This document shows positions 1 through 64,000 of a DNA stretch of 64,000 bases, piece by piece. The position numbers and the translations under genes are program-made. The stretch lies in NCBI GenBank assembly GCA_016931225.1, contig JAFGFE010000035.1, positions 1 to 64,000 of the forward strand, in the 5' to 3' direction. Each line of letters begins with the position of its first letter. Within the stretch, counting starts at the first letter, position 1. This DNA comes from Candidatus Zymogenaceae bacterium (lineage in GTDB: Bacteria; Desulfobacterota; Zymogenia; Zymogenales; Zymogenaceae). The notes beneath the pieces were generated by a model, which was not told the DNA's origin, ran no database searches, and was given only the letters and a program-made list of their open reading frames with translations.

Positions 1-34
1 TCTGGATCGGCAGGTTATGACTGTGTAACCGCCA

Positions 35-1024
35 TTGACATGCCGGGAGGTACGGCCACTGTCAACTCAAGTCTCGTTCAGGACAGAAGAAGATTATTTA
101 AAAAGCCAACATCCCATATTGATAACTGACAAATTAGCATTAGGAGGGCCTTATGAAATAATTCTTGCACCTAAATACGTACCATCTACTCATAAAATGC
201 CACGGAATAATCCTTCAAAGAATTTTATCAAATATTTTCTTAATTACTTGTGGGGCGATTTTCCTTTCAAACTCCTATATCCAAAACTAATCAGAGAAGG
301 TAATGCATTATGCTATTCGATAGTAATATCCGCAACCATATTCGGCTGGTTACTAGAAGCCCAAGGAATAACAAGATTACAAAATATCACGGAAACTATT
401 TTCTTGGTATCAGGTATATTTGCCATAATAAGTTTTATCCTCTGGTGGCTTACTATTCCTTTTATCATGGCAGCAAATGAAGATCGATGGTTTTTGGGCG
501 GTTATATTACAATAATAGTAACGATCCTTTGGCACATTTTCGTGTTCCTTTTGCTATTCTTTTTTATTAAACAATATTCCCTTTACCATAGTCTTTATTT
601 GACTTTGCTTGGCGGTGAGCTTTTTCTTATTATGGGTGCTTTTTTAGTATATGGATGCAATTCATTACAGGCAATTATAGCTTTAGCGGAGCCTTTAAGA
701 AAAGATGAAAGAAGAGAAATCAGACATGCAATACGCATTTTTCAGCAATTTAAGAAGAAAAAGTTCAATGTAGATGTTTCAAATTTCATTCCTCAGATTT
801 CCGCGAAACCAATAATATATTTCTGGGTTTATCTTTTTTGTTTAATAATTCTATCAATTCATACCACCTACTTTATTTTTCTACTAATTTTTTATGATTA
901 TTCGCCTCTGAGAGGATCAGTAACTTTAATACGCAATTGTTTTTTATTTCTTTTCATTACGATTCAATTGTTTTGGTATAATTCGATGTTCCATAGATTA
1001 CAAAGAGAGTTGTATTCTCCATAA
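35..1024 (+). CDS. AT-rich multi-pass membrane protein, unknown function
   Basis: I do not recognise this family. The 329-codon frame encodes a soluble N-terminal part of about 90 residues followed by about six hydrophobic segments (roughly residues 93-110, 122-142, 153-176, 186-208, 262-284 and 295-315), with a basic stretch rich in lysine and arginine near residues 225-250. The frame opens with TTG, and the first ~45 bases are GC-rich while the rest is strongly AT-rich. The true start could therefore lie elsewhere, for example the ATG at 194, and a recombination junction may sit near position 80. Base composition is far below that of all downstream genes, which suggests horizontal transfer. 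The neighbours are an integrase remnant and tRNA-Pro, so it is probably cargo of an integrated element. Confidence 0.55.
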   Translation: MTCREVRPLSTQVSFRTEEDYLKSQHPILITDKLALGGPYEIILAPKYVPSTHKMPRNNPSKNFIKYFLNYLWGDFPFKLLYPKLIREGNALCYSIVISATIFGWLLEAQGITRLQNITETIFLVSGIFAIISFILWWLTIPFIMAANEDRWFLGGYITIIVTILWHIFVFLLLFFFIKQYSLYHSLYLTLLGGELFLIMGAFLVYGCNSLQAIIALAEPLRKDERREIRHAIRIFQQFKKKKFNVDVSNFIPQISAKPIIYFWVYLFCLIILSIHTTYFIFLLIFYDYSPLRGSVTLIRNCFLFLFITIQLFWYNSMFHRLQRELYSP

Positions 1025-1033
1025 GAAGTATAA

Positions 1034-1216
1034 TGGAGAAACATCATGTCTCAGATGGCAGGTGCTGATTTTGAATCTGTCCGGCAACTTCTCGGCCATT
1101 CAGATATTAGCACGACCCAACCGTATCTAAACGTGACAGACCAGCACCTTGATAGAACGGTTGATATGTTAGGCTTCAAACGGGAAGATGCGAACGTAAT
1201 ACAATTCAAAAAATAG
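1034..1216 (+). pseudogene. C-terminal remnant of a tyrosine recombinase (phage-type integrase)
   Basis: The frame, including an ATG at 1046, encodes only the last ~56 residues of a tyrosine recombinase: the [10 protein letters not shown] motif followed by a tyrosine in the position of the catalytic nucleophile. The catalytic domain's R and HxxR motifs are missing because a stop codon at 1031 closes the frame upstream. The piece lies between AT-rich cargo and the 3' end of tRNA-Pro, the usual place for an integrase of an element inserted in a tRNA gene. It cannot be an active recombinase by itself. Confidence 0.7.
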
Positions 1217-1242
1217 TTATTCTACTATTTATTCTACACCAT

Positions 1243-1275
1243 AAAAAAAGGGGTTACAAAATCTCGTAACCCCTT
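1243..1275 (-). terminator. Intrinsic terminator after tRNA-Pro
   Basis: A perfect 8-bp inverted repeat (ggggttac at 1250-1257, gtaacccc at 1266-1273) with an 8-nt loop is followed, in the minus direction, by seven T residues (complement of 1243-1249). It lies just beyond the tRNA 3' end. Confidence 0.8.
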
Positions 1276-1283
1276 GAAATTAT

Positions 1284-1361
1284 TGGTCGGGACGAGAGGA
1301 TTTGAACCTCCGACCTCATGACCCCCAGTCATGCGCGCTAACCAGGCTGCGCCACGTCCCG
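1284..1361 (-). tRNA. tRNA-Pro (anticodon GGG)
   Basis: The minus strand folds as a cloverleaf: acceptor CGGGACG paired with CGTCCCG, an anticodon arm CATGA/TCATG around loop CTGGGGG (anticodon GGG, reading CCC/CCU), and a T arm containing GGTTCAAATCC. The CCA end is encoded (complement of 1284-1286). The 3' end faces the integrase remnant and AT-rich cargo, so this tRNA probably served as the integration site of the element. Immediately upstream on the same strand is ihfA. Confidence 0.95.
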
Positions 1362-1514
1362 ATGTGTCCTGGAAATGTCTTTTATGCTCTCTTTAATTTT
1401 TCCTCGATACCGATACAGAAAACCGTTTGGATTATTACAACTTCCACCCTGGAAAGGGGTGTGATTTAAAATAGGTAATATAACAGCAACGGTATAGAAA
1501 TGGCAAGTAAAATG

Positions 1515-1790
1515 TTAATCGTTCAAGGCTCTTTTAAGGATTTGGCTCGGCTTGAATGTAACCACTTTGCGGGCGGCGATTTCCAGCTCATCGCCGGTGT
1601 GCGGGTTTCTGCCCTTCCTTGTCTCCTTTTGCCTTACGACAAAATTTCCGAACCCGGAAATTTTTACCTTCTCACCGCTTTCCAGGGTTTGTTTGATGAT
1701 CTCAAACAGTTCATCAACGATAATTGCGGATTCCTTTTTTGTGATATCGAGGTTCTTGTAGATACAATTGACTAAATCTGCCTTAGTCAC
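1515..1790 (-). CDS. ihfA: Integration host factor alpha-type DNA-bending protein
   Basis: The 91-residue product is a HU/IHF family protein of standard length. It carries the family pattern GxGxF (SGFGNF, residues 45-50) and the beta-arm sequence with RKGRNPHTGDE around residues 58-68, which inserts into the DNA minor groove and kinks it. It acts in the nucleoid and in recombination and promoter architecture. IHF-alpha is preferred over generic HU because the gene directly follows pheT (21-nt gap), the same order as E. coli pheS-pheT-ihfA. It is the last gene of the thrS-infC-rpmI-rplT-pheS-pheT operon. HU remains possible on sequence alone. Confidence 0.88.
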   Translation of the reverse strand: MTKADLVNCIYKNLDITKKESAIIVDELFEIIKQTLESGEKVKISGFGNFVVRQKETRKGRNPHTGDELEIAARKVVTFKPSQILKRALND

Positions 1791-1811
1791 ATGCGACCTC
1801 CCTTATAACGG

Positions 1812-4205
1812 TTATCGTATTTGTACGCTCAGCGTCTTTTCAAGCACATCGATAACCCTGCTGTGCACAGTATTCACCTCTTCATCCGTCAACGTCCGCT
1901 CATCAGATTGATACATGACACTCAACGCCAAGCTTTTCTTTCCCTCGTCTATCTGCCTGCCCGTATAGACATCGAATACGGTTATATCCCTGCCGATATC
2001 ACCCGTTGCATCCCGCACTGCTTCGACGATATCCCGTGAACGTACACTCTCCGCCACAATCATGGCGATATCCCTGAGTACGGGGGGGTATCTCGGTATG
2101 GAAGTGTAGGTAATAACCTCCTTCTCAACCTTCTCCAAGGCTGTTAGGTTTACTTCCATCACATATACGGTGCGGTTCAGGTCATATCTCTCGGCGACGT
2201 TCTCATCGAGCTTTCCCATCACTCCGATGATATCTCCACCTATCTTGATGACGCACGATTCCACCGAATCCAGGTATGGAATCGACCCCGCATCGTCATA
2301 GGAAACATCGGAAACGCCGATTCTCTTTACCAATGTCTCCCAGGTACCCTTCAGATCGAAGAAATCCATGGGCTGTATTTCCCTGCCCCATTGTTTGGGG
2401 TATCGATCACCGGATATCAGCGCCGATAACATATACGGTTCATCCGGGAGCTTTTCCTGCTTCCTTGGGGTATAGACCCGGGCGATTTCAAAGAGTTTGA
2501 GATCAGTATTGAGGTGGTTCATGTTGCCCGCAGCGACCTTGACTATCCCCGGTATGAGGGTCGTGCGCATGACCGCCATCTCTTCGCTCATCGGATTTTT
2601 CAACTCCACCGACGAGCCGTTTTCCATGCCCAGCCGCGCAAAGGTATCCCGCTCGATAAAGCTATAGGTGATAATCTCCGAGAATCCCTCCGAGATCATC
2701 ACATCGAACGCCCGTCGCGCCAGTCTCTCATGCTCCGTTCGTACTTTGTGCCCCATCGCTATCTCGGGAAGCGTCTCCGGTATCTCGTCGTATCCCTTTA
2801 TCCGGGCCACCTCCTCGATGAGATCGATTTCGCGATCGAGGTCCAGCCGGTACGACGGTGGGGTGACATCGAGCAGGTCGCTCTTCTTTTTCTTGACGTC
2901 CATGGAAAGCCGGGTCATGATATCCACGGTCTCTTCCGTGGTGACGTCGAATCCGATAATCTTCCGGGCGCGCTCCGGTCTGAGGTGAATCGTCGGGCGC
3001 ACGGGCACGGATCCGACCTCATCGATGATTCCCTTGGCCGCTTTCCCCCCCGCCAGATCCACCATCAGTTGCGTGGCCCGGTCGGCGGCCGTCGCCTGTC
3101 CGCCGGGGTCAACCCCACGCTCAAAGCGATAGGCCGCCTCGGTCATCAGGTTGAGGTATCGGGCGGATTGATGAATGGAGGGCGGATGGAAAAAGGCGCT
3201 CTCTAAAAGCACCGTATCGGTGTCGTCTTGTATCTCCGAGTTGGCGCCGCCCATGATGCCTCCGATGGCCACAGGCCGCTTCCCGTCGCATATCATCAGA
3301 ATATCGTCGGACAGGGTACGCTCGACGGCGTCCAGCGTGAAAAATGTTTCCCCTTTTTTCGCCCGCTTGACAACGATCCTGTTTTCTTCGAGCAGATTAT
3401 AGTCGAATGTGTGAAGGGGCTGTCCGTATTCCAAAAGAACGTAGTTCGATATATCGACGATGTTGTTGATGTCCCGAATCCCGAGGGCAGAGAGACGCAT
3501 TCTCATCCAGAGCGGAGATCTTTCGATGGAAACATCCTGGATGACCCGGGCGACATATCGCGGACACAGATCCTTGTCTTTCACATCAACGGATGTGAGT
3601 GAGGTGATGTCATCACCCTCCTCGGGAAAAGTAATCTTCGGGATGTGAAGGGGGGCATTGAGCATCGCCGCGATGTCCCGAGCCAGCCCGATGATGCTCA
3701 GGCAATCCGATCGGTTCGGTGTGATGGAGATATCGAACAGGTAATCCGATACATCGAGGATCGTGTCTATCGCCTGGCCCGGTTTTGCCGTATCGGGAAG
3801 CTCAATAAGCCCCGTATGATCCTGGGTGATCCCCAGTTCGTCCTCGGCCAGGAGCACGCCGGCGGATTCGACGCCCTTAAATTTCCGCTTCTCGACGGTC
3901 ATGCCACCGGGAAGCCGAGTCCCCGGAAGCGCCAGGGCGGTCTTGAGTCCGACGGTGACATTGGGGGCGCTGCTGACGAGCCCGATGGTCTGGCCGCCGG
4001 TATTCACCTTCGCCACGAAAAGGGTATCCGATTCCGGGTGAGGTGTCACCTCGACAATCTCGCCCACAATGATTGCATCCAGGCCCTCGCCGAGACGCAC
4101 TACCTCCTCGACCTCCAGGCCGGACATTGTCAGAAGATCACTAAAAGGCTCGACATCCATATCGATGTCGACAAATTCCCGGAGCCACTGTAATGTCGTT
4201 TTCAT
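1812..4205 (-). CDS. pheT: Phenylalanyl-tRNA synthetase beta subunit
   Basis: At 797 residues this has the usual bacterial PheT length. Visible domains are an N-terminal tRNA-binding OB-fold (residues ~39-150, with HPESDTLFVAKVN), the B3/B4 editing domain (~210-390), the B5 domain (~400-475), a catalytic-like core and a C-terminal ferredoxin-like anticodon-binding domain (from ~700, with RYPPVLRDIAMIV). It pairs with PheS to form the (alpha-beta)2 enzyme that charges tRNA-Phe and hydrolyses mischarged Tyr-tRNA-Phe in the cytoplasm. The gene starts 12 nt after the pheS stop codon, so the two are probably translationally linked. Confidence 0.97.
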   Translation of the reverse strand: MKTTLQWLREFVDIDMDVEPFSDLLTMSGLEVEEVVRLGEGLDAIIVGEIVEVTPHPESDTLFVAKVNTGGQTIGLVSSAPNVTVGLKTALALPGTRLPGGMTVEKRKFKGVESAGVLLAEDELGITQDHTGLIELPDTAKPGQAIDTILDVSDYLFDISITPNRSDCLSIIGLARDIAAMLNAPLHIPKITFPEEGDDITSLTSVDVKDKDLCPRYVARVIQDVSIERSPLWMRMRLSALGIRDINNIVDISNYVLLEYGQPLHTFDYNLLEENRIVVKRAKKGETFFTLDAVERTLSDDILMICDGKRPVAIGGIMGGANSEIQDDTDTVLLESAFFHPPSIHQSARYLNLMTEAAYRFERGVDPGGQATAADRATQLMVDLAGGKAAKGIIDEVGSVPVRPTIHLRPERARKIIGFDVTTEETVDIMTRLSMDVKKKKSDLLDVTPPSYRLDLDREIDLIEEVARIKGYDEIPETLPEIAMGHKVRTEHERLARRAFDVMISEGFSEIITYSFIERDTFARLGMENGSSVELKNPMSEEMAVMRTTLIPGIVKVAAGNMNHLNTDLKLFEIARVYTPRKQEKLPDEPYMLSALISGDRYPKQWGREIQPMDFFDLKGTWETLVKRIGVSDVSYDDAGSIPYLDSVESCVIKIGGDIIGVMGKLDENVAERYDLNRTVYVMEVNLTALEKVEKEVITYTSIPRYPPVLRDIAMIVAESVRSRDIVEAVRDATGDIGRDITVFDVYTGRQIDEGKKSLALSVMYQSDERTLTDEEVNTVHSRVIDVLEKTLSVQIR

Positions 4206-4217
4206 ATGTTGAAACCG

Positions 4218-5228
4218 CTAGAACTGAGAGATGAAGCGGATGTCATTTTCAAACAAGAGTCTGAGATCGTCGATGCCGTATTTCAGCATTGCGATTCGCT
4301 CTATCCCCATGCCGAAGGCAAAGCCAGACACCTCTTCGGGATCGTACCCGACCATACGGAACACGTTCGGATCCACCATGCCTGAGCCGAGAATTTCAAT
4401 CCAGCCGGTGCCCTTACAGACCCGACAGCCGGCACCGTTGCAAATGACGCATTGAATATCGATCTCGGCGCTGGGCTCTGTGAACGGGAAGAAGCTGGGG
4501 CGAAACCTGAGCTTTTTCTTTTTTCCGTACATGGCATGAACGAAAGCGGTCAGCACCCCCTTGAGGTCCGCCATGCTGATGTCATCGCCGACCATGAGTC
4601 CCTCCACCTGGTGGAACATCGGCGTATGGGACACATCATAGTCATGTCGATATACCTTGCCCGGCGCGATGATTTTCACCGGCGGCGGCTGGTTTTCCAT
4701 GACCCGTACCTGAACGGGGGACGTATGGGTTCTGAGCAAGACATCTTCATCGATATAGAAGGTATCCTGCATATCCCGAGCGGGGTGGTGCTTCGGGAAG
4801 TTCAGAGCCTCGAAGTTATAGTAATCCAGCTCCACCTCCGGCCCCTCGGCCAGATCGAACCCCATTCCTATAAAAATGTCGACGATCTGGTTGTATACCA
4901 GGGTAATCGGATGGGTATGGCCGATATAACCAGTACGTCCCGGGAGGGTGTAATCAAACGACGACGAGCCCGCGACGCCTTCCTGGGAGTTTATTCTATC
5001 CAGGGTGGTGTCAATAGCGTTGGAGATGAGGGATTTTACCTCGTTGGCTAACTTGCCGACTATGGGACGTTCATCGTTTGAAAGGTTGACCATGTCCCGA
5101 AGGATGCCGGTCAACTCCCCTTTCCTGCCGATATAACGAACCCTGAGCTTCTCAACCGTATCGGTATCAATAGCGTCCTGTATCTCCGCCAGCGCCCGAT
5201 CCTTTATGGCATGTATCCGATCAAACAT
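4218..5228 (-). CDS. pheS: Phenylalanyl-tRNA synthetase alpha subunit
   Basis: The 336-residue class II synthetase subunit has an N-terminal coiled-coil (~1-85) followed by the catalytic domain. Motif 2 lies near GKVYRHDYDVSHTPMFHQVEG and motif 3 near the C-terminal GMGIERIAML. It activates phenylalanine with ATP and transfers it to tRNA-Phe together with PheT. A cysteine cluster CxxCNGAGCRVCKGTGW in the catalytic domain occurs in many bacterial PheS proteins. It lies between rplT (3-nt gap) and pheT in the translation operon. Confidence 0.97.
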   Translation of the reverse strand: MFDRIHAIKDRALAEIQDAIDTDTVEKLRVRYIGRKGELTGILRDMVNLSNDERPIVGKLANEVKSLISNAIDTTLDRINSQEGVAGSSSFDYTLPGRTGYIGHTHPITLVYNQIVDIFIGMGFDLAEGPEVELDYYNFEALNFPKHHPARDMQDTFYIDEDVLLRTHTSPVQVRVMENQPPPVKIIAPGKVYRHDYDVSHTPMFHQVEGLMVGDDISMADLKGVLTAFVHAMYGKKKKLRFRPSFFPFTEPSAEIDIQCVICNGAGCRVCKGTGWIEILGSGMVDPNVFRMVGYDPEEVSGFAFGMGIERIAMLKYGIDDLRLLFENDIRFISQF

Positions 5229-5231
5229 TTG

Positions 5232-5585
5232 TTACGCGTGCTCTTTGGAGATTTCAACGAGTTTTCCGAAGGCCTTTGAATCGTGAACCGCCAGGTCCGC
5301 CAGGCTTTTTCGATCCACCTCCACGCCCGCCTTGTTCAATCCGCCGATGAACGTGCTGTACGACATTCCGTGTTCCCGGACGGCGGCGTTGATGCGGACG
5401 ATCCAGAGTTTTCTCATCTCCCGCTTTTTCGTCCGCCTGTCCCGATAGGCGTACATCATCGCCCGTTCCCAGGTCTCCTTGGCGGCCTTGAATCCCCGTG
5501 AACGTCCGCCCACGTATCCCTTGGCGGCCTTGAGGATTTTTTTACGGCGTCTGCGCGCCTTTGTTCCTCGAACCACTCGTGACAT
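5232..5585 (-). CDS. rplT: 50S ribosomal protein L20
   Basis: This is a very basic 117-residue protein beginning [16 protein letters not shown] and containing the conserved [17 protein letters not shown] region near residue 50, as in L20. L20 binds 23S rRNA early in 50S assembly and in E. coli also represses its own rpmI-rplT message. A longer frame starting seven codons upstream is possible, but the internal ATG at 5585 gives the family's usual N-terminus. It follows rpmI in the standard IF3-L35-L20 order. Confidence 0.97.
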
Positions 5586-5688
5586 GATCTGTCGCTCCTC
5601 TATCACGATCGACGCACCCGCTCACCACCGATGAATAGACAGCGGCAGAGAGTGCGGGTGCGCGTATCGAATGTGTTGTGTGTCTGTA

Positions 5689-5886
5689 TTACGCGTATGG
5701 AAGCAGGCGCTTCAAGGCCTTCGTATTATGAGCATCAACGGTGGTTGAGTCTCTCAGGCGTCTTTTACGCTTTCTACTTTTCTTCGTTAAAATATGGTTG
5801 GCAAAGGCGCGCTCTCTTTTGAACTTGCCTTTTGCGGTTGTTTTAAACCGTTTTGCCGCACCTCTATTTGTCTTGATTTTGGGCAT
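5689..5886 (-). CDS. rpmI: 50S ribosomal protein L35
   Basis: The 65-residue basic protein begins [15 protein letters not shown] and ends with the L35 pattern ALKRLLPYA. It is a component of the large ribosomal subunit. A GAGGAG ribosome-binding site lies six nt before the start. The 90-nt spacer after infC contains a small hairpin (cggtg/caccg, 5939-5952). In E. coli the equivalent region takes part in L20 repression, but whether this hairpin does the same is not known. Confidence 0.96.
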
Positions 5887-5976
5887 GATACTCCTCGCGA
5901 TCGTTCCCGCAGGCTCTGAGTCTATCGCTGGAAATTGGCGGTGCGCACACCGTTACCGTGCAATACGAAGTCGTTG

Positions 5977-6495
5977 CTACTTTTTCGGGGCAATAATCAT
6001 GACCATGTGTCGGCCTTCTAGCTTGGGGTTGGCCTCCACGGTCCCGAACTCCTCAATATCCGCGACGACCCTATCCAGGACCTTACGACCGATATCCGTA
6101 TGCGTTATTTCCCGGCCCCTGAAAACCATGGTCACCTTTACCTTGTCCCCGTTTTCCAGGAACTCTTGCATATGCCGTATCTTGAACGACAGGTCATGCT
6201 CCTGGGTTTTGGGGCTGACCTTGACCTCCTTGATGCTGACCACGGACTGCTTCTTCTTCGCATCGTGAGCCTTCTTGCTCAACTGATACTTGTATTTCCC
6301 GTAGTCCATGATACGGCACACGGGGGGATCGGCGTTCGGGGCTACTTCAACGAGATCGAGTCCCGCTTCTTCAGCCCGTTCCCGTGCCTCACCGATGCTG
6401 ACAACCCCCAACTGCTCACCATCCGAGCCGATCAGGCGTACCTCATCGGCTCTGATCCGGTGATTGACTCTTACGTTTTTCGATTTGTCTTTTAT
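5977..6495 (-). CDS. infC: Translation initiation factor IF-3, starting at AUA
   Basis: The frame encodes 172 residues with the IF-3 signature VNHRIRADEVRLIG near the N-terminus, the linker region and a C-terminal domain ending in KLEGRHMVMIIAPKK. IF-3 binds the 30S subunit and rejects non-canonical start codons and elongator tRNAs. The full-length N-terminus can only be reached from the ATA codon at 6493-6495, because the codon before it is the thrS stop TAA. A Shine-Dalgarno GGAGGG sits five nt upstream, inside the thrS end. In E. coli infC begins with AUU and is autoregulated through IF-3's discrimination against it; the same logic is inferred here. The next candidate start (TTG at 6411) would remove the conserved N-terminus. 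Confidence 0.93.
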   Translation of the reverse strand: MKDKSKNVRVNHRIRADEVRLIGSDGEQLGVVSIGEARERAEEAGLDLVEVAPNADPPVCRIMDYGKYKYQLSKKAHDAKKKQSVVSIKEVKVSPKTQEHDLSFKIRHMQEFLENGDKVKVTMVFRGREITHTDIGRKVLDRVVADIEEFGTVEANPKLEGRHMVMIIAPKK

Positions 6496-8403
6496 TTATA
6501 CCCTCCAAAATACGGAGCTCTCGCTCCTGATTAATGAAAGAAATTCCTCGACGCTCATCGGGTCAAGGTTTTTCCCTCCCAATGCTCTGGGCGTTACCTG
6601 TTTTGCTTCAACCTCATTATCGCCGATAATCAGGGCATATGGGATCTTTTGGAGCTGCGCCTCCCGAACTTTCAGGCCCAGCTTTTCATTTCGAAAATCC
6701 CCCTCAACCCGTGCCCCCGCACGTTTCAATTCATCAACGACATCCCGGGCATACGCAATATGATTATCGGTGATGGTCAGGACAATCGCCTGCACCGGCG
6801 CCAGCCCCACCGGGAACGCTCCGGCATAGTGTTCGATGAGCACTCCCAGAAACCGATCGACGGATCCCAGGATGACCCTATGCAACATGACTGGGCGCTT
6901 TCTCTCACCGTCGGCGTCGACGAAGGTTAGATCGAACCGTTCAGGCAGCGTGAAATCACACTGGACGGTGGCGCACTGCCACTCGCGGCCCAAGGCATCC
7001 TTGAGCTTGAAATCAATCTTGGGGCCGTAAAAGGCTCCGTCCCCCTCGTTTATTTCAAATTCCTGGCCCTGCCGCTCGAGGGCGTATCTGAGAGCGTCGG
7101 TGGCCCGCTGCCAATCTTCATCTGTCCCGATGGATTTTTCCGGCCGTGTCGAAAGTTCCATTGCGTATGGAAACTCGAACACACCCATCACATAATCGAT
7201 AAACTCCATCACCCCGACAATCTCATCCACCAGTTGATCCGGCGTGCACAGTATATGTGCATCGTCCTGGGTGAAGGCGCTGACCCGGAGCAGGCCGTGC
7301 AACTGCCCCGATTTCTCATGCCGGTGCACCGTGCCGAGTTCAAAATACCGCACCGGCAGGTCACGATAGCTCCTGATTCTCGATTTATAGATGAGCATGT
7401 GGGCCAGACAGTTCATCGGCTTGATGCCGTATTCCTGGCCGTCCGCCTCGGTAAAATACATCAGGTCGCGGTAATTGTCGTAGTGACCCGATCGTTCCCA
7501 CAGTTCCTTTTTCAGGATCAGTGGGCCCATGACGATGTCATATCCCCTTTTGAGATGCTCCCGACGCTCGAAGTCTTCCAAGATCGTCCGAACCATCGCC
7601 CCCTTCGGGTGATAAATCGGCATTCCCGCTCCCGCCTCGTCGTTGAACTGGAACAGATCCAGCTCTCTCCCAAGCCTGCGGTGATCCCTCTTTTTAGCCT
7701 CTTCAAGAAACTGAAGGTGCTGCTTGAGAGCCTTGTTGTCCGCAAAGGCGGTGCCGTAGATGCGCTGGAGCATCCTGTTTTTCTCATCCCCCCGCCAGTA
7801 TGCCCCGGCGATTGAGGTGAGTTTGAACGCCTTGATGGATTTGGTCGATGGGACGTGGGGCCCGCGACATAAATCGGTGAACCCTCCCTGGGTGTATAAG
7901 GAGACATGATCGTCCTCGATATCATCCAGGAGTTCAAGCTTGTATATTTCTCCGAGCTTTTCGAACAGCGCCCGGGCCTCGGCCATCGGCAGCACTCGTC
8001 TCTCGAAGGGGAGGTCCTGCCCGACGATCTCCTTCATCTTGTTCTCGATCTTTTCCAGATCATCGGGAGTGAACGGCTCGGGCTTGTCAAAATCGTAATA
8101 AAATCCGTTTTCGATGGAAGGACCGATGGCGACCTTGACATCGGGATACAAGGACTTCACGGCCTCCGCCATGACATGGGAGGTCGAATGCCTGATGATC
8201 GCCAGACCCTCGGGAGAATCAACGGTGATAAAGCGAACGTCCGCGTCTTTCGGGGTCGAAAGAGACAGGTCTTTCGGCTCTCCGTTCACGTACGCCGCCA
8301 CCGCTTTTCCACGCAGGTTTTCCGGGACTTTCTTTAAAAGCGTCTCTTCTTTCGATACGCCGGATTCCGCGAGCTTTTTGCTTTCCACTTTAGATGCGTT
8401 CAT
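6496..8403 (-). CDS. thrS: Threonyl-tRNA synthetase
   Basis: The 635-residue protein contains a short TGS-like domain (~residues 1-70), an editing domain with HSTSH (~95) and the zinc-linked CRGPH motif (~195), the class II catalytic core with PMNCLAH (Zn cysteine) and [14 protein letters not shown], and a C-terminal anticodon-binding domain. It charges tRNA-Thr and clears Ser-tRNA-Thr. The TGS region looks about ten residues shorter than usual, and the common NCPGH reads NCLAH. The stop codon abuts the infC start. An intrinsic terminator lies 18 nt upstream of the start codon, so attenuation control is likely. Confidence 0.95.
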
Positions 8404-8758
8404 TGTGATACATTACTATGCAAAAAAAGGCAACACAAACTACAAGAGTTTGTTGCCTTTTCAATCATTCGGATTTTACTGTTTCAAACCCTTCTCGTCT
8501 GTTTCTCTACTACTGATTTGATGTATGAGTATATCTCGTTGAGTGCAAATTTTCAATATGACATTTTCCAAATCCGATTTAAAACTGCCGGCTTTCGATG
8601 TGTTCAAAAACGAACGATGAGTGCACATCATATAACAATTATACCATGAGGCGACAGAGACACACCAATCGGTCGACGATCTCACTCATACTCCCCCATC
8701 TCCCATTCTCTCGTTCCCCTCCTGTGCTTCCCTGCTCCCCTATGCCCTCCGCCGGATA
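8404..8758 (-). promoter_or_regulatory. thrS operon leader with candidate promoter
   Basis: This 355-nt gap between tRNA-Val and thrS contains an extended -10 (TGGTATAAT, TATAAT complement at 8638-8643) without a good -35. Transcription from it would start near 8631 and give a ~228-nt leader ending at the terminator. A 51-codon frame (8476-8631) opens with ATG at about that predicted start site and stops 18 nt before the terminator stem. It has only four Thr codons, so a classical leader-peptide mechanism is not evident. The conserved T-box sequence was looked for and not seen. Confidence 0.45.
8422..8457 (-). terminator. Intrinsic terminator in the thrS leader (probable attenuator)
   Basis: On the minus strand, GGCAA-CAAACT pairs with AGTTTG-(TG)-TTGCC around a short loop, with two unpaired bases, and is followed by seven T residues (complement of 8422-8428). 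Termination would occur 18 nt before the thrS ATG. It could instead end the tRNA-Val transcript, but its position directly before thrS favours attenuation. Confidence 0.7.
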
Positions 8759-8833
8759 TGGTAGGCACGGGCGGGATTGAACCGCCGACTTCTACCGCGT
8801 CAAGGTAGCGCTCTCCCACTGAGCTACGTGCCT
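8759..8833 (-). tRNA. tRNA-Val (anticodon GAC)
   Basis: The minus strand folds as a cloverleaf: acceptor AGGCACG/CGTGCCT, D arm GCTCAGTGGGAGAGC, anticodon stem CTACC/GGTAG with loop TTGACGC (anticodon GAC, reading GUC/GUU), and a T arm with GGTTCAATCC. CCA is encoded. Confidence 0.95.
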
Positions 8834-8854
8834 ATAATTGCCTAAAACATTGTA

Positions 8855-8884
8855 ATTAGTAACAATTCATGCCGTTAATGTCAA
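8855..8884 (-). promoter_or_regulatory. Candidate sigma-70 promoter for tRNA-Val
   Basis: A perfect -35 TTGACA (complement of 8879-8884) is followed after 17-18 nt by a weaker -10 (TACTAA or ACTAAT). Transcription would begin shortly before the tRNA 5' end. Confidence 0.45.
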
Positions 8885-8895
8885 GCTAAAAATGG

Positions 8896-9477
8896 TTACC
8901 TGCTCGAATTCTCTATTTTTAATTCCAGCAAAAGCTGCTCCGATTTATTTTTGTATGTGCCCGTAAGGCTTGCCGCTCGTCTTAACTTTTCGCCTGCGCC
9001 GTCCACGTCACCGATCTTTATGAGGCTCACTCCCATCCAGTAATACGCGGCCCCGTTATCGGGAGCAATCTCGATGACCTTATCAAACGTTCGGGTTACC
9101 ACATCAAACCACCCGTCGTCTTTGAGTATCAACTCCCTCTGCATCGACGCCACAAGGGCGAATACCTCCTCCCGTGAGTTTTCGGCATAGGCGATCGCCA
9201 GGCTCATATAGCCCTGGGATACATCCGAAAGCCCCATCATCGACCAGTAAATCCCCTTGCCTGCATACGCGGGAGAAAATACGGGGTCTCCCTCCAGCGC
9301 CGCGTCGAACTCACGAAAGGCATCATCCAGAAGACCCATGTCCAAAAACGCCATTCCGTTGGAGACGTGATGCATGGGAGATCCGAAGGGATACGTTTGG
9401 ACCGTCATGGAATGCGCGCATCCCACAATGCACAGGCTCACAAAGAGACCGACCGCAACTCTGAAAGACGACATCAT
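8896..9477 (-). CDS. TPR-repeat lipoprotein, unknown role
   Basis: The 193-residue protein has a lipoprotein signal (hydrophobic stretch followed by lipobox IVGC at about residues 17-20), so it should be anchored in a membrane facing the periplasm. The rest is helical and reads as tetratricopeptide repeats, for example GMAFLDMGLLDDAFREFDAAL and the later GAAYYWMGVSLIKIGDVDGA. TPR lipoproteins usually serve as scaffolds for envelope complexes; the partner cannot be seen. Its start directly follows the hfq stop codon, suggesting co-transcription. Confidence 0.75.
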   Translation of the reverse strand: MMSSFRVAVGLFVSLCIVGCAHSMTVQTYPFGSPMHHVSNGMAFLDMGLLDDAFREFDAALEGDPVFSPAYAGKGIYWSMMGLSDVSQGYMSLAIAYAENSREEVFALVASMQRELILKDDGWFDVVTRTFDKVIEIAPDNGAAYYWMGVSLIKIGDVDGAGEKLRRAASLTGTYKNKSEQLLLELKIENSSR

Positions 9478-9675
9478 CTATTTCTGATGTATTGTGGTAA
9501 TGGCATGTTTATAAATGAGATATTCTTTATCCGATTCAAGCATGATACAAAAATTATCAAAACTCTTGACCGTTCCCTCAAGCTGCGTGTTCCCCGTAAG
9601 ATTGATAATCACCGGGATCTTCTCCTTGCGCATCTGGTTGAGAAACTGATCCTGGATATTAATGCTGTTTTTCAT
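9478..9675 (-). CDS. hfq: RNA chaperone Hfq
   Basis: The 65-residue Sm-like protein matches Hfq: the Sm1 region with [15 protein letters not shown] and [20 protein letters not shown], and the Sm2 YKHAITTI motif corresponding to the family's YKHAIST. Hfq forms a hexamer that promotes base pairing between small RNAs and mRNAs. It has almost no C-terminal tail, unlike the enterobacterial form. As in many proteobacteria it lies downstream of miaA. Confidence 0.96.
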
Positions 9676-9822
9676 TCATCCACACCATCATCTTTTCGAT
9701 CGAATTAAAAAATATATATAACTAATTGTATGATACCCGCTCCGCCTAATATTTTCAAGTACTTTCTGTCCCGCTCAATCTTATATCCGATTGCCATACT
9801 CCACCCTGAGTACGAAACCCGA

Positions 9823-10779
9823 TTACACGTCTTCTCCGTTCGTCCCTCGTATGAACCGTACAACGTCGCCCGCCATGTCCTCGGTGGGATAAGGGTATGT
9901 AAACCATTTGACATCCGGTACTTTACGAAACCAGGTCATCTGGCGCTTGGCGAGCCTCCGGGTATTTCGCTTGATGAGGGAGATGGTTTTGTCCAGGTCC
10001 GTCTCTCTCTTTAGATACCCGCATATCTCTCTGTACCCGATCGCCCCCAGGGCATGAGCCTCATGCATACATCCCATATCAAGAAGCGCCTGTACCTCAC
10101 GGTCGATCCCTGCGCGTATCATCTCATCCACACGCTCGTTTATGCGCCGATAGAGCAGCTCCCGCTCCATGGACAGGCCGAGATAGAGCACATCGTATCG
10201 ACGATTGGAGAATCCGTGCCGTTTTCTGATCAATCCCGCGGGAAGGCCCGTGGCGTGATAGATTTCAAGCGCCCGGACGATCCGCACCCCATCCCGCGGT
10301 TTTATCTTCCGTGCGGAATCCGGATCTACGGACGCCAGCTCGTCGTGGAGTTTTTTTGCCCCTTCGGCCTTCAGTCTGTTCCTGAGGGAGTCCCTCAGCT
10401 CCCGGTCCGCTTCCGGCGCGGGCACCAGGCCGTATATCAACGCCTTCAGATACAGACCGGTGCCGCCGGCGACGATCGCAACGCGACCTCTCTCGACGAT
10501 GCCGGTGATGGCTTTCTGTGCCTCTCGGGCGTAGCGCATGGCGTCATAGCGCTCGGTTGGATCCGCGACATCGATGAGGTGATGCTGAATACCGTCCTTT
10601 TCCGCTTCCGTCGGCTTGGCCGACCCGATATCGAGACCTCGATATACCGCCACCGAGTCGGCGTAGACGATCTCTCCGTTTACCCTCTGTGCAATTTCCA
10701 CCGCAACTTTCGACTTCCCGGAGGCGGTGGGGCCGACGACGGCGACGATCTTTTCTGGTTGTTGAAGCCCCTGGATCAT
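9823..10779 (-). CDS. miaA: tRNA dimethylallyltransferase MiaA
   Basis: The 318-residue protein has the P-loop GPTASGKSK (residues ~16-24) and the DSVAVYRGLDIGSAKP region, where the usual DSMQVYRGLDIGTAKP is slightly altered, followed by PRDGVRIVRALEIYHATG. It transfers a dimethylallyl group to A37 of tRNAs that read codons starting with U. The start overlaps the mutL stop (ATGA), and hfq follows 147 nt downstream, so mutL-miaA-hfq form a unit. Confidence 0.95.
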   Translation of the reverse strand: MIQGLQQPEKIVAVVGPTASGKSKVAVEIAQRVNGEIVYADSVAVYRGLDIGSAKPTEAEKDGIQHHLIDVADPTERYDAMRYAREAQKAITGIVERGRVAIVAGGTGLYLKALIYGLVPAPEADRELRDSLRNRLKAEGAKKLHDELASVDPDSARKIKPRDGVRIVRALEIYHATGLPAGLIRKRHGFSNRRYDVLYLGLSMERELLYRRINERVDEMIRAGIDREVQALLDMGCMHEAHALGAIGYREICGYLKRETDLDKTISLIKRNTRRLAKRQMTWFRKVPDVKWFTYPYPTEDMAGDVVRFIRGTNGEDV

Positions 10780-12650
10780 GGAATTCTCTTAAATCGCTCC
10801 AAGAGCTCCCTTTCCGTCAGCATGATCGAGGTGGGCCTGCCGTGGGGGCAGCGGGAGCCCGTGGGGAGTGCGGTGAGATCCGTAATCAACGCTTCGATCT
10901 CGCCGGTGGTCAGTTTTTTCCCCGCCCGTATCGCACCGTGACACGCCATCAGCGCGGTCAGCCGATCGTATACCCGCTCCATATCGTCGCCTGCGCCCCT
11001 TCCCTCCTTCAGCTCCGCGATCATCTCCTGTAGCACGGACGATACATCCGATTCGCTTAAGTCCGCGGGAACGGACTCGATGACCACCGCGTCGCAGCCG
11101 AAGTCCGATATCGTCATGCCGAGCCTTCCGATCTCACCCTGATGATCGATCAGAATCGCCTTTTGGGCGCGGGACAATTCCAGCGTTACGGGGAAGAGAA
11201 GAGTCTGTTTGGGCACATCTCCCGTACGGCGCCCCTGACGCAGCCGTTCATAGACGATCCGCTCATGGGCCGCGTGTTGATCGAGAATGACGATGCCGTC
11301 CTTCACGGCAAGGACGATATATGTCTCCAGGACCTGGCCCAGAATCACGTAGTCCCCCGCGATTTCCGTAACTACGTCGTCCATCGCCACGGCGGGGGTC
11401 TGTGCCTCGTCATCCAATCCGGGGTGTGTTCCCTCGTCCATCGGCCACGCCCTCTGAGCCGCTCCCCGAAGACCGGATATATTTCCCCCGGCGCGAAAGA
11501 GCTCCCCCGCCGCACCCCCCGGGCCACCTGTCCGATACGTCCCGCCCTCTTCACCCACCCCGGGCTTCCTTTCAAGGGTAACGAGCGGCGTATCGCTCTT
11601 ATGATAGTCCCCCATCGATGAAACGGGAGTTACTTGAAACGACCCCCGCAGGGCCTCACCCACCGCCCTCGATACGACGCCGTGTACGATATTCGGCTTA
11701 CTGAACTTCACCGCCTGCTTGGCGGGGTGAATGTTCACATCCACCTCCTCGGGTGAAATCTGAATGAAGAGGATCATCTGCGGATAGCGCCCCGCGCCCA
11801 GCATGCCGTGGTAGGCCCGCATGATCGCGTTATTGACCATCTGATCCGTGACGAAGCGATCATTGACAAACAGAAACATCCCCGTCCGGGTTGAGCGGGT
11901 GTCCTCCGGGGCGCCTGCCAGGCCGATAATGCGAACGCCGTCTGCCTCGAACGACACATCGGACATCCGTCCCGCCGGACCCTTCCCCACAATGTGCCCC
12001 GCTCGATCCCTCAGAGAGCCTGTGTGGGCGTTGAGGACTTCTTTTCCGTCTGCCACGAGGCGAAAGCGCACATCGGGGCGGGACAGGGCCATGCAATGCA
12101 CCACATCCAGGATATGATAGTGTTCGGTTCGATCGGTCTTGAGAAATTTGCGGCGTGCGGGCACCGCAAGAAAGAGATCATGTACCCGGATGCTCGTCCC
12201 AACGTCCCTGCCGGCATCCCGGACATACTCCACGGTGCCCCCGTTGATGGCTATCTCTGTCCCTGTTTCATCGCTGGACGATTTGGTGATCAGGACACAC
12301 CGGGACACCGACGCGATACTGGGCAACGCCTCGCCCCTAAATCCGAGGGTATGAATCTTCGACAGGTCCTTTTCGCTTGCAATCTTGCTCGTGGCGTGAC
12401 GCTCCATCGCAAGGAGCGCATTCTCACGGTCCATGCCGTGTCCATCGTCGGAGACGGCGATGAGTTGCTTTCCCCCCTGTTTTGTCTCGATATCGATCCG
12501 TCCCGCCCCGGCGTCCAGAGCATTCTCCACAAGCTCTTTGACGACGGACGCGGGGCGTTCAACGATCTCCCCCGCCGCAATGCGGTTGATCAATCGTTCT
12601 TCGAGGATTCGTATTGTTGGTGTCGCGCCGCCGGGAGTCACATCAGACAT
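10776..12650 (-). CDS. mutL: DNA mismatch repair protein MutL
   Basis: Started at ATG 12650 (SD GGAG seven nt upstream), the protein has 624 residues. The N-terminal GHKL ATPase carries IAAGEIVERP, ELVENALDAGA, SDDGHGM and LGFRGEALPSI. The C-terminal domain has the endonuclease-type motif DQHAAHERIVYE and the CPHGRPT metal-site motif, so this MutL probably nicks DNA itself, as in bacteria without MutH. A frame seven codons longer would overlap the upstream permease. miaA follows with a 4-nt overlap. Confidence 0.95.
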   Translation of the reverse strand: MSDVTPGGATPTIRILEERLINRIAAGEIVERPASVVKELVENALDAGAGRIDIETKQGGKQLIAVSDDGHGMDRENALLAMERHATSKIASEKDLSKIHTLGFRGEALPSIASVSRCVLITKSSSDETGTEIAINGGTVEYVRDAGRDVGTSIRVHDLFLAVPARRKFLKTDRTEHYHILDVVHCMALSRPDVRFRLVADGKEVLNAHTGSLRDRAGHIVGKGPAGRMSDVSFEADGVRIIGLAGAPEDTRSTRTGMFLFVNDRFVTDQMVNNAIMRAYHGMLGAGRYPQMILFIQISPEEVDVNIHPAKQAVKFSKPNIVHGVVSRAVGEALRGSFQVTPVSSMGDYHKSDTPLVTLERKPGVGEEGGTYRTGGPGGAAGELFRAGGNISGLRGAAQRAWPMDEGTHPGLDDEAQTPAVAMDDVVTEIAGDYVILGQVLETYIVLAVKDGIVILDQHAAHERIVYERLRQGRRTGDVPKQTLLFPVTLELSRAQKAILIDHQGEIGRLGMTISDFGCDAVVIESVPADLSESDVSSVLQEMIAELKEGRGAGDDMERVYDRLTALMACHGAIRAGKKLTTGEIEALITDLTALPTGSRCPHGRPTSIMLTERELLERFKRIP

Positions 12651-12651
12651 G

Positions 12652-14346
12652 TCAGTACTCCAGCCGTTCAAGGTTCCTGAAACCCAGGCGCATCGGCAGG
12701 ATGAAGACGATACCGTTGAGGATCAGAAGCAGAAGGATGGAAAGAATGAGGATCCTGGGATCAAAGGCGCCCGGATACAGAAGTTCCCTGAAATAATTGG
12801 AGACCGGCCATGCCTGGATGGCGATGGTCAGACCGATATATCCGAGGCTGACGACCATGTAGAAGATGCCTCCGATGCCCCCGGCGATCTCAGCGGCGTT
12901 TTCATAATTGAATCGAGGGAAGATCGCCCCCATGCCGACGCCCAGGGCCGTCAGAGATACACTCATGACCAGTATGGTCAATGACGACAGCAGCATGAAA
13001 AACGCATCGGCCCGGAGCATGAGGTTCGAGGAGATGATCAAAAGCTCCCCCATGCACACCAGCGGGAATACGGAGATGAAAAATTTGCTCCAGAGAAACC
13101 GCCTCATCGACAAGGGCGAGGAAAAAATAATCCAGGAGGAGAAACCCTCGAGACTGGTTGTGGGAAACACAAATCGAACCGCCAGGGCGGAAATGACGAA
13201 TCCCGCCAGGCCGAGATTCAAAAACGACGTGAGGTTTTCGGTAAAGCTGTCCTGTATCGGCAGACTCCGAATACTGAAGAGATAGATGACGATGAGGGAG
13301 ACGAGCAAAAAGACCTGCGACCACTGGGTGGGATCCCGGAAGAACGTCTTTATATCCTTGATCATGATCGCCCGCTGGGTATGATGGAGGCCCTTGAATG
13401 AGTCATCCAGCATCGACAGACGGATAACCTTGCGGGTCCCTCCCCGGGTGCTGCTCTCGAAGGCCTGGGAAAAACCTGAAAAGTAGATGTGCCGGGCGAT
13501 GAACACGACAAGAATAAACGCAATCAGCGCTCCCGCACACAAGAGGACGACGTTCGAGGCGATGACACCCTCCTCTATGCCCAAAAATCCGTTGACCACG
13601 TGGGTCATCCAGGTGGACGGGAGAAAGGGATTGTCAGGCACCGCGAGACTGTTGAGCGTCGTGATGAATTCCGCCTGTTCCAGATCGGTGATGTCGGTGT
13701 AGAGCGTCTCCGGCTTGAGATAGCGGAAAAATAATACTAGAACGCCTGCGAAGATCATCCCCAGGAAGGTGAACACCTGGTGTGTTCGTTGTGCGGGAAA
13801 AAACCGCATCAGGAGCATCGTTACGAGGATGCCGAGACCCGCCGGGATAATCAGAAAGGGGATCATGAGCCCTGTGATCGACAGGTAATAGGGGGCGCCT
13901 AATTCGTACACTTTCCCCAGGGCGTAAAAGATGGGCAATCCGAAGATCAATACCATATAGGAGCTGTTGACCGCCGTCTGAACATATTTCCCGACGAACA
14001 CCCTGGTGTGAGACAGGGGTGACGACAACAGGAGGTTCAAATCCCTGGAGAGATACAACGTCGAGAGCGAGGCGATGATATTGGAGAAAATCAACACCGA
14101 GAACAGCGCCAGGGTGATCATACCGATGAGCTGGCTCAACAGGATGTTTCCCACGAGGTAAATATCAAGCTCCGGCGCCTGGAGCCGCTCGAAGACACGA
14201 TAGAAAAAATAATAATCAAATATAAGAAAGAGCACCCCGACAATCCCGAAAAACGAGATCCTGAAAAGCCGTTCCCTATTCAGGCGGACCAGGTCGTTTT
14301 TTGCCGAGCACAGACGCACCCACAACAAAAGCCACATGCCCTTCAT
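12652..14346 (-). CDS. ABC-2 type exporter, membrane subunit
   Basis: The 564-residue protein is dominated by membrane segments, roughly a dozen in two groups separated by a soluble stretch with FKGLHHTQRAIMIKDIKTFFRDPTQW (written in parts: residues ~315-345). That region resembles the cytoplasmic link of large ABC-2 permeases. It should be the transport channel of the ATPase encoded immediately upstream (4-nt overlap). The substrate is unknown. The MutL start lies one base after its stop codon. Confidence 0.8.
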   Translation of the reverse strand: MKGMWLLLWVRLCSAKNDLVRLNRERLFRISFFGIVGVLFLIFDYYFFYRVFERLQAPELDIYLVGNILLSQLIGMITLALFSVLIFSNIIASLSTLYLSRDLNLLLSSPLSHTRVFVGKYVQTAVNSSYMVLIFGLPIFYALGKVYELGAPYYLSITGLMIPFLIIPAGLGILVTMLLMRFFPAQRTHQVFTFLGMIFAGVLVLFFRYLKPETLYTDITDLEQAEFITTLNSLAVPDNPFLPSTWMTHVVNGFLGIEEGVIASNVVLLCAGALIAFILVVFIARHIYFSGFSQAFESSTRGGTRKVIRLSMLDDSFKGLHHTQRAIMIKDIKTFFRDPTQWSQVFLLVSLIVIYLFSIRSLPIQDSFTENLTSFLNLGLAGFVISALAVRFVFPTTSLEGFSSWIIFSSPLSMRRFLWSKFFISVFPLVCMGELLIISSNLMLRADAFFMLLSSLTILVMSVSLTALGVGMGAIFPRFNYENAAEIAGGIGGIFYMVVSLGYIGLTIAIQAWPVSNYFRELLYPGAFDPRILILSILLLLILNGIVFILPMRLGFRNLERLEY

Positions 14347-15086
14347 GCCGCCCCCTCCCGGCGCTCCTCGTCGGTGAGGGTGAAGAAGATCTCCTCCAAC
14401 TCCCGGTGCCGTGCGTGTGCGGTCTTCATCAGCTCGTCAATGGTGCCGATCGCCACCAACCCACCCCGGTTAATGATGCCGATGCGCCGACACATCTGCT
14501 GGGCGTGTTCCAGGGTATGGGTGGACATGAATATGGTCACCCCGTTTCTGGCGAGGTCCATATATATCTCTTTCACCAGCTTGATGCTCTTGGGATCAAG
14601 GCCAACCATCGGCTCATCGACGATGATGACTCGGGGATCATGAATGAGGGCGGACGACATCACCATCTTTTGCTTCATCCCATGGGAATACCCCTCTATC
14701 AGTTCGTCGATCCATTCATCCATGGAAAAGATATCTTTCAATTCGTCGGTCTTGAAGTCGATTATCGATCGCTCCATATTGTAGAGTTCTCCGACGAACC
14801 GGAGAAACTCCCTGCCGGTCAGCTTGTCATAGAGAAAAGGCTTGTCCGGGATATACGCGGTCACCTTTTTCGCCTCCACCATATCCCGGCTGATGTCGAA
14901 TCCGTTTATCTGGACGGTGCCCGAGGTGGCCTTGAGCAGCCCCGCCATAATCTTGATGGTAGTGGTTTTGCCGGCGCCGTTGGGTCCGAGAAAACCGAAA
15001 AACTCTCCGTCCTCAACCATCAGACTCAGGTTGTTGACGGCGCGAATCTTGCCGTAATCCTTGATTAATCCTTCAATTCTGATCAT
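14343..15086 (-). CDS. ABC-2 type exporter, ATP-binding subunit
   Basis: Started at the ATG at 15086 (MIRIEGL), the protein has 247 residues. It shows Walker A GPNGAGKTTT (~34-43), a signature in the ABC-2 style YSHGMKQK, Walker B VIIVDEP, the D-loop GLDP and the H-loop STHTLEHA. It should power the permease encoded next. Eleven extra codons upstream are possible but do not look like an ABC N-terminus. The ribosome-binding site is weak. Confidence 0.87.
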   Translation of the reverse strand: MIRIEGLIKDYGKIRAVNNLSLMVEDGEFFGFLGPNGAGKTTTIKIMAGLLKATSGTVQINGFDISRDMVEAKKVTAYIPDKPFLYDKLTGREFLRFVGELYNMERSIIDFKTDELKDIFSMDEWIDELIEGYSHGMKQKMVMSSALIHDPRVIIVDEPMVGLDPKSIKLVKEIYMDLARNGVTIFMSTHTLEHAQQMCRRIGIINRGGLVAIGTIDELMKTAHARHRELEEIFFTLTDEERREGAA

Positions 15087-15131
15087 AACACTGTTCCGTC
15101 GTCCTGCATCAACACACATATGTAACCGGCA

Positions 15132-15908
15132 TCACCCGGTACCGCCGCCGATTCCTTCGATTCTCTCCTGTAACTGTCGATATATTTCTTCTCCGATCGA
15201 AAGACCCAAATCGATGAACTCCGGCCCATAGGCCTTCCCTGTGTCGGTCCTGAATGTATCCTTTATCCGGATAATCCCGTCAAGGCTTTTATGATACCGC
15301 TTGAGCATGGCGCTTACCGGTATACCGGCGTATTCGAGCATGTCCCACAGGGTCCGTGTAAAATTATCCGGCCCCCAGCGAAATTTGTCCGCGTCGTATA
15401 AAGCGTCGGACAGGAGCCGTCCCGCTTCATCCTCCACCGAAACCTGTTCCTGAAACGCCTCATGGTTCCGAATGGCGGTGACGATTCTCTCCTGCCAGAA
15501 ACCCGCAAGGTCACACCGAGCGAGTATCTTCTGTGCCGCCCGGGCGCCCGCCAGGGCATGGTGCTCCTGTTTTCTCTTGATGTCATGCAGCAGTCCCGCC
15601 GCATGGGCGGATACAATGAGCATTTCGTCCTCGGCGGTCAACGCATCAATACTTTTGAATCCGCGCTCCACGGCGATAATGGCGGCGGTGTCCACAGCCA
15701 CCATCTCCGAATGATAGGAGCCGTGCCCGAAATCATCCTCTTGATCGCATATCAAGGAATAAAATGACTCGACCAGGGAATTGCTATTGAAAATATTCCG
15801 GGAAAGCGTCGCCTGGCTCTCGCATTCAGAGTAAAAACGGGGACGGTTGTATTCATCCGCGATGGTGCATGCAATACTCCGGGCCTCGGCGATGGTAAGA
15901 GCCGTCAT
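15132..15908 (-). CDS. HD-domain hydrolase, substrate unknown
   Basis: From the ATG at 15908 the product has 258 residues. The HD fold is shown by HGSYHSEMV (first His), HAAGLLHDIKR (HD pair), a later AIRNHEAF and the DADKFRWG motif, as in metal-dependent phosphohydrolases of the YfbR/RelA-like HD group. The substrate is not evident. A TTG start 12 codons upstream is less likely. It stands at the head of the ABC transporter-mutL run, 45 nt before the ATPase. Confidence 0.72.
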   Translation of the reverse strand: MTALTIAEARSIACTIADEYNRPRFYSECESQATLSRNIFNSNSLVESFYSLICDQEDDFGHGSYHSEMVAVDTAAIIAVERGFKSIDALTAEDEMLIVSAHAAGLLHDIKRKQEHHALAGARAAQKILARCDLAGFWQERIVTAIRNHEAFQEQVSVEDEAGRLLSDALYDADKFRWGPDNFTRTLWDMLEYAGIPVSAMLKRYHKSLDGIIRIKDTFRTDTGKAYGPEFIDLGLSIGEEIYRQLQERIEGIGGGTG

Positions 15909-16255
15909 TGTTATATGATACAGGAATAGCGCGGAATGTGTCAATTACTAAACGAGTTATCGAGTTATCATTGACGTTACTAAAATTTTGTGATATATCA
16001 CTACGTAAGTGTGGAGCATGGTCGATCGGGCGGGCTTTCATTGAGAGATACACCGCCGAATATCCGTTCACTGTATGATTGGACATGCGCCTGCTTGTAT
16101 AATTTATCATACGCTTGTATTCGGGACAACCGCCCCCATATAAATGTATATGTATATACGAGATAAGCTGTTTGTTTATCTTCACCATTCGCCGTACGGC
16201 GTGGGGAATCGAACAGTTATCATTCGGTATGCTTTTTATATCATGGAGACGCACT
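15909..16255. promoter_or_regulatory. Divergent intergenic region with candidate promoter and tandem 8-mer
   Basis: A plus-strand sigma-70-like promoter TTGACG (15971-15976), 17 nt, TATATC (15994-15999) points to the small lipoprotein gene. Two abutting copies of CGAGTTAT (15953-15968) sit two nt before the -35, where an activator could bind. The ~250-nt leader that would follow shows no recognised riboswitch. Confidence 0.4.
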
Positions 16256-16444
16256 ATGTATACTATGTGTAAACGATTCGTTATGACCGCCGCCCTTATC
16301 GGAATCCTTATGCTTCTTTTGGGGTGCGCGAACATTGGAGTCGGATATCATTACAGTGTCGGCGCGAACAGCAACACCGGAGCGTCGATGACTCCCGATA
16401 CCCCTGGAAGCAACACCGGAATGGGTTTCGGGATCGGATTCTGA
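16256..16444 (+). CDS. Small glycine/serine-rich lipoprotein
   Basis: A GGAG site precedes the ATG at 16256. The 62-residue product has a basic start, a hydrophobic core and the lipobox LLLGC at about residues 20-24, giving a mature peptide of ~39 residues rich in Gly, Ser, Asn and Thr that ends NTGMGFGIGF. It should be lipid-anchored in the envelope. I do not recognise the family. It is the only plus-strand gene in the first 40 kb apart from the cargo at the left edge. Confidence 0.6.
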   Translation: MYTMCKRFVMTAALIGILMLLLGCANIGVGYHYSVGANSNTGASMTPDTPGSNTGMGFGIGF

Positions 16445-16549
16445 GATCCAGGCCCACCGATCCGAATCGATGCAGTGCAGGGACTCATCCCGCATCGTTA
16501 TAACGGTACGGGCAAGGAGTTATTGTTTGCATGCGCACCGGTATTGTTC

Positions 16550-17311
16550 TCACCTTTCAGTCACCGCTGTCAGGCGGATATCTCCTTGCATCCCAATCAC
16601 CCCACAGGCGACGACAAACGCCCCCACAACATCAGGTATCCGGCAGATATCCGCTATCTGTGCCTCTATGTCTTCCGGCCTTTTAATACGATTACCCAGG
16701 GCCGTGGCCGCAGCGTCGGACAGGGAGCCGCGTGAAGCCACCACCGCCGCCAGGTCGCATCCCCCAAGGCTCAGGGAATGTCCGAATGTGCCGGAGGATG
16801 ATGATATTCCGATCCCATCCGGAGACGGGGGGATTTCCATCCCCACACACCCCTCCCCCCCGCCGTCCATCGACCACTCCAGGGACACGACACGGGAGAC
16901 GGGAGAGATGATATAGACATCCCCTCCGTTTTCCACAATCGCCTCGGTCGATTGCTCACCGTCCGGTTGTATCTCCGCGAGGCTCCGGGCGGCGATCTCC
17001 GCCAGGGTCCCCGCCACCGCCGCCATCGGTCCCACGGCACACAACCGCGCGTCGCGTATCATCCCACGAACCAACGAAGGCGCGAGGGGGTCGTCGGGAA
17101 GGGGCGAAAGAGTCTCGAAAAACTGCGGATTATCCTCAATATATTTCTCGAGGGAATATCGGGCGGAAAGAATCGCATCAACAACAAGCTTTTTGTGCGG
17201 CATGTTCGTGCGGATAAAGAGATTCGTCTCCTTGACCGTCACGGTAAAGGAGACAAGCCCCTCAGCGGGGATGCCGAAGCGATAGGTCCTGTTGTCGAAT
17301 AGTCCGGTCAC
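16550..17311 (-). CDS. UPF0280 family protein (ApbE-like fold)
   Basis: The 253-residue protein shows the UPF0280 pattern: LVSFTVTVKETNLFI near the N-terminus, VGPMAAVAGTLAEIAARSL, IVENGGDVYI, SSSSGTFGHSLSLG and DAAATALGNRI. Family members are related to the FAD:protein FMN transferase ApbE, but their own reaction is not established. The start is GTG without a clear ribosome-binding site, so the N-terminus is uncertain. It lies downstream of cysE on the same strand. Confidence 0.8.
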   Translation of the reverse strand: MTGLFDNRTYRFGIPAEGLVSFTVTVKETNLFIRTNMPHKKLVVDAILSARYSLEKYIEDNPQFFETLSPLPDDPLAPSLVRGMIRDARLCAVGPMAAVAGTLAEIAARSLAEIQPDGEQSTEAIVENGGDVYIISPVSRVVSLEWSMDGGGEGCVGMEIPPSPDGIGISSSSGTFGHSLSLGGCDLAAVVASRGSLSDAAATALGNRIKRPEDIEAQIADICRIPDVVGAFVVACGVIGMQGDIRLTAVTER

Positions 17312-17389
17312 CGCAGTATCATCGGCACAAGAAATACCCGCGCCGGGATGAAAACATGTATCCTGCTATGTATCATCGACGGATACATA

Positions 17390-18106
17390 TCACTTCTCTA
17401 TCGAGGCGGATTTCTCCCGGCGGTTTGTCGATCGTGACGACTCCCCGTCCGACGTCCTGTCCTCCATGGCCTCAAGCCGCCGCTCCAGCTCCTTGACCCG
17501 CCGTGTCAGGCACATGATGGCCTGTTCCTCCGGGTCGGGAAGCAGGTGATGCTCGAGGTTGACGTCGCTCTCACCCATTCCCTCATCGGAATAGATGATC
17601 CTCCCCGGTACGCCGACCACCGTGGAGTGGGGGGGGACGTCCTTGACCACTACGGAATTGGCGCCGACCCGGGTGTACGCGCCGATGGTACAGGGACCGA
17701 TGAGCTTCGTCCCCGCACCGATGACCACATGGTTCTCCAGGTCGGGATGGCGCTTCTCCTTCTTCCAGCTCTTTCCTCCCAGGGTAACACCCTGATATAT
17801 GGTCACGTCATCCCCGATTATGGACGTCTCTCCGATGATAACGCCCATGCCGTGGTCGATGAAGAACCGCCTTCCGATGGTCGCCCCGGGATGAATTTCG
17901 ATTCCGGTCAAAAACCGGCCGGTATGGGAGATGAAACGCCCCAACAGGTAGAGCTTCCTAGTCCAAAACCAATGCGCGACGCGATATATCAAGACGGCGT
18001 GCAATCCCGGATAGCACATGAGAATCTCCAGGGTTGAGCGCGCCGCAGGGTCCCGTAGAAACACGACCCGGATATCATCTCGAATGGTTTTGATAAACTG
18101 TATCAT
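17390..18106 (-). CDS. cysE: Serine O-acetyltransferase
   Basis: From the ATG at 18106 the product has 238 residues. An N-terminal helical part ([14 protein letters not shown]) precedes a left-handed beta-helix of hexapeptide repeats with the catalytic [13 protein letters not shown] motif and YQGVTLGG. It makes O-acetylserine from serine and acetyl-CoA for cysteine synthesis. The last ~50 residues form a charged, probably coiled tail. A GTG start five codons upstream would overlap the accA stop by a few bases and cannot be excluded. Confidence 0.92.
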
Positions 18107-18117
18107 AAGGTGTCGTT

Positions 18118-19128
18118 TCACTCCTCTGTTTCATTTCCGATGTGCGATTCTTCCGTATGGTTCGGGCCGTTCGGTTCATGATATATCCCGACCCGTCGAA
18201 ATCGTTCGTAGCGATTCAAAAGCCGCGTCTCCATGTCGATTTCCATGATTTCCCGAAGATTCTCGACGACGGCCTGTTTGAACAGTTCGGCCGCCGCGTT
18301 CTTATCCCGATGGGCGCCGCCCCTGGGCTCCGTGATGACCCCGTCGATGAGGCCCAGCGACAGATTATCCTCTGCCGTCGGCTTGAGGGCTTCCGCGGCC
18401 GTCTCTTTCATCGTATGGTCCTTCCAAAGAATGGACGCGCACGCCTCGGGAGAGGAAACCGTATATGTGGCGTTTTCCATCATGAGGACCCGGTCGGCCA
18501 CGGCCAGCGCCAGGGCGCCGCCGCTTCCCGCCTCTCCGATGATGACGGTGAGTATGGGCGTTCTCAGGGTTGCCATGGTAAACATGGACTCCGCCAGCGC
18601 CAGCGACTGGCCCCTCTCCTCCGCCGCCACGCCCGGATACGCCCCCGGCGTATCGACAATGGTGATCAGCGGAAGCTCGAACCGCTCGGCAAGCCGCATC
18701 AGGCGCATCGCCTTTCGATACCCTTCCGGGTGGGGCATGCCGAAGTTTCGCATGAGCCGTCCCTTCAGCCCCCTCCCCTTTTGGTTGCCGACCACCATCA
18801 CCCGCCGCCCGTCGATTCTCGCCAGTCCGCCCAGCACCGCCTTATCGTCGCCGAAGAGGCGGTCGCCCGATAATTCAATATAATCGTTGAAGACCAATTC
18901 CACATAATCAAGCATCTGCGGACGATGCTCCAGCCGGGACAATTCTATCTTCAGCCATCGATCGGCGTTCCGATAAAAATTTTCCTCCAGCCTTTCGGCC
19001 CGCTCTTCCAAAAAACGTATCTTGTTCGACAGATCGGCATCACCATTCTTATCCGTGGCGTTCTTCATTTCCCTGATTTTTTTGTTGAGCTCGATAATAC
19101 TTCGCTCAAACTTCAGTTCCCTGGCCAC
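18118..19128 (-). CDS. accA: Acetyl-CoA carboxylase carboxyltransferase subunit alpha
   Basis: The 336-residue protein begins with GTG behind AGGAGG at six nt. The sequence has the AccA landmarks [46 protein letters not shown] and [16 protein letters not shown]. With AccD it transfers the carboxyl group from carboxy-biotin to acetyl-CoA, the first step of fatty-acid synthesis. The start overlaps the dnaE end by 16 nt, the same dnaE-accA order as in E. coli. The last ~25 residues are a variable charged tail. Confidence 0.96.
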
Positions 19129-22100
19129 AGGCCGCCTCCTGTCTGATGTTCCGTCCTCGCGTCCGACCGCACCGTCACCGCCCGTTCAGAGAACAATTCA
19201 CCCACCTGGGTGATGAATTCTTCCGACGGATCGACGCCCATCGCATTCTTGAGGTTGATGGTGATGAATCCATCGTTATTATCAAAGAGCCTGAGCATCA
19301 CCGGAACCTCACCACGGTTGTTGTCGATGACACCCTTCAGGCGCTCGATGCAATCGGTCGAGAGGGAAAGGTCGTGAACATCTATATATACCGTGCGGGA
19401 TGCGGGGGTCGCCCGAACCGATGACAACGGCGCCACCCCCGACGCAATCACCTTGCTGGATTCCTCGCCCCGATCGACGGTCCCGGTCAGAAGCACCGGG
19501 TTGTCCTCCACCAACAGGTCACGATATTCATTGAAAACGTCCGAAAAGACGATAACCTCCACCATTCCCTTCAAATCTTCAAGGGTGACGAAGGCCATTC
19601 GATCCCCCTTTTTGGTCATCACCTCCCGCACCGAGGAGATGATGCCCGCCATGTGGACGGTCTCTTTGTCATGGATGTTTCCGAGGGTGGTGCTGTCCGC
19701 CGTGGCGACCGTTTTCAACACGTCCCGATACTGAAAGAGCGGATGACCGCTGAGGTAAAAACCGAGACACTCCTTTTCACATGAGATCGACTGCGCCTCG
19801 TCCCACTCGGGAACGTCCGGGTATTCATCAACATACTCACCCAGATCGACTTCCTCAATGGTATCGAAAATGTTCATCTGGCCCTTGCGCTGTTCCTCCT
19901 GCCTGAGCTGTCCCAGATCTACTGCCTTGTCCACCGCCGCTATCATCTTCGCTCGGGAGACAGCGGTCGAATCCAGCGCCCCGCACTTGATGAGGCTCTC
20001 GATGACCCGCTTGTTGACCCGTCTGAGATCGACCCGCCTGCAAAAATCGTACAGGGATGCGAATCCGCCTCCGTCATTGCGGGACTCGATGATCGACTCA
20101 ATGGCCTGGCCGCCGACGTTTTTCACCGCGAGCAGCCCGAAGCGAATCGTTTCGCCGGAGACGGTGAAGTCAAGGCCGCTCTCGTTCACGTCCGGCGGCA
20201 GGACGTCTATATTCATCTCCCGGCATTCGGCCATGTATTTGATGATCTTGTCCGTGTCGTCCATTTCCGAGGTCAGAAGCGCCGCCATGAACTCCACCGG
20301 GTAGTGGGCCTTGAGGTAGGCCGTGCGAAACGACACGAGGGCGTACGCGGCGCTGTGGGACTTGTTGAATCCGTACTCGGCGAACTCCTCCATATCCTTG
20401 AATATCTTCTCGGCGATCTTGGGCTTGATTTCATTCGTCCGGGCGCCGTCGAGAAAGCGCTTCTTCTGGGCGGCCATCTCCTCCCTGATCTTCTTGCCCA
20501 TCGCCCGACGCAGCAGGTCGCCCTCGGCGGCGGAAAATCGTGCGAGAGACGAGGCCATCTGCATGACCTGCTCCTGGTAGACGATCACGCCGTATGTATC
20601 CTCAAGGATATCCCGGAGCTGTTCCAGCTCATAGGCAATCAACGAGGGCTTGTGCTTTCGCCTGATGTACTCTTCGGCCATGCCGGTATTGAGGGGGCCG
20701 GGTCTATAGAGGGCCACCAGGGCGATGACCTCCTCGAATTTCTCCGGCACCAGTCGAACCATCAGATCCTTCATGCCGGAGCTTTCAAGCTGGAAGACCC
20801 CGTCGGTCCTTCCGGACTGGAGCAGCTCGAATGTCTTCGGGTCGTCCAGGGGGATGTTTGAGATATCGACCTTCACGCCCTGATTGTTCTCGATGAGGGA
20901 CACCGCGTGATCGATGACCGTGAGGGTTCTCAGGCCCAAAAAGTCGAATTTGATGAGGCCCAGCTTTTCGACGCATTTCATGTCGAACTGGCTGACCACC
21001 TCGCCCTTCTGCCCCCGGGTGAGCGGCATGTAATCGGTCAGCGCTCGATTGGCGATCACGATCCCCGCGGCGTGGGTGGAGGCATGACGGTTGAGTCCCT
21101 CCAGGGATCGGGCTATCTCCAGCAGTCTCCTGACCCGGTCGTCCTCGGCGATCATGTCCCTGAGGCGCGCCTCCTTCTTGACGGCCTCGTCCAGCGTGAT
21201 GTTCAGGGGAACCGACGGAATCAGCTTTGCGATGCGGTCCACCTCCGGATAGGACATATCCAGGGCACGGCCCACATCCCGTATCACCCCCCGGGCCTGC
21301 ATCGTCCCGAAGGTGATGATCTGGGCGACCCTCTCCTCGCCGCCGTATTTCTCCGAGACGTACTGGATCACCTCATCCCGGCCGTTTTTGCAGAAATCGA
21401 TGTCGATATCCGGCATGCTGATCCGCTCAGGATTCAGAAACCGCTCGAACATGAGATCGTAGGGCATCGGGTCGATATCGGTGATGCCCAAAGAATAGGC
21501 GACCAGGCTTCCGGCGGCGGATCCCCGCCCCGGCCCGACCGGGATGTGTTTGCTTTTCGCGAAGTTGATGAAGTCCGCAACGATCAGGAAATAGCCCGCG
21601 AATCCCATCCGGGTGATCATGGCTATCTCCCGCTCCAGGCGGTCCCGGTATCGGTCCATGGAAATCGGAGAGCTCTGAGAAAGGGCGGCCATTCTGCCTT
21701 CGAATCCATGTCTCGTCTCGTTGACAAAGTACTCCGCCAGATCGCCGCCGCCGGGGACCTCGTATTCCGGGAACTGAAATTCACCGAAGGTGAATTCCAG
21801 ATTGCAGCGCTCGGCGATTTCCAGGGTGTTTTTAATCGCCTGGGGCGTCTCCCGAAACGCGCTGATCATCTCTTCGGCCGATTTTACATAGAAGTGCCGG
21901 CTGCTCAGACGCATCCTCCCCGGGTCTGAGATGGTCTTGCCGGTCTGGATGCACAACAGCACGTCGTGGGCATCGGCGTCGTTTTGGGTCAGGTAGTGGC
22001 AATCGTTGGTGGCGACCAAGGGGAGATCCATCTCCTTCGCCAGGCGCACCAGCCCCCGGTTTACCAGCCGCTGGTCCTCGAGACCGTTCTCCATCATCTC

Positions 22101-22646
22101 CAGGTAGTACCGTCCGGGAAAGATCGACCGGTACTGATCGACGGCCTCTTTCGCCCCCGCATCGTCGCCCTTGAGTATCTTCTGGGCCACCTCCCCCTTG
22201 AGGCACGCCGAAGACGCCATCAGCCCTTCGTTGTATCGAGCCAAGAGCTCCTTGTCCACCCTCGGCTTGTAGTAGAAGCCGTCCAGGTGGGCGTGAGTGA
22301 GAAGGCGGTTAAGGTTTTTGTATCCCTCCTCGTTTTCCACCAGAACGAGCAGGTGATTGGAGTTGTCCCGGGATGTGATCCCGTCTCCGCCCTTTTCCCG
22401 GTGATCGCCCGCCGCAACGTACAGCTCGCACCCGATAATCGGCTTGACGCCCGCCTTTTTCGCCTGCTGGTAAAAATCGACCGCCCCGTATATATTGCCA
22501 TGATCGGTCATGGCGACGGCGTGCATCCCCTGTTGCTGGACCAGGGAAAACAGGTCGCTCAGGCGTATCGCGCCGTCAAGCAGGCTGTATTGGGTGTGCA
22601 GATGGAGGTGTACGAATTCGGCACCTCCTTTCCCGGTTTGGGACAT
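19113..22646 (-). CDS. dnaE: DNA polymerase III alpha subunit
   Basis: From the ATG at 22646 (SD GGGAG five nt upstream, overlapping the guaA stop region) the product has 1177 residues. It shows the N-terminal PHP domain (FVHLHLHTQYSLLDG, TDHGN), the palm with catalytic PDIDIDF and GPGRGSAAGSLVAY, HASTHAAGIVIA, the helix-hairpin-helix part and a C-terminal OB domain starting near VHMAGIISSVREV. It is the replicative polymerase. The accA start lies inside its last codons. Confidence 0.97.
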   Translation of the reverse strand: MSQTGKGGAEFVHLHLHTQYSLLDGAIRLSDLFSLVQQQGMHAVAMTDHGNIYGAVDFYQQAKKAGVKPIIGCELYVAAGDHREKGGDGITSRDNSNHLLVLVENEEGYKNLNRLLTHAHLDGFYYKPRVDKELLARYNEGLMASSACLKGEVAQKILKGDDAGAKEAVDQYRSIFPGRYYLEMMENGLEDQRLVNRGLVRLAKEMDLPLVATNDCHYLTQNDADAHDVLLCIQTGKTISDPGRMRLSSRHFYVKSAEEMISAFRETPQAIKNTLEIAERCNLEFTFGEFQFPEYEVPGGGDLAEYFVNETRHGFEGRMAALSQSSPISMDRYRDRLEREIAMITRMGFAGYFLIVADFINFAKSKHIPVGPGRGSAAGSLVAYSLGITDIDPMPYDLMFERFLNPERISMPDIDIDFCKNGRDEVIQYVSEKYGGEERVAQIITFGTMQARGVIRDVGRALDMSYPEVDRIAKLIPSVPLNITLDEAVKKEARLRDMIAEDDRVRRLLEIARSLEGLNRHASTHAAGIVIANRALTDYMPLTRGQKGEVVSQFDMKCVEKLGLIKFDFLGLRTLTVIDHAVSLIENNQGVKVDISNIPLDDPKTFELLQSGRTDGVFQLESSGMKDLMVRLVPEKFEEVIALVALYRPGPLNTGMAEEYIRRKHKPSLIAYELEQLRDILEDTYGVIVYQEQVMQMASSLARFSAAEGDLLRRAMGKKIREEMAAQKKRFLDGARTNEIKPKIAEKIFKDMEEFAEYGFNKSHSAAYALVSFRTAYLKAHYPVEFMAALLTSEMDDTDKIIKYMAECREMNIDVLPPDVNESGLDFTVSGETIRFGLLAVKNVGGQAIESIIESRNDGGGFASLYDFCRRVDLRRVNKRVIESLIKCGALDSTAVSRAKMIAAVDKAVDLGQLRQEEQRKGQMNIFDTIEEVDLGEYVDEYPDVPEWDEAQSISCEKECLGFYLSGHPLFQYRDVLKTVATADSTTLGNIHDKETVHMAGIISSVREVMTKKGDRMAFVTLEDLKGMVEVIVFSDVFNEYRDLLVEDNPVLLTGTVDRGEESSKVIASGVAPLSSVRATPASRTVYIDVHDLSLSTDCIERLKGVIDNNRGEVPVMLRLFDNNDGFITINLKNAMGVDPSEEFITQVGELFSERAVTVRSDARTEHQTGGGLWPGN

Positions 22647-22648
22647 GA

Positions 22649-24271
22649 CTACTCCCACTCGATCGTGCTGGGCGGTTTCGACGAGATGTCGTACACCACC
22701 CGGTTGACGCCCTGCACCTCCCGTATGATGCGATCGGATATGCGGGCGAGGACATCATGGGGAAATTCATACCAATCGGCGGTCATGCCGTCCAGGCTCT
22801 TGACCGCCCTGAGCGCCACCACATTGTCATAGGTGCGCTCGTCGCCCATGACCCCGACGGTCTTGATCGGCAACAGCACTGCAAACGACTGCCATATCTC
22901 ATCGTAGAGACCGGCGGACTTGATTTCGTTTTCCATGATCATATCCGCCTGCTGCAGGATATCCACCCGCTGGGGTGTCACCTCGCCCAGGATGCGCACC
23001 GCCAGCCCCGGTCCGGGGAACGGGTGACGCCTGATGATCTCCTCCGGCAGCCCCAGCTCCCGACCGAGCACCCGCACCTCATCCTTGAAGAGTTCCCTGA
23101 GCGGCTCGATGAGCTTCAGGTTCATCTCCTCGGGCAATCCTCCCACGTTGTGATGGCTTTTGATGGTGGCGGACGGCCCCTTGAACGACACGCTCTCGAT
23201 CACGTCGGGGTAGAGGGTACCCTGGGCCAGATAGGCGACCCCCTCGATGCGTTCCGCCTCCGCCTCGAACAGCTCAATAAAGAGGTTCCCGATTCTCTTT
23301 CGCTTCTCTTCGGGATCGATCACGCCGGAAAGACGCTGAAAAAACTGTTCTTTTGCGTCGATGTAGTGAAGGTCCATGCCGAAATGATCTCGAAAGACCT
23401 TCTTGACGCGGTCCGACTCGCCCTTGCGCAAGACGCCGTTGTTGATGAAGATACAGGTAAGCTTCTTCCCGATGGCGCGAAACAGGAGTGCCGCCACCAC
23501 CGACGAGTCCACCCCACCCGACAGGGCACAGATGACCCGATCATCCCCGATGCGATCCTTGATCTCCTCGGTCGCCTGGTCGATGAAGGAGCGCATGTTC
23601 CACAGCCCCGCCAATCCCGCGATGCGGAAGAGAAAATTGCTGAGGATTTCCTTGCCCAGGGGCGTATGCACCACCTCGGGATGAAACTGCACCCCGTAGA
23701 TATCCTTCTTTACATGCTCGAAGGAGGCGATGATGGAGCTCGTGCTTCCGGCGGTAACCGCAAAATCGGGTGGAGGGGTGATGATGCTGTCTCCGTGACT
23801 CATCCAGACTTCCAGCGTCGGGTAGTCCTCGAAGCCGTCGTAGAGGCGGCCCTTTTTCACCACCACATCATCGCCCGATCCGGCCCGGCCGTCCCCCGGC
23901 GTGAATCGGTGTCCGGGGCTGATGGTCACGGTCTCCCGTCCGTATTCCCGGATCGTCGCCCGGCTGAGCTCTCCCCCCAACAGGCGGGCGATCAACTGCA
24001 TGCCGTAACATATCCCCAGCACCGGGACGCCCAGGGAGAAGATTTGTGCATCCACCGTCGGTGCGTCGTCGTCGAGGACGCTGGCCGGCCCCCCGGAGAG
24101 CACCAGCGCCCGAGGCTTCATCTCCTTGATGTCCTCGATGGATACGCTGCACGGATGTATTTCGCAGTAAACCCGTTGCTCCCGGATACGGCGGGCGATC
24201 AACTGGGTATACTGGGATCCGAAGTCCAGTATGATTACTTTTTCCTGGTGGATGGAATCTGAGGCGTTCAT
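22649..24271 (-). CDS. guaA: GMP synthase (glutamine-hydrolysing)
   Basis: The 540-residue enzyme has a class I glutamine amidotransferase domain (catalytic Cys in GICYGMQ, His in QFHPEVVHT) and an ATP pyrophosphatase domain with the P-loop [10 protein letters not shown], and ends with the standard KPPSTIEWE. It converts XMP to GMP. It is about 20 residues longer than most homologues because of an inserted loop after [11 protein letters not shown]. guaB lies 6 nt upstream, so the two last steps of GMP synthesis are co-expressed. Confidence 0.97.
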
Positions 24272-24277
24272 TGTGTC

Positions 24278-26729
<2,452 letters not shown>

Positions 26730-26738
26730 AACCGTTCG

Positions 26739-27191
26739 TTATCCTCTTGCCAGTATTTCCGAGATTGTCGGGAGGATCTCCCGAATATCCGATAGTATTC
26801 GTTGAAGCAGGACCAAGAGGAGCGATCCGGCGATGTGTGGATGCTCGCGAAAGAGCCCCTCGAAAGACTCTCGGCTCAGCTTGTAGATATCCGCATCCTC
26901 GATGACCCTCACGGTTACTTCCCGCACGCCGCCGTTTACCAGGGCCAGTTCGCCGAAGCTGTTTCCGGATGCGAGATCCACCAGCACCTTTTCCGCGCCC
27001 TCGGCGACCATTCGGGTCACCCTCACCATCCCCGAGGCGATGAAAAACATCGATTCACCCTGCATGTGCTCAACGAAAATGGTGGCGTCTTTTTCAAACC
27101 GCTCCAGGGTGATATATTCGAGGATGGTGTGAAACTCGTCCTCGGTAAATCCCGATAGAAGGTAATTCTTTCTGAGGATGTCGGTGGACAT
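26739..27191 (-). CDS. Stand-alone cyclic nucleotide-binding domain protein
   Basis: The 150-residue protein consists of one Crp-type effector domain: IFVEHMQGESMFFIASGMVRV and GNSFGELALVNGG, the latter being the phosphate-binding cassette region, followed by a long C-terminal helix. The cassette reads FGELALVNGGVREVTV, lacking the usual R-T/S-A pair, so cAMP binding is doubtful. No helix-turn-helix follows, so it is not a transcription factor by itself. It probably works as a partner or regulatory subunit. The gene sits between a crotonase and ppx. Confidence 0.72.
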   Translation of the reverse strand: MSTDILRKNYLLSGFTEDEFHTILEYITLERFEKDATIFVEHMQGESMFFIASGMVRVTRMVAEGAEKVLVDLASGNSFGELALVNGGVREVTVRVIEDADIYKLSRESFEGLFREHPHIAGSLLLVLLQRILSDIREILPTISEILARG

Positions 27192-27198
27192 GGAGAGG

Positions 27199-27972
27199 TT
27201 ATTTCCCCTTTTTCTTTTTCAAGTCGCTCAATACGGTGTGAAGCTTCTCCCTTGTTTCCCGGTAGGAAAGAAGCAGCGCCGATACTTCAACCTCGTGTTC
27301 GATGGAACTGCGACGGTCAAGCCTCGGCACCAGGTCCGAAATGCGCTTTATCATCGAAAGCGTTCTCGGAGATTTCTCCGCCAGGTTTTCCGCAAGTTTC
27401 ATTGCGCCGATAAAGACCTCTTCGGTGGGAAGAACCCGGTTTACCAGGCCGATCCTCTCCGCCTCGTGCGCCCCCAGCGGCTCGCCGGTCATGGCAATTT
27501 CCTTGGCCCGGGAGGCGCCGATCCGGGCCCATAAGGGACCGAAAAGCGGATTGAGGCCGAATTTTATTTCAGGATGGGCGAATATTGCGGTGTCGGACGC
27601 CACGATAAAATCACTCGCCAGTGCGAGATTGAACCCACCCCCCATGGCAATGCCGCACACAGCGGCGATCATCGGCTTGGGGAAATCATAAATCTGAATG
27701 TAATAGTCGATGAAGGAGTCGAAATACTCCCGGTAATCGGACCGATCAATGGCCACGAGTTCGTTGATGTCTATCCCCGCCGAGAAGACATCCGTCCCGC
27801 CGTAGACAATCACGACGGTGACATCAGGATTGTTGCCGAGATCCCCGATGAGCGTGGTCAGTTCCTCGCACATACTCCGGGAGAGGGCGTTCATCTCCTT
27901 GGGCCTGTCTAGGGTGATGATGCCCACGCTGCCTTTCTGGGTATATGATACATATGTGTAATCGGTTTTCAT
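27199..27972 (-). CDS. Enoyl-CoA hydratase/isomerase (crotonase) family protein
   Basis: The 257-residue crotonase-fold protein has VVIVYGGTDVFSAGIDINEL, the oxyanion-hole region CGIAMGGGFNLALASDF and HPEIKFGLNPLFG. Ordinary enoyl-CoA hydratases carry two catalytic glutamates. The second (HPE) is present, but the first, normally in GGGxELA, is asparagine here, so simple hydratase activity is doubtful and an isomerase or other crotonase reaction is possible. A strong AGGAGG site precedes it, and its start overlaps the nfo stop codon by 4 nt. Confidence 0.78.
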   Translation of the reverse strand: MKTDYTYVSYTQKGSVGIITLDRPKEMNALSRSMCEELTTLIGDLGNNPDVTVVIVYGGTDVFSAGIDINELVAIDRSDYREYFDSFIDYYIQIYDFPKPMIAAVCGIAMGGGFNLALASDFIVASDTAIFAHPEIKFGLNPLFGPLWARIGASRAKEIAMTGEPLGAHEAERIGLVNRVLPTEEVFIGAMKLAENLAEKSPRTLSMIKRISDLVPRLDRRSSIEHEVEVSALLLSYRETREKLHTVLSDLKKKKGK

Positions 27973-28868
27973 GATCGGGACCTCCTCCCGATGCGGTCGA
28001 TGTGTTCGTGTTCAGGGGACAACAGCCCTCTCAGGACGTTGAGATTGATGGGATCATAGGTGTCGGGATCGCCCTCCTTCGGGGTCTCGATGATCTTCGG
28101 GATACCTGAAAAACAATCATCATTCATCAGCATCCGAAAGGGATTGACGCCCATCTCCCCCCATCCGATGTGCTGATGCCGATCGATGCGCTGTCCCGGT
28201 CCTCGCTTGGAATCGTTGAGATGAAACAGTTTCAGCTCACCCAATCCCAGCACGTCATCGAAACGCCTCATGACCTCTTCATATGATCTCTCGGTCCTGA
28301 TGTCATAACCCGCCGCGAAGGTGTGGCAGGTATCGTAACACACGCCGAGGCGTTCCGGCATAGACGAGCGATCATATATCTCAGCCAGCTCTTCAAAGAA
28401 AACACCCAGGCCGCTTCCCTGTCCCGCCGTTGTCTCCAGCAGGATGCGGACCCCGGGATGTCCGGGGAGGATTTCCCCGAGCGCCTTTGCCACCCGATCG
28501 ATCCCCACATCCACCCCGTCTCCACCGTGACTGCCCGGATGCATCACCAGCATTTCTATCCCCAGCAGTCTACATCGATCCAGCTCCGCGGCGAGGCTTT
28601 CTTTGGATTTTTCTCTGACCTCCGGTTTTGCCGATGCGAGGTTCGTCAGGTAATCGCCGTGGGCGACGATGGATTCGAATCCGCCTTCCTTCACCCGTTT
28701 TTGAAACTCGGCGATTTCCCCGTCACGAAAGCTTCGTGCCTTCCACTGATTGCTGTTCTTGGTGAACATCTGAAAGCAGTTCACCGAAAGCCTCGACGCC
28801 CGGGGCGGCGCCTCCGAGACACCTCCGGCAATGGATACATGGGCTCCGAGAAGTGGGGGAGAGATCAT
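27969..28868 (-). CDS. nfo: Endonuclease IV (AP endonuclease)
   Basis: The 299-residue TIM-barrel protein has GAHVSIAGGV, the FTKNSNQWKAR motif, VMHPGSHG, LLETTAGQGSGLG, VCYDTCHTFAAGYD, HLNDSKRGPGQRIDRHQHIGWG and a final IIETPKEG, which together supply the trinuclear zinc ligands. It cleaves DNA at abasic sites in base excision repair. The C-terminus extends about 20 residues beyond most homologues. The crotonase gene follows with a 4-nt overlap. Confidence 0.95.
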   Translation of the reverse strand: MISPPLLGAHVSIAGGVSEAPPRASRLSVNCFQMFTKNSNQWKARSFRDGEIAEFQKRVKEGGFESIVAHGDYLTNLASAKPEVREKSKESLAAELDRCRLLGIEMLVMHPGSHGGDGVDVGIDRVAKALGEILPGHPGVRILLETTAGQGSGLGVFFEELAEIYDRSSMPERLGVCYDTCHTFAAGYDIRTERSYEEVMRRFDDVLGLGELKLFHLNDSKRGPGQRIDRHQHIGWGEMGVNPFRMLMNDDCFSGIPKIIETPKEGDPDTYDPINLNVLRGLLSPEHEHIDRIGRRSRS

Positions 28869-28967
28869 ACCGCTACACTACTGTATAATGAGCATTGGTT
28901 CCACACAATCGATGTGTCGGCCGCCTGTGTGTCGTCGGTGATGCCGACCTCGATATGGGGCCTCCCG

Positions 28968-29351
28968 TTATTCCTCGGACTTTTCGGCCTCTTGAGCTTC
29001 GGAGTCCGCCTCGGGCGCGGCTTCCGTGGCTCCCGCTGCTTCCGCAGCCTCCGCCGGGGTCTCCTCGACCGGGGGTGTTTCTTCCGCCTCCTTCACCGTC
29101 TCGGCCCGGGCGGCTTCCGCGGCCTTATGCAGTTCTTCGGTCTTTTTGGCCTCCCGCTCGTGCTTCTCGCGACGCTTGGCCTCCTTCGCCTCCATGGCCG
29201 AGGCGTGTATCTTCGCCTTCCTGAGTTTTCTCTGGGTCCTCTTCAGCTCTTTTCTCTTTTTTCTGAGCTCGGTGTCCGTCTTTTCCACCGTGCCGCTCAT
29301 GTCTTTCACTTCCGTCGCGAGCTGAGTGATTTTGTTTTCAAGCTGTTCCAT
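28968..29351 (-). CDS. Charged coiled-coil protein with acidic/alanine tail
   Basis: I do not recognise this 127-residue protein. Residues 1-85 are almost all Lys, Arg, Glu, Ala and Gln with heptad-like spacing, indicating a long coiled coil that is basic between residues ~30 and 70. Residues 88-127 are a disordered tail of Glu, Ala and Pro. There is no signal peptide or membrane segment. It lies between nfo and the secretin-like gene. It could be a structural or nucleic-acid-binding protein. Biased composition makes homology claims unreliable. Confidence 0.55.
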   Translation of the reverse strand: MEQLENKITQLATEVKDMSGTVEKTDTELRKKRKELKRTQRKLRKAKIHASAMEAKEAKRREKHEREAKKTEELHKAAEAARAETVKEAEETPPVEETPAEAAEAAGATEAAPEADSEAQEAEKSEE

Positions 29352-29372
29352 AGGCGGTTTTTCTGTGCCTCC

Positions 29373-30245
29373 TTACCTGTCAATAGTCGGTGTTATGGAA
29401 ATGGTAAAACCGGTTGATCCCCTGTGGATAAACAATCCCGCGTATATATCCGCGGCAACGCCCTCCTGTTCGGTGGCGTTTGTGGCGATCATAACCGTAT
29501 TGCCGTCGGACGTCAGTATGCTCGTCGACGCCTCGTAAAAAATGATCTCTCCCTCGGCATCTCCGATAAAATAGGACATGAAGGGTGCTATCTCTATCTT
29601 GATATATTTTCCGGTCACCGTGGGTGTCACCACAAAACCGGTGGCTACCTCCCGGTATTCCACTTCGGCATTGTCAATGTATCCCAGGTCTTCCAGGTCC
29701 ACCAGAAAATCTTTCCTGACCGGCACGTTCCTCCCGACGGTCAGCCGCGCCTCGGATCCGCTCATCACCAGTATCGTCTGGGTGGTGACGCTGTGTGCGG
29801 TGATGCCCGTCGCGTTGGGAAACGCCCGAAACACGATCCCATCACCCTCGATGGACGTGCCCGGCGTCCCGACCACGAACCCGTCTTTCTTCACAATCCA
29901 GTCGGCACCCATATCCATGGCAAATGAGCCCTTGACGTCCAGGAACTCTATCCTGAGGCGCACCGATTTCCCGGGCTGATCCAGATGTGTAATGATGCCC
30001 CGAATCTCCTCGAGCTTCTCCGGGGTATCCATGATGATGAGCGAATTGGTTCCCGGATCGGCGGACACCACCCCCTCGGGAGAGAGAAACGGCGCAACCT
30101 GGTCCACCAGGTCTGAGGCTTCCCGGGTCAGTATCGGGACGATGATGTAATCCATCGCAGAGGCTGCGCCCGGAGCCATGATCGCCGCCGGTATGAGCAA
30201 AGCGGCCAACAGCATCATCGGCCGTGTTTTCTTGAGGAATTTCAT
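29373..30245 (-). CDS. Short periplasmic secretin-like protein
   Basis: The ~290-residue protein has an N-terminal signal peptide (cleavage near GAASA-MD, residue ~31). It then has a secretin N-domain of the NolW type (VVSADPGTNSLIIMDTPEKLEEI) and a beta-rich region resembling the start of the secretin domain (VRLRIEFLDVKG, then ATGFVVTPTV). It is far shorter than pore-forming secretins of type II/III systems and lacks an obvious complete beta-barrel, so it is probably not a gate alone. It follows sppA by a few bases; a start two codons upstream (30251) is also possible. Confidence 0.6.
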   Translation of the reverse strand: MKFLKKTRPMMLLAALLIPAAIMAPGAASAMDYIIVPILTREASDLVDQVAPFLSPEGVVSADPGTNSLIIMDTPEKLEEIRGIITHLDQPGKSVRLRIEFLDVKGSFAMDMGADWIVKKDGFVVGTPGTSIEGDGIVFRAFPNATGITAHSVTTQTILVMSGSEARLTVGRNVPVRKDFLVDLEDLGYIDNAEVEYREVATGFVVTPTVTGKYIKIEIAPFMSYFIGDAEGEIIFYEASTSILTSDGNTVMIATNATEQEGVAADIYAGLFIHRGSTGFTISITPTIDR

Positions 30246-30253
30246 GATCATCT

Positions 30254-31141
30254 CTACGGGGCCAGGCGGTACTCGGCCCGAAATGTGCCCAGCACCATCA
30301 TATTCTTAAGCTCCCGTGTCGACTCCTGCAGCATTAGGTCTAAAACGGTGATCTTCTCCTTTGGGGGATAGATGACATGAGGCTCTCCCTCGATGCCGAC
30401 GAGTTCCGCGCTCTTCTTGATGGCGTCTTCCAGATTCCCCAGCTCATCGACCAGCCCCAGCTCCAGGGCCTGCGCCCCGGTCAGGATGCGGCCGTCCGAT
30501 ATCAACTCCACATCTTCACGAGAGAGCCCTCGTCCCTCCATGACAACGGCGAGAAACTGCTCTTGAAGACTGTCTACATATTCCTGGAGGAATCGTCGCT
30601 CCTTGTCGGTCATGGCCCGAAAGGGATTGCCGACGTCCTTCAGGTCTCCGCTCTTGACGACAACCCCCTCGATCCCGATGAGGTCGGCCGTACCCTCGAA
30701 GTTCATCATCTCGATGATAACGCCGATGCTGCCGGTGGTGGTGCCGGGATTCGCCATGATGTAATCGGCGCCGCAGGAGATATAATATCCCCCCGACGCG
30801 GCGACGCTCCCCATGGAGACGACAACCGGCTTTTTCTCCGTAAGCTTCTTGACTTCTTCGTATATCTCCTGGGACGGGGCCACAACCCCGCCTGGTGAAT
30901 CGACCCTGAGGACCACCGCCGCCACACCGGTGTCGTCCCGGTATTTCTTCAGATCTTTGATGACGTCTTCAGAATCGGCGATCAGTCCCTTCACCTCGAC
31001 AATTGCGATACTCTTTCCGAACGTTCCGGTCAAGGGCTTTGCTCCGGTCACCAAAAAACTTGCCAGCGCATACAACCCACCCAATATAACCAGACAAATG
31101 ACGACAACCGTCACCGCTGTGAGCATCTTTTTTTTCTGCAT
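30254..31141 (-). CDS. sppA: Signal peptide peptidase SppA (short form)
   Basis: The 295-residue protein has one N-terminal membrane anchor (residues ~7-33) and a single protease domain: LRVDSPGGVV, the catalytic serine in GSVAASGGYYISC, TGSIGV, and the catalytic lysine in VVKSGDLKDVGNPFR. It degrades cleaved signal peptides in the membrane. As in most bacteria with the ~300-residue form, four subunits would be needed to build the active bowl. It follows a strong terminator after rpsA, so it probably has its own promoter. Confidence 0.93.
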   Translation of the reverse strand: MQKKKMLTAVTVVVICLVILGGLYALASFLVTGAKPLTGTFGKSIAIVEVKGLIADSEDVIKDLKKYRDDTGVAAVVLRVDSPGGVVAPSQEIYEEVKKLTEKKPVVVSMGSVAASGGYYISCGADYIMANPGTTTGSIGVIIEMMNFEGTADLIGIEGVVVKSGDLKDVGNPFRAMTDKERRFLQEYVDSLQEQFLAVVMEGRGLSREDVELISDGRILTGAQALELGLVDELGNLEDAIKKSAELVGIEGEPHVIYPPKEKITVLDLMLQESTRELKNMMVLGTFRAEYRLAP

Positions 31142-31177
31142 ATGTATCTATCTCCCGTTACGATACCGGGGGCCATT

Positions 31178-31217
31178 AAAAAAGAAACCGGTTCAAACCG
31201 GGGCCTGAACCAGCCTC
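31178..31217 (-). terminator. Intrinsic terminator after rpsA
   Basis: On the minus strand GAGGCTGGTTC pairs fully, with three G-U pairs, with GAACCGGTTTC around a 12-nt loop, followed by TTTTTT (complement of 31178-31183). It separates rpsA from sppA. Confidence 0.75.
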
Positions 31218-31363
31218 TTTTTTAGGCCGTATCCCACCTGTGTCTGCGGTCTCCGCGATACTCCATTCACACCAATTGAAGCATTGTATAGAACGAGTAC
31301 TCGGAGTATCCTCCGAAGCGCGGGGGGTAAACCCGGTTATCGGACACGTGAAATCCGAGGGTA

Positions 31364-33187
31364 TTAACTCGACTCTTCCTCTCCCTCCTCCGCCGGAGCG
31401 AACTCCACGTTCTTCTCTTGCATTTTCATCTTCAATACATCGCCGAGCTGTGCGGTGGGGCTTTCCTGCTGCTTCATATAGCTCATGTACTGAGTGTCTT
31501 CCTCGGACTGCTCAAGGGCCTTTATAGAAAGGCCGATCTTTTTCTCCTGGGCATCCAGGTTGACGACTATCGCCTTCAGGGTGTCCCCCACGTTACAGAA
31601 ATTCTGCGGATCGTCCACTCGGCCCTTGGCCAGCTCCGAAACGTGGATCAATCCCTCCACTTCCGGCTCGAGGCGTAAAAAGACGCCGAAGTTCGTGATG
31701 CTGACGACCTCTCCATCGACGATGGTTCCCGGAGCGTATTTGGCGGGGAGGTCCCGTTTCCAGGGATCCTCTGTGAGCTGCTTGATGCCCAGGGAGAACC
31801 GCTCGTTTTCCGGGTCCACGTTCAACACCACCGCCTCGACCTCCTGGCCGCGCTTGTAGAGTTCCGCGGGGTGTTTGATCTTCCTCAACCAGGAAATGTC
31901 GGAGATATGAACCAGTCCGTCAACCGCCTCCTCGGTGCCGACGAACAGGCCGAACTCGGTAACGTTCTTGACCGTTCCCTTGATGGTGGATCCGGGTTTA
32001 TATTTCTCCTTGATGATCTCCCAGGGATTCTGCTCGGTCTGCTTGATGCCGAGGGAAATTCTCTTGTTCTCCGCATCGACGTTGAGGATGACCGCCTCGA
32101 CCATGTCTCCCAGCGAGACCACCTGCGTGGGGCTTTTTATATTCTTGGTCCAGGACATCTCGGAGATATGAATCAATCCCTCGATACCCTCTTCCAGCTC
32201 CAGAAACGCGCCGTAATCGGTCAGGCTGACCACCTTTCCGGTCACCCGGTCGCCGTTCTTGTATTTCTCTTCGGCCTGGTCCCACGGATTCGCGGTGATC
32301 TGCTTCATGCCCAAAGATACCCGCTCTCGCTCCCGGTCGAATTTGAGGATTTTCACCTCCACCTTGTCGCCGATGCTGAGCTGATCCGAGGGATGAGACA
32401 CACGCCCCCATGAGATATCGGTAATATGCAACAGACCGTCGATACCACCCAGGTCGATAAACGCGCCGTAATCGGTGATGTTCTTTACAATGCCCTCGAG
32501 GATCATCCCCTCTTCCAGAACCTTGAGTGTTTCGGTTTTGAGCTTTTCCCGCTCCTGTTCGAGCAGGGCGCGGCGAGACAGGACAATGTTGCCCCGGCGG
32601 CGGTTGAACTTGACGATCTTGAACCGAAACACCTTTCCGATAAGTCTGTCGAGGTCCTTCACGGGGTGAAGATCGATCTGAGAGCCGGGCAGAAAGGCCT
32701 TGACGCCGATATCGACCACCATGCCGCCCTTTATCTTGCTGACGATCTTGCCTTCGACAATTTCATCTTCTTCACACGCTTTTCGGATCTCTTCCCAGAG
32801 GATGAATTGGTCGGCCTTTTCCTTGGACAGCACAACAAGGCCGTTTTCATTCTCACTCTTTTCGATGTAAACGTCTACCTCATCCCCCGGTTGTATTTCA
32901 ACCTGTCCATCATCATTGGTAAATTCACCAATCGAAATCTGGCCCTCGGATTTGCCGCCCACATCCACCAGGGCGTAGTCCTTGGTGACCTGGATGATCG
33001 TTCCCTTGACGATTTCATCTTCCTTGAGACGCTCCAGGCTCTCTTCATAGAGCTTGGCGATATCCGCCTCATCCATTTTTTTGTTTTCTGTTTTGGAGAC
33101 CGGTTCTTCCACAGCGGCGGCGCTGGCGATTTCGTCGGGCTGTAAGGAATCCTCCTGAACTTTCGTCTCCTCCTCGTGGTTTACCAT
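31364..33187 (-). CDS. rpsA: 30S ribosomal protein S1
   Basis: The 607-residue protein contains six S1/OB repeats, recognised by the recurring DYGAF and EGLIH(I/V)S motifs, at roughly residues 58-125, 140-205, 220-295, 305-380, 390-465 and 480-555. S1 binds mRNA on the small subunit and helps initiation on structured messages. An acidic N-terminal leader of ~50 residues precedes repeat 1. It lies after cmk, the usual order in proteobacteria. A hairpin and a candidate promoter lie upstream. Confidence 0.96.
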   Translation of the reverse strand: MVNHEEETKVQEDSLQPDEIASAAAVEEPVSKTENKKMDEADIAKLYEESLERLKEDEIVKGTIIQVTKDYALVDVGGKSEGQISIGEFTNDDGQVEIQPGDEVDVYIEKSENENGLVVLSKEKADQFILWEEIRKACEEDEIVEGKIVSKIKGGMVVDIGVKAFLPGSQIDLHPVKDLDRLIGKVFRFKIVKFNRRRGNIVLSRRALLEQEREKLKTETLKVLEEGMILEGIVKNITDYGAFIDLGGIDGLLHITDISWGRVSHPSDQLSIGDKVEVKILKFDRERERVSLGMKQITANPWDQAEEKYKNGDRVTGKVVSLTDYGAFLELEEGIEGLIHISEMSWTKNIKSPTQVVSLGDMVEAVILNVDAENKRISLGIKQTEQNPWEIIKEKYKPGSTIKGTVKNVTEFGLFVGTEEAVDGLVHISDISWLRKIKHPAELYKRGQEVEAVVLNVDPENERFSLGIKQLTEDPWKRDLPAKYAPGTIVDGEVVSITNFGVFLRLEPEVEGLIHVSELAKGRVDDPQNFCNVGDTLKAIVVNLDAQEKKIGLSIKALEQSEEDTQYMSYMKQQESPTAQLGDVLKMKMQEKNVEFAPAEEGEEESS

Positions 33188-33218
33188 TCAGTTAATACCC
33201 CCTCGTTTTTTTATGGTA

Positions 33219-33247
33219 ACCGCCAAAAAACAGTTTTTTAGGCGGCT
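33219..33247 (-). promoter_or_regulatory. Hairpin in the rpsA leader
   Basis: GCCGCC-T-AAAAAA and TTTTTT-GGCGG(T) form a long stem with one bulge and a CTG loop. No T-run follows, so it is not a terminator. S1 is known to autoregulate its own translation in E. coli through a structured leader; a similar role here is only a guess. Confidence 0.4.
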
Positions 33248-33268
33248 ATTTCGACGATATAAAGCTTA

Positions 33269-33297
33269 AAGTTAAACCATTTTGAATATTTAGTCAA
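33269..33297 (-). promoter_or_regulatory. Candidate promoter for rpsA
   Basis: TTGACT (complement of 33292-33297), 17 nt, TAACTT (complement of 33269-33274), in an AT-rich gap between cmk and rpsA. The -35 is good and the -10 weak. Confidence 0.35.
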
Positions 33298-33317
33298 GTC
33301 AAAAAGAAAAAATCCGT

Positions 33318-33995
33318 TCATATGCCATGCTTTTTCACCCTCTCCATCATATAATCAACCACCTCTTCAAGATTCATCGGGGACGTATCTATCACCTCTG
33401 CATCGTCCGCCGGCACCAGCGGAGAGAGCTCCCGTCGGGCGTCCCGCTCGTCGCGCTGTTTGATGGCACAGATCACCTCCTGGAGGTCCGCCTCTTCCCC
33501 TCGACCGATTCTCTCCGTGTACCGCCTCTTTCCCCGCACCTCGGCCGAGGCGGTGATGAAAAACTTTATATCCGCATCCGGCAGCACCACCGTGCCGATG
33601 TCCCTTCCCTCCATAACCACGCCACCCGCTTCGGCCATGCGTCTCTGGAGGGTTATCAGGGCGGCCCGAATCGGCGCCCGGGCGGAGACTGCGGACGAGA
33701 GTCCGTCCATCTTCGGCTCCCTGATCGCCCGGGATACGTCCTCACCGTCAAGATGGATGCGTCCGGATACAAACGAGATGTCGACACCCTCCATGAGTCG
33801 TTTCAGGGCGGCGTCGTTGTCAACTGAGACGCCCGACCGATGAGCCGCCACCGCCGCCGCCCGGTACATGGCCCCGGTATCGATATACCGATACGAGAGT
33901 CTCTCCGCCAAAAGCCGGCTGGCGCTGCTTTTCCCCGATCCCGCGGGCCCGTCCACGGCGATGACGAGACGTTTTGCGTCAGGAGAATGCATCAT
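33318..33995 (-). CDS. cmk: Cytidylate kinase
   Basis: The 225-residue kinase has the P-loop VDGPAGSGKSSASRLLA (residues ~14-30), the YIDTGAMYRA motif and the conserved MEGRDIGTVVLPDADIKFF. It phosphorylates CMP and dCMP. The start overlaps the aroA stop codon (ATGA). It precedes rpsA, the standard neighbourhood. Confidence 0.96.
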   Translation of the reverse strand: MMHSPDAKRLVIAVDGPAGSGKSSASRLLAERLSYRYIDTGAMYRAAAVAAHRSGVSVDNDAALKRLMEGVDISFVSGRIHLDGEDVSRAIREPKMDGLSSAVSARAPIRAALITLQRRMAEAGGVVMEGRDIGTVVLPDADIKFFITASAEVRGKRRYTERIGRGEEADLQEVICAIKQRDERDARRELSPLVPADDAEVIDTSPMNLEEVVDYMMERVKKHGI

Positions 33996-35314
33996 ACGGC
34001 CTCTGGGTGTGAGAGTACTCTGAGGTGGTCGAAAAACTCCGGGTATGAAATCGTGACACTGGAGGCGTTGGATATCGTCACCCCCTTCCGTGAAACCATT
34101 CCGGCCACGGCACCCGCCAGCACTATCCTGTGATCACCGAAGGAGTCCACTTCCCCCCCCTCTATCCGCCCGCCGCCGGGTATGATCATGCCGTCGGAGA
34201 GCTCCTCGGCGTCAATCCCCAGTGTCCTGAGATTCATCACCATTGTGGCGATACGATCGGATTCCTTGACCCGAAGTTCGCCGGCACCTGTGATGCGGGT
34301 CTCACCTGCGGCGTAGGCTGCGGCCGTCGCCAGCACCGGGATCTCGTCTATCACCCGGGGAATCATCTCGCCGTCGATCGTTATCCCGGAAAGCTCCGAC
34401 GACCGCACCACCAGATCACCCACAATCTCGCCGGAGACATCCCGCCGGTTCTCCACCGTAATGTCCCCGCCCATCGCGGTCAAAACCTCGAGGATACCCA
34501 CCCGGCCCGGATTCAATCCCACGTTTCGTATAATCAGCTCGGAGTTGGGCACGATCAGGGCCGCCGTGATAAAGGGCGCCGACGACGACAGGTCGCCGGC
34601 CACCTCGATATCCTTCGCATCGAATCCGTCAACCGCCTCAACGGCGAGCCACCCCTCCCCCTCCCGGGAGAGAGTGATGTCGAAATAATCCATCATGCGC
34701 TCGGTGTGATCCCTTGAAGGAGACGGTTCCCTGACCCGGGTTGTGCCTTCCGCCCGCATCCCCGCAAAGAGGAGCGCCGTTTTGACCTGGGCCGAGCTGA
34801 CGGTGAGATCGAACTTTTCCCCTTTGAGATCGGCGCCGATGACCGCCAGGGGTGGAAATCTCCCGTTTTCCCTGCCGCGGATGACCGCCCCCATGCGGGA
34901 AAGCGGCTCGGTCACCCTGCCCATGGGTCGGCGGGAGAGGGACTCGTCCCCCGACAGGACGGAGAAAAAGCCGGTCCCCGCCAGGACTCCCAGCATCAGC
35001 CGTATCGTGGTGCCGGAATTGCCGCAGAAGAGCACATCATCCGGCTCCGTTAGGTCTCGAAGCCCCCTGCCGGTGATGACCAGACCGTCGCCCTCCCGGA
35101 CGATGTCGGCCCCCAGCTTCTCCATGATCGCCACGGTGCGCAGACAGTCGTCGGCGAAGAGAAAATTCCTCACCCTCGCCGTGCCCGTGGCGAGGGAGAG
35201 GAATATCACCGCTCGATGGGATATGGATTTGTCGCCGGGAGGGAAGAGCTCCCCTCGGATGCTTCCCGCAGGCGTGATATGCACCGTATCGGCGCCGGCT
35301 TCTCTCTCAGGCAT
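33992..35314 (-). CDS. aroA: 5-enolpyruvylshikimate-3-phosphate synthase
   Basis: The 440-residue enzyme shows PPGDKSISHRAVIF near residue 27, FCGNSGTTIRLM (~100), DYFDITL, and the C-terminal KESDRI and GDHRI motifs. It joins shikimate-3-phosphate and phosphoenolpyruvate in the sixth step of chorismate synthesis. The GNSGTT loop, where the common form reads GNAGTA, resembles class II-like enzymes. It overlaps aroF by 8 nt and cmk by 4 nt. Confidence 0.96.
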   Translation of the reverse strand: MPEREAGADTVHITPAGSIRGELFPPGDKSISHRAVIFLSLATGTARVRNFLFADDCLRTVAIMEKLGADIVREGDGLVITGRGLRDLTEPDDVLFCGNSGTTIRLMLGVLAGTGFFSVLSGDESLSRRPMGRVTEPLSRMGAVIRGRENGRFPPLAVIGADLKGEKFDLTVSSAQVKTALLFAGMRAEGTTRVREPSPSRDHTERMMDYFDITLSREGEGWLAVEAVDGFDAKDIEVAGDLSSSAPFITAALIVPNSELIIRNVGLNPGRVGILEVLTAMGGDITVENRRDVSGEIVGDLVVRSSELSGITIDGEMIPRVIDEIPVLATAAAYAAGETRITGAGELRVKESDRIATMVMNLRTLGIDAEELSDGMIIPGGGRIEGGEVDSFGDHRIVLAGAVAGMVSRKGVTISNASSVTISYPEFFDHLRVLSHPEAV

Positions 35315-36320
35315 ATCGTCCCACCGCCTCGGCCACGAGCCTCACCCGCTCCATCAGATCCCGGAACTTCGACGGCTTGAGGGACTGCCCCCCGTCGCTG
35401 ACCGCCTTCTCAGGATCGGTATGCACCTCGACCAAGAGGCCGTCGGCCCCCGCCGCCACCGCCGCCAGGGCCGCGGGCGTCACCAGCTTCCAGTGGCCGG
35501 TGCTATGGCTGGGGTCGACAACCACCGGCAGATGGGTCAGACCGTTGAGAACCGCAACGGCGTTGATATCCAAGGTATTCCTGGTCTCGGTCTCGAACGT
35601 GCGGATACCCCGCTCGCAGAGGATGATGTCGCTGTTGCCCTCGGAGGCGATATACTCGGCGCTCATGAGCAGTTCCTTGATGGTGGCCGACATTCCCCGC
35701 TTGAGGATGACCGGTTTTTTCATTTTCCCGATCTCCTTGAGGAGATCGAAATTCTGCATGTTTCTGGCGCCCACCTGTATGGCGTCGGCGTATTTATTGA
35801 CCAGCTCGGCGTAGCGGATATTCATCAGCTCCGTCACCACCGGCAGCCCGGTTTCATCCCGAACCGTCGCCAGCATCTTCAGGCCCTCTTCGCCCAGACC
35901 CTGAAAGGCGTAGGGCGAGGTGCGGGGTTTATAGGCCCCGCCCCGAAGGAGGAGCGCACCCATGCTCTTGACTTCTTTCGCGATATCTCTGAGTATCTCC
36001 AGACCCTCCACGGCGCAGGGACCCGCCACCACCTGTACCTTGTCTCCCCCGAAGGGGACACCTCTAATGTTAACGACGCTCTTTTCCTTCTTGAAATCCG
36101 TGCTGACGAGCTTGTACGGCTTTAGAATCGGAACGACTTTTTCAACGCCGGGAAAGCTCTCTATGGGAAGGGACTGCAGGATTCGCTCGTCGCCGATGGC
36201 GCCGATGATCGTGCGTTCCTCACCCTTTGAAACATGGGGCGTCAGCCCCGAACCGGTAATAACTTCAAGTATGTGGTCCAGCTCCTCCTGAGTGTGACCG
36301 GGTCGTAAAACGAATATCAT
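35307..36320 (-). CDS. aroF: 3-deoxy-7-phosphoheptulonate (DAHP) synthase
   Basis: The 337-residue enzyme is the AroA(beta)/KDO8PS-like type: an N-terminal ferredoxin-like regulatory domain (~1-70) and a TIM barrel with AGPCAVEG, RGGAYKPRTSPYAFQGLGEEGL, VGARNMQNF, LKRGMSAT and VVDPSHSTGHW. It condenses PEP and erythrose-4-phosphate, the entry reaction to aromatic amino acids. The N-terminal domain suggests feedback inhibition by Tyr or Phe, as known for this subfamily. It lies between hisC and aroA. Confidence 0.95.
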   Translation of the reverse strand: MIFVLRPGHTQEELDHILEVITGSGLTPHVSKGEERTIIGAIGDERILQSLPIESFPGVEKVVPILKPYKLVSTDFKKEKSVVNIRGVPFGGDKVQVVAGPCAVEGLEILRDIAKEVKSMGALLLRGGAYKPRTSPYAFQGLGEEGLKMLATVRDETGLPVVTELMNIRYAELVNKYADAIQVGARNMQNFDLLKEIGKMKKPVILKRGMSATIKELLMSAEYIASEGNSDIILCERGIRTFETETRNTLDINAVAVLNGLTHLPVVVDPSHSTGHWKLVTPAALAAVAAGADGLLVEVHTDPEKAVSDGGQSLKPSKFRDLMERVRLVAEAVGRYA

Positions 36321-36338
36321 AGAGACTCCTTGTCTTCC

Positions 36339-37433
36339 TTAATCGGCCAATACGGCGTCGAGGGCCGCAATGAACCGTCTGTTTTCTTCCGGCGTCCCAA
36401 CGGTGACGCGGATGAACGTGGGGAGACCGTAGCCCTTCATGGATCGAACGATAACCCCCTTGTTCAGCATCGCCTCATAGACGTCCGCCGCCTGCTTTTT
36501 CGTATCCAACAGGATGAAATTTGTGTGGGATTCCACGGCAAACAGCCCCATGCGTTCGAACTCACCGTAGAGATAGTCCATCCCCTCCTTGTTTACCGCC
36601 AAAGTGCGCTCGATAAATTCGTTATCGTCCAGGGCTGCAACGGCGGCCGCCTGGGCGATATGATTGACGTTAAAGGGAGATCGGATGCGGTGAATCATGC
36701 TGATGATGTCGGGCCGGGCGACGCCGTAGCCGACGCGCAGGCCGGATAATCCATAGAGCTTGGAAAAGGTCCTGGTGGAGACGATGGGCACAGGCCCCAT
36801 CATGTACCGGGAGAAATCCACATGCCCCTCCCCCACCGTAAACTCCTTGTATGCCTCATCAAGCACCACAACCAGGGTATCCGGCAAATCCGAGATAAAA
36901 CGGGAGAATTCCTCATCGGTGACGGCCGTCCCCACCGGGTTGTTCGGATTGTCAATGAAGATGAGTTTCGTGCGATCGGTGACCGCCCGTTTCATGGCGT
37001 CGAGATCGAACTTCCAGTCCTTCAGGGGAATGATCACGTTCTTCCCGCCCACCGCCTGGTTTACGAGACGATAGACGATGAAGCTTGGATCACCCACAAT
37101 CACCTCATCTCCCACACTCACAAGCGTGCGGATAAGAAACTCGATGATCTCATTGGATCCGTTGCCGATGATGAAATGATCCGGGGTGAGACCGTGTAAC
37201 TCTCCAAGCCTCTTCTTCAAATAGAAATAACTGCCGTCCGGGTAGCGGTGAATATCCTTCACCGCTTCCCGAATGGCCTCCATCGCTCGGGGCGACGGCC
37301 CCAGGGGATTTTCATTCGATGCAAGTTTGATAGAATCGGTAATGCCGTACTCCCGCTCCAGTTCCTCTATCGGCTTTCCCGGAGGGTAGGGCGTCAGGGT
37401 TTGGATGTAGTCCGGTACGAGTTTCTTTATCAT
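36339..37433 (-). CDS. hisC: Histidinol-phosphate / aromatic aminotransferase
   Basis: The 364-residue PLP enzyme has LASNENPLGPSP (~38-49), GNGSNEII, DNPNNPVGT, VLDEAYKEF and the PLP lysine in TFSKLYGLSGLRVGY. The sequence type is HisC, but its place between pheA and aroF suggests that it also, or mainly, transaminates phenylpyruvate or prephenate. Its ATG shares one base with the pheA stop codon (TGATG), so translation is coupled. Confidence 0.9.
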   Translation of the reverse strand: MIKKLVPDYIQTLTPYPPGKPIEELEREYGITDSIKLASNENPLGPSPRAMEAIREAVKDIHRYPDGSYFYLKKRLGELHGLTPDHFIIGNGSNEIIEFLIRTLVSVGDEVIVGDPSFIVYRLVNQAVGGKNVIIPLKDWKFDLDAMKRAVTDRTKLIFIDNPNNPVGTAVTDEEFSRFISDLPDTLVVVLDEAYKEFTVGEGHVDFSRYMMGPVPIVSTRTFSKLYGLSGLRVGYGVARPDIISMIHRIRSPFNVNHIAQAAAVAALDDNEFIERTLAVNKEGMDYLYGEFERMGLFAVESHTNFILLDTKKQAADVYEAMLNKGVIVRSMKGYGLPTFIRVTVGTPEENRRFIAALDAVLAD

Positions 37434-38539
37434 CAGTTTCTCCTGACATCACTCCTCGGGTACGATCCGAGGTAGCGGATTGTGGTGGTGTATTTTTTCA
37501 GCTCATCCAACGCCCGGGATATTTTCTTATCATCGATATGTCCCAGGAGATCCAGGAAAAAGACATAATCCCATAGCTCCCGCCTGGAGGGACGAGATTC
37601 AATTTTGGACAGGTTGATATTCCTCTTCGCCAGGGGACCCAGAACTTTGTGAAGAATGCCGGGGCGATCCTTGACTGAAAAAAGGATCGTGGTCTTATCG
37701 TCGCCGGTGGGCGGGGGCGATTTTTCCGCGATGATCAAAAAACGAGTGTAATTGTCCGCCTTGTCCCCAATATCCCGTTTTACCGCCGCCAGCTCATACA
37801 TCTTACCCGCATCCTCCCCGGCCACGGCGGCGTACTGCTGATCCTTCGATGCCAGAAGCGCCGCCTCCGAGGTGCTCGCCGCCTCCACCAGCTCCGCCTT
37901 GGGTAGATTATGTGCGATCCATCGGCGGGTTTGGGCCAGACCCTGGGGATGAGAGATGATTTTCTGGATGTCCTCCATTCGGCCCGTCTTGTTCATTAAA
38001 TCGAAGCTGATGCGCAGGTAGATTTCCCCCACAATCTTCAGGTTCGACTCGAGAAACATATCCAGGGTGTGGGTGACGATACCCTCGGTGGAGTTCTCCA
38101 CCGGGACGACGCCGTAATCCGCCTCCTGGCGAAACACCCCGTCGAACACGTCATCAACGCCCCGGGCGGCGAAAAACTGGCAGTAGCCGCCGAATTTTCT
38201 GAGGGCCGCGCTGTATGTGAAGCTCGCCACCGGCCCCAGATATGCAATGCGGGGGGACCGCTGGACGGCGTGTGAAACGCCGATAATTTCACGATAGATG
38301 TTTTCGATAAACTGCACATCGTGATCCCCGCCCCACAGTTCCAAAAGCCTGCGCATCACCACCGCCTCCCGGGCGGCGTCGAACACGTCTATCCCCTCTT
38401 CCGCCTTGATACGGCCTATGTGCACCGCCAGGTCGACGCGATGCTTGATGAGCCGCACCAGCTCTTCATCAAGCCGGTCTATTTCCGACCTCAGCTCCAA
38501 AAGATCTTTTCGCTCTGCCACAGAAGACTCCCACCGCAT
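37433..38539 (-). CDS. pheA: Bifunctional chorismate mutase / prephenate dehydratase
   Basis: The 368-residue fusion has an AroQ chorismate mutase domain (~10-95, LRSEIDRLDEELVRLIKHR), a prephenate dehydratase domain (~97-275, with AYLGPVASFTYSAA, VPVENSTEGIV and NYTRFLII) and a C-terminal ACT domain (~285-360, with KDRPGILHKVL and KIESRPSR) that should bind phenylalanine for feedback control. It is the first gene of the aromatic run, behind a good promoter. Confidence 0.96.
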   Translation of the reverse strand: MRWESSVAERKDLLELRSEIDRLDEELVRLIKHRVDLAVHIGRIKAEEGIDVFDAAREAVVMRRLLELWGGDHDVQFIENIYREIIGVSHAVQRSPRIAYLGPVASFTYSAALRKFGGYCQFFAARGVDDVFDGVFRQEADYGVVPVENSTEGIVTHTLDMFLESNLKIVGEIYLRISFDLMNKTGRMEDIQKIISHPQGLAQTRRWIAHNLPKAELVEAASTSEAALLASKDQQYAAVAGEDAGKMYELAAVKRDIGDKADNYTRFLIIAEKSPPPTGDDKTTILFSVKDRPGILHKVLGPLAKRNINLSKIESRPSRRELWDYVFFLDLLGHIDDKKISRALDELKKYTTTIRYLGSYPRSDVRRN

Positions 38540-38555
38540 GATGATGATTCAAATC

Positions 38556-38583
38556 ATAATACAAAAACGGTGAATAAAATCAA
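38556..38583 (-). promoter_or_regulatory. Candidate sigma-70 promoter for pheA operon
   Basis: TTGATT (complement of 38578-38583), 16 nt, TATTAT (complement of 38556-38561). It lies just upstream of pheA and downstream of the terminator of the preceding gene. Confidence 0.6.
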
Positions 38584-38632
38584 TGTTTTTTTGCCCAATC
38601 CAATCCGATATGTTTAAAAGACACCTCCCCCC

Positions 38633-38663
38633 AAAAAAAAACGACCGGGAGTTTCCCGGCCGT
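38633..38663 (-). terminator. Intrinsic terminator after the 3D-domain gene
   Basis: On the minus strand ACGGCCGGGA and TCCCGGTCGT form a nine- to ten-pair stem around a three-base loop, followed by nine T residues. Confidence 0.88.
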
Positions 38664-38724
38664 CGGTAGTAACACTTTCTTTTTGCAGGCAGAATGTTGG
38701 TTTTACTCTTTCCCGGCGTCTCCT

Positions 38725-39672
38725 CTATTCCACGACCGTCACCCGATAATACCCGGTGATATCGTAGGCCTTTTCCATGGCTTCGACGCCGTACCCCATC
38801 CAGATATCCAGACGATTGCCCTTGATGGCGCTTCCCCGGTCGTGTACCGTATATATGGCGGGCATATCGAACGCCTCCAGCTCCCTGATGATGATCTTCG
38901 TCCCGATACCCATAGAGGGAGGCCCCGCGGCCATTCCCATGTATACCGGCGTTTCATCGTACGCCAGGATACCCCGGCCGTTCAGCTTGATATCTCCCCA
39001 GTAGCTGCCGGTGGCGTAGTACTCCTGATCGGGCAGAGGGGAATAATATCCGGTCACGAGGATGTTCCGCTCATACACCCTCCCCGACGACATCAGGTCG
39101 TCAATGGCCTCTTCCGTCATACTGTCCGACAGCTCGTCGTCCATATCGACCGCGGCGGAGAGTGCCATGAGAAACGATTCGTCGTAGTTTCTGTTTTCAA
39201 TAACCAACGTCCGCGCATCGGCCAGTGTCATTTCGGACACCGTCTCGGTATTTGGAGTTTCTTCTTTGGCCGTCGATCTGATGTTCCAGTCGACAGTGAA
39301 TACGATCATCACGACCACCGCCGAGAGGCTCACCATGTTCATGATGAAGGCCTCCAGCGTTCTCCGATTACTAAATATAGCATGGAAAAATCCGCTGACA
39401 CTCGACGCCACGGGCGCCAGGACGACCCTAAGGGCGTCTTCTACCGGGATATTGACATTGTAATGGCCCTGACGAATGAGAATGCGCTGTTCATTATAGG
39501 TCAACGACAGCCATTCCATAAAGAGGTGATATGCGGCGAACGCCTTGTTATACAGGGATTCATTTCTTCTGAGAATGACCGCCTTGAGAAAAACGGAGGC
39601 CACTTCGCGCTCGCTTCTGGTTCCCGATCGCAGTTCGTGGGCGAGAACCCGTAAAACCTTGATCTGTTCCAT
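38725..39672 (-). CDS. Membrane-anchored 3D-domain (double-psi beta-barrel) cell-wall protein
   Basis: The 315-residue protein has a ~105-residue N-terminal part without a signal peptide, one membrane segment (~107-127), a periplasmic linker and a C-terminal 3D domain: VTGYYSPLPDQE, MGIGTKIIIREL, YTVHDRGSAIKG and RLDIWMGYG. The three aspartate-containing motifs are the ones found in MltA-like lytic transglycosylases and resuscitation-promoting factors. It may therefore cleave or bind peptidoglycan. The N-terminal cytoplasmic part is unusual for the family. A strong promoter lies upstream and a terminator downstream, so it is monocistronic. Confidence 0.75.
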   Translation of the reverse strand: MEQIKVLRVLAHELRSGTRSEREVASVFLKAVILRRNESLYNKAFAAYHLFMEWLSLTYNEQRILIRQGHYNVNIPVEDALRVVLAPVASSVSGFFHAIFSNRRTLEAFIMNMVSLSAVVVMIVFTVDWNIRSTAKEETPNTETVSEMTLADARTLVIENRNYDESFLMALSAAVDMDDELSDSMTEEAIDDLMSSGRVYERNILVTGYYSPLPDQEYYATGSYWGDIKLNGRGILAYDETPVYMGMAAGPPSMGIGTKIIIRELEAFDMPAIYTVHDRGSAIKGNRLDIWMGYGVEAMEKAYDITGYYRVTVVE

Positions 39673-39717
39673 ACCGGCACCGTTCGTTATATAATAATTA
39701 TACTTTTTGTCGCTTAA

Positions 39718-39746
39718 ATGATATATAAATTAAATAAAGTTGTCAA
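39718..39746 (-). promoter_or_regulatory. Strong sigma-70-like promoter for the 3D-domain gene
   Basis: TTGACA (complement of 39741-39746), exactly 17 nt, TATCAT (complement of 39718-39723). Confidence 0.7.
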
Positions 39747-40233
39747 GAAATATATAAAGATATCGGGCACTTACATCTTATTTTTTTTATTTTTGTACAT
39801 ATGTTGTATTACTGATGTAATGTTTGCCCACATATTGATTTTTTGGTACATTTTTGACACAAAATAATGCGGGATTTCCTCAATAAAACAGCCCGCCAAT
39901 CGGCCTATTTCACCTCAAAACCGGCCCTCCTTGCTATAAATTATATCCGAAAATCTCCATAAGCGCAATGGCGGATAAAGATTGACTAATCAATCAATTA
40001 ACCTTGACATCACCCCCCAACTCTGATACCTTGAAAAACCCTATGGTTGGCTCGCATATTTGAGACGGCCCGGGAATTCACGAGGGCGCGTCGTCCCCCT
40101 CTCCCGCCGATCGAACCTCTCTGTTTTTTCTCCCTTCCGGGAAGCGACGGCACACGACCCCCGTTATCGTATTCAGGCGATTTCCGGGCTATTGGCGGCC
40201 CTGCGATCACACCAATGAAGTGGAGGTTTTGTC
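39747..40233. promoter_or_regulatory. Divergent intergenic region before the SPFH-thiolase cluster
   Basis: The first ~130 bases are AT-rich with T-tracts and no gene. A plus-strand promoter candidate is TTGACA (40004-40009), 17 nt, TACCTT (40027-40032). Just before it is a repeat-rich stretch with ATTGA-CTAA-TCAAT (arms of five) followed by further TCAAT, a plausible repressor site next to the -35. The ~200-nt leader after it shows no recognised riboswitch. Confidence 0.45.
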
Positions 40234-41322
40234 ATGTCAACCGCCAGTAGTGTCGATTCCGCGAAGATCAAAGCGAAAGTCGACGCAGTAACAGAGAAAA
40301 TCAAGACCACCAGTGTGCTCAAGTACCCGCTTATCATTTTCGTGCTGCTCTACCTCTTTTACGTCGCGTTTTTCGTCTACATCAAACCCAACGAAGTGGG
40401 CATCCTGGAGGTGAAATTCAACGTCATCCCCTTCCTGAGGGATTCCAGGGGCATCCAGGAAGAGCCTCTGGATACCGGCCTCAGATTCGTTATCCCCTTC
40501 GTGGAGAAGGTCCATATCCTGCCGAAGGACATCCAGGTATTTGACCTGACCAATTTCCCCACCCATTACACGAAGGGCTACAAGCCGTCGGAAGCGGCCC
40601 ATATCCAGACGTCCGACGGCTTTTACGTGGACGTGGACGTGTCGATTCTTTATCGCATCAGCGACCCGTATCTGACCTTCACAGAGATCGGCCCCGGCAT
40701 CCTGTATGAAACCAATGGTATCGAACCCAACGCGGAGCCGATCCTGAAAATCGCCCTGGGAGAGCTGACCACCGAGGAATTCTACAACAGCCCCATACGC
40801 TCCGAGAAGGCGGAGTTGGCCCGGGAGATGCTCAACGAAAATCTGAATCCCAAGGGCATCACCGTGGAGCACGTGCTGGTGCGCTATTTCGTCTATTCGG
40901 ACGAGATACAGAAAAACATCGAGGAAAAAAAGCTGATGGACCAGCTCTTCTTCACCCGAAAATCAGAGGCCAAGGCGGCAGCGGAACTGGCGAACGTCAA
41001 GAAAATCATCGAGGAGGGCGAAGCGGAGGTGGCGGTAAAACTGGAGGAGGGAAACGCCTATGTGGTCATGAAGGAGGCGGAGGCCGAGGAATACGTCCGT
41101 AAGCGGAAGGCCGAGGCGGACCTCCTGGTGGAGCTGGCTGAGGCGGAAAAGCAGCGGCTCCTCAACGAGGCGTTATTGGGTTCAGGCTCCAAGAACATCG
41201 TGGGACTCGAGATGGCGAAGGTCTACCAGGGCCTTGACGTCATCATTCTTCCCAGCGACGGACCCAGCGGCATCAATCCTCTGGACCTCGATGAAACCCT
41301 CAAGCTGTTCGAGGTAAGGTAA
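40234..41322 (+). CDS. SPFH/band-7 domain protein, membrane-anchored
   Basis: The 362-residue protein has a short cytoplasmic N-terminus, one membrane segment (~29-50) and a prohibitin-type SPFH domain (~51-230) with KPNEVGILEVKF, TSDGFYVDVDVSILYRISDP and LNENLNPKGITVEHVLVRYF. A long Glu/Ala/Lys-rich coiled coil follows (~235-320). Such proteins assemble into ring-shaped membrane scaffolds, as HflK/HflC and stomatins do. The GGAGG site is good. The next gene encodes a second SPFH protein 12 nt downstream, so the pair may form a hetero-oligomer. Confidence 0.85.
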   Translation: MSTASSVDSAKIKAKVDAVTEKIKTTSVLKYPLIIFVLLYLFYVAFFVYIKPNEVGILEVKFNVIPFLRDSRGIQEEPLDTGLRFVIPFVEKVHILPKDIQVFDLTNFPTHYTKGYKPSEAAHIQTSDGFYVDVDVSILYRISDPYLTFTEIGPGILYETNGIEPNAEPILKIALGELTTEEFYNSPIRSEKAELAREMLNENLNPKGITVEHVLVRYFVYSDEIQKNIEEKKLMDQLFFTRKSEAKAAAELANVKKIIEEGEAEVAVKLEEGNAYVVMKEAEAEEYVRKRKAEADLLVELAEAEKQRLLNEALLGSGSKNIVGLEMAKVYQGLDVIILPSDGPSGINPLDLDETLKLFEVR

Positions 41323-41334
41323 GGGAGGCGCATC

Positions 41335-42390
41335 ATGAAACATACCATACGAGCGATCCTGATACTGTCGGCTTTCGCCCTTCTCCTTTCCGGGTGCTAC
41401 ACCACCGGACCCACCGAGGTGGGCGTACGCACGAAAAAAATCACCTTCTTCGGGCTGCTGGGGAAAAAGGGCGTTCAGGATAAGATCTACCAGCCCGGCT
41501 CCACATACATCATGATCCCGGTCATTAATGATTTTCATACCCTGGATATAAAAGTCCAGACGATGGAGATGATGGGCGAGGATCATAACCTCCTGTTCAA
41601 GACCATCGACGGGAACGACATCTCCATGGACGTCATCATCAGGTACAAAATCGATAAGGAGATGGCCCCGTACATCATCCAGTACGTGGCGAAAAACGAT
41701 GACGAGGTTCGAGACGCCGTCGTCCGCACCGTTTGTCGGAGTCGTCCCCGGGACATTTTCGGCGAGCTCAAAACCGAGGAGTTTTACATCTCCAAAAAAC
41801 GGGAAAAACAGGCGGAGGAAGCCAAGCGGATTCTCAACGAAATCCTCAATCCCTACGGCATCATTGTTGAAGAGGTCAACACGAAGGACTACGGCTTCAA
41901 TCCTGAATATACGAAGGCCATTGAGGACCGCAAGGTGGCGGACCAGTTGGCGGAAAAATACATCTCCGAGGCCCTGGCCAAGGAAGAGGAGTATCTCAAA
42001 AAGCTCAACGACGCAGTTGGCGAGGTAAACAAGATGGTGGCCGAAGCGGACGGTAACTACCGCAAGGCCGTCATCGAGGCGGACGCATACTTTGAGCAGC
42101 AAAAACGCATCGCCGAGGCGATCCTGGCCGAAGGGTTGGCCCAATCGGAGGCCCTCAAGGAGAAAAACAGGGCCCTCACCGGGGCGGGGGGCGAGAAGCT
42201 GGTCATGCTGGAGATAGCCAAGAGCCTTCAAGGCAAGAAAATCATACTCCTTCCCATCTCGGGGGGGAGCGTGGATCTAAAAACCACCGATATCAACCGG
42301 CTCCTGGAGACGTACGGCACTCTGAAGCTGAAGGAAAACACATCGCCCGCACCGGCTGCTCCGTCAAACCCGACGGCGCCGACGCAATAG
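41335..42390 (+). CDS. SPFH/band-7 domain lipoprotein
   Basis: The 351-residue protein starts with a lipoprotein signal (LLLSGC, Cys ~21) instead of a membrane helix, then an SPFH domain (~25-215, with GPTEVGVRTKKI, TIDGNDISMDVIIRYKID and LNEILNPYGIIVEEVNTKDYG). A coiled coil with many Ala, Glu and Lys residues follows, and the end is a Pro/Ala tail. A lipid anchor puts the domain outside the cytoplasm, unlike the usual cytoplasmic orientation of stomatins, though HflK/HflC are also periplasmic. It is co-transcribed with the other SPFH gene. Confidence 0.82.
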   Translation: MKHTIRAILILSAFALLLSGCYTTGPTEVGVRTKKITFFGLLGKKGVQDKIYQPGSTYIMIPVINDFHTLDIKVQTMEMMGEDHNLLFKTIDGNDISMDVIIRYKIDKEMAPYIIQYVAKNDDEVRDAVVRTVCRSRPRDIFGELKTEEFYISKKREKQAEEAKRILNEILNPYGIIVEEVNTKDYGFNPEYTKAIEDRKVADQLAEKYISEALAKEEEYLKKLNDAVGEVNKMVAEADGNYRKAVIEADAYFEQQKRIAEAILAEGLAQSEALKEKNRALTGAGGEKLVMLEIAKSLQGKKIILLPISGGSVDLKTTDINRLLETYGTLKLKENTSPAPAAPSNPTAPTQ

Positions 42391-42464
42391 GACGATATTC
42401 GATATGATACACATAATAGGTACACACACGGTAGATACACATACAACCATTGGAGGTGAATCTC

Positions 42465-42923
42465 ATGGCAACTGACCTGAAAGACCAGGAACTTTTGGTC
42501 TATGAGAGCAGGATCAAAGTTCCATATACCTGGTCGGTGGGCGAGGTGGGGAGCCGTTTCCTCACCGAACTCAAGGAAAACAAGAAAATATGGGGAACCA
42601 AGTGCCCCATATGTGAGGCGGTCTTCGTCCCGCCGAAAAAGACCTGTACCTTCTGCTTTGTGGCCTGCCACGAGTGGGTCGAGCTGAAGGACGAGGGAGT
42701 TCTTCAGACCTACACCGTTGTTCGGTACGACAGCGACCTGATCCCGGGGAAAAAACCACAAATCATCGGGATAGTACTGCTGGACGGCGCGGATACGGGC
42801 ATCGCACATATGATCGACGGCGTCTCTCCTGATCAGGTAAAGGTGGGCATGCGGCTCAAGGCGGTCTTCAACGATAAGCGTACGGGCCAGATTCTGGACA
42901 TCAAACATTTCAAACCGATTTGA
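42465..42923 (+). CDS. DUF35 OB-fold zinc-ribbon acyl-CoA-associated protein
   Basis: Started at ATG 42465 (SD GGAGGTG eight nt upstream), the product has 152 residues. A rubredoxin-like zinc ribbon with C47xxC50 and C61xxC64 is followed by an OB-fold ending VGMRLKAVFNDKRTGQILDIKHF. DUF35 proteins bind acyl-CoA and bridge partner enzymes, as in the archaeal thiolase/HMG-CoA synthase complex, benzylsuccinyl-CoA thiolase (BbsA) and steroid retro-aldolases. It should pair with the adjacent thiolase-fold protein. Confidence 0.85.
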   Translation: MATDLKDQELLVYESRIKVPYTWSVGEVGSRFLTELKENKKIWGTKCPICEAVFVPPKKTCTFCFVACHEWVELKDEGVLQTYTVVRYDSDLIPGKKPQIIGIVLLDGADTGIAHMIDGVSPDQVKVGMRLKAVFNDKRTGQILDIKHFKPI

Positions 42924-42934
42924 TGAGGTGAACC

Positions 42935-44083
42935 ATGAGCGGTATTGACAACATCGCCATCGTCGGTGTGGGACAAACCACTATAGAGCGAAACAAGCTC
43001 GGGGACACCTTCGCCGATATGGTATTTGAAGCAACCCAGAAGGCCCTGGAGGACGCCGGCATGACGATGGACGACATCGACAACGTCATCACCACCTCCA
43101 ACGACTTCTGGGACGGCAGGACAATCTCGACCATGGCGGTCGGCGACGCCTGCGGCGCCGGCATGGGGAAAAACATGTCCGCCCTGGAGGGCGACGGCAC
43201 ATTCTCCTGTTTCTACGGCATGACACGAATTCTCTCCGGGGTGTACGGGACGAGCCTGGTGGTCGCCCATGTGAAGGGGTCTGAATCGGAAAATCTTCTG
43301 ATCACCAACGCCATATTCGACCCGCTCTATATGCGGCCCATCGGCCTGGACTCCCTGAACTCGGCGGCCCTGCAGATGCGCCGGTACATGACGAAATACG
43401 GCGTGACCGAAGAGCAGTGTGCGAAGGTTTCGGTGAAAAACCATAAAAACGCCTTGAAAAACCCCTATGCACAGATCAAGAAGGAGGTCAGCCTGGAGGA
43501 CGTGTTGGAATCCCGTCTCATCGCCGATCCCCTGAAACTGTATGACTGCTCCCCCATCTCCGACGCCGCCTGTGCGGTGATTATCGCCGGAGACGATCGA
43601 GCGAAAAAGGCCAAGAAACCGGTATGGGTCAAGGGCGTGGGATACTGTGCCGACTCCTACTTCCTGGGAGACAGGGACCTGGCCGACGCCTTGGCGTTGG
43701 ATATGGCCGCATCGAAGGCGTACGAGATGGCCGAAATCACCGATCCCCTCGAGGAGATCGACGTGGCCGAAGTGTACGACGCCTTTTCCTACATGGAGTT
43801 GATGTGGTACGAGGGCCTGGGCTTCTGCCCCGTCGGCAACGGAGGAAAACTGATCGATAAGGGAGTCACCGAAATGGACGGGAAGCTTCCGGTCAATCCC
43901 TCCGGCGGCCTCCTTTCCGGGCATCCGGTTATCGTCGGCGGCATGATACGGCTGGCCGAGGCGGTGCTCCAGGTACGGGGCGACGCCGGTGATCACCAGG
44001 TGAAGAACGTTAACACCGCCCTGGCCCACGGGATCAATGGCCCCTGCGGACAGTCACACTGTGTTTGGATAGTAGGGAGGTAG
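42935..44083 (+). CDS. Thiolase-fold acyl-CoA enzyme without the canonical nucleophile (A)
   Basis: The 382-residue protein aligns with SCP2-type thiolases: the N-terminal half, the VNPSGGLLSGHPV motif with the catalytic His (~residue 322), and a C-terminal GPCGQSHC cysteine motif. Where thiolases have the acyl-accepting CxSG, this protein reads EGDG (residues 85-88); the nearest cysteines are C73 and C92. It may therefore be a C-C lyase or aldolase, as in Ltp2-like steroid aldolases, or use another cysteine. It is flanked by a DUF35 gene and a second thiolase and overlaps neither. Confidence 0.8.
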   Translation: MSGIDNIAIVGVGQTTIERNKLGDTFADMVFEATQKALEDAGMTMDDIDNVITTSNDFWDGRTISTMAVGDACGAGMGKNMSALEGDGTFSCFYGMTRILSGVYGTSLVVAHVKGSESENLLITNAIFDPLYMRPIGLDSLNSAALQMRRYMTKYGVTEEQCAKVSVKNHKNALKNPYAQIKKEVSLEDVLESRLIADPLKLYDCSPISDAACAVIIAGDDRAKKAKKPVWVKGVGYCADSYFLGDRDLADALALDMAASKAYEMAEITDPLEEIDVAEVYDAFSYMELMWYEGLGFCPVGNGGKLIDKGVTEMDGKLPVNPSGGLLSGHPVIVGGMIRLAEAVLQVRGDAGDHQVKNVNTALAHGINGPCGQSHCVWIVGR

Positions 44084-44085
44084 TC

Positions 44086-45243
44086 ATGGGTAAAAAGAGA
44101 ACGGCAATTGTGGCCACCGGCCAGACCCATCACCGCTCCAGCCGCCTGGATGTCAACGGCATTGAGTTGATAAACGAGGCGGTGGTCCGGTGCCTGGAGG
44201 ACGGTGACCTGACCATAGAGGATATCGATGCCGTGGTCATCGGCAACATGGACCACTTTGAGGGCATCAATTACGTTGATACGTGGAGCATCGACGGCAG
44301 CGGCGGATTTATGAAACCGACCTTCAAGCTGACCACCGGCGGCACCACCGGCTCAACCGTCGGGCAGTCAGGCTTCTACCTCACCGCGTCCGGCATGTTC
44401 GACAAGGTTTTGTGTATCGGGTGGGAGAAAAACTCCGAATCCGACACCACCGCAGCCATCACCACCGCCTTCGACCCGATATGGGACCGCCTGGTCTTCG
44501 CCGGGGCCATCGGCGGCCTGGCGGTGGAGGCAACCAAGTATATGTCAGAATACGGGGCCACCGAGGAGGATGCGGCTCACGTAGCGGTGCGGGATCGCAC
44601 CCACGCCCTGAACAACCCCTACGCCCAGTTGAGAAAGCCGATCACCCTCGAGGACGTTATGAGTTCCCCGATGTTGTCCGATCCCATCAAGCTCCTGGAC
44701 GTATGCCCCCGTACCGACGGTGCGTGCGCGGTGGTGTGGGCAAATGAGGACTACGCTGAAAAGATATGTTCGAGACCGGCTTGGTATCACGCCGGATCGG
44801 TCAAACATCCCTTCAACCTGCTTGGGGATACGGACCTCACGACGCTCGTCTCCATGGAGCTTGCGTCGAAGGAGGCCTACAAGAAGGCGGGCATCAAGGA
44901 GCCCCTCAAGGAAATCGACGTGATGGAGCTCTATCTCCCCTATTCCTGCGCCGGACTTTCCTGGATCGAGGCGATCGGCCTGTGCGAGCGGGGCGGCGCC
45001 CCCAGGCTTGTCAGGGACGGAGTGACGAACATGGACGGGGAGCTTCCTATCAATCCCTCCGGCGGCGTCATCGCCACAAACTGCATCGGCGCCACGGCTC
45101 TGCTCCGAATGGCCGAGGCGGCCATTCAGGTCATGGGCAAGGGAGGCGATCGACAGGTTCCGGACGTTGAAACAGCTGTGGCCACCGGGTTCGGCGGGTG
45201 TTTCTGGTCAGACATCTCCGTCTTAAGAAGTAAAAAACCATAA
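44086..45243 (+). CDS. Thiolase-fold protein lacking catalytic Cys and His (B)
   Basis: From ATG 44086 (SD AGGGAGG) the product has 385 residues. The nucleophile position reads GTTG (residues 86-89), where thiolases have CxSG, and the later GHP reads TNC (in GGVIATNCIGAT), so both canonical catalytic groups are gone. The rest of the fold is intact, including DVMELY and ELPINPSGG. It is probably a structural or specialised partner of the preceding thiolase. The two start-stop regions are 2 nt apart. Confidence 0.8.
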   Translation: MGKKRTAIVATGQTHHRSSRLDVNGIELINEAVVRCLEDGDLTIEDIDAVVIGNMDHFEGINYVDTWSIDGSGGFMKPTFKLTTGGTTGSTVGQSGFYLTASGMFDKVLCIGWEKNSESDTTAAITTAFDPIWDRLVFAGAIGGLAVEATKYMSEYGATEEDAAHVAVRDRTHALNNPYAQLRKPITLEDVMSSPMLSDPIKLLDVCPRTDGACAVVWANEDYAEKICSRPAWYHAGSVKHPFNLLGDTDLTTLVSMELASKEAYKKAGIKEPLKEIDVMELYLPYSCAGLSWIEAIGLCERGGAPRLVRDGVTNMDGELPINPSGGVIATNCIGATALLRMAEAAIQVMGKGGDRQVPDVETAVATGFGGCFWSDISVLRSKKP

Positions 45244-45260
45244 GGAAAGGGAGGTCCGAA

Positions 45261-45731
45261 ATGAGCAACCTCGGAGTTGACCTCTTGACGATGCATTCCG
45301 GAGAGGGGGAACAGCCGTTCCATTATGCGATCGGCCGCTACGGCAGCAAGTTCCTGTCCGAGATTCGAGATAACAAGCAGTTTTACGGCATCAAGTGTCC
45401 CAAGTGCGGGAAGGTATACGTGCCGCCCCGCGAGGTATGCGGTCCCTGTTTTACCAAGATGACCGAATGGGTCAAGGTGGCCGACGAGGGAAAACTGTAT
45501 TCATACACCATCCTTCGCTTCGCCTTTCTGGATCCGGAAACCGGCAAGCAGAAACCGGTGCCCTACGGCTACGCCTTCATCACCCTGGACGGGGCCGACA
45601 CGGCCTTCCAGCATTTCGTGGAGATTACCGACGAATCCAAGGTAAAGGTGGGCGCCCGGGTCAAGGCGATCTTTGAGGATAAACGATACGGGAAGATTAC
45701 CGACATCAAGCACTTCGTCATCATCGACTAA
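45261..45731 (+). CDS. Second DUF35 OB-fold zinc-ribbon protein
   Basis: The 156-residue protein is a paralogue of the DUF35 gene at 42465, with C46xxC49 and C60xxC63, and ends VGARVKAIFEDKRYGKITDIKHF. It should bind acyl-CoA and pair with the second thiolase-fold protein. SD GGGAGG is seven nt upstream. The order DUF35-thiolase-thiolase-DUF35 suggests a 2+2 complex. A terminator lies 115 nt downstream. Confidence 0.85.
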   Translation: MSNLGVDLLTMHSGEGEQPFHYAIGRYGSKFLSEIRDNKQFYGIKCPKCGKVYVPPREVCGPCFTKMTEWVKVADEGKLYSYTILRFAFLDPETGKQKPVPYGYAFITLDGADTAFQHFVEITDESKVKVGARVKAIFEDKRYGKITDIKHFVIID

Positions 45732-46176
45732 GGCGAAGAGGAATGCCTGCGCCCTGAGTTATCGCCGGTATTCTACGACAATACTCACCCGTACAAAGGG
45801 CGGGATACCCGTCTTCTCAACAGCGATATCCCGCCTTCAACCATTACCGGACTCCTTTTCGAATATCGGAAGGGGTCCGGTTTTTTATATTCGCCCTCAC
45901 TCCCCTCCCAGCCAGATGTTGAATGATGCAGGCATGTCATGCACCGGACCACTCACTTCACTCCGACCGAAACCATCCCCGCACCTCCAGGACCGCCGAA
46001 CACCTTAATCGCACCCGCCTCTCGAGCATCATGAAGGGAAAAAAGAGTAAAAGATATTCCGGCGATACACACACAGACGATATCCACACAGATACACACC
46101 GCTTGTTTTCAACATTTTTACAATCTAATATAATAAATTACTTGACAGCGTATATCATTTACTATACACTATACAT
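45732..46176 (+). promoter_or_regulatory. Terminators of the SPFH-thiolase cluster and promoter region of the XRE gene
   Basis: The left part has a hairpin of GGCGGGATA/TATCCCGCC (around 45799-45837) and then an intrinsic terminator. The middle (45890-46090) shows nothing I can name beyond CA-rich repeats. The right end holds TTGACA (46142-46147), 17 nt, TACACT (46165-46170), ending six nt before the XRE ATG. Confidence 0.55.
45847..45887 (+). terminator. Intrinsic terminator after the thiolase cluster
   Basis: ACCGGACTCCTTTTCGA and TCGGAAGGGGTCCGGT form a long stem with few mismatches around a three-base loop, followed by TTTTTT. Confidence 0.85.
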
Positions 46177-46533
46177 ATGACAAAGACATTCGGAGAATAC
46201 GTGCGAAGCCGCAGGGAGGAGCTGCGGCTCACCGATCCATCCTACTCCGTCCGGCAGGTCGCCTATCGCATCGGCGTGCAGCCCGCGTACCTGAGCAGCG
46301 TGGAGCGGGGGCTGCAGTCACCGCCGTCCGAGGAAAAAATCCGCCTGCTGGCACGGGAGCTGAACGAGGACCCGGACGTGCTTCTGGCGATGGCGGGTAA
46401 GGTATCCGCGGACCTCCTGGAGGTCATCCGAACGCGGCCAAAGCTCTTCGCCCGGCTCATCCGGGAATTGAAACATCAACCCGATCGCACCATCGATCAC
46501 GTCACCAGACAGGTTCGAGACGGCGACTGGTAA
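46177..46533 (+). CDS. XRE-family helix-turn-helix regulator, apparently leaderless
   Basis: The 118-residue protein has an XRE-type helix-turn-helix at about residues 22-60 (SVRQVAYRIGVQPAYLSSVERG) and a C-terminal helical region with DLLEVIRTRPKLFARLIREL. The promoter -10 ends six nt before the ATG, so the transcript should start at or next to the start codon, with no ribosome-binding site. This arrangement is known for controller proteins of restriction-modification systems and some phage repressors. It is followed 12 nt later by the 343-residue gene with a good SD, forming an operon. Confidence 0.85.
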   Translation: MTKTFGEYVRSRREELRLTDPSYSVRQVAYRIGVQPAYLSSVERGLQSPPSEEKIRLLARELNEDPDVLLAMAGKVSADLLEVIRTRPKLFARLIRELKHQPDRTIDHVTRQVRDGDW

Positions 46534-46545
46534 CAGGAGGTATCT

Positions 46546-47577
46546 ATGATCTTTTTGGAACACGATCGCCTTATTTTTTCTTTCCCCGAGGTTCATGAAA
46601 ATGCGACATGTCACATCGAACTGATGCGCACCCTGCGCATCCCCGACGACGGGAAGGACTATCCCCTCCCCCCCGGACTGGGACGGTTTCCGTTAAGATA
46701 TGTCGACGACTTCGCCCATCGCCTCCCCGAATCATGGCTGACCCGGGGCGGCGTGATGTTCCCCATGTACCAGTCCGAAGCGCTCTGGATCCGCCTCTAC
46801 GGTACATTCATCAGCACGCGTGAAACCTATTACCCGTTCGCGGTGAAAATAGCCACGGGAAAGATAAACGCCGTCACCGGAGAAGCATGGGCCGACGGGA
46901 TCTCCGAGGCGCCACAGGATTACGTCGTCATTCCGAAGCAGCCCTGGCTGGATGGATACACGGTGGAAAAGGGCTTCATCCGCCAGTTTGTGGCCATGCC
47001 TCTGGGGAGCGGCTACTCGGCGGAGGAGCAGATCACCGGCGAGGCGGAGCACGGAGGCATCCAGATCATTGCATACCCGATGAAACGGGAGGTGTTCGAG
47101 GAACGCTTCCCCGAGGTAAAGGATTCAGATATTCGCGTCAGATCAAAGATGAAGTCGCCGAAGGCCATGGGAACTGAGCGTGCGCCCGCCATGGGGCTCG
47201 CCCCCGGAGGCCGGATGAAGCAGGAGATATATATTGATCCCTACGGCATCGACGATTGGGACACAGGAAAGTTCAGCCGCTGTTTCATCGCCATCGCCAA
47301 CTCACTGGTATGGAGAAGCATCACCGGGGAGAATCCCCCCACCATGCCGCCCACGGCGGAGGAATACACACGAATGGACCTCCCCTGGTTCGACTATTAC
47401 GACGACGCCCCCGCCCTAAACGGTGCCGATACCTTGAAGGGTCTTAAAAGCGTGGCGGAGCTCGGGGCGGAAAATGGAGACGCGCCCCTTCCCGAGAACC
47501 AATCGGTGACGCCGGGAAACATCATCGCCATCAGGAAGGACCTGAAAGAAAACCAGGTTCGTGAGGAGAAGTGGTAG
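46546..47577 (+). CDS. Conserved protein of unknown function, XRE-linked
   Basis: I do not recognise a domain in this 343-residue protein. No signal peptide or membrane helix is present. Well-ordered motif blocks suggest a folded enzyme or sensor: MYQSEALWI (~70-79), YPFAVKIATGKINAVTGE, PQDYVVIPKQPWLDGYTVEKG, RQFVAMPLGSGYSAEEQITG, EHGGIQI, MGLAPGGRMKQEIYIDPYG, then LPWFDYY and LPEN. The C-terminus is polar. From memory, similar proteins occur in other phyla as hypothetical proteins, but this is unverified. SD AGGAGG precedes the ATG. Linkage to the leaderless regulator suggests autoregulated expression. Confidence 0.75.
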   Translation: MIFLEHDRLIFSFPEVHENATCHIELMRTLRIPDDGKDYPLPPGLGRFPLRYVDDFAHRLPESWLTRGGVMFPMYQSEALWIRLYGTFISTRETYYPFAVKIATGKINAVTGEAWADGISEAPQDYVVIPKQPWLDGYTVEKGFIRQFVAMPLGSGYSAEEQITGEAEHGGIQIIAYPMKREVFEERFPEVKDSDIRVRSKMKSPKAMGTERAPAMGLAPGGRMKQEIYIDPYGIDDWDTGKFSRCFIAIANSLVWRSITGENPPTMPPTAEEYTRMDLPWFDYYDDAPALNGADTLKGLKSVAELGAENGDAPLPENQSVTPGNIIAIRKDLKENQVREEKW

Positions 47578-47721
47578 GTTATTTCGACCCCGTTTCCCTC
47601 CGATCCATCGATACGGTACATGTCATTCGGTCTTTTTCCGTCCCGTGCCGCGGACCGTTCGTATGCAGGAAATTGTTTTTGAATTGTTTTTTCTATGAAT
47701 ATTTCACATTTTTTTTATTAA

Positions 47722-47754
47722 AACAGTTTACAAACTGTTCATCCATTGTATAAT
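47722..47754 (+). promoter_or_regulatory. Promoter with palindromic operator
   Basis: TTTACA (47727-47732), 16 nt, TATAAT (47749-47754). A perfect inverted repeat AACAGTTT-AC-AAACTGTT (47722-47739) covers the -35. It is a plausible binding site for a dimeric repressor, possibly the neighbouring XRE protein. Confidence 0.6.
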
Positions 47755-47804
47755 ATCTCTTGATACTTGTTAGTTGTTCTACTACCCGCAGAGGCAGGCC
47801 TTAC

Positions 47805-48068
47805 ATGCTCCCGATGAAGGTGTTCACTATCGAATCTCATACTGTTCGCTCAGTCTTCGAAGAGGATTTCACTCGGCTGGTCTTCGAAAAAATCAAAAAT
47901 GATGAATCCCTCATGAAGCGGCCCGGCGATCTCGAATCCCTGGCACGATATAAAGTCATCTCTCATGACGGCGTGACCATTGAGGTGCGCATCATCTTCT
48001 CTACGAACGGGAAGCTTCCGATGATCTCGTTTTCGAAGAAGATTACCGAACCCCGCGAATACACGTGA
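47805..48068 (+). CDS. Small hypothetical protein
   Basis: From ATG 47805 the product has 87 residues; ATG 47814 is an alternative. It is soluble-looking, with a helical stretch (RSVFEEDFTRLVFEKIKNDESL) followed by beta-rich sequence (YKVISHDGVTIEVRIIFS). I do not recognise the family. It lies 44 nt after the predicted start site of a promoter with a palindromic operator. It may be a small toxin, antitoxin or inhibitor, but nothing in the sequence proves this. Confidence 0.55.
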   Translation: MLPMKVFTIESHTVRSVFEEDFTRLVFEKIKNDESLMKRPGDLESLARYKVISHDGVTIEVRIIFSTNGKLPMISFSKKITEPREYT

Positions 48069-48653
48069 ATGAGGGGTACCGTCCTCGCATGCACACCCTG
48101 ATGAAGAGACGGCACCACCGAACGCATGGTGTTGCATTTTCACCCGACTCACCATCCATATCGTCACCCGTATCACGACCGCTTTCTGTGCTGTGGGCCG
48201 TGCCTGCGGTTGTCGGCGTGTGCGTCTTCCTCCCCCTACTCGGATCATCAACCGGAGTGATGCGCCGCGCCTCCTATGAACGATCCCGCAAATTATTACA
48301 GCCCGACCATACACACGCTTCTCCCCCGGAATACCGATCGTATCCGACGCCTCACCGGCGGGATCGATGGATTGTCGCCGCCCCACTCACGCCAAACAGA
48401 ATCGGACAATCCGATTTCCGAAAAGGCGAGAAAAGCGGAACACTCTTTTGCCGGGCGAACAAGCGACCGACGATCCACTCGTTCCGCTGTCGGTAAAACA
48501 TCACCGGAATGTTGATCGGTAAAGCGGCGGGAAGACAATCAAGGCGGTCAAGCATGACGCCCACTGCACCATTCGTCACGAGAGACAAAAACGGGCTTCC
48601 CATATTCTATCGCTTGAAAAACACGGAACACACAATATTATTAGGCATACATA
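48069..48653 (+). promoter_or_regulatory. Non-coding stretch with promoter for the nuclease-like gene
   Basis: No convincing gene lies in the first ~540 bases; frames found there are compositionally odd and overlap each other. At the right end TTGAAA (48614-48619), 16 nt, TATTAT (48636-48641) would start transcription only about five nt before the ATG at 48654, with no Shine-Dalgarno. Confidence 0.45.
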
Positions 48654-49262
48654 ATGAATTCGACGCCTCATGAAACCGCACCTGTCAAAACGCTGCCCGC
48701 CGATACCCGCATTCCGGGCCTCGATCCCCTCACCCTAAAGGATTTCTGGGCATGGGCCTACTCCGACCTCCTCACGAACACCGTCCGCCCGCTCTACGCC
48801 GAGTTCCTGGTGACCGCCGCCCTGGGACACACAGATACCCCCCGGGAAGAATGGGCGGATGTGGATGTCCGGCACGATACGGGGGATGGGACATTGACCG
48901 TCGAGGTCAAGTCGGCGGGATACCTTCAGAGCTGGCGCCAGAAGGATTATTCAGCGATTATATTCGATATCGGGAAAAAACAGGGATGGGACCCACACAC
49001 CGACGAATACCACGACACTCCTGTTCGCGCCGCGGATTGCTATGTGTTCTGCGTCTACGAAGAGCGTCAGGACAAGAACCCGAAACACGTCCTGGATGTC
49101 AACCGCTGGTCCTTTTACGTGATCGGCACGGATGACATCAATCGGACGTTCGGAGATCAAAAAAAGGTGGGCCTCGGCGGCATTCAAAAGCTCTGTCCCG
49201 AGCCGGTTCGGTATGACAATCTCAGGGAGCGCATCGAGTACGTTTCGGGTGAACGTTCCTGA
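48654..49262 (+). CDS. PD-(D/E)xK-like nuclease candidate
   Basis: The 202-residue protein has a pattern compatible with a restriction-endonuclease-like core: Glu50 in YAEFLVTAALG, Asp69/Asp71 in WADVDV, and E84-V-K86 in LTVEVKSAGYLQSW, with Gln93 next to it. The sequence starts with a helical WAWAYSDLLTN segment. I recall this as a widespread family of unknown function, without a verified activity. The gene appears nearly leaderless. A degraded partial copy of it follows directly. No methyltransferase is seen nearby, so a classical restriction-modification role is not supported. Confidence 0.6.
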   Translation: MNSTPHETAPVKTLPADTRIPGLDPLTLKDFWAWAYSDLLTNTVRPLYAEFLVTAALGHTDTPREEWADVDVRHDTGDGTLTVEVKSAGYLQSWRQKDYSAIIFDIGKKQGWDPHTDEYHDTPVRAADCYVFCVYEERQDKNPKHVLDVNRWSFYVIGTDDINRTFGDQKKVGLGGIQKLCPEPVRYDNLRERIEYVSGERS

Positions 49263-49385
49263 CTGCGATTGCTCTGGTTGCGGCCATGGGGGATACAGGC
49301 ACATCCCGGGAGGAGTGGCGGACGCCGTCCCCGCGTTCATGCACGGGTACGGTGCTCTATGACACAGAGTCTGCTTTTCATGTCG
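49263..49385 (+). pseudogene. Degraded partial copy of the nuclease-like gene
   Basis: In another frame, LVAAMGDTGTSREEW (about 49274-49318) matches LVTAALGHTDTPREEW of the intact gene just upstream. The following GTVLYDTESA is a likely decayed form of GTLTVEVKSA, with the E-x-K motif lost. The N-terminal third and the C-terminus are not recognisable. It looks like a relic of a tandem duplication or of an older allele. Confidence 0.5.
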
Positions 49386-49473
49386 GCCCGACCGTCCGGG
49401 GAGCTCGTCACTCATTCATGTGGGTATCCGGCCGCACCCTCTTTGTATCTCTTATGATGGTACGACCGTCGTA

Positions 49474-49572
49474 TTATTTCTTCCTCACAATGCGGAACAG
49501 GAAGATGGCCGACACGATGATTCCCAACAGGATCAGAAGAACAAAAAGCTCATAGATGCCGATTCCGAACAT
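49474..49572 (-). CDS. 32-residue single-pass membrane peptide
   Basis: The frame begins with ATG behind GAGGGTG and encodes MFGIGIYELFVLLILLGIIV followed by SAIFLFRIVRKK. This is one hydrophobic helix with a basic cytoplasmic end (positive residues at the C-terminus). Its first residues resemble TatA-type N-termini (MFGIG.xEL), but the amphipathic helix of TatA is absent. It lies 41 nt downstream of the DUF3160 gene on the same strand and may be co-transcribed with it. Confidence 0.6.
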   Translation of the reverse strand: MFGIGIYELFVLLILLGIIVSAIFLFRIVRKK

Positions 49573-49613
49573 GTCACACCCTCACATTGTAGGATTGTTG
49601 TTGTTTCCTTCCC

Positions 49614-51704
49614 CTAACGGACGGTGAAATCCCGTATCCACTCCGGCTGGGGAGGTCTCGCGCTCTCTTCGCCCATCTCCTGCCACTTCTCGTCGGTCAG
49701 CCGGTCCGAGAGCGGATGTTTGAACTCGTAATAGGAAAACACTCCGCCCCGACACACCCGCTTCCCATGCGCATCGTCGACGATGACGTAGATGTCGAAC
49801 GGAGACCCGACGCCCTCCTCGAGCACCTTCCCGGTATTGAGGTCGGTGTGTACGTCGGCGATGATATCCATCCTCGAGTCGGTGTCCGAGGTGATTTTCT
49901 CCATCAGGTCATCGGGGAAATCCGTCATCCTCTCGAGCGTGCCCCCCATATCCGCGATGAGCCGATATTCCTCATCGGAGAGGGCATCTCCCCTCAGCTC
50001 CTTCTGTGAGATGGTTTCGAGTTGGGACAAGAGCGTCTCGAAGGCCGCGAGCTTCTCCGGGACGCCCTCGGGGGCGATCCCCAGCGTGTCGAGGTTGAGC
50101 CTGATGTCCGCCATCATTTCCCCAAGGCGGGCGTAGACCTCCGGATAGGGCTCCACGTAGCCGTACGCCGTATCAAAAGACATGGGAAGTCCCTTCCCCA
50201 TCATCGTGTAGCTCTGCTTTGCGTAGAGGATCGTGTCGTGCCTGAGCTCCGTCCATGAGCCAAGGGAGGTCGCAAGCGACTTGTCGAGCCACGGCTCGCT
50301 CTTCATGAACGCCGGGACGCCGTCACCGACAGGCTCCTCCAACAGTGGCAGGAGGGCATAAAGCCAGCGCCAGTAGAGGTTCTCCGTCCACTCGTCTTCA
50401 GTCCTTGTGGTAAATTCCTCTTTCAGCATCCGGAACTGTTCGTCGTAGTGGAGGTAGTCGGTGTCTCCCTCCTGCTGCAATATCTCGTATGCCCGCTCCG
50501 ATCCCAGAACGGCCATGACATCCAACCCCCGGGGAAACGCCCGGGCGGGGCCGACGTTGGGGATATACTCCATCGTTAAGGGATCGCCCTCCCCCGTGTA
50601 CCCGAGGTCCTTCACGCCGTACACGAGCTGCTGGAACATGTATGAATCGGGGATGAAGCGCTGCCCCATGAAGCGAAAGCCCATGGTGGTATCATCGAAT
50701 TCTCCGTCATCGGTAAAGGCCGCACCGGAGAGAATCTTGGGCGGATTGAGCTTCCTGGCCCCCTCGATGAAGGTCGAGAGGAGATCGGCCTGGGCGTATC
50801 TGTCGACGGATTTCCCTTTCGGGAAGATGTCGTCCGCCAGCTTTCGATAGTCATACACGGTCAGATCATCGGCCTTTCCCACGAAGTAGGTCGTCGGCTC
50901 ATAGATCCGCTTCCACAGGTCGAAGACGTTGCCATCGTTGGCGAGGGCGTCGGTTATGAGAAGCGCCTGGAGGGTCATCATGCGCCCGTCTTCTTTCGCG
51001 TCTTCGTTTTTGCCCGGCGTCAGCTTGAAGTCGATCCGCCCGTACCACATCATGACTAAAAAATATGTCTCGAAGGTTTCGTTCCTGGTGTAATGTCCCC
51101 GGGGGACATACTGGGAATAGTCTTCGTACGCGTAGGGCGTCGTTTCAAGGTCGGGGTTTTCGACGTACGGGAGGAGCTCGCGGAACTTCAGCCCCTCGTG
51201 GGCCGTGATGTTTTCGATCTCCGCATCCACCATTTCATCGAGGCCGTAGCCCGGCTCGAACGCGGGGTCGATTATTTTCTTTGCCACGGAAAAATACCCG
51301 ATGTTGAGGAGGGCCGCCTCCTTGACATCGGGGTCAGTCGCCGATTCGTACTGGTCGATGGAAAGGACGAGCATCCGATCCGTCAAATCCTTCGCCGCAT
51401 CCGAAAGCTCCTCGACCTCCAGAATCCTCAGGAGATAATCAAAGAAAATATGTCCGGTGTGTAGCACGAGATCTGTCGTCACGAAGACCGGCTGGCCCGA
51501 TTCGTCCGCATCATCGTAGATATCATATATCTCCTCCTGATTTCCCCCCACGACGACGAATCCGTTGTGTTCGAGGAGCGCCTCCGCTTCTTCAGACAGA
51601 TAAAAAGGTGAGAGAATCATCTTTTCGTCTTCGGAGGAAAATGAGGGACCTGCCATGAACATCACGGACAAAACAACGGTGAAAAAGAGTATTCTTCGAT
51701 TCAT
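49614..51704 (-). CDS. DUF3160 family exported protein
   Basis: The 696-residue protein has a signal peptide (cleavage near SFSSE, residue ~23). Its sequence has DUF3160 features: FVTTDLVLHTGHIFFDYLLR near residue 85, YFLVMMWYGRIDF, FMGQRFIPDSYMFQQLVY, PRGLDVMAVLGSERAYEIL and the C-terminal DIYVIVDDAHGKRVCRGGVFSYYEF. The family is periplasmic or extracellular with unknown function. The length is normal. A short membrane peptide is encoded immediately downstream. Confidence 0.85.
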   Translation of the reverse strand: MNRRILFFTVVLSVMFMAGPSFSSEDEKMILSPFYLSEEAEALLEHNGFVVVGGNQEEIYDIYDDADESGQPVFVTTDLVLHTGHIFFDYLLRILEVEELSDAAKDLTDRMLVLSIDQYESATDPDVKEAALLNIGYFSVAKKIIDPAFEPGYGLDEMVDAEIENITAHEGLKFRELLPYVENPDLETTPYAYEDYSQYVPRGHYTRNETFETYFLVMMWYGRIDFKLTPGKNEDAKEDGRMMTLQALLITDALANDGNVFDLWKRIYEPTTYFVGKADDLTVYDYRKLADDIFPKGKSVDRYAQADLLSTFIEGARKLNPPKILSGAAFTDDGEFDDTTMGFRFMGQRFIPDSYMFQQLVYGVKDLGYTGEGDPLTMEYIPNVGPARAFPRGLDVMAVLGSERAYEILQQEGDTDYLHYDEQFRMLKEEFTTRTEDEWTENLYWRWLYALLPLLEEPVGDGVPAFMKSEPWLDKSLATSLGSWTELRHDTILYAKQSYTMMGKGLPMSFDTAYGYVEPYPEVYARLGEMMADIRLNLDTLGIAPEGVPEKLAAFETLLSQLETISQKELRGDALSDEEYRLIADMGGTLERMTDFPDDLMEKITSDTDSRMDIIADVHTDLNTGKVLEEGVGSPFDIYVIVDDAHGKRVCRGGVFSYYEFKHPLSDRLTDEKWQEMGEESARPPQPEWIRDFTVR

Positions 51705-51831
51705 TTTCCATACTCCCCCAATAGATTTCGATCCCGATGTTCGCCTACCATCCTTACGAGATCGATGGATATTATTATATCCCTTTTTCTGACATTTTTG
51801 ACCTTACTTTTTTTCACCTGTTCCCGTTTCT

Positions 51832-51985
51832 TCATACATTTATTTCACCAATCAGCGTATCCGCACTGAAGGGCTTGCCGTGGGCCGGGGAGATCATCAC
51901 GGCGCCAACATCAGGCACCCGCTTCCCGCCCACATGGACCCGGGCACATGGCGTGTATGCGACGATGGAGGACAAATCCATCGCT
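51832..51985 (-). pseudogene. C-terminal remnant of a metallo-beta-lactamase-fold gene
   Basis: The minus frame reads VGAVMISPAHGKPFSADTL before a stop, matching AGAVTIYPAHGKPFDADKL at the end of the intact MBL protein at 54031. The metal-binding HxHxDH part is absent. It is therefore a decayed relative, possibly left by duplication and deletion. Confidence 0.6.
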
Positions 51986-52069
51986 GCTATCGGAACATTG
52001 GGAGATTGTCGATGGAAAGCGTTGTACCGGGAAGGAAGAAATGTAAAAAGACACGCACACCCATCTATG

Positions 52070-52099
52070 AAAAAGGAGAAGCCGCTTTCCCGGCGGCTT
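52070..52099 (-). terminator. Intrinsic terminator after the GNAT gene
   Basis: AAGCCGC and GCGGCTT form a seven-pair stem with a seven-base loop on the minus strand, followed by CTCCTTTTT. Confidence 0.6.
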
Positions 52100-52144
52100 T
52101 AAGAAAATAGACGGTACGAAATGCGTGTGATTCAGAGAGCCGAT

Positions 52145-52615
52145 TCAGTGTGCGATCGATTTTCGCATCGGAGTAAAGCGCATGCCGTCCTCGTCGACCT
52201 CATCCCCCTGGGCTTCAAATCCGACCGTTTCATAAAATGTTTTTGAATTCGGCGATGAGCTGACGGTCACCGCCGATAAATCGGGATTCCGATTCAAGCA
52301 GATTTTAATTTCTTCATCGATAAGCTTCTTACCGATACCCTTCATCTGATATTCCCGGTCGACAAACAAGAGGGCGATGTGGCTATCGCGTATGACCGAC
52401 ACCACCCCGATAATGGTGTGATGTTCCCTGGCCAGAATAACACATGAGTGTTCCCCGCCTCTCATCTCGTTCAATCCATCCGGCGACAGCATACCGAGAA
52501 ACTCGGCGACACCCTCTTTCGTATACACGGGGGCGACATGCGCATGAAACACGCGCACGATGAGCTCGTAGGTTTCCCGTTCCTCTCCCTTTTTCATCGG
52601 ATTGACTTCAATCAC
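52145..52615 (-). CDS. GNAT-family N-acetyltransferase
   Basis: From GTG 52615 (SD AGGTGG five nt upstream) the product has 156 residues. It shows the acetyl-CoA pyrophosphate-binding loop after ALLFVDREYQMKGIGKKLIDE (Q-x-K-G-I-G-K) and the C-terminal SNSKTFYETVGFEA-like SSPNSKTFYETVGF motif. It should acetylate an amine; the substrate is unknown. A longer frame would start at ATG 52693 but lacks an SD and homology to the family. It follows the aminotransferase by 79 nt. Confidence 0.8.
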   Translation of the reverse strand: MIEVNPMKKGEERETYELIVRVFHAHVAPVYTKEGVAEFLGMLSPDGLNEMRGGEHSCVILAREHHTIIGVVSVIRDSHIALLFVDREYQMKGIGKKLIDEEIKICLNRNPDLSAVTVSSSPNSKTFYETVGFEAQGDEVDEDGMRFTPMRKSIAH

Positions 52616-52694
52616 AATGACCACCTGTATTTTCGACTCATGATATCCCCATCGATAAAACCGTTCTTCGTTTCGAATCCTGTAAAGCAACATG

Positions 52695-53864
52695 TTATGC
52701 GGATGATTTTAGAGTGCGAAGTATCGCCTCGAATGCGTCAATGAATCCGTCAAATTCCGTTTCGGTCAGTATCAGCGGGGGATCGATTCGAAATGAGCGT
52801 CCCCTGTTCCCGACGATGTATCCCCGCCGAATCAGCTTATCATATATCTCATTCGCTGTATCCTCACCCACCAGGTCAACCGCGAACATCATCCCCCGTC
52901 CCCTCACATCGAGAATTGTCTCATTATCCACAAGAGATGTGAGCTTGTCGAGAAATCTCGGGCCTTTTTCTTTCGCCCGTGAGATCAGTCCGTTTTCCTC
53001 GATCTCCCGTATCACCTCCCCGACAACCGCCGCCCCCAGCGGATCGTTCTGATGAGACTGGGCGTATTTGAACGGCCTTCTTTCCAGCTCGTCCACCGCT
53101 GTGGGATTGATCGCCGCGACGCTCACCGGATATCCGTTCCCGATTCCCTTCCCCATCGCCACGAAATCAGGCTCGATATCATAATGCTGATATCCAAACC
53201 ACATCCCGGTCCGGCCGATACCCGTGGTGACCTCGTTTGCGATGATTTTTCCGTTATTGTCTCGAACCCTGTGGACGATATTTTGGATCATCGCCCTGGG
53301 GGGAAATCTCACAAAGCCCGATGAGCTTCCAGGCTCGAATATGAAATCCGATATCTCCTCCGGGATATCCTGTATTGCGTCACAGGAGGGATCGCACTCG
53401 CCGTTTTTCCCGCATGTTTTGCACCGCTCCCAGTCAAACACATACCAGTTCCGTGTCCTGTCGGTCACGGAGGCATACGCCCCGAGATACGAGTCGTGCA
53501 GCGTCATCGACATGTTCTTCCCCGAAAGGTGCTTTGATATCTGTCTCGATATCTCAATGGCCTCGCTTCCGGAGCACAGAAAAACGCACTTACCGTCACC
53601 GAAATTCGTTATATACAGGACTGCTTTCGACGATTCCTCCAAGACCTGGTTGGAGTAGCAGAATCCCGTGTGCATCACAGTACCAATCTGCCGCATGATG
53701 GCCTTATTGATGCGCTCGTTTTTGTGTCCAACGGAAATACACCACGTCCCGGATTCCAAGTCCATATAACGGTTGCCGGTATCGTCAAACAGATAGACTC
53801 CCTCATTGTCCACGATATTCGGGATTTTCAGTTCGTGCCCGGTAGAGAGATACACGTGTTTCAT
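52695..53864 (-). CDS. Class III aminotransferase with inserted cysteine cluster
   Basis: From ATG 53864 (SD GGAGG) the product has 389 residues. Class III PLP features are RYMDLESGTWCISVGH, FLCSGSEAIEISRQI, ANEVTTGIGRTGMWF and the PLP lysine K239 in MGKGIGNGYP. Between the small-molecule loop and FIFEPGS is C148xxC151x5C157x3C161, not part of the standard fold and suited to bind zinc or an iron-sulfur cluster. The amino donor cannot be predicted. The GNAT lies downstream on the same strand. Confidence 0.82.
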   Translation of the reverse strand: MKHVYLSTGHELKIPNIVDNEGVYLFDDTGNRYMDLESGTWCISVGHKNERINKAIMRQIGTVMHTGFCYSNQVLEESSKAVLYITNFGDGKCVFLCSGSEAIEISRQISKHLSGKNMSMTLHDSYLGAYASVTDRTRNWYVFDWERCKTCGKNGECDPSCDAIQDIPEEISDFIFEPGSSSGFVRFPPRAMIQNIVHRVRDNNGKIIANEVTTGIGRTGMWFGYQHYDIEPDFVAMGKGIGNGYPVSVAAINPTAVDELERRPFKYAQSHQNDPLGAAVVGEVIREIEENGLISRAKEKGPRFLDKLTSLVDNETILDVRGRGMMFAVDLVGEDTANEIYDKLIRRGYIVGNRGRSFRIDPPLILTETEFDGFIDAFEAILRTLKSSA

Positions 53865-54030
53865 ACTTCCTCCAGGGTGATGTTGATCGGCGGTATGCAT
53901 GACGACACATACCTCCGGTGTAAACAGCATGTGATCCGCCGTGATGCTACAAACAGGGCCGGAAATCGCACGGGGCGCCTTCGGCGGAAAAAAGGCTGAA
54001 AATCACATGCGGACTGACATCTATTCCGGC

Positions 54031-54810
54031 TTACATACCCCTCAGCTTGTCCGCATCAAAGGGCTTCCCGTGGGCCGGGTAGATCGTCACGGCGCCCGCC
54101 TCCAGCAGTCGCTCCCAGCTCTCCCGGACCTGGGGCATGTCATTGACGAAGATGGGCCGATGCCTGATGCAGCAGACCTTCATGAAGTTCATGGTTACAT
54201 CCCCCGCAAAGGCGTCGCCGCCTTTCATGACGACCGAGACCGAATCGTCGGTGTGGCCGGGGGTGTGGAGGATCACCCCGTCGATGCCGATGGAGTGAAG
54301 AAGCTCGTCGTCATCGCCGGTGAGGATGATGTCGTTTTCCCTCACGATATATCCCGGGAAACCGAATTCATGAAAGGCCCCGAACAGCCCCAAAAGCACG
54401 CGTATGCACCCGTTGAGGGGAGCCGCGTCCTCGTTGTTCTGCCCCGCCGCCAACCACGCCAGGTCCGCCTCGTGCACGATCACCGTCACGTCCGGATTCT
54501 TCTCGACGAATTCGGCGATGAAGCCGGCATGGTCGTCGTGATGGTGGGTCAAAAGGACGTATCGTATCTCGGAGACGTCCACGCCGATCCTCGCCAGCTC
54601 CTTCAGAAATTTCTCATACTGGTCTGGGTAGCTGGTGTCAATCAGGAGATACCCGCCGTCACAGGGCAGCAGAAAGCAATTGGTCACCGAGAGTGTGATG
54701 GAGAAAAACGCGTTCCCGTCCGCCGCCTGGGGATATGCCGCCGGGGAGACTACGAGTGCCGGTACCAGGACGAGGAGAAAAGCCGCCGATAGCCCGATTC
54801 GTTTCGCCAT
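54031..54810 (-). CDS. Exported metallo-beta-lactamase-fold hydrolase
   Basis: From ATG 54810 (SD GGAGGAG) the product has 259 residues with a signal peptide (~1-30). Zinc ligands are in TYVLLTHHHDDH-like YVLLTHHHDDHAGF, HTPGHTDDS, FAGDVT and YPAHGK. Its group includes glyoxalase II-like and lactonase-like hydrolases; the substrate is not evident. The C-terminus matches the remnant at 51832. A promoter candidate lies ~60 nt upstream. Confidence 0.85.
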   Translation of the reverse strand: MAKRIGLSAAFLLVLVPALVVSPAAYPQAADGNAFFSITLSVTNCFLLPCDGGYLLIDTSYPDQYEKFLKELARIGVDVSEIRYVLLTHHHDDHAGFIAEFVEKNPDVTVIVHEADLAWLAAGQNNEDAAPLNGCIRVLLGLFGAFHEFGFPGYIVRENDIILTGDDDELLHSIGIDGVILHTPGHTDDSVSVVMKGGDAFAGDVTMNFMKVCCIRHRPIFVNDMPQVRESWERLLEAGAVTIYPAHGKPFDADKLRGM

Positions 54811-54868
54811 TATCTCCTCCATTATGCTGTGTTGTACATATAAAAAAAGTTATCTATGGCTAACAAAA

Positions 54869-54897
54869 CTACTATGTCGGTTCCCGTGATCTGTCAA
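54869..54897 (-). promoter_or_regulatory. Candidate promoter for the exported MBL gene
   Basis: TTGACA (complement of 54892-54897), 17 nt, TAGTAG (complement of 54869-54874). The -35 is perfect and the -10 poor. Confidence 0.35.
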
Positions 54898-55052
54898 GTC
54901 TCTTACTGTACAATAGAACCAGTAAACCGGCACCGATGGAAGCGCCGGTTCGTCAAAATGGAATCAAAAAACCAGTGTCGATGGGAGCCGGTACGGTATC
55001 GACGAATGCGGTACGAATACGCCTCGATAAACGCCTCCCCGCGGCACATTTT

Positions 55053-55844
55053 TCAGGTGACGGGAATCTCCACCGTCTCTCCCGGCTCCAGGAGGGTTGT
55101 GCCCTCTCCCGCCGCCTTCCTGACCGCTTCGACCGACTCGGCATAGTGGCTGAAGGTCCCATAGTGAATCGGTACGGTCACCCTCGGGGAGATGAGTCTC
55201 TTCAGCCTCCCCATCATTTTCATATTCATGGTCAACCCACCCATCAAAGCGGCCCGCAGTCCCCGCCCCACCCGCGCCTCCCCCACGTAGGGGATAAAGA
55301 GGTCGCAAGTTCTTTCCGCGATCGCCCGTCTCACCCGTCGATGGGGCACCGAATCGCCGGTGATGTAGAAGACAAACCTCGATTCATCCCCGGTGATCTC
55401 CACCAGGTAGCCGTTGCCGTCACCCGCCAGTCGGGCCACCGGCGGGAGAGTTCCGTGCACCATCGGTATCGCCTCCACAAAAATGGAGAAGCCCTTTTTC
55501 TCCAGTGTTGTATGTTCCCCCGGAGAGAGTATCCGGAGGTCGTCTACGCCCGCGCCCTCCAGCGCTTCCCGTGCGGTCTCATCCGTCACGACAAGGGCCC
55601 CGGGACGAACGGCCGTCACCCCTTTTGCATCCAGGTGATCCTCGTGCCCGTGGGTGATCAGCCACAGATCCACATCATCGAACGCCCCCGGTGCATACAC
55701 GGGATCGTTTTTGCGCACCGATTTGAACCATGCATAATGCTGCACCGTTCCCGCCGGCGCCAGGCACGGGTCGGTGGCGATTTTCAGGCCATCCACCGTT
55801 ATGATCGACGTCGCTCCCCCCACCCAGGTGAAGTGTACCTTCAT
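55053..55844 (-). CDS. UlaG/UPF0173-like metallo-beta-lactamase-fold hydrolase
   Basis: The 263-residue cytoplasmic protein has the zinc motif LITHGHEDHLDAKG, an early TWVGGATSIITVDGLKIATDP and a late TVPIHYGTFSHY, as in the branch of the MBL fold that includes UlaG and UPF0173. These enzymes often act on lactones or phosphodiesters; the exact substrate is unknown. SD AAAGGGG precedes the ATG. It follows the ferritin-CCC1 gene by 17 nt. Confidence 0.83.
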   Translation of the reverse strand: MKVHFTWVGGATSIITVDGLKIATDPCLAPAGTVQHYAWFKSVRKNDPVYAPGAFDDVDLWLITHGHEDHLDAKGVTAVRPGALVVTDETAREALEGAGVDDLRILSPGEHTTLEKKGFSIFVEAIPMVHGTLPPVARLAGDGNGYLVEITGDESRFVFYITGDSVPHRRVRRAIAERTCDLFIPYVGEARVGRGLRAALMGGLTMNMKMMGRLKRLISPRVTVPIHYGTFSHYAESVEAVRKAAGEGTTLLEPGETVEIPVT

Positions 55845-55861
55845 GGCACCCCTTTCTGTAC

Positions 55862-56734
55862 CTATATGTCAATATCGAAAAAAAGACGAATCACATACCC
55901 CAATCCGAAGGATATCAGCGCGATGCCCAGGGATATGGCGGCCATCTCCAGGAAGCGCCCCCAGAACGTGAGATCCTTGGCGATGGAGATATAATAGGTA
56001 AAGGCCAGTATCACCAGCATGGCGTTTAAAAGCGTCAGGCACAGGCTGAAAATCGGGTCGCTAAAAATCAGATACGGAAAAATGAGAAAGAACACCGTCA
56101 GGATGTATGCGGTCCCGGTATACACCGACGCCTTAACGGGGTGTTTTGTTTCGTCCTCTTCCGTCTTGGTGGAGAGATACTCCGACGCGGCCATAGAAAA
56201 CGACGCCGCGATACCGGTGATGAGTCCAGCCATGGCGATAAGCTTTCCGTTTCTAAGGGCAAGCGTCAGGCCCGCCAGGGCCCCGGTCAGCTCCACCAGG
56301 GCGTCATTGAGGCCCAGTACGATCGATCCGACGTACTTCAGCCGCTCCTCGTCGATAAGGCCGATCAGCTCGTCCTCGTGTTCGTTCTCCTCGGCGATGA
56401 TTCTTCTCGCCTCCGGCGCCGTATCCACCAGGGCCTCGTACGCCCCCTGAGCCGCCGATTCGCCCCGCTCCATCAGCTTGATGCCGAAGGTGATACCCAG
56501 AATCCGCGCTACCCAGTAATACAAAAACACCTTGAGTCTATTGGGCCGGACGTCCCGGCCGGAATATTTTTTCCATATCATGTAATGCCTCAGCTCGTCG
56601 TCGGAAATCCGCTGCAGGATATCCCTGTTGTTTTTATCCGATACGACCCGTGCGAGCTTGCGATAAATGATATATTCGGTGATTTCGTTTTTTTGCGCTC
56701 TAAGAAACATTCGCGTGTCGACGTTCGATGTCAT
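55862..56734 (-). CDS. Ferritin-like domain fused to CCC1/VIT1 iron transporter
   Basis: The 290-residue protein begins with a ferritin-like four-helix domain (~1-130, with iron-ligand type DDELRHYMIWKKY and EENEHEDEL) and continues with a VIT1/CCC1 transporter of five membrane segments (GLNDALVELTGALAGL, then GLITGIAASFSMAASEYL). Known fusions of this type (MbfA) export iron under excess. It should act in the inner membrane. SD AGGAG is good. The MBL gene at 55053 is downstream. Confidence 0.86.
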   Translation of the reverse strand: MTSNVDTRMFLRAQKNEITEYIIYRKLARVVSDKNNRDILQRISDDELRHYMIWKKYSGRDVRPNRLKVFLYYWVARILGITFGIKLMERGESAAQGAYEALVDTAPEARRIIAEENEHEDELIGLIDEERLKYVGSIVLGLNDALVELTGALAGLTLALRNGKLIAMAGLITGIAASFSMAASEYLSTKTEEDETKHPVKASVYTGTAYILTVFFLIFPYLIFSDPIFSLCLTLLNAMLVILAFTYYISIAKDLTFWGRFLEMAAISLGIALISFGLGYVIRLFFDIDI

Positions 56735-56812
56735 CGTCCCACTCCTTTTTTGTTGTGGAAAACCACAACCTGTCCCCAGCGGAGCTGGGGCTCGAGGATG
56801 AATCCGGTCATC

Positions 56813-57736
56813 CTACCCGTGAAGCTCCCGCGTGGATGCCGTCTGTCCGATTATCTTGATGTATTTATTTCGCTCCTCATACGGAACTTTCGTGGATCGC
56901 TTCCATTTCGGAATAATGCGGTCGATATACGCATCGATCAGGTGAACGTTGATCAACGAATCCACCGACCGGACGAGTTTGTTCAGGGTCGATTTCCTGA
57001 CCGAGCGTTTTATTTCATCCCACAGGTCGGACGTCTGCCTGCTCTCCGCGGCATGCTCCCTGTTCAGGGAATAGTATCGCCCGTCCAACAGGATCACCTC
57101 TTTCCCCAGATGTCGGAACTGTTGCTCCCGGGCGTCCAGACCGTCCGGCGGGAGCTGGGGGATGATGTCTCCCTCGTTGATGACCCTGATTACGTCAAGG
57201 TCGTTGTAGGTGTCGGCCCCTTCGAGATCGGTAAACTTTGGCTGGCCGAAGGCGAAGACCTTCTTGACTGGGAACTCATCGATACGGAGCATCAGCGCCA
57301 GGATGACCGCCGCCGCCCCTCCCAGGGAGTGACCGCAGATGATAAGTTTTCTCCGGACGTCGATTCGGGGGATGATGTCGTCATATACGGCCTTCGCGAA
57401 GTCAGAAAATCCCTTGTGGATCATGATGCCGAGCTTCCGGTGCTTCACGTGCTTCGTGTTCAGGTCGTGCAGGAGGTTGGTGAAATTGGTCGTTCCCAGA
57501 ATATACACCTCCTGGAGCTTCTTTTTCCGGACCGTACCGATCAGATAGCGGTTTTTGGTCTTCTTGATATCGACGACATGGATATCTTCGAAGTACCTTC
57601 CCCACTTATCGAATATCTCCTCCTTTGTCTCGTAGCGCACGGAGCGGTATACCTCGGCCATATGGAGAAGTTCCGTAAAATCCACCCCCCCCTTCCCGAT
57701 AACGTCGAGAGTTTTATTGTACAGTTTCTGAAGCAT
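56813..57736 (-). CDS. Class 3 lipase-type alpha/beta hydrolase
   Basis: The 307-residue protein has the nucleophile elbow ICGHSLGGAAAVILALML (Ser in GHSLG), an aspartate region VIRVINEGDIIPQLPP and a final His in LNREHAAES. No signal peptide is seen, so a cytoplasmic or later-exported role is possible. Lipase_3 proteins act on acylglycerols or phospholipids. A GC-rich inverted repeat (56774-56790) separates it from the next gene. Confidence 0.78.
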   Translation of the reverse strand: MLQKLYNKTLDVIGKGGVDFTELLHMAEVYRSVRYETKEEIFDKWGRYFEDIHVVDIKKTKNRYLIGTVRKKKLQEVYILGTTNFTNLLHDLNTKHVKHRKLGIMIHKGFSDFAKAVYDDIIPRIDVRRKLIICGHSLGGAAAVILALMLRIDEFPVKKVFAFGQPKFTDLEGADTYNDLDVIRVINEGDIIPQLPPDGLDAREQQFRHLGKEVILLDGRYYSLNREHAAESRQTSDLWDEIKRSVRKSTLNKLVRSVDSLINVHLIDAYIDRIIPKWKRSTKVPYEERNKYIKIIGQTASTRELHG

Positions 57737-58016
57737 CCGTGTTTATCGCCCCCTATATGCGTCCACGCCCGCGTCCGATGAGGAATCAGGTGACAAACAT
57801 TCGAGAGTGAACAGACCTTTCTGTCGGCCGGTTTCCACAAGATCAGACCCGGAGTACATATGATCCACCCCACGTCACGGAAAAGAGATGCGCGGCGACA
57901 CGAAAGATACTCACATCAGCAGGAAGTCGGGGGAGAGGCGGGAATCAACACATCATCTTTTCGAATACGCCGTCCTACAGGCGTCCGGGACGAAGGTCAT
58001 CGATCACGGCGGAAGG
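57737..58016. other. Gap of ~280 bases
   Basis: No gene, terminator with a T-run or promoter that I would call was found here. Confidence 0.4.
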
Positions 58017-58943
58017 TCAGAGGAGTCCCTCTCCGATGATTTCATCATCGAAATACCCCTCGATCATCCCCGCATCATGGTTGATGACCGGAATCAGCGT
58101 CGTATCCGAAGACACAAACAGATCATTCAGCCAGCGGGTTTCGTGTTTCAGGGCGTCTCGATCCTCGCCCATCATGGCGCTGAAGATCCAGGGTTTGATC
58201 GTCGCCTTCTCGATATTATCCCACAGCCAGACCACGTCGCCGATGAGGAGGTACTCCGTACCGTCACTCAGGACCACATAGATCATCTGGGAGCCGGGTG
58301 TGTGGCCGGGAGATTCTATCAGCACAACCCCCGGCGCAAGACGAAAAAGCCCCTCGTATTCTAAAGGCTCATATTCATCCAGTAATCCGTCCGGGAAGCC
58401 GACCTCCTCGATGACGGGGCTCTCAACCTGCTCTTGTGTCAGGACCGTCTTTGTAAGCAGATCAACCGCATTGGGAGACATGGATAATCCCCCGATGTGA
58501 TCCCAGTGCTCGTGGGTGGCGATGATAAGCCACGCCTCATCCATCGCCCGCTGCATCTCTTCATACACATCGCGATGAAAGACGAGATCGTATATCCACT
58601 CCTCGAAGCGCGGCTCGTCGTTGACCGGGTCGACGATGATCGTCCGGTCATCAAAGACGATCTGGAAGGTCGTGAAGGCCCAGTCGGCGGTCTCCTTGCC
58701 TCCGCCGGCGACTGCGAAGCGGTTCGGCATGCCGCTTTCCGCGATGACGACCCCCCGCAGTTCTACAGGAAGCGCCTCCGGACCCTCGGCCGCAAGCCGC
58801 TTGACCTCTGAAAGATCGACGGTGAAATCGGTCTGTTCGGGCGTCGCACCCAGGTTCATCGCCAGGTGCCACCCCACACCACAGGCGACGATCAACGCCG
58901 CCAGCACAATCAATACGATTCGCAACGTCTTTTTTCGTTTCAT
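58017..58943 (-). CDS. Membrane-anchored metallo-beta-lactamase-fold hydrolase
   Basis: From ATG 58943 (SD GGAG seven nt upstream) the product has 308 residues. An N-terminal hydrophobic segment (~residues 7-27) anchors or exports it. Zinc motifs are IIATHEHWDHIGG, ESPGHTPGSQ and LIGDVVWLWDN. It belongs to the broad MBL hydrolase group; the substrate is unknown. It is the third intact MBL-fold gene within 5 kb. Confidence 0.82.
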   Translation of the reverse strand: MKRKKTLRIVLIVLAALIVACGVGWHLAMNLGATPEQTDFTVDLSEVKRLAAEGPEALPVELRGVVIAESGMPNRFAVAGGGKETADWAFTTFQIVFDDRTIIVDPVNDEPRFEEWIYDLVFHRDVYEEMQRAMDEAWLIIATHEHWDHIGGLSMSPNAVDLLTKTVLTQEQVESPVIEEVGFPDGLLDEYEPLEYEGLFRLAPGVVLIESPGHTPGSQMIYVVLSDGTEYLLIGDVVWLWDNIEKATIKPWIFSAMMGEDRDALKHETRWLNDLFVSSDTTLIPVINHDAGMIEGYFDDEIIGEGLL

Positions 58944-59037
58944 GCGATGACTCCATCTACAATCAGGCAATCAATACACATCAACGTAATATAAAAACAT
59001 CCATTGTATCAATGACACACTCATTCGGCCCCGTTCT

Positions 59038-59454
59038 CTACAGGTCTCTGCTCATGAGAACAAGCTCGTCCCGCACCCACCAGTTCCGCTTTTTATAAAA
59101 TTCCGCCGCCTCGTTATCGGTGTAGATCATCAGATGAAGCCGCATCGCCCCCAGGGCGTGAAATCTCCGCTCCACCTCTTTCAGCAGCATCGTCCCGTAT
59201 CCCAGGCCCTGGTCCTCCTTTCGAACCGCCAGGTGATAGAGATACCCCCGGCGGCCGTCGAATCCCCCCAGGACGCTGCCGATGACGATATCATTCCGCG
59301 TCAGCACCAGCGATGTCTCCGGATTACGGTCGATAAACCGCTCAAGCTCTTCCGGTTCGTCCGACTTCGACAATCCCATACCCGAAAGACCTCGCCACAA
59401 GTCGATGACCGCATTGTAATCAGCCATCGTCATTCGGCGAATATCAATGCTCAC
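59038..59454 (-). CDS. GNAT-family N-acetyltransferase
   Basis: From GTG 59454 (SD GGAGG five nt upstream) the product has 138 residues. GYLYHLAVRKEDQGLGYGTMLLKEVE contains the acetyl-CoA site (Q-G-L-G-Y-G), written here as residues ~72-97. The C-terminal YTDNEAAEFYKKRNW motif is typical of the RimI-like group. The substrate is unknown. An ATG four codons upstream has no better site. Confidence 0.82.
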   Translation of the reverse strand: MSIDIRRMTMADYNAVIDLWRGLSGMGLSKSDEPEELERFIDRNPETSLVLTRNDIVIGSVLGGFDGRRGYLYHLAVRKEDQGLGYGTMLLKEVERRFHALGAMRLHLMIYTDNEAAEFYKKRNWWVRDELVLMSRDL

Positions 59455-59505
59455 TGAATCCTCCATCGACTCTCCGTCGGCGTCCGATAAAATACGAGCG
59501 GCGTC

Positions 59506-59931
59506 CTACGCAACTTCATCTTTCTGCAGATAATATTCCCGGACCGAGTTGTACAGGGCGATATGGGGCTGTGCGTCGGGACGTTTCCGTTTGATGAGGT
59601 TCATCGCCTCCCGGAGGCTGAAGCCGCACTCATGCAGGTAGCACAGCACAATCGTGGATGATCGGCTGACGCCCATCAGACAGTGCACCAGCACCTTGCC
59701 CCTGCGGATGCGGGTGTGAATATATTCCACCGCTTCGGACAGGTGGGAAAAGTCCATCGCCTGTCCGTCGTCGATGCTTACCTTGTAATAGTCAAACCGG
59801 GCGAGATCCGGCTCGAGGTGCGCCTCCTGGGCGACGTTCAGGATCGCGGTAATCCCGCTCTTCTCCAGTATCTCTTCGTTTTTGGCGTCGCCGAGATCGC
59901 CGATGGCAAGTCTATCCAGAATGAAATCCAA
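59506..59931 (-). CDS. Dual-specificity protein phosphatase
   Basis: From TTG 59931 (SD AGGAGG nine nt upstream) the product has 141 residues. It has the DSP signature VLVHCLMGVSRSSTIV (catalytic Cys and Arg in HCx5R) and an upstream Asp loop (VSIDDGQAMDF). The conserved start FILDRLAIGDLGDAKN fits this start site. The first 20 nt overlap the end of the HD gene, so the two are translated together. Phosphoprotein or nucleotide substrates are possible. Confidence 0.85.
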   Translation of the reverse strand: MDFILDRLAIGDLGDAKNEEILEKSGITAILNVAQEAHLEPDLARFDYYKVSIDDGQAMDFSHLSEAVEYIHTRIRRGKVLVHCLMGVSRSSTIVLCYLHECGFSLREAMNLIKRKRPDAQPHIALYNSVREYYLQKDEVA

Positions 59932-60496
59932 TGACCTCTTCCTCCTTGTTACGTAATATATCGACCAGATCACCAGGCGCCACCGAAAGAGAGCGAAAAA
60001 GCTTCTTCTCAAGATCCAGCGAACGTCTGTGTATTTCCTTCACATGCTCCATTGCCTCGGGAGATTTGGAGCCGTATCGAATGTACAGGTCGTCGAAGCG
60101 CTCCGTCAGTGTGACGATTTGATCATGGGTGACTCTTTTATCTCCATAATTTACCAGCTCCGCCTCGGTCACCGCCCCGTTTCGATTATATTCATCCAGC
60201 AGCACGTGCTGACGAACCAGCGGCGCCACCTCGAATAATCCCAGGGAACACATCATGTCCGCACCCATGTCCGAATGCTTCACACCTGTTTCCATTGCCC
60301 TGATTTTGGCGATGTCGTGAAGCAGCGCCCCCGCGCTGATCAGGGAAAGGTCCAATAATCCGCCCCCGCCCCGGTCCATATGAAGCCGGGCAACGTACAG
60401 GGCCACCCGCTCCACAGACATGCTGTGGGCCACGATATGAGGCTCAACGTCGTGCTCTTTGAGGATGGTGAAACAGGCGTCTCTATCCGGAATCAT
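59912..60496 (-). CDS. HD-domain hydrolase
   Basis: The 194-residue protein has the HD motif set HIVAHSMSVERVA, AGALLHDIAKIRAM, MGADMMCSLGL and RQHVLLDEYN. It resembles HD phosphohydrolases of the YqeK/HDIG group; the substrate is unknown. The downstream phosphatase starts inside its last codons. The ribosome-binding site is weak. Confidence 0.75.
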   Translation of the reverse strand: MIPDRDACFTILKEHDVEPHIVAHSMSVERVALYVARLHMDRGGGGLLDLSLISAGALLHDIAKIRAMETGVKHSDMGADMMCSLGLFEVAPLVRQHVLLDEYNRNGAVTEAELVNYGDKRVTHDQIVTLTERFDDLYIRYGSKSPEAMEHVKEIHRRSLDLEKKLFRSLSVAPGDLVDILRNKEEEVIGFHSG

Positions 60497-60706
60497 GCAG
60501 TACCCATAAACCGTAAAACATCGTGTGAAATCAAAAACCGGTGCAGTTGCTTCGGCTCCCGACCGCCGCCTTACGGTGAAATCGCCGGTCGGTGAAAACG
60601 AATTACTATATCACACGCCATTCGTAAATACAACATTCATCACAATCCATACGGCGCATATAACGCCACCACCCTCCCGTTTTTTCCTTCTCTTTTTGAA
60701 TAATAC

Positions 60707-60735
60707 TTGCGCTGATAAGGGTTTTTCGTTATGAT
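60707..60735 (+). promoter_or_regulatory. Promoter for carAB
   Basis: TTGCGC (60707-60712), 17 nt, TATGAT (60730-60735), 24 nt before the carA ATG, with GAGGAGAGAGG as the ribosome-binding site. Confidence 0.65.
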
Positions 60736-60759
60736 AGTTCGATTGAGGAGAGAGGTATC

Positions 60760-61902
60760 ATGTCAACCGCCGCCATCGCCCTGGAAGACGGAACGATTTT
60801 TTACGGACGGGCATTCGGTGCCCACGGAGTACGGTACGGTGAAGTGGTCTTCAACACGTCCATGACCGGCTACCAGGAGATACTCACCGATCCCTCTTAC
60901 AAGGGTCAGATCGTCACGATGACCTATCCCCAGATCGGCAATTACGGGACCAATCATGACGACAACGAATCCGTCATTCCCCACGTGGAGGGATTCGTGG
61001 TCAAGGAGCTGTCGCCCCGGGTGAGCAACCATCGCGCGGACGAGAGCCTCGCGGCCTTCTTGAAACGCCACAACAAGATCGGCATCCAGGGCGTGGACAC
61101 CCGGGCGCTGACCCGCCATATCCGCTCGAAAGGGGCGATGCGGGCGGTCATCGCCACCGTGGACCTGACGCCGGATATCCTCATCGAACGGGCGAAAAGC
61201 GCCCCCTCTCTGGTGGGGAGGGACCTGGTCCAGGAGGTAACCGCGGGCGCCACATATGAATTCACAAAAGAGCCCGCCGATCTCTCATGCGTCACCGGCA
61301 GGAAAAAAAGAAGGGCGAAAGACACGGGGCTCCTTGTGGTGGCGTATGATTTCGGCATCAAGGAAAACATCCTCCACTCCCTGGTGGGACGGGGCTTGAG
61401 GGTCATGGTCGTCCCCGCCCATACTTCGGCGGAGGACGTCTTGGCCATGAAGCCGGACGGAGTTTTCCTGAGCAACGGTCCCGGCGATCCGGAGGGGATC
61501 CCCTATGCCATCAGCGAGATTAGAAGGCTCATCGACTCCATAGAGAAAACAGGCCCCATTTTCGGCATCTGCCTGGGGCATCAGATTCTGGCCCTGGCCC
61601 TGGGCGGGCGGACATACAAGCTCAAATTCGGACACAGGGGCGCCAATCAGCCGGTGAAAAACCTCCTGACCGGCCGAGTGGAGATATCCTCCCAGAACCA
61701 CGGATTCGCTGTCGAGCCCGATTCCCTGCCCGAAGATCTGGAGCTGACACACGTCAACCTGAACGATCAGACGGTGGAGGGCATGCGTCACCGGGAGCTC
61801 CCGATCTTTTCGGTGCAGTATCATCCCGAGGCGTCCCCCGGCCCCCACGACTCGGCGTATCTCTTCGATGACTTCCTCACACTGATCAAGGAACACCGGT
61901 AG
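60760..61902 (+). CDS. carA: Carbamoyl-phosphate synthase small subunit
   Basis: The 380-residue protein has the N-terminal GTGVR-like [16 protein letters not shown] block and a class I glutamine amidotransferase domain with [15 protein letters not shown] (catalytic Cys), SSQNHGFAV and [11 protein letters not shown] (His, Glu). It releases ammonia from glutamine for the large subunit. It is followed 6 nt later by carB. Confidence 0.97.
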
Positions 61903-61908
61903 ATTCAT

Positions 61909-64000
61909 ATGCCCAAGCGCACAGATATCAAAAAAATTCTGATCATCGGCTCAGGGCCCATCATTATCGGCCAGGCCTGTGAATTCGACTACTCCGGAAC
62001 CCAGGCGGTCAAGGCCCTCAGGGAGGAGGGATATGAGGTGGTGCTGGTCAACTCCAATCCGGCCACCATCATGACCGACCCGGACTTCGCACACGCCACC
62101 TATGTGGAGCCGATTACTCCCGAGGCGGTTGAAAAGATCATCGCCAAAGAGAGGCCGGATTGTCTGCTTCCCACACTGGGGGGACAAACCGGCCTGAATA
62201 TCGCCGTAGCGCTGTATACATCCGGCGTCCTGGAAAAATACCACGTCGAGCTCATCGGAGCATCTTTTAGCGCCATAGAAAAGGCGGAAGATCGGGATCT
62301 CTTCAAGGCCGCCATGAAGAAAATCGGCCTGAACCTTCCCGAGAGCGGCTATGCTACAACCCTGACCGAGGCCCGGGAGGTGCTCTCCGACGTCGGTTTT
62401 CCGAACATCATCCGCCCCTCCTTCACCCTGGGCGGCACCGGCGGCAACATCGCCTATAACATGGAGGAATTCGAACAGTACGTCAAGTGGGGCATCGATC
62501 AGAGTCCCACAAACCAGGTGCTCATCGAGGAGTCGGTGCTGGGCTGGAAGGAGTTCGAGCTCGAGGTGATGCGGGACACGGCCGACAACGTCGTCATCAT
62601 CTGCTCCATCGAGAACCTCGACCCGATGGGCATACACACCGGCGACTCCATCACCGTCGCCCCGGCCCAGACCCTCACCGATAAAGAATACCAGATCATG
62701 CGGGACGCGGCCATCGCCATCATCCGGGAGATCGGCGTGGATACCGGGGGCAGCAACATCCAGTTCGCCGTGAATCCCGAAGACGGGCGGCTCGTGGTCA
62801 TCGAGATGAACCCCCGGGTCTCCCGGAGCTCGGCCCTGGCAAGCAAGGCCACAGGATTTCCCATCGCCAAGATCGCCGCGAAGCTGGCGGTGGGCATGAC
62901 GCTCGATGAGATCACAAACGATATCACTCGGGAGACCCCGGCCTCGTTCGAGCCGACCATCGATTACGTGGTCACAAAAATACCGAGGTTCACCTTCGAG
63001 AAGTTTCCCCAGGCAAAGGCCGTCCTGACGACTCAGATGAAGTCGGTGGGTGAGGCGATGGCCATCGGCCGCACCTTCAAGGAATCGCTCCAGAAGGCCA
63101 TCAATTCCCTCGAGACGGATCTCGACGGCTTCATCAATCCACTGACGCCCGAGGAGCAGGACCTCACGAAACCGGAACGCAAGGAAGTGCTCCTGAAACG
63201 ACTCGCCGAGCCGAGACCGGATCGCATTCTGGTGATCGCGGAGGGCTTCAAGCACGGGATCGGCGTGGATCGGGTGCATGAAATCACAAAGATCGATCCC
63301 TGGTTTCTGACCTCCATTTCCCAGATAGTGGAGATGGAAAATGAGATAAAAAAGCTCCTTAAGGGGCACTCCACGGATCTTTTGGATGAGCGGTTTGTAA
63401 ATTACATCGTCGAGGCGAAGGAATACGGTTTTTCCGACTCCCGCCTCTCCCGGCTCATCGGCGTCGACGAGGCCTCGTTTCGGGAGATTCGAAAGGGTCA
63501 CGACATTCGGGCGGTCTTCAAGCGGGTGGATACCTGCGCCGCCGAGTTCGAGGCCCACACCCCCTACCTCTATTCCACCTATGAGCGGGAATGTGAGGCG
63601 GACCCCACCGATGTGAAAAAGATCATGATTCTGGGCGGCGGACCGAACCGCATCGGCCAGGGCATCGAATTCGACTACTGCTGTGTTCACGGCTCCTTCG
63701 CCCTCAGCGATGCGGGATATGAGACCATCATGGTCAACTGTAACCCGGAGACCGTCAGCACCGACTACGACACCTCGGACCGCCTCTACTTCGAGCCGCT
63801 GACGTATGAGCATGTTCTGAACATCGTCGATGTGGAACAGCCCGACGGCGTCATCGTCCAGTTCGGGGGGCAGACTCCCCTGAAGCTCGCCGTCCCCCTG
63901 GAGAAAGCCGGTGTGCCGGTCATCGGCACCAGCCCGGACTCCATCGATCGCGCCGAGGACCGGGAACGATTCCAGGCGATGCTGAACAAGCTGGCCCTCA
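61909..64000 (+). CDS. carB: Carbamoyl-phosphate synthase large subunit (partial, runs off the window)
   Basis: The frame starts at ATG 61909 ([21 protein letters not shown]) and is open to the last base, giving about 697 residues. It covers the first ATP-grasp half ([33 protein letters not shown]), the oligomerisation domain and the start of the second half ([22 protein letters not shown]). The second ATP-grasp half and the regulatory MGS domain lie outside. The enzyme makes carbamoyl phosphate for pyrimidines and arginine. Confidence 0.97.

Follow-up and report, generated by a model that had tools for sequence, protein, structure and literature searches.

A conserved DUF35-thiolase-thiolase-DUF35 module without the thiolase cysteine, a probable heteromeric acyl-CoA retro-aldolase

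Four open reading frames lie on one strand between positions 42465 and 45731 of the window, the 64,000-nucleotide stretch of DNA from a Candidatus Zymogenaceae bacterium analysed here (Table 1). The outer two, D1 and D2, match the Pfam families OB_ChsH2_C and zf-ChsH2, and the inner two, T1 and T2, match Thiolase_C_1 and Thiolase_N. The ATG of T2 stands 2 bases past the T1 stop codon and is preceded by a ribosome-binding site; the D1 ATG has one as well. The four zinc cysteines of D1 (C47, C50, C61 and C64) are kept in 75 of 75 sequences, and those of D2 in 79 of 79. Because the order and strand D1-T1-T2-D2 are kept in 67 of the 68 loci with enough flanking sequence, the arrangement is not a product of chance; the sole difference in the remaining locus is a split T1. 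The open reading frames, the Pfam matches and this constancy all bear out the original prediction of a DUF35-thiolase-thiolase-DUF35 cluster. Hosts of the module include Desulfobacterota, spirochaetes, Elusimicrobia, Chloroflexi and one archaeon.

Table 1. Genes and residues of the module in window coordinates; T2 residue numbers count from codon 44089
Feature	Coordinates	Strand	Basis or conservation
D1, DUF35 protein (rubredoxin-like zinc ribbon and OB fold), 152 aa	42465..42923	+	PF01796 1e-14, PF12172 3.6e-5
T1 (Ltp4 side), 382 aa, thiolase fold lacking the nucleophilic Cys	42935..44083	+	PF22691 1.2e-41
T1 beta2-alpha2 loop DFWDGRTIS (residues 57-65)	43103..43129	+	conservation, AlphaFold pLDDT
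T1 D87-G88	43193..43198	+	G88 at Cys column; D87 invariant in T1, T1 paralogues and Ltp4-type proteins
T1 Y281 (YDAF motif)	43775..43777	+	Tyr in only 63/75 sequences
T1 H330, the GHP His	43922..43924	+	His in 70/75, Asn in 5
T2 (Ltp3 side), 385 aa, thiolase fold lacking the nucleophilic Cys	44086..45243	+	PF22691 1.1e-29
T2 G85 at Cys column (TTGGTTG motif)	44341..44343	+	82/82
T2 Y282-x-P284	44932..44940	+	Tyr at catalytic-base position of Ltp2 (Y294) and Sal (Y302)
T2 N331 replacing GHP His (Y344 in Ltp2)	45079..45081	+	82/82, all paralogues and Ltp3-type proteins
D2, DUF35 protein, 156 aa	45261..45731	+	PF01796 4.6e-13, PF12172 2e-7

AlphaFold monomer models of T1 and T2 (pLDDT 91.2 and 91.7) match SCP2-type thiolases, BbsB, Ltp2 and Sal in the PDB. 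In an alignment with 6hsj, 6esq, 7yvy, 6ok1 and 9myr, the nucleophile column holds glycine in T1 (EGDG) as well as in T2 (TTGG), and the cysteine is absent from all 75 T1 and 82 T2 sequences on which our conservation counts are based. Judged from these sequences, its loss is a property of the whole lineage. The original prediction had both proteins lacking the N-terminal cysteine, which holds; its placement of the loss at EGDG and GTTG is refined to G88 of T1, after D87, and G85 of T2. It was also right that the second protein lacks the GHP histidine, replaced by asparagine throughout T2 and retained in most T1. A search by conservation across the 75 T1 and 82 T2 sequences found no conserved replacement cysteine at the active site. 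C92 of T1 occurs in 1 of 75 sequences, and C371 of T2, kept in 80 of 82, lies in a C-terminal loop, at a position occupied by threonine, serine, glycine or isoleucine in paralogues and Ltp3-type proteins.

A question arises, which residues of the pocket could act instead? Tyrosine is the catalytic base in both Ltp2 and Sal, and in Sal a glycine occupies the cysteine position (PMC12329534); the Y302F substitution nearly abolishes Sal activity. All 82 T2 sequences carry Y282 and P284, and so does every paralogue and Ltp3-type protein. T2 fully shares with Ltp2 and Sal the fold, the DUF35 partner, glycine for cysteine and the tyrosine, the last of which varies in T1. In its pocket the 82 T2 sequences agree without exception despite 60-81 % overall identity, and T1 active-site residues differ between lineages. 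By conservation the two subunits are not equivalent, with T2 the one that is likely to be catalytic. T1 has invariant residues of its own (D57, S65, D87, Q147 and Q373), and its loop 57-65, in which every position except W59 is invariant in the 59 rows of alignment A1, is among its most conserved stretches. The same loop is also one of the least confidently modelled parts of the monomer, with pLDDT block means of 77 and 58, and may possibly form a contact to T2. The general acids Tyr344 of Ltp2 and Cys304 of Sal are both missing in T2, which has Asn331 and Pro284 there; T1 has His330 and Ala283 at these positions.

In the phylogenetic tree T2 joins the actinobacterial Ltp3-type proteins with support of 100/99, and T1 joins the Ltp4-type proteins with moderate support (85/69 and 89/66), Ltp4 being on a long branch; we call these actinobacterial proteins Ltp3 and Ltp4 from layout, length and family model rather than from published sequences. 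The alternative topology that places the Ltp3- and Ltp4-types together is not rejected (p-AU 0.087). Both subunits fall outside the true thiolases and outside Ltp2/Sal, which group at 100/99 without either of them. On the NCBIfam subfamily models T1 and T2 stay below cut-offs that Streptomyces proteins pass: T2 scores 351.5 on NF006180 (Ltp3-type; cut-off 514, Streptomyces protein 713.2) and T1 scores 186.4 on NF005924 (Ltp4-type; cut-off 419, Streptomyces protein 549.9). Membership in Ltp2/Sal is ruled out by tree placement and the absent acid residues. Membership in BbsAB was likewise rejected, with 157.7 and 117.9 bits on the BbsB model against a cut-off of 750, and 26.8 for D2 on the BbsA model against 250. 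Of the families against which the original prediction had proposed a phylogeny, Ltp2 is set apart by the tree and BbsAB by model scores; the nearest described relative is Ltp3-Ltp4, which is reported to be a heteromeric aldol-lyase that cuts the C24-C25 bond of C24-branched sterol side chains (PMC6678751).

We consider it probable that D1-T1-T2-D2 is a heteromeric acyl-CoA retro-aldolase acting like Ltp3-Ltp4, with T2 as its catalytic subunit. Computation establishes the fold, the lost residues and their conservation, the gene order, the operon partners and the kinship with Ltp3/Ltp4-type proteins; the heterodimer, the residue roles, the direction and the substrate we infer. T1 and T2 would form the thiolase-fold heterodimer, and D1 and D2, each with its zinc ribbon and OB fold, would be docked on it like the staples of Ltp2-ChsH2 and Sal-Shy. 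Tyr282 of T2 would accept the beta-hydroxyl proton of a beta-hydroxyacyl-CoA, upon which the bond between C-alpha and C-beta would break, an acetyl- or propionyl-CoA enolate would depart and be reprotonated, and an aldehyde or ketone would remain. T1 would serve as the partner that lost the fixed catalytic tyrosine and kept its own invariant residues. The likeliest substrates would be beta-branched 3-hydroxyacyl-CoAs, tertiary alcohols that ordinary beta-oxidation cannot convert to the 3-keto ester. The original prediction of a C-C bond reaction other than thiolysis, similar to Ltp2 with its DUF35 partner, is supported by the operon context, by the loss of the cysteine and by the tyrosine that stands where aldolases have their base, but the relatives that it named, the homodimeric Ltp2 and BbsAB, give way to the heteromeric Ltp3-Ltp4.

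Genes near the module, in 80 loci, encode CoA ligase (39/80), acyl-CoA dehydrogenase (37/80) and MaoC hydratase (26/80), and further neighbours are TetR regulators and branched-chain-type ABC importers. The beta-keto acid cleavage enzyme BKACE occurs in 24 of the 80 loci, 24/24 on the module's strand, within 1.02 Mb; the 3.7 Mb genome of the window has 2 copies, one of which adjoins a second module at C34. In some loci BKACE is fused to a DUF35, in some a CoA-transferase pair adjoins the module, and in L081 and L084 a biotin carboxylase and a carboxyltransferase lie immediately downstream. Such neighbours point to a beta-keto acid as the product in some cases; it is the probable second product wherever BKACE or a CoA-transferase pair adjoins the module. 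Beside a few loci stand genes for FAD amine-oxidoreductases and for a protein that looks CrtC-like by eye, with no Pfam match. The window copy itself has two SPFH genes upstream and an HTH gene downstream, and catabolic neighbours are absent.

Could the module work in the opposite direction, as an aldolase or condensing enzyme that takes an aldehyde, ketone or beta-keto acid and attaches an acyl-CoA enolate to it? Aldol reactions are reversible, and the loci with amine-oxidoreductase and CrtC-like genes show that the surroundings are not only a beta-oxidation set; yet the context is mostly catabolic, from ligase, dehydrogenases and hydratases to TetR regulators and importers, and we regard a condensing enzyme as unlikely. 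Somewhat less likely still is a cysteine-independent Claisen-type enzyme resembling PhlABC or TbSLP that would transfer a C-acyl group, decarboxylate or hydrolyse a beta-keto thioester. PhlC and TbSLP share the fold of T1 and T2, PhlABC also has DUF35 partners, and T1 retains the GHP histidine and an acidic residue next to the lost cysteine, but PhlC-type acyltransferases rely on a cysteine; for 9skm, a C88S variant was prepared. TbSLP decarboxylates malonyl-CoA weakly, whereas this activity is absent in Sal (PMC12329534), and the invariant tyrosine of T2 at the aldolase base position likewise speaks against a Claisen-type reaction. A non-catalytic or regulatory acyl-CoA-binding complex, conceivable given that both nucleophiles are gone and T1 active-site residues vary by lineage, is made very improbable by the invariance of the T2 pocket and the occurrence of the module in catabolic operons. 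Least probable is an ordinary thiolase with another cysteine, for which the database name 'thiolase domain-containing protein' of annotated relatives and the retention of C371 in close relatives would speak, since C371 is off the nucleophile column and replaced in paralogues and Ltp3-type proteins, and no other site cysteine is conserved.

If the module is a retro-aldolase, it would let the hydrocarbon- and fatty-acid-degrading anaerobes in which it is found bypass beta-branches that block beta-oxidation, and the name 'thiolase' leads pathways built from annotation in anaerobes to place thiolysis where aldol cleavage is more likely. It is possible, if rather doubtful, that anaerobes have an undescribed route for beta-branched acids in which the module carries out the cleavage. 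Here the acyl-CoA would be dehydrogenated, in some hosts carboxylated, and hydrated to a 3-hydroxy-3-substituted glutaryl-type CoA, which the one-sided heteromeric aldolase would split to give acetyl-CoA together with a beta-keto acid in free form. BKACE, tethered through DUF35 in some loci, would then make acetoacetate and a new acyl-CoA from precisely this pair. Such a route would stand in for an HMG-CoA-lyase-type step. We found no description of the module in the literature on DUF35-thiolase pairs in anaerobes, on OB-fold and thiolase proteins in sulfate reducers or on BKACE with DUF35, and work on anaerobic use of benzene, phenanthrene and acetone names no OB-fold or DUF35 protein.

Among known systems, the three-component complex with HMG-CoA synthase shares the DUF35 staple and contains the thiolase that is the best structural match of T2, but that thiolase has its cysteine and histidine. 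The benzoylsuccinyl-CoA thiolase BbsAB (7pxp) also combines thiolase-fold and DUF35 subunits in anaerobes; unlike the module, it is a thiolase with a single kind of thiolase-fold subunit, and BbsB and BbsA scores lie far under cut-off. Sal-Shy (9myr) and Ltp2-ChsH2 (6ok1) share with the module the thiolase fold, a DUF35 partner, glycine for cysteine and tyrosine at the position of the HDCF histidine, yet they lie in a separate clade. The acid Cys304 of Sal is proline in T2 and alanine in T1, and the zinc site of Shy is C3H1 as against four cysteines in D1 and D2. Ltp2 is a homodimer whose DUF35 is fused to a MaoC hydratase, and its acid Tyr344 and oxyanion His296 become asparagine and proline in T2. 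Closest is Ltp3-Ltp4, likewise with two unequal, adjacent thiolase-fold subunits, both without the cysteine, and two DUF35 units; one subunit (T2, Ltp3-type) has YxP and asparagine, and the other (T1, Ltp4-type) is marked by its conserved beta2-alpha2 loop and by an invariant aspartate beside the lost cysteine. In actinobacteria a double-DUF35 gene (double OB_ChsH2_C) precedes the two thiolase-fold genes, and Rv3521 adjoins ltp4 (PMC9782250). D1 and D2, in contrast, are separate genes flanking T1-T2, and both have four zinc cysteines, which are missing from one half of the fused Streptomyces protein. T1 and T2 each have a clade of their own and score below the curated cut-offs; their hosts are anaerobes, and their neighbours are BKACE or CoA-transferase genes instead of sterol genes. 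The comparison also opens two proposals about Ltp3-Ltp4 to testing: the catalytic tyrosine may be confined to one subunit, and the Rv3521-type neighbour, in the past taken for a possible DNA-binding protein, may be the double DUF35 subunit of the enzyme.

The four module genes lie tightly packed on one strand, with two bases between the T1 stop and the T2 start, and encode two thiolase-fold proteins (T1, T2) and two DUF35 proteins (D1, D2). In an alignment with the solved thiolases 6hsj, 6esq and 7yvy and the steroid aldolases Ltp2 (6ok1) and Sal (9myr), the cysteine column is occupied by glycine in both T1 (G88 of VEGDG) and T2 (G85 of TTGGTTG), the HDCF motif of SCP2 thiolases becomes YDAF and YLPY, respectively, and T1 keeps the GHP histidine (H330), with N331 in its place in T2. 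The original prediction, that both proteins had lost the nucleophile and the second also the GHP histidine, is thus borne out. No nucleophilic cysteine occurs in any of 75 T1 and 82 T2 sequences; its loss is therefore a family trait. D87 is kept in all 75 T1 sequences, and Y282, P284 and N331 in all 82 of T2. Given these losses, the tyrosine, the relatives and the neighbouring genes, the module fits best as a putative heteromeric retro-aldolase.

Eighty loci were kept from a scan of named genomes, a count that rests on one sequence pattern and is biased to close T2 relatives. The order and strand D1-T1-T2-D2 hold in 67 of the 68 loci whose flanks permit the check, the last deviating only by a split T1. 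Hosts, mostly metagenome-assembled, include Desulfobacterota (Smithella, Desulfosarcina, Desulfatibacillum, Desulfomonile), spirochaetes, Elusimicrobia, Chloroflexi, Poribacteria and the archaeon Ca. Methanolliviera; an even draw from the window's phylum yielded T2 at E <= 1e-120 in 25 of 297 genomes. The closest named relative is a Candidatus Zymogenaceae MAG, L009 (T2 identity 81 %). The window's own genome (3.73 Mb assembly) holds a second module at C34 (T2 identity 62 %), a more distant pair at C26 (43 %) and a solitary T1-like gene, turned up by a search with T2, whose sequence is close to that of the T1 at C34. Another thiolase-fold gene there, in locus L093, has glycine for the cysteine, a GHP histidine and the motif HDAY.

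Features by location
Feature	Location	Description
Module	window 42465-45731	four genes
D1		DUF35, 152 aa
T1		thiolase fold, 382 aa
T2		thiolase fold, 385 aa
D2		DUF35, 156 aa
SPFH/Band 7 gene pair	window 40234-42390	upstream of module; no sign of belonging to it
HTH regulator gene, then 343-aa protein	window 46177-47577	343-aa protein without Pfam match
620-aa ORF	window 61951-63813	no Pfam match at E 1e-8
Lone T1-like gene (L117)	window genome, C9 3118-4212
Thiolase-fold gene (L093)	L093 7367-8560 (window genome, C40)	adjoins DUF35 gene
DUF35-BKACE fusion	L018 2868-4310; L028 313-1740; similar loci	operons with two different thiolase-fold pairs
~300-aa protein	L018 9625-10527; 25 further loci	directly downstream of D2
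Rv3521-type 'OB-fold' proteins	L095 2913-3932; L099 5990-6919	actinobacterial; two DUF35 OB domains

Two adjoining thiolase-fold proteins, labelled Ta and Tb, are preceded by a protein with features of DUF35 in Streptomyces, Tsukamurella and Nonomuraea; in the first two genera this preceding protein has two OB_ChsH2_C domains. In Streptomyces, Ta scores above the cut-off of NCBIfam NF005924 ('lipid-transfer protein', 353 positions) and Tb above that of NF006180, and a P450 and a steroid 3-ketoacyl-CoA thiolase lie near the Tsukamurella pair. The locus tags of ltp3 and ltp4 are neighbouring (PMC8708139), and ltp4 is adjoined by Rv3521 and homologues (PMC9782250). We take Ta and Tb to be Ltp4 and Ltp3 by layout, length and family rather than by published Ltp3/Ltp4 sequences. 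For the Rv3521-type protein, whose Streptomyces form lacks the zinc cysteines in its first DUF35 OB domain, DNA binding has been proposed as possible (PMC9782250). A maximum-likelihood tree falls into three groups: the thiolases with Ltp2 and Sal (support 100/99), T2, its paralogues and Tb (100/99), and T1, its paralogues and Ta (85/69; 89/66 in a smaller set). The T1/Ltp4 grouping is moderately supported.

Every member of the T2/Ltp3 clade has Tyr282, Pro284, Asn331 and Gly85. Within the T1/Ltp4 clade Ser, Leu, Cys or His can replace the tyrosine and Asn or Asp the GHP histidine, and D57, S65, D87, Q147 and Q373 are unchanged. The position of Tyr282 is that of the catalytic base in Ltp2 (Tyr294) and Sal (Tyr302), and Sal Y302F has almost no activity (PMC12329534); judged from these residues, T2 is therefore the likelier catalytic subunit. 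Counterparts of the proton donors Ltp2 Tyr344 and Sal Cys304 were not found in the module.

Near the module we find AMP-forming CoA ligases (39 of 80 loci), acyl-CoA dehydrogenases (37), MaoC hydratases (26), the beta-keto acid cleavage enzyme BKACE (24), enoyl-CoA hydratases (22), Cys-type thiolases (14) and CoA-transferases (13); L081 and L084 carry biotin carboxylase and carboxyltransferase downstream. All 24 BKACE genes lie on the module's strand. The loci add up to 1.02 Mb, and the 3.73 Mb window genome has 2 BKACE genes. One of those two adjoins the C34 module, an arrangement repeated in the sister genomes G001 and G002. The spirochaete and Smithella-type operons carry a second, divergent T1'-T2'-D2' set, and in many of them a D1-type DUF35 is fused to BKACE (OB_ChsH2_C plus BKACE in L018). 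Since the BKACE-bearing loci are related, the 24 cases are not independent, but the placement of BKACE varies between fused upstream, separate upstream and directly downstream. Our literature search found no paper naming both DUF35 and BKACE. The ~300-aa protein downstream of D2 has no Pfam or NCBIfam match and resembles a PP2C-type phosphatase by eye. Beta-keto acids are the substrates of BKACE and 3-oxoacid-type CoA-transferases, and this suggests that the second product in hosts having them may be a beta-keto acid, parallel to the Ltp3-Ltp4 scheme. The window copy has neither neighbour, and its own substrate is thus the least certain.

Ltp3-Ltp4 has been described as a heteromeric aldol-lyase that splits acetyl- or propionyl-CoA off the side chain of campesterol or sitosterol once it has been carboxylated and hydrated; the carboxylate left behind needs renewed activation (PMC6678751). 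Since T1 and T2 both fall below the curated Ltp3/Ltp4 subfamily cut-offs, the module would be a sister lineage working like Ltp3-Ltp4 rather than a member of it.
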